Positions 1 to 39,902 of a DNA stretch of 39,902 nt are shown piece after piece; the first letter of the stretch is position 1, and each line of letters opens with the position of its first letter. The stretch is from an uncultured Rhodospirillales bacterium. GTDB lineage: Bacteria > Pseudomonadota > Alphaproteobacteria > Azospirillales > Azospirillaceae. A program made the translations under genes and the position numbers. Location of the stretch: assembly GCA_903856295.1 (NCBI GenBank), contig CAIOBP010000103.1, positions 1 through 39,902 of the forward strand, given 5' to 3'. Under the pieces are notes generated by a model. That model worked only from the letters and a program-made list of their open reading frames with translations. It was not told where the DNA came from and made no database searches.

Positions 1-141
1 GCGCTTGGTTTCAGCATTGCTCGCAGAGGTCGATGAGGACTGGATGACTGGTAAGATATACATAAATCTGGCGGCGTAACTACCCGCCTCGAATCAAGTC
101 GTCTTCTGCGCGAATTTACAGAAAAAAACTTGCACGGCCTA
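1..141 (+). mobile_element. Right-hand end of an insertion sequence (IS256-like, approximate boundary)
   Basis: The transposase tail at 2-79 is followed by about 60 noncoding bases ending in an A-rich stretch, GAATTTACAGAAAAAAACTT (112-131). Terminal repeats of mutator-type elements often carry such a sequence just beyond the transposase stop. The outer boundary cannot be fixed because the left end is outside the window. The position given is an estimate, not a mapped inverted repeat. Confidence 0.35.
2..79 (+). pseudogene. 3' end of an IS256/mutator-type transposase (partial, runs off the window)
   Basis: The first open frame reads in from outside the window and gives 25 residues before TAA. 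It contains ALLAEVDEDW, then MTGKIYINL, ending in AA. A leucine-rich segment, an acidic stretch, Trp, and then TG-(K/R)-x-Y near the C-terminus is the usual tail of IS256/mutator-family transposases, which carry a DDE catalytic core further upstream. Only the tail is visible, so catalytic residues cannot be checked and the call rests on tail similarity alone. The downstream gene begins within about 100 bases on the opposite strand. The element therefore ends close to it, and the insertion probably marks the edge of an accessory segment. It could also be the end of some other short-tailed protein. Confidence 0.5.
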
Positions 142-160
142 GCCCGAGAATGTTACGAGA

Positions 161-2065
161 TCACGGAGAACCTCCCGCGACAAGTTTTTCACCCAGCGCA
201 TGATGACTCAGCGTCAGCAAACAGGCGATGTCGGGCACCTGGGACGCGTGCGACGACCACAGCACCGTGTGAGTTGGCCCGGCACCATGCACCGCCAAAC
301 GGCCCTTGCTGACCTCAAGATTCGTCACCGGATGGTGCTTGCCTGCCAAAACCAAGATAACGGCCCTGGCGGTCACTTCCAACACGGCGCCATCTGTATT
401 GAAGCGAGCAAACCCGGCGTCGGCGATCTCCTGCCGGTATCGGGCAAGGCGGTGGGGTATCCACAGTGCCTCCACCGCCAGGGCGAGATCGACCGCGAGG
501 CCACCGCCCCGATCACGGCGATGGGCGGTGCCGTTCAGGACCAGCAATTGGCGGCCATGGTCGTCGCGCCACACAAAGCGGATGGCCTCCTCGCCGGTCG
601 GCACTCCTGCCACGTAGCTGGAGGTGAAGATGGTCCGGCTTGAATACAGCGCGGCTGCCGCCGAGAACGGCATCACTGTGATCGCCTCTCCCTGTGGTTC
701 CGGACCGGTTGCGCTGAAGCGGGCGAAACCGTCGCTGCCGATGATGACGCAACTCTCCGAGAAGTGGCTCGACCACCAGACGATGCCGGCACCGTAGCCG
801 GCGGTGAGCAGACACCATGGCACCAACAAGTCCCGCTCCAACCCGCCGGTGACGCCGATCGCTAACCCGCCCACGCCGGCAAGCACCGCACCAGCCAGGC
901 ACCAGATCGCACGTTCCTCAGTGATCAGGGGAACGGTGTCGGCGCGCAGGGTCGTGATTGCGTGGACGGGGGTTCCGATCTCCAGCGGCGGCGCGGCAAA
1001 GAACACCCGGTCAGCAGGGATGCGCTGCCCCGACGGATCGGTCACCTCCGGCTGCGGGAACCATGCCGCCAGGGCCCGTCCGGGGCCGTCCGCCGGTCCG
1101 CGCGCGGTGAAGCGGTGCGCGGTTCGGGCCTCCTTCAGGAAGTGCCCGACCACCATGGCATGGACGACCGCATACGTCGCCAGCAAACCGAACGGTTCCA
1201 ATCCTGGCAAAACCAGAATCAGTACCGTGCCCGGCAACACAGCGATCCACGGCCCCAGCAGCGGGATCATCATGCGCATGCCGGTGTCGAGCGCGACCTC
1301 GATCGGGTTGCGATCGGGTTCGTCAAGGATCAGTGTCGCAATCAGCCCGCACAGTGTCAGCGCCGTCAGATATATGACCCAGCCGACCGAGCGGTAAAAA
1401 ACATGGAGCGCAACTCCCCCTGAAGCACCGAGCCACGGCAGCAGTCCACCCAAAGCCAGAACCGGCAGCATGCTCGCCAGAGCCAGCATCGGCCGCCGGT
1501 TGGCTGGAAACGGCTTTCCGGTGATCGGTGGGGAAGCTCTGGGCTCGGTCTCGGCCCCGCTCTGTTCTTCATCCGGGAGCACGACCAAGCGAGGCTCGAT
1601 CCGTGACGGATTACGGGCAAGGTTATCGAAATGATCTCTGAACGTGAGCTCCATGACCGACCCGAACAGCGTGCCGGCGAGCGGAATGAAGGCGATCCCT
1701 TCGCGTTGCTGAGGCGGCAGGCCGAACAGCAGGTCGCCGAACCACAGCGGCACGACAAACAGCAGGCTGGCGCAGGCGTTGGCCAGGATGATCGTCGCCA
1801 TAGTTTCCAACCGGCCGCGCCTGCGATAGCCGAGGGCTTTGTGATAGTTCGGGGCCTGATCCAGCAGCAGGTTTCTCAGCCGGTACAAGCCGTAATTCCA
1901 GCCTGCGAACGGCAGCAACGGCCACAGCGCCACTTCGCCAACGGAGACCCCGGCGAGCATGGAAGGGCTGAATGTGAAAAAGCAGACGGTGAGAACAGCC
2001 GTGGCCCCCATGCCGAAATCGGTGAAGCCCAGTGCCAGGATCATCAACCCTCGCGGTAAAGTCAT
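161..2065 (-). CDS. Hypothetical multi-pass membrane protein, 634 aa
   Basis: I do not recognise the family. The start ATG at 2065 is chosen because GGGGAGGAAGG lies about 7 bases upstream; a longer reading to 2134 has no such site. The protein is strongly hydrophobic from the N-terminus (about residues 5-35 and 42-62), with further membrane segments near 90-115, 122-140, 192-215, 226-247, 265-310 and 385-430. A charged loop lies at about 145-190. The last 200 residues look soluble. The N-terminal third, with paired helices around an arginine-rich turn (RLETMATI, near 85-92), looks like a transporter or polytopic sensor, but no catalytic motif was found. It is divergent from the next gene, with 99 bases between the two starts. 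Confidence 0.7.
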   Translation of the reverse strand: MTLPRGLMILALGFTDFGMGATAVLTVCFFTFSPSMLAGVSVGEVALWPLLPFAGWNYGLYRLRNLLLDQAPNYHKALGYRRRGRLETMATIILANACASLLFVVPLWFGDLLFGLPPQQREGIAFIPLAGTLFGSVMELTFRDHFDNLARNPSRIEPRLVVLPDEEQSGAETEPRASPPITGKPFPANRRPMLALASMLPVLALGGLLPWLGASGGVALHVFYRSVGWVIYLTALTLCGLIATLILDEPDRNPIEVALDTGMRMMIPLLGPWIAVLPGTVLILVLPGLEPFGLLATYAVVHAMVVGHFLKEARTAHRFTARGPADGPGRALAAWFPQPEVTDPSGQRIPADRVFFAAPPLEIGTPVHAITTLRADTVPLITEERAIWCLAGAVLAGVGGLAIGVTGGLERDLLVPWCLLTAGYGAGIVWWSSHFSESCVIIGSDGFARFSATGPEPQGEAITVMPFSAAAALYSSRTIFTSSYVAGVPTGEEAIRFVWRDDHGRQLLVLNGTAHRRDRGGGLAVDLALAVEALWIPHRLARYRQEIADAGFARFNTDGAVLEVTARAVILVLAGKHHPVTNLEVSKGRLAVHGAGPTHTVLWSSHASQVPDIACLLTLSHHALGEKLVAGGSP

Positions 2066-2164
2066 TGTGTCAGCCTTCCTCCCCAGACGATTTGCGACGC
2101 TACCGTTGCTATAGACCATCCGCAAGAGTAACAAAATCCGACAGTCCGAAAGGAAGGCGCCGCT

Positions 2165-3273
2165 GTGAACGATGCTCTGGATACCATCAGCAAGGTTGGT
2201 TTTTTTGGAAGTTTGGCCGCGTTCGTCGTTGGCGTCTTGATGATGCGGTGCTCGGGGCCGGTGATGGGCTCCGGTGCTCGGTTGTTTATGGAGGGATTTC
2301 CCAGGATTGGTGTTTCGGTCATGCAGTGCTCCAGGCCAGCGTGGCGCTGGGGTTGCCGATTGATGCAGGCGGGGCTGATTGGGTTGGTCCTGACCTTCGC
2401 AGCGTTATTCGTACTGTATCAATCCCAGCAGAGTGTCATTGTGCTCGCCAACCACCGGATGACCACGTGGCAAGGGGCCGATTTGTTTCCATTAGTTCGC
2501 GTTGGATGCATGGTTGTAGCCATTGCGCTGCTTTTGATTTATCTCGTCGGAGAAAAGTTTGCGTTGGTTCGCTGCATTTCACAACAGACTCTTTGGGTCA
2601 ACCTCGTCCTGTTGGTTTTGGTGTGGTGGGGAGGAACATTCGTCTGGCCGCCCGGCTGGATATTCTACATCGCCAACTCCAGCCACACCGGCAATGCCAC
2701 CGTGCTCGACACGGGGAGCGGATCGGAGCTGATGGCTCTGCCGGCCGACGCCATTGGCGTCCTGGTCTGGAGACGGCAGCCTCCATCCGGTCTGCGGGTG
2801 CTGTTTCGCTTCTCGGCATTCTGCTGTCCTGGGTGATCACCTTCATCGTGCTTGGAATCCCGGTTCTTGCCAGTGCCCGGGTGATTGAGCAGGTGCGCGC
2901 GGTTCGCCAGTTCTTCCTCGGGTTCAAGCGTGAGGTCCCGTCCGATCCTGTTGACGGGGTGCTATCCGAGGTGCGCGAGGTTCTGGGCGACTCAGCATTC
3001 GACGCAAAACTGGCGCTATGGACCGGTCGTGCAGTCAAAGCCACCGCCGTCGTCGCCCTCGTCTGGGCCATCGCGCTCTTCTTCGCCCGCCAGTACGGGG
3101 TTTTCGAGGCGGTGTTTCGTCCCCTGGCCGTGGTGGCGGCGGTGGCTTACGGCGTGCTGGTGCTGGGGCTCATCGCCTTCGTGGCTGGCCGGGTGCTGGA
3201 TTTGGTGGAGTTGCTGGGCAGGCTGTTGCTCGCCCCGTTTAAATGGGTGCGGCGACGGAAAGGCGATGGCTGA
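2165..3273 (+). pseudogene. Membrane protein gene interrupted by an apparent frameshift
   Basis: The 5' part begins with GTG at 2165 behind AAAGGAAGG (2149-2157) and is a good membrane-protein frame up to about 2770. It has hydrophobic segments near residues 12-28, 70-90, 115-132 and 148-165. From about 2775 this frame becomes implausible (arginine-rich, stopping at 2836). The +2 frame then reads AASIRSAGAVSLLGILLSWV and continues with two more membrane pairs and a basic tail (KWVRRRKGDG) to a stop at 3273. Joining the two gives one protein of about 368 residues, so one base appears to have been gained or lost between about 2755 and 2790. This may be a true inactivating mutation, a sequencing error, or less likely a programmed shift. 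No slippery heptamer stands out. The family is unknown. Confidence 0.6.
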
Positions 3274-3331
3274 CGAGTTCTGATACTCAGCCGCAGCTTT
3301 GCTGGAGCAGAGTCGCTGGCACCGTGAACCT

Positions 3332-3796
3332 ATGGAGATTCAGGCCGTGAAGGATACTGCAAATATAGCTCGGACACAGGAGGCGCTGCCGGCTGTTATC
3401 TCTTCGGCGATCGCGCGGTGCGGAGGCGGTCTTCAACCGCGCTGGCGGATGGTCAAGGACTTGCCGGAGATGGGGCGCAGGTCGATCCAGGCCCTGGGAG
3501 GCGCGGTGTTCGCCCAGTTCACCGACACCCCGGTCGAGCGCATCCAGACCCTGACGACGCTGACCAACAGCGAAGCTGAGGTCAGAGCGATGCTGGGGTG
3601 GCTCAAGGCGAACGCCGACCACGACGAGGTGGCGAGGATGGATTTCTCGCAGACCATACCCGGTTACACGGCGGATGCCCATATCTGGAAGGCCGAGGGC
3701 TACAGCTTCCTCGTCATGCAGGATTTTGCCGGCACCTACATTTACGCTTGGCCGGGCGGACGACCAGAAAAAGTTGGCGTGAGCCCTTTTGAATAG
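3332..3796 (+). CDS. Hypothetical protein, about 154 aa
   Basis: The family is not recognised. The protein is soluble, with a basic amphipathic N-terminal part and a C-terminal half rich in aromatic residues (WKAEGYSFLVMQDFAGTYIY, then a PGG turn) that looks like a beta sheet. ATG at 3332 is used as the start. A GTG at 3347 with GGAG about 10 bases before it is a good alternative and would shorten the protein by five residues. A still longer TTG start at 3299 is possible but unsupported. It follows the frameshifted membrane gene on the same strand after about 60 bases. Nothing in the sequence suggests a function. Confidence 0.55.
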   Translation: MEIQAVKDTANIARTQEALPAVISSAIARCGGGLQPRWRMVKDLPEMGRRSIQALGGAVFAQFTDTPVERIQTLTTLTNSEAEVRAMLGWLKANADHDEVARMDFSQTIPGYTADAHIWKAEGYSFLVMQDFAGTYIYAWPGGRPEKVGVSPFE

Positions 3797-3842
3797 GCCC
3801 CACATAATTTAGCTTTGTCAAGTTTTTGCAGGCTTTTATTCA

Positions 3843-4319
3843 ATGACCACAGAGCCATGCGATGGACAGCACGGATACTTGCGAAATCTACGGTACGTTG
3901 GCACCTATGCCGATCACGAAAATGACCGGCTAGACTGGGATGTTACTGTCGAAAGATGCGATCGTTGTGGACAGACGTGGATTCTTGAACGAACGGAAGA
4001 CACCGCATTCTCACGATCAGGGCGATGGCGCCGGGCTCGCATCACGAATCGTCTTGAAGAATGCCTTAACGAGGAAAATTTCGAAAAGATTTGCACAACC
4101 AGAATCAAATGGCATCTTTATTATGGAGCATACTGTGATGGTCCGCAGAGGGTTGAGAGACATGACTGGGGTGAACCCAACGACGCGGATGATTTCTGCT
4201 TCAATTTCTCTACAAATATCGATTTGCCAACGTCAGCCATGGCTGACGAAAGCAAAGTCACGAGCCAGGCCACCGAACTTCCGTTTTGGCGAGTTTTGAT
4301 CCGACGTTTCTGGACATAA
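3843..4319 (+). CDS. Hypothetical protein with a CxxC knuckle, 158 aa
   Basis: The family is not recognised. The sequence CDRCGQTW near residues 39-46 is a zinc-knuckle-like CxxC; single cysteines follow near 74 and 84, and later CDG and DFCFN. Metal binding is possible but not shown. Many acidic and aromatic residues follow (WHLYYGAYCDG), and the tail is basic and aromatic (LIRRFWT). Base composition is clearly more AT-rich than the flanking genes, and codon use differs, which fits acquisition by transfer alongside the insertion-sequence end. The ATG at 3843 is the first in-frame start, with no strong ribosome binding site. The gene converges on the PcfJ-like gene with a 116-base gap in which I see nothing else. 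Confidence 0.5.
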   Translation: MTTEPCDGQHGYLRNLRYVGTYADHENDRLDWDVTVERCDRCGQTWILERTEDTAFSRSGRWRRARITNRLEECLNEENFEKICTTRIKWHLYYGAYCDGPQRVERHDWGEPNDADDFCFNFSTNIDLPTSAMADESKVTSQATELPFWRVLIRRFWT

Positions 4320-4435
4320 GCACGCATGTTTTCTGAGGATCACCGAGGAGAGAATCAGTTCCGAGCTCCAACGGAGGGGGATCATCTCCATTTGGAATAA
4401 CAAAGTTTGCATCATCCAGGCGCCGACGGTTCAAG

Positions 4436-6385
4436 CTACTGTCCCGCCAGCCCGGTCTGGAGAATCCTCCGTCTGACTTCCTCCACGAATTCTTCGGCGG
4501 TCAGCGTCGACCACGGCCGGGTCAGCTTGGGCCGCCAGACCGCGAAGGCTTCGACGATGGCGGCGGGGCTCACCGGGGCGTGCCGATCGGCCAGCCTGAT
4601 CGCCAGCAGCTTCTCGATCTTGGACACGTCGAGCGCGATCGTCCCGCTCTTGACGGCTTCCCGCAGCCAGCCCAGGGCGAAGTCGGCGGTCGGCGGCGGC
4701 GGCTGGTTTTGGACGCCCCTGTGCTGGAGCACCGTCAGCCCCGCCTTGGGCATGACCTTGGCGATCTCGGCCGTCGACAGCGGCTTGCCGTCGGCGCTCC
4801 GCAGCGACAGGATGTGGTGCCCCCCGAACGCGCACTTCGAGGCGTAGCCGGCCACGCAGTGGCACATGGTCTTGCCCTCTTCGACCAGTTGCTCGGCGGT
4901 GACCAGGGAGACGATCCGCACGCCGTTGGGGGCGGTCACGGTCTCGGGGAGCAGCGGATACCAGTTGCTCGGGCCGGACAGGGTCCCGAACAGCATCGGC
5001 AGGCCGTGGCACTCGATGGACTTGCGCACGATGGCGACGGGCGACAGCCCGTTGTAGACCAGCTCCGAGGCGAGCACGGTCAGCTCGCCCGCGCGCTCCG
5101 AGCCGGTGACCCGGAGCCGGGCGTCGTCGGGGGGAAGGCCGGCCCGCTCCATCACCGCCCTGACCGCCAGCGGATAGACGAAGCTTCGGTAGGCGACGGA
5201 GACCAGCTCGTTGGCGTCTTTGACCACCCGGGCCACAGTGGCGATGCGCTCCTGCGGCCGCCCGTAAGGCGGCGCGCGCTCCTCAAGCGTCGCCACGATG
5301 GCGTCGGCCATCTCGGCCCAGCGGCCCTTCACCCCGAGATACAAGGGCTGGGGCGGGCGGCGAAAGGCGGCGTTGAGGGCGTGCGCGCCAGAGGCCTGCT
5401 TCAGCGCCAGGAACGACACCCAGTCCCGCCGCTTCGACGGCACGTGGTCCAGCGGCAGCTCGGCGAGGGTCTGTCCCAGGCGCCTTAGGTCGGCGAGACC
5501 GGGTGTGCGCCCGCGCTCGACCAGTGGGACAAATCGAACCGGCACCCCGCGCAGCCGCCGCACCAGCGCGACCGTCACCCCCACGGCCTCGGCGAGGGCC
5601 TCGGTGAGTTTTCCGCCGCCATCCACCACCTTCAGTAGCTCGGGGGTGTCGAGAATGGCCGGCATCATCAGGGGAAAGGTTATTGCGGCTTGGCAGCGGT
5701 TCCGGCCGCAGCCCGGGTCGGCGTACACATTATAATGGCCGATGGAATCCGCCGCAGTCGCGGCCATCGCCCACAGCGCCGACGGGTCGAGCAGCCGCAA
5801 AAACTTGCGCGCCTCGCCGCGTATCCGCCGATACTCCAGCCCCTTCAGCAGGCGGGATATCTCCCAGTCCTCCCACTTCCGCGACCCTCCGGGGACGACG
5901 ATCGGCCTGGACATGGCGCCCGAGGCGTGGCGGGCGATCTCCAGAGCCTGGCGCGCGGCCTCGGCCTCGGTCAGCAGCGTCGGGATGCTCAGGCGGGACG
6001 GGATCGCTTGGCGCGAACGGCGCAGAGCGTGTCGCATCAGATACTCGGCTTGTTCGGCCGACAGCGGATTGGGTGAGGACTCGCTGACCGCCTCGAGGAG
6101 GCCGTCGGCGCGCAGCATGACCAGCGCGACGGTTTCGGCGCGGCGGCCGTCGTGGGACGGCACCTGCAGCCGGGACATGCAGCCGGCCAGCTGGCCGGGC
6201 CCGAGGGCGTCGGGGCGGAGCATGCTGACGCCGTTCTTCTCGGCATGGCCGCGGCACTCTTCCCGCACGGCCTCCAGGTGCGGCTTCGGTCCGATCCTGT
6301 CCCAGGGGCGCTCCTTCGACCGCCAGCGGGCGATCGCCGACATCGCCGCAAGCGCTTGGGGCGTGACGGGCCTCTCGGTCCTCAT
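4436..6385 (-). CDS. PcfJ-domain protein (conjugative-element-associated), 649 aa
   Basis: The C-terminal third carries the hallmark of the PcfJ family: LVEEGKTMCHCVAGYASKC around residues 510-530 (Cys518, His519, Cys520), then GGHHILSLRS, and later TVLQHRGVQNQPPPP. PcfJ-type proteins are known from conjugative plasmids such as enterococcal pCF10 and from integrated elements and phage-like regions; their biochemical role is unsettled. The N-terminal 500 residues are rich in Arg and Ala and mostly helical, with no motif I recognise, although ADPGCGRNRC is a possible metal site. ATG at 6385 is the first start. No relaxase, coupling protein or type IV secretion gene lies nearby, so this is an orphan copy. 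Its GC-rich composition matches the chromosome, suggesting long residence or a donor with similar composition. Confidence 0.7.
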   Translation of the reverse strand: MRTERPVTPQALAAMSAIARWRSKERPWDRIGPKPHLEAVREECRGHAEKNGVSMLRPDALGPGQLAGCMSRLQVPSHDGRRAETVALVMLRADGLLEAVSESSPNPLSAEQAEYLMRHALRRSRQAIPSRLSIPTLLTEAEAARQALEIARHASGAMSRPIVVPGGSRKWEDWEISRLLKGLEYRRIRGEARKFLRLLDPSALWAMAATAADSIGHYNVYADPGCGRNRCQAAITFPLMMPAILDTPELLKVVDGGGKLTEALAEAVGVTVALVRRLRGVPVRFVPLVERGRTPGLADLRRLGQTLAELPLDHVPSKRRDWVSFLALKQASGAHALNAAFRRPPQPLYLGVKGRWAEMADAIVATLEERAPPYGRPQERIATVARVVKDANELVSVAYRSFVYPLAVRAVMERAGLPPDDARLRVTGSERAGELTVLASELVYNGLSPVAIVRKSIECHGLPMLFGTLSGPSNWYPLLPETVTAPNGVRIVSLVTAEQLVEEGKTMCHCVAGYASKCAFGGHHILSLRSADGKPLSTAEIAKVMPKAGLTVLQHRGVQNQPPPPTADFALGWLREAVKSGTIALDVSKIEKLLAIRLADRHAPVSPAAIVEAFAVWRPKLTRPWSTLTAEEFVEEVRRRILQTGLAGQ

Positions 6386-6555
6386 GCCGACCCCACGCTG
6401 TCTTCCGGGAGAACCCGCCTCGGACCGGGCCGTAAGAGGCGCGCTTGCCGCCCAGATATCATCCTGACGAAGCCCCCACCTTCAGCCCTTCGAGAGCGCC
6501 AGCCCCGGCGGATCGGTGCGGCCTCTCCATCGCGCCGTGTCGAAGGACGAGCACC

Positions 6556-6795
6556 ATGGCACCATCAAACAGCGACCAAGCTTTCTTGTCCAGCCTGAAG
6601 AAACTCGGCGGGGACGAGATGTACACCGTCTACGCCGTCGGCGACTCAGAAGAAGTATTCGTCTACGTCGACGGAACGTGGGAGCACCACGCCGTCGATA
6701 TCGCCGAGGACGGTCAGCAGAGGCTCCGGGTCGAGGACGGCAAGTCCGTCCGCTCCCTGATCCGGTTTCTGAAGAAAATCGCCAGTAATACCTGA
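6556..6795 (+). CDS. Small hypothetical protein, 79 aa
   Basis: ATG at 6556 is preceded by AAGGACGAGC with suitable spacing, which fixes the start; the longer upstream reading is proline- and arginine-rich and not credible. The protein is acidic and soluble: a short helix (AFLSSLKKLGG), then a beta-rich middle (EMYTVYAVGDSEEVFVYVDG, WEHHAVDI) and a basic C-terminal helix (SVRSLIRFLKKIA). No family is recognised. It is divergent from the PcfJ-like gene with about 170 bases between starts, so the two may share a regulatory region. A good terminator follows at 6887-6925, supporting a single-gene transcript. Confidence 0.6.
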   Translation: MAPSNSDQAFLSSLKKLGGDEMYTVYAVGDSEEVFVYVDGTWEHHAVDIAEDGQQRLRVEDGKSVRSLIRFLKKIASNT

Positions 6796-6886
6796 CAGCT
6801 GGCGAGCCGCCAAACATCCAGAGACGGCCGATCGCCCCGTTATCTTCCCAACACTCGACGACCAACAGCTTTCACCCGACGCCAGA

Positions 6887-6925
6887 GGCTCCGGACCCGC
6901 CAGTCCGGGGCCTTTCACGTTTTTA
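6887..6925 (+). terminator. Rho-independent terminator after the 79-aa gene
   Basis: GGCTCCGGAC (6887-6896) pairs with GTCCGGGGCC (6903-6912) as a 10-bp stem with one G-T pair and a 6-base loop. It is followed by TTTCACGTTTTT. It lies 90 bases after the stop of the small gene at 6556-6795. Confidence 0.7.
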
Positions 6926-6939
6926 CCATGGAGCACCCA

Positions 6940-7171
6940 ATGGAACCCACCAGACCAGAACTGCTTCCCTTGACGTCGGGGGCGCCTTGCTCGCGCGCCT
7001 CGACGCCCGGGCAGGCACCGTTGCGGGCGAGGCCGTTTCCCAGACGACCACAGCCTTCGCCGTCGCCAAGGGGCTGAACGCGGCCCTGTCTGTGGCGGCC
7101 TCGACCACGGTCGGCGTCGCCGCTGTCGTCGAGGGCTCTGTCGGCGTCGGCCAGGCCCTCGCGCCTTTGGG
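6940..7171 (+). pseudogene. Decayed or frameshifted small gene
   Basis: ATG at 6940 has GGAG about 7 bases upstream and reads MEPTRPELLPL. The sensible continuation lies in the next frame: LDVGGALLARLDARAGTVAG, then an Ala/Val-rich stretch (AFAVAKGLNAALSVAASTTV) and VVEGSVGVGQALAPLGPEP. A single extra base in the CCC run at 6967-6969 would join both into one protein of about 80 residues with a weakly hydrophobic, glycine-rich C-terminal half. As it stands the original frame stops early. The second frame runs on beyond about 7171, but there the residues become implausible. I cannot name a family; whether the shift is real or a sequencing error is open. Confidence 0.4.
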
Positions 7172-7202
7172 CCCCGAACCGTCCTGCCATCTTCCAACGC
7201 GG
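7172..7202. repeat. Direct repeat, copy 1 of 2
   Basis: CCCCGAACCGTCCTGCCATC followed by TTCCAACGCGG. It matches the copy at 7328-7359 except for one extra A and one A/G difference. The two copies are about 155 bases apart and flank a GC-rich stretch that can form a hairpin (CGGTCGG with CCGACCG). Confidence 0.7.
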
Positions 7203-7327
7203 ACTCGTTTTCATGGCCGCAGCCGGGGCGCCGTCTGGGGCGCAGCTTCGGGGGCGCGGGGGCGTCGGTCGGCCGACGGAGCGTCCGACCGGCGGCCGCA
7301 GGAAGCCATGGTTCTCATGGTGTGGTC

Positions 7328-7359
7328 CCCCGAAACCGTCCTGCCATCTTCCGACGCGG
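7328..7359. repeat. Direct repeat, copy 2 of 2
   Basis: CCCCGAAACCGTCCTGCCAT followed by CTTCCGACGCGG, nearly identical to the copy at 7172-7202. The repeats lie in the noncoding stretch before tRNA-Thr and may be the scar of a duplication or a recombination site. Confidence 0.7.
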
Positions 7360-7494
7360 TTAGCGCGGGAATATGCTGGAATCTGCGGGCAAACGTGGGC
7401 ATAATGCGAACCGCGACGCAGGGCACCCCCGGCGCCTTGCCCCAACTCGTTGGCGGAAAAGGCCTCGGCGCTGCTGGGAAGTTGCACAAAAGGG

Positions 7495-7570
<76 letters not shown>

Positions 7571-7828
7571 GTTTTTTCCAAAGGGTCGGCGGAAAATAGG
7601 GCAGCTTAACCGCCTTGTTTTTGTCTGGGGTAACGAACTGAGCAGGGCAGCGCCCCGGCAGTGGGCGGCATCGTGTTCACGCCCAGCGCCAGCCCCCTTC
7701 AAGTCCGCGCCGAACCGTTGCCCCGGCACGGGCGAAGCCATCAACCGGAAGTTCGTCAGGGCCAGACGCGGGCTTTGGTTCGGCAACGCCATCGCCGACC
7801 GGTCTGGGCTTTCAGGAACGTCGACCAA

Positions 7829-7951
7829 TCACACAATCGGCCAACATCCCGTGCCAAAGTGACTCACCACCAGCATCGCTGCCAGAATCAGGGCAAACCC
7901 AATCGGCCCGGCTTGAAGTGCTTTAGGGTGCTCGATGCCATAATGTGCCAT
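7829..7951 (-). CDS. Small single-pass membrane protein, 40 aa
   Basis: ATG at 7951 has a near-perfect ribosome binding site (GGAGGA, 5 bases upstream). The peptide begins MAHYGIEHPKALQAG, continues with a hydrophobic helix of about 18 residues (PIGFALILAAMLVVS) and ends HFGTGCWPIV. A promoter-like pair lies upstream (TTGACA at 8038-8033, TATCTT at 8016-8011, 16-base spacer). A short inner-membrane peptide is likely, with the N-terminus probably in the cytoplasm. No family is recognised. It sits between tRNA-Thr and groEL on the groEL strand, but a hairpin separates it from groEL. The histidines at 3 and 8 and the Cys near the C-terminus invite thoughts of cofactor binding, which is not supported further. 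Confidence 0.65.
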   Translation of the reverse strand: MAHYGIEHPKALQAGPIGFALILAAMLVVSHFGTGCWPIV

Positions 7952-8010
7952 GGTGTCCTCCAGGATCAGAGGTGTGTTCATCCTCGCGCGGGGTGTCCCG
8001 CTACAGGTAT

Positions 8011-8038
8011 AAGATAGGCGCGGCTCGGGGGCTGTCAA
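8011..8038 (-). promoter_or_regulatory. Sigma-70-type promoter for the 40-aa membrane protein
   Basis: On the minus strand TTGACA (8038-8033) and TATCTT (8016-8011) are separated by 16 bases. Transcription would start near 8004, giving a leader of about 50 bases before the strong ribosome binding site of the small gene. Confidence 0.55.
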
Positions 8039-8254
8039 CGCAGCGGCCCGAGCGCTCGGCGATCAGTGCCAGCACCACAAAAACACCCGCTGGCGAGCCA
8101 TTCCGCCGCCCATGCCACCAAGCGCAGAACTCGCCAGCGGCCAGACTTTCGGCCCTGGCGTTGATCCTGTATCGATTCGAGCTTTTGCCGTTGCTGCGCT
8201 CGCTGGGACCACGTCAGATGGCATGTAGCGCTATTGTGTCAATGGGAGTGGGGT

Positions 8255-8282
8255 CCCGCTGATGTGAGGTCTCATCAGCGGG
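8255..8282 (-). terminator. Hairpin after groEL (probable terminator)
   Basis: CCCGCTGATG (8255-8264) and CATCAGCGGG (8273-8282) form a perfect 10-bp stem with an 8-base loop, 11 bases past the groEL stop. No T-run follows on the minus strand, so it may act as a 3'-end stabiliser or with Rho. Read on the minus strand, its sequence is almost the same as the terminator at 35105-35139. Confidence 0.6.
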
Positions 8283-8293
8283 AACCGGTCGGT

Positions 8294-9997
<1,704 letters not shown>

Positions 9998-10288
9998 CTA
10001 CGTCTCGATAATGCCCATGACGTCGGATTCCTTCATGACCAGGAACTCTTCGCCATCGATCTTGACCTCGGTCCCCGACCACTTGCCGAAAAGAATGCGG
10101 TCGCCGGCCTTGACGTCGAGGGCGATGACCTTGCCGCTCTCGTCCCGGGCGCCGGGGCCGACGGCGATGATCTCGCCCTCCTGGGGCTTCTCCTTGGCCG
10201 TGTCGGGGATCAGGATTCCCCCCTTGGTCTTCTGCTCGGATTCCAGGCGCCTGACCACAACGCGATCGTGCAGGGGACGGAACTTCAT
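9998..10288 (-). CDS. groES: 10-kDa co-chaperonin GroES, 96 aa
   Basis: Lid of the GroEL chamber. The sequence shows the family start [13 protein letters not shown], the mobile loop ([17 protein letters not shown]), the roof loop ([10 protein letters not shown]), and the C-terminal pattern [20 protein letters not shown] and [15 protein letters not shown] at 10288 is chosen over a TTG one codon earlier; GGAGG lies about 9 bases upstream. It is the first gene of the groES-groEL operon, and the CIRCE palindrome starts 46 bases before it, so heat-inducible repression by HrcA is expected. Confidence 0.98.
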
Positions 10289-10333
10289 CAAAAATGCCTC
10301 CAGTTAAAGTCACGGGACTGCCGCCCGGCGGCA

Positions 10334-10360
10334 TTAGCAGTCTCCCATGTCGAGTGCTAA
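10334..10360 (-). promoter_or_regulatory. CIRCE operator (HrcA binding site) of groES-groEL
   Basis: TTAGCAGTC-N9-GAGTGCTAA matches the CIRCE inverted repeat (TTAGCACTC-N9-GAGTGCTAA) with one mismatch in the left arm. It lies 46 bases upstream of groES. CIRCE is bound by the repressor HrcA, and GroEL activity feeds back on HrcA in characterised species. hrcA itself is not in the window. Confidence 0.93.
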
Positions 10361-10460
10361 CAGGTGGTGTCTCGGCGCCGGGATACAAGGGGGGCGTGAC
10401 ATTCTACACTCAGCGGGCAAGACTCAGCCGGATGGAACAGCGGGGATGGATGGACCGGTG

Positions 10461-11993
10461 TCACGGCATCGCCTCCATCAGGGCGGTCTCGATGGGCATT
10501 TCCATGCCAAGCGGCACGGTCACGGCGAATACGGCTCCGGAGCGGTCGCGGCGGTTGGCGGCGACGATGGTCCCGCCCATCGCCTCGATGAAGCCCCGGC
10601 AGATGGCGAGGCCCAGACCGGTGCCGGCGCGCTGCCGGTCGGTGGCATGGACGCGATAGAACTTATCGAAGACCAGTTGAAGCCGGTCGGCGGGAATCCC
10701 CGGCCCTTCATCGGCGACGGTGAGCAGAATGCCGTCCGCTCCCCGCAGGCCGCGCAGGGTGATCGTGGACCCGGGCGGAGCGTATTTGGCGGCGTTGTCG
10801 AGCAGATTGGCCACCACCTGTTCGAGCAGCATGAAATCCCCCCGGACCATCGGCAGGTCGGCGGGCATGTCGACGTCGACCCGATGCTCGACCAGCGTCC
10901 GCGCCATCCGGTTCAGCGCCGTGCCGACGGCATCGGCGAGATCGACGATTTCCCGCTTGGGCGTCAGCGCCCCGGACTCGATCCGCGTCATGTCGAGCAG
11001 GTTGTTGACGAAGCGGTTCATCCGCTCCGCCTCGTCGCGGATGGTCGAGACCAGACCGGCGCGGCTGGCGGCGTCGAAAGCCTCGGCCTGCCCTTGCAGG
11101 CTGGTCGCCGCTCCCAGGATCGACGACAACGGCGTGCGCAGATCGTGCGACAAGCTGGAGAGCAGCGCGGAACGCAGCTTTTCGGTTTCGGCGAGGATGC
11201 GGGCGCGATCGATGTCGGCCACCAGCACAATTCGCTCGATGGCGACCGCCGCTTGGTCGGCCAAGGCGCCGGCCAGCCTGCGCTCCTGGCTGGTCGGCAG
11301 GGGATCGGCGCGATCGACGGCGATGCCGAGCACCGCCACCGGTCCGCGCTCGGTGCGCATGGGCAGAAACAGCCAGCGGGCGCCGGGCAGGGTTTCCGCG
11401 CCGCGACCGGTTGGCCGGTCGTGCTCCCAGGTCCATTGCGCCGCCGCGAGATCATCCTCGCTGATGTTGTCTTCGGGGGGATAGCCGCACCGGACCGCCA
11501 GCATGTCCCCGGCCGGCATCAGGATAACCACCCGCAAGCCGAGCATCGCCGCCACCTGATGCGCGGTCGCCCACAGCAGGCCGTCCAGATCGCCGATCCC
11601 CGCCAACTTGCTGCTGAACCCTTGAAGGTCGGCCATGGTTCGGGCATGGCGACGGGCGGCGTCGAGGCGATCACGGCTGACCGCGGCGAGATGGCTGGTC
11701 AGCGCCGCCACCAAGCCAAACACCGCCAAGGCCAGCATGTTGGCGGGATCGGCGACGGTGAAGGTATAAAGCGGCGGCAGGAAGAAGAAGTTGTAGGCGG
11801 CGACGCTCAGCAGGCAAGCGTAGAGCGACGGCCATAGGCCGTAAAGGGTGGCACTGCCCAGCACCGCCGGCAGGAAGGCCAGCGAGACATTGGGCACGTC
11901 CATCAGGCTGTCGATGGCGAGGCCCGCGCCCAGGGCCATCGCCACCATCAGGGTGCTGAAGAGGTAGGGCCGGTTATTGCGCAGCGAGATCAT
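10461..11993 (-). CDS. kdpD: KdpD-type sensor histidine kinase lacking the N-terminal KdpD/Usp domains, 510 aa
   Basis: Membrane histidine kinase that matches only the C-terminal part of KdpD. From ATG 11993 it has four close membrane helices of the DUF4118 type (residues 9-105, including [20 protein letters not shown]), a GAF-like domain (about 125-255), the phospho-acceptor box [12 protein letters not shown] (His283) and an ATPase domain with [20 protein letters not shown] and [12 protein letters not shown]. Full KdpD proteins are about 900 residues and begin with the Walker-type KdpD domain and a Usp domain; both are missing. The start overlaps the last 20 bases of kdpC without a ribosome binding site, so translational coupling is likely. 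No kdpE follows: groES regulation begins about 100 bases downstream. Either this is a natural short form or a deletion product. Confidence 0.85.
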
Positions 11994-12576
11994 CCAGAGC
12001 CAGATTGAGGAGCAGCACGTTGACGGCCGGTTCACCGATCAGCCCGGCCAGCCGGCCTTTGGTGTGAGTGGAGACCAGAGCCCGCAGCCGATCCTCCGGA
12101 ATATGGCGCGCCTTGGCCACCCGTGCCACCTGATAGTCGGCGGCGGCCGGGCTGATGTCGGGATCGAGGCCGCTGGCCGAACTTGTGACCAGATCCGCCG
12201 GCACCGGACCAGAGTGCTCTTTTTGCAAAGCCGCGACGTCGGCCTTGACCCGGTCGGCCAGCGCCTGACTGGTCGGGCCGAGGTTGGAGCCGCCGGAGTT
12301 GGCGGCGTTGTAGGGCGCCGGCACGGTCTTGGTGGCGTCGGCGGGATCGGTGTCGGTGGTCGCCGAGGGCCGGCCGTGGAAGTATTTGTCGGCGGTAAAG
12401 GGCTGGCCGATCAGGGCCGAGCCGAGCACGGTGCCGTTCTTGACGATCAGGCTGCCGCCGGCCTGAGCCGGAAACAGCGCCCGGGCGAGGCCGGTGATGC
12501 CCAGCGGATAGGCCAGACCGCAGAGCACGGTGAAGGCCAGGGTCAGGACGATGGCGGGGCGGAGATGTTTTAGCAT
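11974..12576 (-). CDS. kdpC: Potassium-transporting ATPase subunit KdpC, 200 aa
   Basis: Small membrane-anchored subunit that increases ATP affinity of the KdpFABC potassium pump. One N-terminal membrane helix (residues 7-32) is followed by a soluble periplasmic domain with family signatures [47 protein letters not shown] and the terminal [11 protein letters not shown]. The length is normal for the family. AAGGAG lies 8 bases before ATG 12576. It is 24 bases after kdpB and overlaps the start of the kdpD-like gene by 20 bases. Confidence 0.97.
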
Positions 12577-12600
12577 GGGGTGTACTCCTTCGCGATCCGC

Positions 12601-14673
12601 TCAGGCCAAGCCAAGCGCGGTGACGAGAAGATCGATCGCCTTGATGCCCAGAAACGGCACCACCACGCCGCCGATGCCGTAGACCAGCAGATTGCGGGTC
12701 AGCAGTTGGGCGGCGGGACGGGCGCGGTAGGCGACGCCCTTGAGCGCCAGCGGGATCAGGAAGACGATGATCAGGGCATTGAAGATGATCGCCGAGAGGA
12801 TGGCGCTTTGCGGGCTGGCCAGCCCCATGACATTCAGCACGCCGAGGGCCGGATAGACCGCCGCGAACATCGCCGGGATGATCGCGAAATACTTCGCGAC
12901 GTCGTTGGCGATCGAGAAGGTGGTCAGGGCGCCCCGGGTCATCAGCAATTGTTTGCCGATGGCCACGATCTCGATCAGCTTGGTCGGGTTGCTGTCGAGA
13001 TCGACCATGTTGCCCGCTTCCCGCGCCGCCACCGTGCCCGAATTCATGGCCACCCCGACGTCGGCTTGCGCCAGGGCCGGCGCGTCGTTGGTGCCGTCGC
13101 CGCACATGGCCACCAGCTTGCCGCCCGCCTGTTCCTGGCGGATCAGCCTGAGCTTGTCCTCGGGAGTGGCCTGGGCCAGGAAGTCATCGACCCCGGCTTC
13201 GGCGGCGATGGCGGCGGCGGTCAGCGGGTTGTCGCCGGTGATCATCACCGTCCGGATGCCCATTTGGCGCAGTTCGGCGAAGCGCTCGCGGATGCCGCCC
13301 TTGACCACGTCTTTCAGGTGGATGACGCCGAGCAGCTTGCCGTTCTTGGCCACCGCGAGCGGCGTGCCCCCGGACCCGGCGATACTCTCGACCGCCTGAT
13401 CCAACTCGCGCGAGCGGGCGGCGAGACCGGCCCCCCTCTGGCGTCCGACATACTCGACGACACTCTCCACCGCGCCCTTGCGGATTTCACCGTCGGGCAG
13501 ATCGACGCCGCTCATCCGGGTCTGGGCGGTGAAGGGCACGGCGTGGGCGGTCTCGAAGGCCGGGTGAATCTCGCGCATGCCGTATTTCTCGCGTCCGAGG
13601 GCGACGATCGAGCGACCTTCCGGGGTCTCGTCGGCCAGCGAAGCCAGATAGGCGGCTTCGGCCAGATCGTGCTCGCTGGTGCCGTCGACCGGAATGAAAC
13701 CGGTGGCGACGCGATTGCCCAAGGTGATGGTGCCGGTCTTGTCGAGCAGCAGAGTATCGACGTCGCCCGCCGCCTCCACCGCCCGGCCCGACATGGCCAG
13801 GACGTTGAAGCGCACCAACCGGTCCATGCCGGCGATGCCGATCGCGGAGAGCAGCGCGCCGATGGTGGTCGGGATCAGAGTGACGAACAGCGCCACCAAG
13901 ACCACCACCGGCACGGCGCCACCGGCATAGGCGATGAAACCGGGAATGCTGACCGTGGCCATGATGAAGATCAGGGACATGCCGGCGAGCAGGATGTTGA
14001 GGGCGATCTCGTTGGGCGTCTTCTGGCGTTCGGCGCCCTCGATCAGCGCGATCATGCGGTCGAGAAAGCTGGAGCCGCGCCCGGCGGTGACCCGGACCTT
14101 GATCCAGTCCGACAGCACCAGGGTGCCGCCGGTCACCGCCGAACGGTCGCCGCCGCTCTCGCGGATCACCGGCGCGGACTCGCCGGTGATCGCGCTTTCA
14201 TTGACCGAGGCGATGCCCTCGACCACCTCGCCATCCCCGGGAATGGTGTCGCCGGCTTCGACCAGCACGACATCGTCGACCTGAAGCTCGAGAGCGCTGA
14301 CCTCCTCGTAGCGCCGGCCCTTGGGGTCGGTCAGCCGCTTGGCCGTGGTCTCGGTGCGCGAACGGCGGAGGTAAGCGGCCTGGGCCTTGCCCCTGCCCTC
14401 GGCCACCGCTTCGGCAAAGGTCGCGAACAGCACGGTGACCCACAGCCACAGTCCGATCTGGCCGGTAAACAGCAGGTTGCCGGCGTGGGCGAAAACGTCG
14501 CGCACGAACAGCGCGCTGACCAGCACCGCCACCACCGCCACGGCGAACATCACCGGATTGCGGATCAAGTGGCTTGGGGCGAGCTTGCGAAAAGCCTCGG
14601 GAATCGCCGGCCCGAGAATCGCCGGATTGAACATTGAAGCGGGCATCGAGGTGGGAGCGTGATGGGAGGTCAT
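12601..14673 (-). CDS. kdpB: Potassium-transporting P-type ATPase subunit KdpB, 690 aa
   Basis: Catalytic subunit of the high-affinity potassium pump, in the inner membrane. It carries the actuator motif ITGES (about 163-167), the phosphorylation site DKTGT (Asp311), TGDNPLTA and the hinge [10 protein letters not shown], plus the expected membrane helices, including [17 protein letters not shown] at 14673 ([10 protein letters not shown]) is chosen since it gives the usual length of about 680-690 residues; a longer reading overlaps kdpA and is arginine-rich. It starts 11 bases after kdpA, with only a weak ribosome binding site, so coupling to kdpA is likely. Confidence 0.98.
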
Positions 14674-14684
14674 GACATCACCGA

Positions 14685-16394
14685 TCAATAGAGGGCGCCG
14701 GTCTGCATCAGCAGATGCTCGACCACGGGGCCGACCGAGAGCGCGGGGAAATAGGTGAGACCGCCGACGATCAGGATGGTGCCGATCAACAGCAGCACGA
14801 ACAGCGGCCCGGTGGTCGGAAAGGTGCCGAGCGAGGGCGGCAGCCGCTTCTTGGCGGCCAGCGAGCCCGCCACCGCCATCATCGGCACGATCATCGCGAA
14901 ACGGCCGATGAACATGGTCACGGCGCCGGTCAGGTTGTACCAAAGACTATTGCCGCTCAGGCCGGCGAAGGCGCTGCCGTTGTTGGCCGACATCGAGGTG
15001 TAGGCGTAGAATATCTCGGAAAAGCCGTGGGGGCCGGCGTTGGCCACCCCTGCCACTCCGGCCGGAATCGCCACCGCGATCGCGGTGAAGCCGAGAGTGA
15101 CCAGCGGCAGGCACAGCAGCGCCAGCATGGTCATCTTGACTTCTTTGGCCTCCAGCTTCTTGCCGACATATTCCGGCGTCCGCCCGACCATCAGGCCGGC
15201 GACGAACATGGCGACGATCACGAACAGCAGCATGCCATAGAGCCCGGCGCCGACGCCGCCGAAGATGATCTCGCCCAGCAGCATGTTGACCATCGGCACC
15301 AGACCGCCGAGCGGGGTCAGGCTGTCATGCATGGCGTTGACGGCACCGCACGAGGCATCGGTGGTGACGGTGGCGAACAGGGCGGAATTGGCGATGCCGA
15401 AGCGCACCTCCTTGCCCTCCATATTGCCACCGGCCGGATCGAGCCCGAGCGCGCTCAGCGCCGGCGTGCCCGCCGCCTCGGCCCAATAGCAGACCGCGGT
15501 TCCGGCCAGGAATAGCAGGCCCATGGCGGCGAAGATCGCCCAGCCCTGGCGCTCGTCGCCAACCATGCGGCCGAACAGGTTGGTCAGGCCGGCCCCGAGC
15601 AGGAAGATCAGCACCATTTGCACCAGATTGCTGAGCGCGGTCGGGTTTTCGAACGGGTGGGCCGAGTTGGCGTTGAAGAAGCCGCCGCCATTGGTGCCCA
15701 GCATCTTGATCGCCAGTTGCGAGGCCACCGGCCCCTGGGCGATCACCTGCCTGGCGCCTTCCAGCGTCGTCGCTTCGGTGTAGGCGCCGAGAGTCTGGGG
15801 CACGCCCTGCCAGACGAACAGCAGCGCACAGAGGATGCTGACCGGCAGCAGCAGGTAGAGAGTGCAGCGCACCAGATCGACCCAGAAATTGCCGACCGTC
15901 TTGCTGCTCCGGCGCGCGAAGCCGCGCACCAGCGCCACCGCCAGCGCGATGCCGGTGGCCGCCGAGGCGAAGTTGTGCACGGTCAGCCCGGCCATCTGGG
16001 TGAAATCGGAGAGCGTGCTTTCGCCGCCGTAATTCTGCCAGTTGGTGTTGGTGGTGAAGCTGATCGCGGTGTTGAGGGCCAGATCCGGCGCCATCGCCGT
16101 CATGCCCTGGGGGTTGAAGGGCAGCAGGCCCTGAAGGCGCAACAGCGCATAGAGGCTGGCGAAACAGGCGAGATTGAACACCAGCATGGCGATGGTGTAG
16201 GTCAGCCAATGCTGCTCGGCCCGCTCGTCGACGCCGGCCAGCCGATAGAAACCGAGCTCCAGCGGACGCAAGACCGGCGACATGAAGGTGCGCCCGCCCG
16301 AGAACAGGTGGGTCATGAAACCGCCCACCGGCCGGGTCAGCAGCACCACGATCACGCTGAACAGCGCGATCTGGAACCATCCATTGAGGGTCAT
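14685..16394 (-). CDS. kdpA: Potassium-transporting ATPase channel subunit KdpA, 569 aa
   Basis: Potassium-selective channel-like subunit of KdpFABC. About ten membrane helices are visible, with the selectivity-loop signatures [34 protein letters not shown] and later [14 protein letters not shown], typical of the superfamily of K+ transporters. The start ATG at 16394 shares a base with the kdpF stop, so both are translated together. Length is normal. It is transcribed from the promoter region at about 16575-16700 shared with the divergent hybrid kinase. Confidence 0.98.
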
Positions 16395-16483
16395 CAGAAT
16401 TTCTCCGGCCGGACCAGGGCGTAGACGAGGTAGCCGAACAGCAGCGCCGCCACCAGACTACCGAGGATGAGATCGAGACTCAT
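16394..16483 (-). CDS. kdpF: Potassium-transporting ATPase accessory peptide KdpF, 29 aa
   Basis: A short hydrophobic peptide starting [20 protein letters not shown] and ending YALVRPEKF, which matches the KdpF pattern of one membrane helix followed by Y-x-L-(V/L)-xPE-x-F. KdpF stabilises the KdpABC complex in the membrane. Its TGA overlaps the ATG of kdpA by one base. Confidence 0.93.
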
Positions 16484-16490
16484 GGCGCCC

Positions 16491-16574
16491 TCACAATCGG
16501 TCGCAGACCGCGGTGTAGACGATCATCAGGCCAAACAGCCCGATCCCTCCGACCACCAGGACAAGGTCAAACAT
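16491..16574 (-). CDS. 27-aa membrane peptide at the head of the kdp operon
   Basis: ATG at 16574 is preceded by TTGGAGC at good spacing. The peptide starts MFDLVLVVGGIGLFGLMIVY and ends TAVCDRL: one membrane helix and then Y-x-x-x-C-(D/E)-R-L. I recall similar short proteins with a C-terminal (A/V)C-(D/E)-R-L tail in front of kdpF in other proteobacteria, where they are usually left unannotated; this is from memory and should be checked. It lies 7 bases before kdpF and is clearly the first gene of the operon. A role as another small pump subunit or regulator is plausible but unproven. Confidence 0.75.
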   Translation of the reverse strand: MFDLVLVVGGIGLFGLMIVYTAVCDRL

Positions 16575-16948
16575 GGGATGCTCCAAGGTTGCTGGCGGCT
16601 GGCAGGCAAAGACCACCGCCCGACCCGGATTGGAGCACCTCCGCCCATTAAAATTCGAGAGCAAGACCAGGGGGATGGCATTAAAAAAATATAAAAGCCG
16701 GCGCCGCCGGGACCTCCGAACCGGACCTCGGAACCGGACACCGGCCGGGACCCGGCTTCTCCGGTGCGGCGCGGGCCGCCGGATAATCCGGAGTGCGGGA
16801 TCGTTCTTTATACGTAAGAGGCGTTGACGTGGCTCACGGCCGGGAGCACCCTCCCTACCGGGCGGTTGAAGTTGTCTTTCGGTTATATCGGCGTGGTGGC
16901 GTGGTGGCTGGAGCATCTCAGGGCAAGGGATTGTGCTGTTGCTGGTGG
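16575..16948. other. Divergent regulatory region between kdp and the hybrid kinase gene
   Basis: It contains the T-tract at 16677-16696 and, at about 16698-16790, a very GC-rich block with repeated GAACCGGAC units and short inverted repeats around CCGG. From 16793 an open frame continues into the kinase gene, but its first 52 codons (rich in Arg, Gly and Cys) are not convincing protein. The kinase start is therefore placed at 16949. Confidence 0.5.
16677..16696 (-). promoter_or_regulatory. Putative KdpE-type T-tract upstream of the kdp operon
   Basis: The minus strand reads TTTATATTTTTTTAATGCC about 100 bases before the first kdp ORF. From memory, the Escherichia coli KdpE site contains TTTATACTTTTTTTACA, which matches closely. 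An A/T run like this is unusual in the GC-rich surroundings. No kdpE lies in the window, so the regulator would have to be encoded elsewhere. No clear -35/-10 pair was found next to it. Confidence 0.45.
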
Positions 16949-19900
16949 ATGAGGTTTGCCATCGTTGCCGGCGCGCTGTCCGCCACACTCGGAACGCTGG
17001 TTCTGGCGGGCTGGCTGCTTGAGGTACCGGCGCTGGTGAGGGTTCTGCCCGGCTTTATCGCCATGCAGCCCAACACCGCGATCAGCTTCATCGCCTGCGG
17101 CTTGGCATTGGTCACGGCCCTGCTCGACTGGCGGGCGGGTGGGTTGGTGGCGCTGGTGGCCGGCGGCTTCGGGTTCGCCACCCTGGCCCAGGCGATCCTC
17201 GGCCGCGATATCGGCGTCGACCGCCTGATCATCGAGCCCTTCATGGTCGAAGCGACCAGCTTTCCCGGCCGCATGGCGCCCAACACCGCCTTGAGTTTTG
17301 TGCTGATGTGTCTGGCGCTGGTGTCGGATACCAGCCTGATCCACCGCAAACACACGCCGGCCGTGATCGGCGCGCTGGGCGCGACGGCCGCCGGTTTGGG
17401 CATCGCCGCGCTGGCCGGATACTTCATGTTTCTCGGCCCGGACAGCGGCTGGCGGGGCGCGGTGCGCATGGCCCCCAACACGGCGGCCGGAATCATCATT
17501 CTCGGCGCCGGCATTCTCTGTCTTGGCCGGCTGCGCGACCGGTCGGTGGAGTGCGACACCCTTCCCCAGTGGATGCCGGCGATGGTCGGTGTCGGCACCA
17601 TGACGGTCACGATCATCATCTGGCAATTGCTCGACTATCAGGACTCGCTGCTGAGAGGGCTGGGTCATCACGACACCTTCGCCAGCTTCTCCGATGAAAT
17701 CACCCTGGCTTACGGCTCGATGCTGTCGCTGGCGCTGTTCCTGATTTTGCGCGACAGCCGCCGGCGGGTCGCGGTCGAGGCCGCTTTGGTTCTGGCCCTG
17801 GCCAAAGCCTCCGCCGCCTATCAGGCCCAGACCGAAGCGACGGAAGCCCTGCGCAAGAGCGAGGATCGCTACCGGGGACTGATCGAAACCCAGGTCGATA
17901 TGGTGCTGCGCCTCGGTCTTGACGGGACTTTCACCTATGGCAACGAGACCACGAGCCGGGTTTTCGGCATCGCGCGCGAGGCGCTGAGCGGCCGGAGCTG
18001 GCGCGATTTCGTCAACCCCGAGGATCAGGCCGAGACCGCGACGCAAATCGCCGCCAGCCTCTCGCGTCCCTATCCCCGCGTCCAGGTCGAGAACCGGATC
18101 CGCACGGTGAGTGGCGAGCGGTGGTACGCCTGGGAAGGCGCGGCGGTGACCAATGACGACGGCACCAGACTGGAAGTTCAGGCCGTCGGCCGGGACATCA
18201 CCCAGCAAAGGCACGACGAGCAGCGGATTCTGGAACTTCTCGACTTCAATAACAAAGTCATTACCGAATGTCCGGTCGGAGTTCTCGTCTTCCGCGCCTC
18301 CGGTTCGTGCGTTCTGGCCAATGATGCCGCGTCGATCATGGTCGGGGGCACGGTCGAGGCCCTGCTCGCCCAGAATTTCTTCAATCTGGACTCCTGGAAA
18401 AAGGCCGGACTGCTCGACGCCGCGCTGGAAGCGCTTGAGGGAAAAGCCGTCGCCCACCGGAATGTATATTTCGTCACGAGCTTCGGACGGACATTCTGGG
18501 CCGATTATTATTTTGTCCCGCTGACACGATCCGGCGAACCCCACCTGCTTCTGATCATCAACGACGTCACGGCGTGGCGCAAAGCCGAAGACTCGCTGAT
18601 CGCGGCCAAGCAGCGGGCCGAGGCCGCCGACCGCGCCAAGAGTGAATTCCTGGCCAATATGAGCCACGAGATCCGGACGCCGATGAACGCGATCATCGGG
18701 CTCTCTCAACTGGTTCTGCAAACGGATTTGACCGAGCACCAGAGGAACTATGTCGAGAAGGTCCTGGTCTCCGGGCGTTCGCTCTTAGGCATCCTGAACG
18801 ATATTCTTGATTTCTCCAAGGTCGAGGCCGGACGGCTGGAGCTTGAAAGCCGCGAGCTGAACATTGACACCCTGACCATCGATCTGGCCACCGTCACCTC
18901 GATCAATGCCCGGGAGAAGAATATCGAGGTGCTGTTTTCCGTGGCCCCCGATGTGCCGCGCCGGGTCATCGGCGATGCCCTGCGCTTGCAGCAGGTGTTG
19001 ATCAATCTGCTCGGCAACGCGATCAAATTCACCCAGACCGGTGAAGTCGTGCTGTCGATCCGCTGCTGCGAACAGACTTCGGAGCGCATCGTTCTCGAGT
19101 TCTCGGTGCGCGACACCGGTATCGGCATTCCGCCCGAGCAGCTCGGCCGGCTGTTCAAGCCCTTCAGTCAGGGCGACACCACCACCACCCGCCGCTTCGG
19201 CGGTACCGGGCTGGGTCTGGTGATCAGCAACCGGCTGGTGGCGATGATGGGCGGGGAGATCGGCGTCAGCAGCATTCCCGGCAGCGGCAGCACCTTCCGT
19301 TTCACCGCCGTTTTCGGCGTTTCCAGCGCTCCGATTTGCCGGCCCGAGCCGCTCCAGCCGGCGATCGCGGAGCTTTCGGTGCTGGTGGTCGACGACAACC
19401 CGACGGCGCGGACGATTCTCTCCGAAACCGCCAGTTCGATCGGCTGGAAGGGCGTGGCGGTCGCCTCGGGAAACGAGGCGGTCAGCCTGTTCGCGGAGGC
19501 CGAGGAGATATCTCCGGCCGAGATCGTGCTCATGGACTGGCACATGCCCGACATGGACGGTCTGGAGGCCTGCCGCAAAATCCGCGAAACCAGCTCCCAC
19601 CGGCCGCCGATGATCATCATGGTCAGCGCCTATGGCCGCGACATCATGGTCCGGCGCTCGCGGGAACTGGGGATCGAGCCCGACGCCTATCTCGAAAAGC
19701 CGGTGACCGCCTCGAGCCTGCTCGACACCGTGACCACGGTCTACGCCACCAGATCCGGCACCATCGGGGAGGCTGAACCACCGCCATTTGCGCCCCCCGC
19801 CCTGTCGGCGCACCGTCTGTCGGGCATCCGGGTACTGCTGGCCGAGGATAACGTCATCAACCAGATGGTCGCCGGCAACATCCTCACCAACCTTGGCGCC

Positions 19901-20233
19901 AGTGTCGAGATCGCGAACAACGGCCGGGAAGCGGTCCGCTGCTTCGAATCCCCCGACGTCACCTTCGATATCATCTTGATGGATATCCAGATGCCCGAAA
20001 TGGACGGCCACGAGGCGACGCGGCTGATTCGCCGCACCCCGCGCGGCCGGAGCATCCCGATCATCGCCATCACCGCCGACGCCATGGAGTCCGACCGCGA
20101 CAAGTGCCTCACGGCCGGCATGAACGACTACATCGCCAAGCCCTTTGAACTCCGGCAGGTCAGCGAGGTGGTGGCGCGCTGGGTCGGGCGGGAGCCGATC
20201 GCGCCCGCCCCGCCCGCCCCGCCCGACCAATAA
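16949..20233 (+). CDS. Hybrid sensor histidine kinase with repeated membrane sensor, two PAS and two receiver domains, 1094 aa
   Basis: Inner-membrane hybrid kinase. The N-terminal 270 residues are a polytopic membrane domain containing three copies of M-(Q/A)-PNTA at residues 39-44, 109-114 and 174-179, each leading into a membrane helix. Next come PAS domains at about 303-420 and 425-545, HisKA with [18 protein letters not shown] (His573), an ATPase domain with NLLGNAIKFT, DTGIGIP and [13 protein letters not shown], then receivers at about 322-440 residues from the C-terminal end and at the very C-terminus. The first carries VLMDWHMPDMDG and the second ILMDIQMPEMDG. No Hpt domain is present, so phosphate must leave through a separate Hpt protein; the REC-Hpt protein at 31173-32387 is one candidate. 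ATG 16949 begins the convincing protein. The gene is divergent from kdp. Confidence 0.9.
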   Translation: MRFAIVAGALSATLGTLVLAGWLLEVPALVRVLPGFIAMQPNTAISFIACGLALVTALLDWRAGGLVALVAGGFGFATLAQAILGRDIGVDRLIIEPFMVEATSFPGRMAPNTALSFVLMCLALVSDTSLIHRKHTPAVIGALGATAAGLGIAALAGYFMFLGPDSGWRGAVRMAPNTAAGIIILGAGILCLGRLRDRSVECDTLPQWMPAMVGVGTMTVTIIIWQLLDYQDSLLRGLGHHDTFASFSDEITLAYGSMLSLALFLILRDSRRRVAVEAALVLALAKASAAYQAQTEATEALRKSEDRYRGLIETQVDMVLRLGLDGTFTYGNETTSRVFGIAREALSGRSWRDFVNPEDQAETATQIAASLSRPYPRVQVENRIRTVSGERWYAWEGAAVTNDDGTRLEVQAVGRDITQQRHDEQRILELLDFNNKVITECPVGVLVFRASGSCVLANDAASIMVGGTVEALLAQNFFNLDSWKKAGLLDAALEALEGKAVAHRNVYFVTSFGRTFWADYYFVPLTRSGEPHLLLIINDVTAWRKAEDSLIAAKQRAEAADRAKSEFLANMSHEIRTPMNAIIGLSQLVLQTDLTEHQRNYVEKVLVSGRSLLGILNDILDFSKVEAGRLELESRELNIDTLTIDLATVTSINAREKNIEVLFSVAPDVPRRVIGDALRLQQVLINLLGNAIKFTQTGEVVLSIRCCEQTSERIVLEFSVRDTGIGIPPEQLGRLFKPFSQGDTTTTRRFGGTGLGLVISNRLVAMMGGEIGVSSIPGSGSTFRFTAVFGVSSAPICRPEPLQPAIAELSVLVVDDNPTARTILSETASSIGWKGVAVASGNEAVSLFAEAEEISPAEIVLMDWHMPDMDGLEACRKIRETSSHRPPMIIMVSAYGRDIMVRRSRELGIEPDAYLEKPVTASSLLDTVTTVYATRSGTIGEAEPPPFAPPALSAHRLSGIRVLLAEDNVINQMVAGNILTNLGASVEIANNGREAVRCFESPDVTFDIILMDIQMPEMDGHEATRLIRRTPRGRSIPIIAITADAMESDRDKCLTAGMNDYIAKPFELRQVSEVVARWVGREPIAPAPPAPPDQ

Positions 20234-20335
20234 TTCTTCACCGCATCCGCTTGCGGTGAGGTAGACTTGCTGGCTTGGTTTCCGGTTTAGCCGTTGGCAC
20301 GCCCTCGCGGTTTGCGTCAAAAACGGGCTGAAAAC

Positions 20336-20800
20336 ATGACAGGAATACTGCAAAAATTTCTCCGGATGCTGTTCCGCCCCGGCCGGGCCTCCCCGAGCGA
20401 GGCGCGCGACGACTATGCGGAGTATGATAAATTTTTAAGTATCCGCGACGAGAAGGCCGAAACACAACCAATTTCATTAATAAAAATCTCAAAATTCAAC
20501 GATATCGCTTATACAGATACCGGAACGATTCAAGAGATACTAAGGGCAACCGACCTTGATATCCTGAGGCAAGCCCTGTACGGCGCGCAAGACTCGACCA
20601 GGAGAGCGCTCTTATCCTGCATGGCACGGAGGTCTGGCCGCTTGCTTTGGGAGGAACTCGAGACCATGTCTCCCATAGCAGAGAGCGCCATCGTCGAGGC
20701 GGAAAACAGGATCATGACCATTGTCGCCGAACGTATCGCCGCAAAAGAGCAGGATCGCGGAAAGACTGACCAGGACCAGGGCCGGAAACCGCCAGCTTAG
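20336..20800 (+). CDS. FliG C-terminal-domain-like protein, 154 aa
   Basis: Residues 62-136 resemble the C-terminal domain of the flagellar switch protein FliG: DLDILRQALYGAQDSTRRAL, then SCMARRSGRLLWEELE, then a short link with P113, and AIVEAENRIMTIVAERI. This follows the FliG pattern of (I/L)xxALxGA, MSxRxxxxLxE(D/E)L and VExAQxxI. A full FliG has about 330 residues and three domains; the N-terminal and middle domains are missing. Residues 1-60 are a basic helix (ILQKFLRMLFRPG) and an acidic linker with clearly AT-rich codons. ATG 20336 has no strong ribosome binding site. It follows the hybrid kinase by about 100 bases. It may compete with or modify the flagellar switch, or use the fold elsewhere; this is inference. 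Confidence 0.65.
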   Translation: MTGILQKFLRMLFRPGRASPSEARDDYAEYDKFLSIRDEKAETQPISLIKISKFNDIAYTDTGTIQEILRATDLDILRQALYGAQDSTRRALLSCMARRSGRLLWEELETMSPIAESAIVEAENRIMTIVAERIAAKEQDRGKTDQDQGRKPPA

Positions 20801-20914
20801 GCCCGGCGCATGGTCTTTGCCGACACGGCGCGGCGAACTGTCGCAGCGGTGCGGAAAGCAATAATACACCAAAGCCGATGGAAACTGGGTGCTTAAGTTC
20901 GTGAGGAGCCGGCC

Positions 20915-22879
20915 ATGAGCGATCTTGCCGTAAGCGACCTTAAATGCGACGGATGGCGGTCCCGGTTTGCGGCGCTGGTGGCGTCCCGCGAAGACTGGCT
21001 CATGGGCCGTGTGCTGGACTACGCCAAGCTCCAGGGATACGTGAAATACACCTCGACTTTATTCGAGGCGTGGCGGGCTTCGGTCCAGGGCCTGTCGACG
21101 CCGCTGATCGAGGCACTGGCGCGCGACGGCGACGATCTTGAACTGGGGCCGGACATCGACTTCAGCGCCGATCCGGGGGCGACGTTCGGGGTGCTGGAGG
21201 CCCAGCGTCACCGGACGCGCGGGATCAGCCTCGCGCTGTTTCTCGGCCTCACCAAGTATTACGGCGACACCTACCTCGATCTCGCGGAGCAGTTCGAGGG
21301 CAGCGCCGAGGAGCGGGGCCGTGTCCGGCGTTTCGTGCGTCGCTTCTTCGACCGCGTTGAACTGGGCTTCTGCAGCGAATGGTCCGGCCTCACGGAGACC
21401 GTTCAGATGCAGGATATGGCCGACGCGAACCGCCGCCTGACCAACGAGAAGAACCGGCTGCTCACCATCCTCGAAAGCCTCAACGACCCGGTGATCTTCT
21501 TCGAACAGGACCATCAGATCGGCCTGATCAACAACGCCGCCGCCCGGATTTTCACCGGCCGCGAGACTCCCGGCGCCGAATACTACGCCTATTGCGACAC
21601 GGCCACGGACGGCCCCGGCCGGCCGGTACTCGAGTGCTTCGACGATGCCTTTCACCGGCGCTTCTCCGCCTCGAAAGAAGAGGTCCAAAGCGAGGAGATG
21701 CTCGAGACCGTCCACGGCCCGGCCTGGTTCGACATCAAGTCCCGGCCGATGCTCGACATCAGCGGCAAGTTTTCCGGCCACGTGGTGATCTTCACCGACA
21801 TCTCGGATCGCAAGCGCTCGGAGACGACCTTGCGCACCCTGTTCCGGGCCATCGAGTCGTGCCACAACGGCATCGTCATCACCGACGAGACCCAACCCAA
21901 CCACCGGGTGGTCTATGTGAACCCGGGCTTCGAGGCGATCACCGGTTACACGGTGGCGGAAACCGCCGGACGCTCCTGCGGCTTCCTGCACGGCACCGAC
22001 ACCGATCAGCCGGGGCTGAAACAGCTGAGGGCCGCCCTCGGCACTCATCAGCCGACCGGGGTCATCCTGCGCAACTACCGCAAGTCCGGGGATATGTTCT
22101 GGAATCACCTTCAGATCGCCCCGGTTTCCGATGCCACCGGCGCCATCACCCACACCATCGGCGTCATTTCCGACATCAGCGAGCGGATGCAGGCCGACCG
22201 GCTGCGCACCCTCGGCACCATTGCCGCCGGCATCGCCCACGAACTCAACAATCCGCTGATGGGGGTGGAGAATTATGTCCGCTACGCCCTCGACCGCACC
22301 GAGCCCGGCAAACCCCGCCAGTGCCTGGAGAAGGCCGACCGGCAGTTGCAGCGGATGGCCACCATTCTCGGCGGCATGACGTCGTTCGTGCGCGCGGGAG
22401 GCGGCTCCGCCGGGCTGGTGGCGATGCCCCCGGTGATCGAACATTCTCTCGATCTCCTGCACAGCGACTTCGAGAAGCGGGGCATCAGGGTCACCGTGAC
22501 GGTTGAGGATGCCCTGCCGCTGGTGATCGCCGATGCCCAGGGGTTGCAACAGGTGCTGGTCAATCTCCTGGTCAACGCGCGGGACGCGCTGGAAGGGAGC
22601 ACCGACAAACACATCCGCATCTCGGCGCGCAGCCGGCGCGACGGCGTGAGTCTCGAAGTCGCCGACAACGGCTCGGGCATTTCCCCGGAGGCCGCCGGAC
22701 GGATTTTCGAGCCGTTCTTCACGACCAAGGCGGTGGGACACGGCACCGGCCTGGGGCTCGCCATCTGCCAGCAGATCATCGGCGCCGCCGGCGGCACGAT
22801 CAGCTGCCGCAACGGCCCGAACGGCGGCACCAGTTTCGTGATCGAGGTGCGTACCGGAGACAGTGCGGCGGCGGCTTAG
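20915..22879 (+). CDS. Soluble sensor histidine kinase with helical N-domain, PAS and LOV-like PAS, 654 aa
   Basis: No membrane segment is seen, so it is cytosolic. Residues 1-170 are helical, with YAKLQGYVKYTSTLFEAWR (36-54), a pattern I associate with an unnamed sensor domain of kinases in deltaproteobacteria and others. A PAS domain (about 180-300) follows. The second PAS (about 305-425) is LOV-like: NPGFEAITGY, GRSCGFLHG with Cys355 where LOV domains have the adduct-forming Cys in GRNCRFLQG, LRNYRKSGDMFWNHL (Asn387, Asn397) and a closing GVISDIS. The usual Arg after Cys is Gly, Gln is His, and the late Gln is Ile418, so flavin photochemistry is uncertain. HisKA has IAHELNNPLMG (His442); the ATPase domain has NLLVNARDAL, DNGSGI and [18 protein letters not shown] stands about 8 bases before the start. 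Confidence 0.9.
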   Translation: MSDLAVSDLKCDGWRSRFAALVASREDWLMGRVLDYAKLQGYVKYTSTLFEAWRASVQGLSTPLIEALARDGDDLELGPDIDFSADPGATFGVLEAQRHRTRGISLALFLGLTKYYGDTYLDLAEQFEGSAEERGRVRRFVRRFFDRVELGFCSEWSGLTETVQMQDMADANRRLTNEKNRLLTILESLNDPVIFFEQDHQIGLINNAAARIFTGRETPGAEYYAYCDTATDGPGRPVLECFDDAFHRRFSASKEEVQSEEMLETVHGPAWFDIKSRPMLDISGKFSGHVVIFTDISDRKRSETTLRTLFRAIESCHNGIVITDETQPNHRVVYVNPGFEAITGYTVAETAGRSCGFLHGTDTDQPGLKQLRAALGTHQPTGVILRNYRKSGDMFWNHLQIAPVSDATGAITHTIGVISDISERMQADRLRTLGTIAAGIAHELNNPLMGVENYVRYALDRTEPGKPRQCLEKADRQLQRMATILGGMTSFVRAGGGSAGLVAMPPVIEHSLDLLHSDFEKRGIRVTVTVEDALPLVIADAQGLQQVLVNLLVNARDALEGSTDKHIRISARSRRDGVSLEVADNGSGISPEAAGRIFEPFFTTKAVGHGTGLGLAICQQIIGAAGGTISCRNGPNGGTSFVIEVRTGDSAAAA

Positions 22880-22915
22880 AGCGGGGCGCGAAACCCGCTC
22901 AAGGAGAGAAATGAC

Positions 22916-23629
22916 ATGGACGTCCGCTCCAACAGCTTCTTCGAACTGGCAAAGAGCATGCTGGATACCTACATCGGCGCCGTCAGCGATGTTCTGGCCC
23001 GCAAGGGTCAGCTGCTGGAGCCCGACCACCAGCATATCTGCGAGGTCATGAACTCGTATCTGCCCCAGATGGAGCGGGTGTTTCGCAATCTGTGCACCAC
23101 CTGCCCGGTTCACGTCGACTATAGCGAGCGCGTCGCCGAAATGCGGGACCCGACCCCCGATCAGGCCGTCTCCCACCTCAAGGACATTACCGGCTTCGTC
23201 CACGCCCTTTCGGGGAAAAACGGGCCGGTGGGCACGGTCTTCGTGCTGTCGCTGTCGGAGTTGTCGGCGGGGTATGGCGGCCTTAAGCGCAGCGCGCGCC
23301 GGGCGAGCGAAGACTGGGTCCAGGCCAGGATTGCCGCCTGCCGCCATCCCCGGGACGCCTTCGTCCATCTCGGCTCCGGCGTTTTCCTGTTCCACATGGC
23401 CGACCTCAACGACCCGCCGCTGGCTGTGCGCAAGGAGATGATCCTGAAGCCGGTGATGGAGTTTCTGGCCAGCGGCCCGCCGCTTCCGGCCAATGGCGGC
23501 ATGCCCCCGGCTCCCCCGGTCCCGCCGCCGCCGGTGCCGCGCGTGCTCGAGACCGATATCGAGAACCGGATGGCCGGGCATTTCGAGAAGTTGCTGGCCC
23601 GCCTGGATGAGCCCAGGCCTCCGCTCTGA
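22916..23629 (+). CDS. Unknown protein encoded with the LOV-like kinase, 237 aa
   Basis: I do not recognise this protein. It is mostly helical and soluble, with CTTC (Cys60, Cys63) in RNLCTTCPVHVDYSERV, a compact region of about 85-185 (SHLKDITGFVHALSG, TVFVLSLSELSAGYGG), a proline-rich linker (about 190-210, with PPVPPPPVP) and a C-terminal helix (ENRMAGHFEKLLARLDE). The start ATG 22916 has AAGGAG about 10 bases upstream. It begins 36 bases after the kinase gene, so the two are very likely an operon. It could be a modulator of the kinase or a carrier of a metal or redox signal through the CxxC pair; both are guesses. Confidence 0.75.
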   Translation: MDVRSNSFFELAKSMLDTYIGAVSDVLARKGQLLEPDHQHICEVMNSYLPQMERVFRNLCTTCPVHVDYSERVAEMRDPTPDQAVSHLKDITGFVHALSGKNGPVGTVFVLSLSELSAGYGGLKRSARRASEDWVQARIAACRHPRDAFVHLGSGVFLFHMADLNDPPLAVRKEMILKPVMEFLASGPPLPANGGMPPAPPVPPPPVPRVLETDIENRMAGHFEKLLARLDEPRPPL

Positions 23630-23707
23630 CCCGCCAGCTTTCTGGAATGGAATTCCGGCAGCAACTACTTTAGGGTGGATTCTCAGAAAATACGGGTATC
23701 AGCGATC

Positions 23708-23737
23708 TTGAACGGACGGGGGCATACCCCCTAATAA
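23708..23737 (+). promoter_or_regulatory. Candidate promoter with a dyad in the spacer
   Basis: TTGAAC (23708-23713) and TAATAA (23732-23737) are separated by 18 bases. The spacer contains GGGGG-CATA-CCCCC (23718-23731), a dyad that a regulator could recognise. The response-regulator gene starts 24 bases downstream of the -10-like sequence. Confidence 0.4.
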
Positions 23738-23760
23738 AGAGACGGAAACGGGGCCTCCCC

Positions 23761-24168
23761 ATGATCACACCCCCCTCCAATTCCGGCCGGAATATCCTCG
23801 TTATCGACGATGACGAGGGGGTTCGCGATGCCTTTGAACTCGCCCTGGATGGCCAGGATTGCGAGGTCGAAACCGCCGAGGAGGGCGAAGCCGGTCTTAG
23901 GAAGTTCGCGACTCACCGGCCCGACATGGTTTTTCTCGACCTCAGAATGCCCGGCATCGACGGCTTCGAAACGCTACGGCGCCTGAGGCGGATGGACGAC
24001 ACCATCCCGGTGTTCATCGTCACCGCCTACCATCCCGAATACCTCGACGCCCTGGAGACCCTGTCCGCCTCCAGCCTGTCCTTCGAATTGATCAGCAAGC
24101 CGATGAGCGCCGACCACATCCGCTCAGTGGTTGGACGCACCCTCGGGACCAGCACCAAATCCCCGTGA
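23761..24168 (+). CDS. Single-domain response regulator, 135 aa
   Basis: A receiver domain without an output domain. It shows the acidic pocket IDDDEG (residues 15-20), the phospho-acceptor Asp60 in VFLDLRMPGIDGFE, the switch Thr in FIVTAYHP and the lysine in LISKPM. Such CheY-like proteins work by protein-protein contact or as phosphate shuttles. It lies 131 bases after the unknown gene of the kinase operon and has its own candidate promoter, so it may be regulated separately while serving the same kinase, which lacks a receiver. It converges with the 1302-residue kinase gene, with 11 bases between the stops. Confidence 0.92.
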   Translation: MITPPSNSGRNILVIDDDEGVRDAFELALDGQDCEVETAEEGEAGLRKFATHRPDMVFLDLRMPGIDGFETLRRLRRMDDTIPVFIVTAYHPEYLDALETLSASSLSFELISKPMSADHIRSVVGRTLGTSTKSP

Positions 24169-24179
24169 CCGCCACCTGA

Positions 24180-27100
24180 TCATCGGGGCATGGTATCAGC
24201 CGGGATCGAACTCAGCAGATCGCTCAAGGTGACATCCAAGGCGAGCAGCAAGGTCTGAACCTCGGCCTCTCTCTCCCCTGCGATGGCCGCTTCCAGGGAA
24301 GCGGTGAGCGCAACGACATCCCGGGCGGCGAGGTTGGCGGCGACGCCGCGCAAGGTGTGAACGCGCCGGAGGGCGTCGGCCCGTTTCCCGGCCTCGAGAT
24401 CAGCCAGGATACGCTCGCCGGCATCGCCGAATTGTTCGGCGAGACGGCCGATCAGGACCTCGAACAGCTTGGCGTCACCGTTCAAGCGCCGCGCGGCTTC
24501 CACGCGGTCGATGCCGGGAATCTCCGGGAATCCCTGGTCGTCGGCAGCCCGCGGAACGACGGGCGACGGCGCGGCGGTCGCGCATATCCGCGGCACATGG
24601 GCGACCAACGCGGCGAACACCTCGTCGATTTCGATCGGCTTGGCGAGATGGGCGACCATGCCGGCCTGTCTTGAACGCTCGCGGTCGCCGGCCATGGCGT
24701 TGGCGGTCATCGCGATCACCGGCAACGCGGTCAGCTTCAGCTCCTCACGGATGATCCGGGTGGTTTCGTAGCCATCCATGCCCGGCATCTGCACGTCCAT
24801 CAGCACGGCGTCGAAAGCGGCGCCATCCTCGCGGAGCAAAGCCACCGCCGCCTCGCCGTCTCCGGCGATCTCGACCGCCGCCCCCGCCCGGGTCAGCAGA
24901 CTCTGGGCCACGTCCTGGTTGATCTCGTTATCCTCGACCAGCAACAGACGCATCCCCACCAGACGACCGGCCAGCGGCCGTGGCGGCTGATCGGCGACGC
25001 CGGCCAAGCGGCCAACACCCCGCCGGTCGACACCGAAACGGGCGGTGAAGCGAAACACACTGCCTTGGCCCGGTTCGCTGGCCACCGAGATCGTGCCGCC
25101 CATCAGGGCGACCAGGCGGTTGCTGATCGTCAGCCCCAGACCGGTGCCGCCATAGCGGCGGCTGGTCGAGTTGTCGGCCTGGGAGAACGCCGCGAACAGG
25201 CCGTCCAGCTTCTCCGCCGGGATGCCGATGCCGGTATCCCGGACCGAGAATTCCAGCGTCACCCCGTCCTCGTCCGCCGCCACCGTCCGGATGGACAAGA
25301 CCATGTTGCCCCGCTCGGTGAACTTCACGGCATTGCCCGCGAGGTTCAACAGCACCTGTTGCACGCGCAACTGATCCCCGACCAGCGACGAGGGCACGTC
25401 GGGCGCCACCGAGAACACGGTCTCGATGCCCTTCTCCTGAGCGTTGGTCGAAACCACCGCGGAAACGTTGCGCAGCATCTCCTGGAGTGAGAAGGGAGCG
25501 TGCTCCAGTTCCAGCCGGCCGGCCTCGATCTTGGAGAAGTCGAGAATATCGTTGAGAATGCCGAGCAGAGACTGGGCCGAGCGCCTGACCTTGATCACAT
25601 AGTCCCGTTCGCGATCTTCGAGCGGCGCATCCTCCAGCAGCCGCGACAATCCCATGATGGCATTCATGGGGGTGCGGATTTCATGACTCATATTGGCGAC
25701 GAATTGGCTTTTCGCCCGGCTTGCCGCTTCCGCCCGGTCGCGCGCCACCATCAGCTGTTCGTTGGCGTCCAGCAGCGCCGTCTCGGCCAGCTTGAGATCG
25801 GAGATATCGTCGTGGCTGATGACGACCCGCCCCCGATCGCCCGACAGCGGCGTGACCCGCATCTGGAACCAGCGCTTCTGGTCCGGGGCGTCGCAGGGAT
25901 ATGTCAGGGCAAACTCGCTCCGCCTGCCCGTCATGACCTCTTCGATGCCCTCGGCGGCGGCCAGCGCCTGCGCCCGGTCCTCGCCCTGGGCCGCCCGGCA
26001 CACGCGCAGATAGTTCGTCCCGACACCGGTCCACCCCGGAGCCAAGCCGTTGCTGTGGGCAAAGGTCCGCCACGGGCTGTTTTCCTCGGCGATGGTGCCG
26101 TCGGCGTCGAGAATGGCGATGTGGGACGCCACCGAATCCAGGATGGCACTGACGAAGTCACGGTTGGCCGCCAGACGCCGGCCCTGACTCTCCAGTTCGT
26201 GATGGGCTTCGGCCAGCTTGCGCTCGTCTCTCACCCGCTCCGTGATATCGTGAATGATCGACAGAATTAACGTCCGGCCTTGATAGCGCAGAGGCCCCGC
26301 GTAGTTTTCGATCGCCCGCAGAGAGCCATCGGCAAGACGATGCTCCATCAGGAAGTAGCCACGGTCCTGGGTTCGCGCCTGCTTGATCAAGTCGTCGACC
26401 TCGTCCGGAGGCCGGGTGTTGAGATCGAACACCGCCATCTGACGCAACCTGTCGAGCGGATAGCCGTAGAAGTCCGCCGCCGCCGGGTTGGCATCGACGA
26501 TCCGGCCATCCGATGGATCAACCAACAGCTTGATCGCCGAACCCGACATGAACATCTGCTCGAACAGTTCCTGCTGTTCGCGCAAGACCTGCTCGGCGGC
26601 GCGGTGCTTGGTGGCGTCGCCGAAGATGACCACCGCGCCGGTCACCTTGCCCTCGACCACATGCGGCGCGACGACATACTCGACAGGAAGCTGCGTCCCA
26701 TCGGTGCGAACGAAGAACTCGCCGGACACCCGCCGGACTTCGCCATCGGCCAAGGTCCGCCGGATCGAACACACGCCATCGACGCAGGGGCGCTCATCGG
26801 ACAGCAGATGCCGGAAGGCCTCCTCCACGGTCAGGCCCAGCATGCTGTCCGGAGATGGCCAGCCGAGGAGGGCGGCGGCGGCGCGATTGGCGAAGGTCAG
26901 GCGGGTTTCGCTGTCGACGCCGTAAATCCCTTCGCCGGCGGCTTCGAGAATCTGTTCCAGCCGGGAGGTGGTGGCCTGAAGGGCCGCCGTGCGCTCGGCC
27001 ACCAATCCTTCAAGGCGGTGGCGATGGTCGCCCAATTCGACGGCGACGCTCTCCAAAGCGACCGCGACTTCGACCGCCTCCCTGAAATAGGGCCTGGAAA

Positions 27101-28088
27101 CGGCGACCGGCTTGCAGGTTGCCAGGGCATGGGCCGGCACCGTCAGCGCCCGGACCGAGCGGCTGATCCGCCCCCCCATGATCCACGCGGCGCCGAAGCC
27201 GGTGACCAGCAGGGCGATGACGATCAGGACGGTGAAGGACACCGACTGCAACAACTCGGCGAGGACCGCGCTTTTCGGAATGCCGAGGGCCACCGTCCAC
27301 CCCGTGGTCGCGGATTGGTGGAAGGCGATGATCACCGGGATGTTTTCGAGACTCTTGGTTTCCAGAACACCTTCCGGCACCTCCCGCATCCGCCGGAACA
27401 GTTCGGGTGTCGCCGTCCGGCCGACGAACTGGTCGGGCAAATGCGTCCGGGCGGCGATCACGCCCTTGGCGTCGAAGATCGAAATGATCCGGCCCGGCGG
27501 CAAGCGCTGTTCGGTGAGAATCCGCGCCAACCGCTCGGGCAGAAAGCCGACGCTGAGATCATAGACGACCTTGCCGTCCCGCCACACCGGCACATCGATG
27601 CCGACCAGCGGACGGCGCTGAACACCGCCGATATAAACATCCGAGATGACCGGTTTGCCGGTCTCGAAAACCCGGCGAAGCTGGCCGGGATTGCCGTGGC
27701 GGGGCAGCGGATCGCCGAACGGGCGAATGATGTTGATCAACTGCTGGCCGCTGGCATCGCTCAGCACGAAGGTGAAGCCGGGAAACTCGTCCCGGATCAG
27801 ACTCTTGGCCTGGGCGTGAAAAGCCGCCAGATCGGCCGTCGTGACCTCGTGCGCCGTGATGCTGCGCGACGTGGCCAGGGCGAGAGCGACGTTTTCCCCA
27901 ATGCCCAGGTCGCGGTCCACGGCGGCGACCAGCGCCCGGGTCGTCTGAAGCGCATCCCGCTCAAGCTGGGCGCGCTCCCGTTCATAAAAATGGGAGATCA
28001 GCAGCCCGAGCCCGGCCAGAGACGGCACGATACAGGCCAGGACAACCATTGCGAGCTTGAGGCGAATGGGGGGAAGCCGCTCTCTCAC
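24180..28088 (-). CDS. Hybrid sensor histidine kinase: dCACHE-HAMP-PAS(3)-HisKA-HATPase-REC-Hpt, 1302 aa
   Basis: Inner-membrane hybrid kinase with an extracytoplasmic sensor. A membrane helix at about 10-33 and a second at about 283-305 enclose a double-CACHE-type ligand domain. A HAMP-like region (about 306-365) and PAS domains at about 375-495, 505-618 and 640-767 follow. HisKA has [19 protein letters not shown] (His802); the ATPase domain has [17 protein letters not shown] and [13 protein letters not shown]. The receiver (about 1050-1165) shows [14 protein letters not shown], and the C-terminal Hpt domain shows [13 protein letters not shown] (His1244). The start is GTG 28088 with GGAG 9 bases upstream. 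It is the last gene of its operon, 31 bases after a paralogous kinase with a nearly identical receiver. Confidence 0.92.
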
Positions 28089-28119
28089 TTGGATCGCTCC
28101 ACCAGTGAAACTCCAGATA

Positions 28120-31039
<2,920 letters not shown>

Positions 31040-31047
<8 letters not shown>

Positions 31048-31171
31048 CGTTGCACCGGACCGTTATACACGCACCGCCGATCGGCACGGCCACCAATACC
31101 ACGGCGAACAGAGCCGGCGACACCTCGGGATGGTTGGTTGGCGTCTCCGTTCTTCCGGGACAGCCGCTCAT
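31040..31171 (-). CDS. 43-aa membrane peptide between the REC-Hpt and kinase genes
   Basis: ATG at 31171 follows the REC-Hpt stop by one base and has GGGAGGG just upstream. The reading frame gives MSGCPGRTETPTNHPEVSPA, then a hydrophobic stretch (LFAVVLVAVPIGGACITV) and RCNDA. The TGA overlaps the first codons of the following kinase (ATGCTTGA). A single membrane helix with Cys residues on both sides is predicted. Tight fit between two signalling genes, a good ribosome binding site and the overlap all suggest that it is translated, either as a real peptide or as a coupling ORF for the kinase. No homologue is known to me. Confidence 0.6.
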
Positions 31172-31172
31172 G

Positions 31173-32387
31173 TCATCCCTCCCGGCCTCCTCCGGACTCA
31201 AGATATTCGGACACTTCGGCCAGGATGAGCCTCAACAGGCGCCCGACCTCCTGGCTCAGCCGCTCGGCCCGTGCGCCATCATTCCGGCGGGCGGCGATCT
31301 GCAGCGCCCCGGCGATCGCGGACAGGGTGTTCGCGCCAAGATTGGCGGTCACCCCCTGAAGGGTGTGAGCAATCCGAACCACGTCTGCGAGGTCCTCGGC
31401 CTTCAGGGCGGTATCGAGCGCCCGGTCGGTGGCGGCGAAGTCGCGGGCGAAGTCGGTCAGAACCTCCCGGAGCAGGGCGTCGTCCCCGGAAGCCCGTTTG
31501 AGGGCCTGATCAAGATCGAACTCCCGCCGAACAGCGGAGACCGGCGCAACCGGCGGTACCGGAGCGCCCCGGCCGCACGCGGCGATCGCCGTCAGCAGCT
31601 GTTCGATGTCCAGCGGTTTGGGGATGTGATCGTTCATGCCCGCCGCGAGAGCGCGCTCGCGGTCGGCCGGCAGACTGCCGGCGGTCATGGCGATCACCGG
31701 CAGGCCCGACAGCTCCGGCCGGCCCCGGATCGCCGCGGTGGCCTCGTAGCCGTCCATGCCCGGCATCTGGATATCCATCAGCACGACAGCGAAACGGGCC
31801 GGCGTGGCCGACAACGTGTCCAGCGCCTCCTGCCCGTCGAACGCCACCTCGACCGTCGCCCCGGCGGACTCCAGCATCCGCTGGGCGACCGCCTGATTGA
31901 TCTCGTTGTCCTCGACCAGCAGCAGGGTCAGACCGGCCAGCGGAGCGGCCGTCACCGGAGCCGGGACGAACGGGCAGCGCTCGCCCCCTTCCCTGATCAC
32001 CGCACAGGCCGTCACCTCCGCGTCGGGCGGTCCCGGGGACACCACGGATTCGCCGGCCGGCCAAGCCCCTCCCCCCAGACGCCAGTCGGCGACCAGTCGG
32101 GCCAAGGCGTGACGGGTTTCGTCGCTGCCGCCGGCCGGCGGCCGCCCGGTGGCCGGTGGCGCCGCTTCGGACAACCGGGTGCGTTCGAGAGCGGCGCACC
32201 CGAGCATCACGACATGCGAGCAATCATTCCCGACGAGCAAGCGCAACTCGTCCCAGGCCATCGGCGAACGGCGGCAACCCGCCGGATAGACAGCGACACC
32301 GACATCGCTCCAGCCTTCGGCGGCCACCACCGCCCGGACCTCCGGTTCGAAATCCCGGCAACAGAGAATGCGCAATTTTCCGGTCAT
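31173..32387 (-). CDS. REC-Hpt phosphorelay protein with Cys-containing N-terminal domain, 404 aa
   Basis: A cytosolic phosphorelay protein. Residues 1-75 form a small alpha/beta domain with ILCCRDFEPEVRAVV, YPAGCRRSP and CSHVVMLGC, that is, five cysteines in conserved-looking positions; it faintly resembles DUF1638-type proteins, a weak call. After a Pro/Gly-rich linker, a receiver spans about 152-270 ([11 protein letters not shown], Asp205 in [25 protein letters not shown]). An Hpt domain closes the protein (about 290-395, AHTLQGVTANLGA with His341). It is the first gene of the operon with the two hybrid kinases, so it may collect phosphate from them and others. ATG 32387 has only a weak ribosome binding site. 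Confidence 0.9.
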   Translation of the reverse strand: MTGKLRILCCRDFEPEVRAVVAAEGWSDVGVAVYPAGCRRSPMAWDELRLLVGNDCSHVVMLGCAALERTRLSEAAPPATGRPPAGGSDETRHALARLVADWRLGGGAWPAGESVVSPGPPDAEVTACAVIREGGERCPFVPAPVTAAPLAGLTLLLVEDNEINQAVAQRMLESAGATVEVAFDGQEALDTLSATPARFAVVLMDIQMPGMDGYEATAAIRGRPELSGLPVIAMTAGSLPADRERALAAGMNDHIPKPLDIEQLLTAIAACGRGAPVPPVAPVSAVRREFDLDQALKRASGDDALLREVLTDFARDFAATDRALDTALKAEDLADVVRIAHTLQGVTANLGANTLSAIAGALQIAARRNDGARAERLSQEVGRLLRLILAEVSEYLESGGGREG

Positions 32388-32516
32388 GATGCCACCCGAT
32401 ATTCGACCCAGTCCAACGGATACCGCCTCCGGCGGCGGCGGCCTTCAACCCGGCCAAATCCTCCATGGCACCAACGCCGCGACGACGGTCCCGGCACGGC
32501 GATCGTTGAATTTTTG

Positions 32517-32545
32517 ACAATATTAGGTTGCCTTAATCGCGTCAA
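32517..32545 (-). promoter_or_regulatory. Candidate promoter of the REC-Hpt/hybrid kinase operon
   Basis: On the minus strand TTGACG (32545-32540) and TATTGT (32522-32517) are 17 bases apart. The resulting leader before ATG 32387 would be about 120 bases. The surrounding DNA is the most AT-rich of the intergenic region. Confidence 0.45.
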
Positions 32546-32666
32546 CGAAAGAGCCCTCCGGCGTGGATTGAGGACAATCCGGCCAAATCCGGAGGTTTTT
32601 TCGCATCCGGCTGGACTGCGCCGCACTGGCTTGGCTAGAAACACGTCGACGATTCGGGAAATGCCA

Positions 32667-33368
32667 ATGTCGCAACGAGACTGGAAAGCAATCTGGGGCA
32701 GCAAGGAACTCGGTCCGGATCAAGGTCCGACCCTGGCGCGGCTGATTGCGGTCGACGGCTTCTCGTCCGAGTTCGGACGCGTGGACGGGGTTGGCCCGTG
32801 GCTGGACTATGTCGAGATGCAGGCGCAGCGCCTGGGCGTGGCGCCAGGCGACTCGCTGTATGAGGTCGGGTGCGGCGGCGGCGCCTTCCTCTATCCCTTT
32901 TGGCAGCGGGGCCACCGCGTCGCCGGGGCCGACCAGGCCGCCAACCTGATTGCCATCGCCCGACAGGCCATGCCCGGCGCCGCGCTGCAATCCCTGGAGG
33001 CGCGGGACATTCCAAGGCGGGAGCCCGCCGACATCGTCGTGTCCAACGGCGTGTTCCTGTACTTTCCGGACGAGGACTATGCCGCCACGGTGCTCCGGGC
33101 CATGGTGGCCAAGGCCCGGAAAAGCGTCGGAGTTTTCGATGTCTGCGATCTCGCCACCAAGGCGGAGGCGATTGCCGCGCGCAAGGCGGTGATGGGCGAG
33201 GCGGACTACGAGGCGCGCTATCGCGGGTTGGATCATCTCTATCTCGACCGGCGCTGGTTCTTCCGTTCTCTTGAAGACCTTCCGGTACGGGTCGAGATCG
33301 CCGACCAGTCCCTGGAGGGTTACGGCAACAATCAATACCGCTTCAACGTTTACATTCACCTGAGGTGA
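32667..33368 (+). CDS. Class I SAM-dependent methyltransferase, 233 aa
   Basis: A soluble Rossmann-fold methyltransferase. Motif I is LYEVGCGGGAFLYPF (about residues 66-80), followed by the acidic residue of motif II in VAGADQAANLIAIARQ, ARDIP, and VVSNGVFLYFPDEDYA as motif IV. The substrate cannot be read from the sequence. ATG 32667 has GGGAA about 6 bases upstream; an ATG two codons earlier is equally in frame. The next gene (ATP-grasp/SET/GapR-like) follows after 39 bases on the same strand, which makes a two-gene operon likely and suggests that both modify the same product. A short stem (TCCGG/CCGGA, 32578-32593) with TTTTTT after it lies in the leader and might attenuate transcription. 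Confidence 0.9.
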   Translation: MSQRDWKAIWGSKELGPDQGPTLARLIAVDGFSSEFGRVDGVGPWLDYVEMQAQRLGVAPGDSLYEVGCGGGAFLYPFWQRGHRVAGADQAANLIAIARQAMPGAALQSLEARDIPRREPADIVVSNGVFLYFPDEDYAATVLRAMVAKARKSVGVFDVCDLATKAEAIAARKAVMGEADYEARYRGLDHLYLDRRWFFRSLEDLPVRVEIADQSLEGYGNNQYRFNVYIHLR

Positions 33369-33407
33369 TGCCGGAAAATACCTTCATGCTCTCACCGGGC
33401 TTAGCTT

Positions 33408-35066
33408 ATGAAAATCTGCGTTCTGTATTCAGCTTACGACCATTCCGACTCACCCTTGAAAGACTGTGACTCGCCTCTGGATATTCTGCCCCATCTCTCC
33501 GGTCATGAGGTCGAAGTTGCCGGGATTCACAAGGCGACCGCGGTCCGGCAAGTCCGAAAACTGGCGGACTCCGGCTTCGATGTCTTCATCAATCTCTGCG
33601 ACGGCGCCTGGGATGAAGATCGCGCCGGCATCGAGGTCGTCGATGCCCTGGAACGCTTGCGCCTGCCCTTCACCGGCGCGGCCTCGGAATTTTACGAGCC
33701 GAGCCGGGAGGCGATGAAACGGGTCTGTCATTTTCATGGACTGGCCACCCCGGCCTATCGCTTCGCCAGGGATGCCGGCGGCATTGCCGAGGCGGCGGCA
33801 AACCTGCGCTTCCCTTTGATCGTCAAGCATCCCTCCAGCTATTCCAGCATCGGCATGACCAAAGCCTCCCGCGTCACGACGGGGGAAGACCTGCATCGCG
33901 AAGCCGCCCGATTCATCGGGCAGTTTGGCGAAGTCTTGATCGAAGAGTTCATCGAAGGCCGTGAATACACGGTTCTGGTCGTGGAAAATGCCGACGATCC
34001 CCTCAACCCGGTGGTTTTCGATGCGCTCGCGTACCAGTTTCCTCCCGGAGAGACATTCAAACACTATGACCTGAAATGGATTGATTACAACGACGTCAGC
34101 GCCGGTCGCTGTGATGATGACGACCTGAACGACCGGTTGCAGGCCATCTCATCGAAGTTTTTCCTGGGCTTGAACGGCTCCGGATATGGCCGCTGCGACA
34201 TACGGGTCGACGCCCGGGGCGTGCCATATCTGCTTGAGATCAATCCGAATTGCGGTATTTTTTACGCGCAGGACAACGCCGGCAGCGCCGACCTTATTTT
34301 GCTCAACCATCCCCAGGGTTACCAGAAATTCCTCTCACTGATTCTGAAGGCCGCGCAACGGCGGGTCCGGCAGCGCACTTGGGAGGTCAAGTTCGGTGAA
34401 AAAAGCCGATATGGTCTCCACGCCATCCGCGACATTGCACCCGGAGACCTGATCGAGGCCTTCGAAGAGCAGCCGCATGTTCTGGTGAGCCGCTCCCATG
34501 TCGAAAAGACTTGGGGTGCTTTCGAGAAAGACTGGTTCAGCCGCCACGCTTATCCTTTGACCGAAGATGTCTGGGTCATTTTGAGCAAGCGCCCGGAGGA
34601 CTGGAAGCCGATCAATCACGCCGGCGATCCGACCGCCCGGCTCGATGGATTGAATGTCGTCGCCCGTCGGCACATCGCGCGGGGCGAGGAGATCACTCTG
34701 GCCTTCCCGCCAACACCACTTGCCTGCGAAAAAGCCGCGTTCTATACCCCACGCGCACATCACGCGAACGAGGCGGACATGGAAGCCCACGGACAAACCA
34801 CAGACAAACTCAAATCCTATGTCGAGCGGCTGGAAAGACTCCAGGACGAGGTCGACGCCCTGAAGGACAGTATCAAGGACCTGCGGACTGAAATCAAAAA
34901 TGACGGCTTCAATGTCAAGGCCGTGGAGCGGATCGTCGCCTTTCGCCGCAAGGATGGCACCGCGGACAAGGAAGCGGAATTCATCAACGATGTCATCCTT
35001 TATGCCAGCGTGACCGGCACTCCGCTCGATATCGCCGCGCCAGACGAGGGCGCCGCGTCCTCCTGA
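33408..35066 (+). CDS. Three-domain protein: ATP-grasp ligase, SET domain, GapR/DUF2312-like domain, 552 aa
   Basis: Residues 1-315 are a D-Ala-D-Ala-ligase-like ATP-grasp enzyme: FINLCDGAWDEDRAGIEVVDALE and LPFTGA at the front, the nucleotide lysine in FPLIVKHPSSYSSIGM (Lys140), IEEFIEGREYTVLV, and metal ligands in YLLEINPNCGIF (Glu277, Asn279). Such enzymes join a carboxylate to an amine using ATP. Residues 323-435 match a SET methyltransferase fold: SRYGLHAIRDIAPGDLIEAF, INHAGDPTA in place of NHSCxPN, and VVARRHIARGEEITLAF, where Phe433 replaces the usual catalytic Tyr. Residues 463-540 match the DNA-binding protein GapR (DUF2312): DKLKSYVERLERLQDEVDAL, IKDLRTEIKNDGFNVKAVER, IVAFRRKDG. No ribosome binding site stands out at ATG 33408. 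Met458 (34779) could start a separate GapR-like protein. The terminator is at 35105. Confidence 0.85.
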   Translation: MKICVLYSAYDHSDSPLKDCDSPLDILPHLSGHEVEVAGIHKATAVRQVRKLADSGFDVFINLCDGAWDEDRAGIEVVDALERLRLPFTGAASEFYEPSREAMKRVCHFHGLATPAYRFARDAGGIAEAAANLRFPLIVKHPSSYSSIGMTKASRVTTGEDLHREAARFIGQFGEVLIEEFIEGREYTVLVVENADDPLNPVVFDALAYQFPPGETFKHYDLKWIDYNDVSAGRCDDDDLNDRLQAISSKFFLGLNGSGYGRCDIRVDARGVPYLLEINPNCGIFYAQDNAGSADLILLNHPQGYQKFLSLILKAAQRRVRQRTWEVKFGEKSRYGLHAIRDIAPGDLIEAFEEQPHVLVSRSHVEKTWGAFEKDWFSRHAYPLTEDVWVILSKRPEDWKPINHAGDPTARLDGLNVVARRHIARGEEITLAFPPTPLACEKAAFYTPRAHHANEADMEAHGQTTDKLKSYVERLERLQDEVDALKDSIKDLRTEIKNDGFNVKAVERIVAFRRKDGTADKEAEFINDVILYASVTGTPLDIAAPDEGAASS

Positions 35067-35104
35067 CGGGAAAAGCCCCCTTCACCTTCCCGACAAGACC
35101 ATCT

Positions 35105-35139
35105 CCCGCTGATGAAACCTCGTCAGCGGGCTTTTCTTT
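35105..35139 (+). terminator. Rho-independent terminator after the ATP-grasp/SET/GapR-like gene
   Basis: CCCGCTGA (35105-35112) pairs with TCAGCGGG (35123-35130) as a perfect 8-bp stem, followed by CTTTTCTTT. Stem and loop are almost the same sequence as the hairpin after groEL. Confidence 0.85.
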
Positions 35140-35175
35140 GCCGGCGCCGCACGAACAACCCTTCCAATCATCCCC

Positions 35176-35310
35176 AGTCCACACAAATACAATAAATTAA
35201 CCATCACAGTAATAATTATAGTTAATTACCATTATGAATATAACTCCCTTAAGATATCCTGGACAAACAGGCGTTCATTAATTTTTTCATTGACACTCGA
35301 CTGAATGCAT
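35176..35310. other. AT-rich spacer
   Basis: Within the 320-base gap 35067-35386, this stretch is strikingly AT-rich for the window, with repeated AATTA-type motifs (ATAAATTAACC, TAGTTAATTACC, CATTAATTTTTT). Two TTGACA hexamers follow at 35290-35295 and 35334-35339, but neither has a convincing -10 sequence at 16-18 bases. It is probably the regulatory region of the next gene or a site for nucleoid proteins; no gene is seen. Confidence 0.5.
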
Positions 35311-35386
35311 ATCAAAAATGTTCCGCGCCGTGCTTGACATCACGAGAGATTGACGGACACAGCCTCATCTTCCTTTAGCTTCAACA

Positions 35387-35614
35387 GTGTTATCGGATCG
35401 GCCTGTGGACGCTACAACCAGATGCATGATCGAAGACGCCTATCACGAGGCGTTCGCCGAGGCGGTTTCGCGGGGAGGCAGCCTGCTCACCGCTCATAAA
35501 GAAGCCATCATCGCCGCCGGCATGCTGCTCTCGGCCCTCATCGGCCTTGAGGACGAGGAGGCGAAGACTTCGGTGATCGCCCTCAATCTGCGCCCGCTCA
35601 CCGGCCGGGAGTGA
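35387..35614 (+). CDS. Small hypothetical protein, 75 aa
   Basis: The family is not recognised. The protein is largely helical: MIEDAYHEAFAEAVSRGGS, then LLTAHKEAIIAAGMLLSALI, then an acidic turn (GLEDEEA) and a final strand-like part (KTSVIALNLRP). The middle helix is amphipathic rather than clearly membrane-spanning. GTG at 35387 is the earliest start; GTG 35405 and ATG 35426 are alternatives, and none has a good ribosome binding site, so the N-terminus is uncertain. It is preceded by the AT-rich spacer and followed by the NDUFAF5-like methyltransferase gene on the same strand after about 50 bases. Confidence 0.55.
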   Translation: MLSDRPVDATTRCMIEDAYHEAFAEAVSRGGSLLTAHKEAIIAAGMLLSALIGLEDEEAKTSVIALNLRPLTGRE

Positions 35615-35667
35615 CGACCGGTGCCTGAACGCTTGCCGGCCGGCGCTTCCGGATTCTACAGTCGGCC

Positions 35668-36516
35668 ATGACCGAGCCGCCTTCCTCCATGACCGTGTTC
35701 GACCGCGCGCTGGTGCGCCGCCGTCGCGACCGCGCCGCCGCCGGCTTCGCCGGCCACGACTTTCTGTTCGCCGAAATCGCGGAGAATCTGGTCGAGCGAC
35801 TACAACTGGTGCGCCGGAGCTTTCCCCGCGCCCTCGACCTTGGCTGCCGCGACGGCGCCGCCGGCCGGCGGGCTGCCGCGGCCAAGGGCGTCGACCTCCT
35901 GGTCTCGTGCGACCTGTCGGGCGCGCTGGCCGCCCGCGCCGCCGGTCTCGCGGTGATCGCCGACGAAGAGGCCCTGCCCTTCACCGAATCGAGCTTCGAT
36001 CTGGTGCTGTCCAATCTCAGCCTGCACTGGGTCAACGATCTGCCGGGGGCGCTGATCCAGATCCGCCGGCTGCTGCGCCCCGAAGGCTTCTTCCTCGGCG
36101 CGATGCTCGGGGGCGAGACCCTGAAGGAGTTGCGCCAGTGCCTGTTCGAGGCCGAACTCGCGATCACCGGCGGCGCCGCGCCGCGCCTCTCGCCCTTCGC
36201 CACCCTGGCCGATGCCGGGCAGTTGATGCGCCGGGCCGGCTTCGCGCTTCCGGTCGCCGATGTCGAAACCATCACCGTGACCTACGCCGACATCTTCAGG
36301 CTGATGGCCGATCTGCGCGGCATGGGCGAGACCAGCGCCCTGCTGACCCGGCCGCGCGCGCCGCTGCGCCGCTCGGTGCTGCTGGAAGCCGCCCGGCGCT
36401 ATTCCGAGAGCTTTGCCGAGCCCGGCGGCCGCCTGCCCGCGACCTTCCAGATTCTCCATGTCGCCGGTTGGGCGCCCGAGCCCGCGCCACCATCAACGGC
36501 CCTCGAGTTTCCCTGA
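35668..36516 (+). CDS. NDUFAF5/BioC-like SAM-dependent methyltransferase-fold protein, 282 aa
   Basis: It begins with the signature VFDRALVRRRRDRAAAGFAG HDFL, typical of alphaproteobacterial relatives of mitochondrial NDUFAF5. The SAM fold is visible in ALDLGCRDGAAGR (motif I), VSCDLSG, ALPFTESSFDLVLSNLSLHW and LLRPEGFFLGAMLGGETLKEL. The C-terminal region with TVTYADIFRLMADLRGMGE is shared with NDUFAF5 and BioC. In mitochondria NDUFAF5 hydroxylates an arginine of a complex I subunit; BioC methylates malonyl-ACP in biotin synthesis. The start signature favours the NDUFAF5 branch, so a role in complex I assembly is the better guess. ATG 35668 is used; ATG 35689 is possible. Confidence 0.85.
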   Translation: MTEPPSSMTVFDRALVRRRRDRAAAGFAGHDFLFAEIAENLVERLQLVRRSFPRALDLGCRDGAAGRRAAAAKGVDLLVSCDLSGALAARAAGLAVIADEEALPFTESSFDLVLSNLSLHWVNDLPGALIQIRRLLRPEGFFLGAMLGGETLKELRQCLFEAELAITGGAAPRLSPFATLADAGQLMRRAGFALPVADVETITVTYADIFRLMADLRGMGETSALLTRPRAPLRRSVLLEAARRYSESFAEPGGRLPATFQILHVAGWAPEPAPPSTALEFP

Positions 36517-36576
36517 TGGTTTGGGGCCGACTGTGATATATATCCCTGCTTTGGACTTTCAGCGAAACGGACAGCA

Positions 36577-39018
36577 ATGGTCAGGCTGGCGACCACCCTT
36601 CTCATCATCGCCGGCGCCGGGCTGGTCGGCCTGTATTATTTCTACGACCAGTACAGCGGCGAACTTCCCGACTACTACCGGCTGTCCGATTACCGGCCGC
36701 CGACGGTCACCCGCGTCCATGCCGGGGACGGCCGGATTCTCGCCGAGTTCGCCTCCGAGCGCCGGGTGTTCATTCCGATCGAGGCGATGCCCAAGCGCCT
36801 GCTCCATGCGTTCCTCTCGGCCGAGGACAAGAATTTCTACACGCATCCCGGCGTCGACATGCTGGGCATCCTGCGCGCCTCGCTATCCAACCTCGCTCAC
36901 ATGGGCGACGATCACCGGCCCAAGGGCGCCTCGACCATCACCCAGCAGGTGGCCAAGAATTTCCTGCTGACCAACGAAGTCTCGTACAGCCGCAAGATCA
37001 AGGAGGCGATTCTCGCCCTGCGCATCGAACAGGCGCTGTCGAAAGATCGCATTCTCGAGCTGTATCTCAACGAAATCTACCTGGGCAACCGCTCCTACGG
37101 CGTCGCGGCGGCGGCGCTCAATTACTTCAACAAGTCGCTCGACGAACTCACGATCTCGGAATGCGCCTTTCTCGCCGCCCTGCCCAAGGCGCCCAACACC
37201 TACGGCGCCGAACGCCAGCACAAGGCGGCGCTGTCCCGGCGCGACTGGGTGATCGGACGGATGGCCGAAGACGGCGCGATCAGCGCCACCGAGGCGAAAA
37301 CCGCGATCGCCGCGCCCCTGACCATCCGTCACCGCACCGCCACCGAGCAGGTCACCGCCGACTATTACGCCGAGGAGGTGCGGCGCGAACTCTCCAAGCA
37401 CTTCGGCGACAAGCAGCTTTATGAGGGCGGGCTCTCGGTGCGCACGCCGATGAACCCGGCCCTGCAGGAGATCGCCGACCGGGCGCTGCGCGGCGGGCTC
37501 GCCGCCTATGACCACCGTCATGGCTGGCATGGCACCCTGACCCGGCTGCCCACCCTCGCCTCCTGGCCGGAAAAGCTCGCCGTGGTGCCGATTCCCAAGG
37601 GCAGCGAAAAGTGGCGGCCGGCAGTGGTGCTGGAAACCGGCAAGGAGTCCATGACCATCGGCTTCGTCAATTCCCTGACCGGGCGCGTGCCCTTCTCGGA
37701 AATGAAATGGATGCGCCCGGCCCTCGAGGACGGCGCCACCGGCTCCGAACCCCGGAAGCCCGCCGACGTCTTCCAGCCCGGTGACGTCCTCCTGGTCGAG
37801 GCGCTGGGCTCCGGCGAGACGTACAGCCCGCGTCAGGTGCCGAAAATCCAGGGCGGGCTGGTGGCCATGGACCCGCATACCGGCCGGGTGCTGGCCATGA
37901 GCGGCGGCTACAGCGCCTCGATGAGCCAGTTCAACCGCGCGACTCAGGCGATGCGCCAGCCGGGATCGGCCTTCAAGCCCTTCGTCTACCTCACCGCCCT
38001 CGACAATGGCTTCACCCCCTCGTCGCTGATCATGGACGCGCCCTTCGAATACAATCCCGGCCGTGGTCAGCCGGTCTGGCGCCCCGAGAATTACCGTCAG
38101 GATTATCTCGGCGCGGCACCGCTCCGGCAAGGCATCGAAAAATCGCGCAATCTCATGACCGTGCGGCTGGCCGATCACATCGGCATGGACAAGGTCAAGG
38201 CCACGGTGGAAAAGTTCGGCATCATCGATAATTTCCAGCCCTATCTGCCGATGGTGCTGGGCGCCGGCGAAACCACGGTGCTGCGCCTGACCACCGCCTA
38301 TGCCATGCTGGTCAATGGCGGCAAGCGGGTGAAGCCGGCCTTCATCGACCGCGTGCAGGACCGCGCCGGCAAGACCCTCTACCGTCACGACGAACGCCCT
38401 TGCGCGAATTGCCAGGGCGCAAGCTGGATCCGCGGCCTCGCCACCCCCGCCGTGCCCGACACCCGCGAGCAGATCGAAGACCCGCGCACCTGCTATCAGA
38501 TCGTCAACATCATGACCGGTGTGGTTCAGCGCGGCACGGCGGCACGGCTGGCGTCACTTGGCCGCCCGATGGGTGGCAAGACCGGCACCACCAATGATAG
38601 CAACGACGTCTGGTTCGTCGGCTTCACCCCGGACCTGGTGATCGGCCTCTATGTCGGCTTCGATCAGCCCCAGTCGCTGGGCGGCTCGGAAACCGGCGGC
38701 TCGACGGCGGTGCCGATCTTCCAGCAGATCATCACCGAGGCGCTCAAGGGCAAGCCGGCCCAACCCTTCCGGGTGCCGCCGGGCGTACGCTTGGTGCGCG
38801 TCGACCCGACGACCGGACGCCCGGCCGACCCCGGCGACCGCAAGGCGATCTGGGAGGCCTTCCTGCCCGGCACCGAACCCGGCTCCGAGCCGGAAACCGT
38901 GCTCGGCGACCGGCCCGCCGTCGCCAACGAATACCTGGAGGATCCCGCCGGCCCCGCCGGGTCCAGCAATTACCAGGATCCCGTCGGCTCCACCGGCACC
39001 GGCGGCGGTCTCTACTGA
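36577..39018 (+). CDS. mrcA: Penicillin-binding protein 1A (bifunctional transglycosylase/transpeptidase), 813 aa
   Basis: Class A penicillin-binding protein that polymerises and cross-links peptidoglycan at the periplasmic face. One N-terminal membrane helix (about 5-23) anchors it. The glycosyltransferase domain (GT51) has AEDKNFYTHPGVD (catalytic Glu83), GASTITQQVAKNFLL and the KIKEAILALRIEQALSKDRILELYLN segment in parts. The transpeptidase domain has SAFK (Ser464, Lys467), SRN (Ser523-Asn525) and KTGTT (Lys668). Between them lies an OB-like insertion typical of PBP1A. Length is usual. The tail is rich in Pro, Gly and Ser (SSNYQDPVGSTGTGGG). It starts 60 bases after the methyltransferase gene; its stop overlaps the convergent last gene by 7 bases. 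Confidence 0.97.
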   Translation: MVRLATTLLIIAGAGLVGLYYFYDQYSGELPDYYRLSDYRPPTVTRVHAGDGRILAEFASERRVFIPIEAMPKRLLHAFLSAEDKNFYTHPGVDMLGILRASLSNLAHMGDDHRPKGASTITQQVAKNFLLTNEVSYSRKIKEAILALRIEQALSKDRILELYLNEIYLGNRSYGVAAAALNYFNKSLDELTISECAFLAALPKAPNTYGAERQHKAALSRRDWVIGRMAEDGAISATEAKTAIAAPLTIRHRTATEQVTADYYAEEVRRELSKHFGDKQLYEGGLSVRTPMNPALQEIADRALRGGLAAYDHRHGWHGTLTRLPTLASWPEKLAVVPIPKGSEKWRPAVVLETGKESMTIGFVNSLTGRVPFSEMKWMRPALEDGATGSEPRKPADVFQPGDVLLVEALGSGETYSPRQVPKIQGGLVAMDPHTGRVLAMSGGYSASMSQFNRATQAMRQPGSAFKPFVYLTALDNGFTPSSLIMDAPFEYNPGRGQPVWRPENYRQDYLGAAPLRQGIEKSRNLMTVRLADHIGMDKVKATVEKFGIIDNFQPYLPMVLGAGETTVLRLTTAYAMLVNGGKRVKPAFIDRVQDRAGKTLYRHDERPCANCQGASWIRGLATPAVPDTREQIEDPRTCYQIVNIMTGVVQRGTAARLASLGRPMGGKTGTTNDSNDVWFVGFTPDLVIGLYVGFDQPQSLGGSETGGSTAVPIFQQIITEALKGKPAQPFRVPPGVRLVRVDPTTGRPADPGDRKAIWEAFLPGTEPGSEPETVLGDRPAVANEYLEDPAGPAGSSNYQDPVGSTGTGGGLY

Positions 39019-39797
39019 CCGTTCCCGGAGGGCGGGAGGACCCAGCCCCCGACCCGGTGCGCGACGTCGTAGTCGGGGGACTCCTCGGGACGCGGCGCGA
39101 TATCCCACCGCCATTCGGCGTCGGGCGGCGCGATATCGGCGCCGTGCAGCAGGGGCTCGCGCTCAAGCACGCGCCCGTCATCGAGATACAGGCGCTCGAA
39201 ATCGCTGATCAGGCACGAGACCGGCGCCAGCGCCCGCAAGCCCTCCAGGTGGCGTTCGATCAGGGCGCGGGCGAAGCCGTCCAGCGCCTCCGGGGCGTGA
39301 TGTTTTTCCAGAGTCCAGAGCGGAAACAACGGCAACTGCGACAGCAGATTGGCCGAAACCGCGAAATCGAAGCGCTGGCCGGCGAGCGGCAGCGGCGGCA
39401 AATCGGGCAACCGGGAGCGCTCGCCCGCCGATAGCGCCGCCAGCACCCCGGTGACATCGGCCTCGACCAACCGGAGCCCGGAGCGGCGCCACAACCGCAG
39501 GCGTTCGGGCAGGCCGTGAACGGCATCGACCAGCACGACCTCGCCGAAGCGCGCGGCGAGTGCCTCCAGCGGCACGTCGAACAGACAGCCCGAGCCCAGC
39601 ACCACCGCCCGCCCGCCCTCGGGCGCCACAGCGGCGGCGGCGGTAACGAAGCGCCGGCAGGCCTCGAGATGGGGCGCCCAGGCCGCGCGGTGACGGCGAT
39701 GACGGGCGCGCAAACTCACCGCCTGATGCATCAGCCCCAGCCGCCGCGCCCAACGGGGACACGGGGTCAGCAGATATTCCAGGGCCTCCGCCAGCAC
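39012..39797 (-). CDS. Hypothetical Rossmann-fold (methyltransferase-like) protein, 261 aa
   Basis: GTG 39797 is chosen because AAGGGAGGGG lies about 7 bases upstream; the longer reading to 39893 runs through a hairpin-repeat block. The protein shows a nucleotide-binding start (GGRAVVLGSGCLFDVPLEAL), an acidic residue at the next strand end (EVVLVDAVHG), and VEADVTG and FDFAVSANLLSQLPLFPLW, resembling motifs I, II and IV of class I methyltransferases. The basic N-terminal region (SLRARHRRHRAAWAPHLEAC) is characteristic but I cannot tie it to a named family. Substrate is unknown. It converges on the PBP1A gene with a 7-base overlap. Confidence 0.75.
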   Translation of the reverse strand: MLAEALEYLLTPCPRWARRLGLMHQAVSLRARHRRHRAAWAPHLEACRRFVTAAAAVAPEGGRAVVLGSGCLFDVPLEALAARFGEVVLVDAVHGLPERLRLWRRSGLRLVEADVTGVLAALSAGERSRLPDLPPLPLAGQRFDFAVSANLLSQLPLFPLWTLEKHHAPEALDGFARALIERHLEGLRALAPVSCLISDFERLYLDDGRVLEREPLLHGADIAPPDAEWRWDIAPRPEESPDYDVAHRVGGWVLPPSGNGQ

Positions 39798-39825
39798 GAA
39801 CCGCCCCTCCCTTGCGCCGCAACCC

Positions 39826-39880
39826 CGAAACCGGTTTCCAAAGGCCCCCGGCCTTTGGTCGGTCCAGGGCGACGCCCTGG
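39826..39880. repeat. Cluster of palindromes/hairpins upstream of the last gene
   Basis: Three dyads follow each other: GAAACCGGTTTC (39826-39837); CCAAAGGCC-CCC-GGCCTTTGG (39838-39858), a 9-bp stem; and CCAGGGC-GAC-GCCCTGG (39864-39880), a 7-bp stem. This has the look of a dispersed intergenic repeat unit. From memory, similar GGCCTTTGG and CCAGGGC-GCCCTGG units occur in Rhodospirillales genomes. Confidence 0.65.
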
Positions 39881-39902
39881 TCGCCGAAGGCAACTTAGCC
39901 CC

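Follow-up and report, generated by a model that had tools for sequence, protein, structure and literature searches.

A single open frame with ATP-grasp, SET-remnant and GapR regions in an uncultured Rhodospirillales bacterium: a probable recent join by chance

In one contig of an uncultured Rhodospirillales bacterium (GCA_903856295.1, contig CAIOBP010000103.1; the whole 39,902-nucleotide stretch analysed is called the window), positions 33408-35066 of the plus strand form a single frame of 552 codons, open from ATG to TGA without interruption. The initial annotation had read this frame as one protein that combines an ATP-grasp ligase, a SET-type methyltransferase fold and a GapR-like domain. 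The continuous frame is there as annotated, and three sequence regions do lie in it, but comparison does not support the view that all three are working domains of one protein. The locus seems to have been joined by accident, recently and in this one genome. It is probably a lineage-specific composite, in which a laterally acquired, truncated ATP-grasp-SET gene reads by chance into gapR2, a gene for a GapR paralogue that would be expressed largely from its own start (Table 1).

Table 1. Features in and around the 552-codon frame (positions in the window)
Feature	Position	Strand	Evidence or remark
Class I SAM methyltransferase gene, 235 aa	32661..33368	+	Pfam Methyltransf_25/11; 39 bp upstream of the frame
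Ddl-like ATP-grasp ligase, aa 1-320	33408..34367	+	Pfam; catalytic residues intact; nearest solved structures are D-Ala-D-Ala ligases
Truncated, decayed SET domain, aa 330-432	34395..34703	+	Pfam SET 21.9 bits; lost residues
Junction zone, aa 433-457: end of SET remnant and apparent gapR2 5′ leader, in frame	34704..34778	+	codon GC, pLDDT, loss of homology
Promoter-like TTGCCT-N16-CTATAC	34720..34747	+	begins 59 bp before the gapR2 ATG; shared leader motif
GAGG, ribosome-binding-site-like	34770..34773	+	5 bp before the internal ATG; stand-alone gapR2 leaders have similar GAGG/GAGAGG
gapR2, complete GapR/DUF2312 paralogue gene, 95 aa from internal Met458	34779..35066	+	start of blastn homology; aa identity
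Terminator-like hairpin with T-rich tail, after gapR2	35105..35130	+	weak

The first part of the frame is related to D-alanine-D-alanine ligases (Ddl), as had been proposed. Residues 126-284 match the Pfam profile Dala_Dala_lig_C with 64.4 bits (E 1.4e-17; cut-off 24 bits), and in comparison with relatives Lys140, Glu277 and Asn279, the residues named in the initial annotation, are kept together with the surrounding conserved ATP/Mg-binding columns. Two of ~80 conserved columns are altered, at 206 and 287, and the change at 206 is common to a second ATP-grasp copy of this genome, which lies on contig C52 and has no SET domain at all. The solved sequence relatives of the 552-residue protein are Ddl ligases and GapR proteins, and the best 50 Foldseek matches listed are exclusively Ddl-type structures, a list uninformative for the SET and GapR parts. 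The protein thus shares its fold and ATP-binding residues with Ddl, but it falls far below the NCBIfam cut-offs for true Ddl (86.1 versus 243 and 72.6 versus 245.65 bits) and its relatives bear a C-terminal SET domain. The ligase part has been under past constraint, since its dN to the C52 copy is ~0.18 against a dS of 0.61-0.73, although dS is saturated for most pairs, so that a branch-wise test of selection is not clean. An ATP-dependent carboxylate-amine ligase activity is plausible for this part.

The SET profile matches residues 335-431 with 21.9 bits (E 2.4e-4), just below the cut-off of 22.4 bits. The homology is nevertheless secure, because a full-length relative (L067), 61-67% identical to the window protein, scores 38.8 bits. 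Where the relatives read INHSCDPNA...GEEITxDYATFC, the window protein has INHAGDPTA...GEEITLAF; the changes from the full-length relatives are W392L, C406G (the cysteine of NHxC), W411R and DY to AF at 432-433, the last of which removes the catalytic tyrosine (Y433F). The post-SET CxC...C cluster, with the whole C-terminal region after 432-433, is absent here and kept by full-length relatives, whose C-terminus reads DYATFC...FxCxCG...CRG...YGxHVSDYVR. In SET chemistry the tyrosine and the post-SET zinc site are required for catalysis and for binding of substrate and SAM. With the catalytic tyrosine, the NHxC cysteine and the zinc cluster all missing, the domain should therefore not methylate, and we infer that it is catalytically dead. 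Of the proposed SET-type fold, the homology to SET lysine methyltransferases (PF00856) stands; the motif is abnormal, and the catalytic residues and cysteines, which the relatives have as NHSCxPN, DY and CxC...C, are gone. The protein- or peptide-modifying function that had been suggested for a ligase plus a SET domain is accordingly not borne out. Compared with L067, the remnant (67% amino acid identity) has diverged no further than the ATP-grasp part (61%), which argues that the break is probably recent; either it is recent, or the remnant would still be constrained. A displaced 3′ end of the gene was not found downstream within the window, and in the rest of the genome solely a separate paralogue on contig C254 and its small SET neighbour were matched.

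The third part is a GapR/DUF2312-like region, again as annotated. GapR_DNA-bd (PF10073) matches residues 465-529 with 54.9 bits (E 6.6e-15; cut-off 22.6 bits), so that both the ATP-grasp and the GapR parts of the 552-residue sequence pass their Pfam cut-offs; residues 465-533 also match solved GapR-family chains (E 9e-11). Structure prediction returned helices at 465-499, 503-514 and 520-536, in the order of solved GapR, with a pLDDT of ~50-63 over the block: the helix order is GapR-like, and the confidence of linker and GapR part is low. In sequence match and predicted order of three helices the tail resembles the nucleoid-associated GapR of Caulobacter (UPF0335/DUF2312), from which it differs as a divergent paralogue placed in frame behind another gene. 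Members of this family are expected to bind overtwisted AT-rich DNA as oligomers. Three matches in this genome exceed the cut-off, namely the ordinary GapR on contig C208 (116.6 bits, versus 59.3 for the gapR2 of the window), the window itself and a stand-alone paralogue on contig C195.

gapR2 is normally a separate gene, standing alone in the genus, in the family and on C195 of this genome; the stand-alone copies of all four genus relatives are 79-85% identical in amino acids to that of the window. In blastn comparisons with the seven gapR2 copies of the genus and this genome, DNA homology starts at the internal ATG (34778/34779) for six and at 34770 for the seventh. Contigs C104 and C105 end in further gapR2 starts, and the multiple copies in this genome have UmuC-like, recombinase and LexA-like genes nearby. 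C105 and C104 are similar contigs (loci L084 and L085; their UmuC-like polymerase genes share 94% identity over 440 aa) that both break off within a gapR2 copy, and they may represent a repeated or mobile element.

Between the two genes, the coding pattern of GC by codon position is lost over residues 434-457 (24 codons only), the structure model has pLDDT below 50 for residues 434-469, and homology to the ATP-grasp/SET relatives fades by ~34728. The junction can be placed only within ~34704-34730, because TPLAC (residues 436-440) may be the last trace of the TPFDC of the relatives. A leader motif, TTGCC-N15-18-CTAT, stands at -59 in the window. The stand-alone gapR2 genes of C195, of C105 and of three genus relatives have it at -57 to -59, and the leader of the fourth relative (G003) matches it incompletely. 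The motif, which was defined post hoc, after looking at these leaders, occurs once in 249,116 background positions, giving ~3e-5 occurrences expected by chance in the stretch concerned. An nhmmer profile of the whole stand-alone leader leaves the window leader undetected, and the global alignment score of the latter is in the top 2-4% of ATG leaders, so that whole-leader similarity is not significant and the leader argument rests on the post hoc motif. The hairpin behind gapR2 is weak evidence, because shuffled sequences give a mean of 1.3 such sites. A join free of stops in this frame is not improbable, since open leaders are common: three of the six stand-alone leaders are open in the gapR2 frame, for 73, 82 and at least 114 codons.

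At the thresholds used, the ATP-grasp-SET gene occurs in one of 82 genomes of the family and one of 385 genomes of the class, in each case this genome, which argues that it was probably acquired laterally. No second GapR fusion was found in the 82 family or 385 class genomes, and none in phages and plasmids, where GapR-like or Ddl-like pieces were all that was detected (plasmids were searched with the GapR part). The methyltransferase gene does lie 39 bases upstream, as annotated. It is absent, however, from the loci of all 44 relatives of the ATP-grasp/SET part and from the other four genus genomes, and was rejected as a conserved partner; as far as could be seen, it is probably an accidental neighbour, and the idea of a chromosome-linked system that includes it is not supported. 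Positions 35067-35656, ~590 bp between gapR2 and a conserved methyltransferase/PBP1A block, contain no evident gene and are partly AT-rich (35190-35320). Elsewhere in the window, at 24180-32387 on the minus strand, a receiver protein and two large hybrid histidine kinases are encoded in tandem; their receiver regions closely resemble one another.

In the composite locus that we propose, a laterally acquired ATP-grasp-SET gene would have lost its 3′ end, with the catalytic tyrosine and post-SET region, and a paralogous gapR2 would have come to sit directly behind the break. The break being in frame by chance, and the gapR2 leader stop-free in that frame, one long frame would have resulted. The promoter-like site, the GAGG and the ATG at 34779 would be the main source of GapR2, as a small nucleoid protein in free form. 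Translation from 33408 could yield some long protein, in which a working Ddl-type ATP-grasp part would be followed by the dead SET remnant, then by a disordered stretch and the GapR tail. The domain content, the lost SET residues, the onset of homology at the internal ATG, the separate gapR2 genes elsewhere and the rarity of the fusion are direct observations; use of the internal start and the chance origin of the join, like the inactivity of SET, are inferred.

The long frame could instead be a selected three-part protein: a ligase for peptide or protein substrates, with the SET remnant as its scaffold, that would be held on DNA or on GapR tetramers by the GapR tail. The frame is open and undecayed over its 552 codons, the ligase has been under constraint and has its catalytic residues intact, and GapR-like helices are predicted; but the arrangement is known from one genome only, the SET domain was destroyed at the join, linker and GapR part are modelled with low confidence, and the start signals of gapR2 are apparently retained. 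We consider this explanation unlikely, and the role of the tail as a targeting part of one protein is unsupported, GapR being separate elsewhere. It is likewise unlikely that the fusion is made and useful as a DNA-tethered ATP-grasp ligase with an inactive SET scaffold, alongside free GapR2 from the internal start; if true, a nucleoid protein and a ligase bound to the nucleoid would come from one gene.

A misjoining of two DNA pieces near 34704-34778 during assembly would fit a genome in 255 contigs whose other gapR2 copies lie, as repeats do, at contig ends (C104 and C105). Yet from 35657 onwards the window is again syntenic with the closest genus relative, and its gapR2, with only ~76% DNA identity to the other copies, lacks a long exact overlap at which pieces could be wrongly joined. 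We regard a chimera as unlikely too. Of the refutation set out with the initial annotation, a third part that is always separate elsewhere together with a frameshift or assembly error here, one half holds: the third part is indeed a separate gene everywhere else, but the window has neither a frameshift nor a positive sign of misassembly.

Beyond this genome, relatives of residues 1-433, or of part of them, turned up at 44 loci (L034-L077) when each species was represented by one genome. Their best segments are 42-62% identical, and their record names include Chloroflexi, Gemmatimonadota, Acidobacteria, Planctomycetota, Myxococcales, Rhodothermales, Actinomycetota, Methylococcales, one Beijerinckiaceae and others. 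None of the 44 loci has a GapR tail. Five members are ATP-grasp only (L071, L072, L074-L076), and eight are longer, ~640-660 aa (639-658; L051, L054, L056, L059, L060, L063, L068 and L077). These long relatives appear to carry a second SET domain, the small SET gene fused at the C-terminus; Pfam confirms the two SET stretches for L051. The small SET gene lies immediately upstream of the ATP-grasp-SET gene in L034, L036, L038 and L067, and a related ABC exporter adjoins ATP-grasp(-SET) genes in three genomes (L034:7399-9147, L067:3681-5474 and, at the C52 copy of this genome, L081:5894-7642). The third paralogue of this genome (L082; G000:C254:62594-63853, minus strand) has intact SET motifs (NHSCAPN, LDY, CxC...C), altered ATP-grasp residues (K140 to T, E277 to G, N279 to D) and a small SET gene just upstream (64039-64314). 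Ligase and SET activities look divided among the paralogues, because L082 keeps SET, and the copies in the window and on C52 have retained the ligase but no working SET. In a full-text literature search that covered few subscription journals, eukaryotic TTLL12 alone was relevant to the combination. This protein, reported to be inactive in vitro, likewise combines a SET-like domain with an ATP-grasp-type (TTL) ligase, but it is eukaryotic, has SET N-terminal and the ligase C-terminal, and lacks GapR (PMC3520985). The bacterial family seems little described, though descriptions elsewhere are possible.

An open frame with good profile matches can thus suggest a new architecture where comparison shows a probable read-through join. 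A better lead than the fusion is the ATP-grasp plus SET family itself, which is spread over many phyla and at some loci has a small SET gene and an exporter as neighbours. Ligase and SET protein(s) occur together at a few loci, in some cases with an exporter as well, which hints that the parent family might synthesize and N-methylate a small peptide-like product, perhaps a peptide or an amide.
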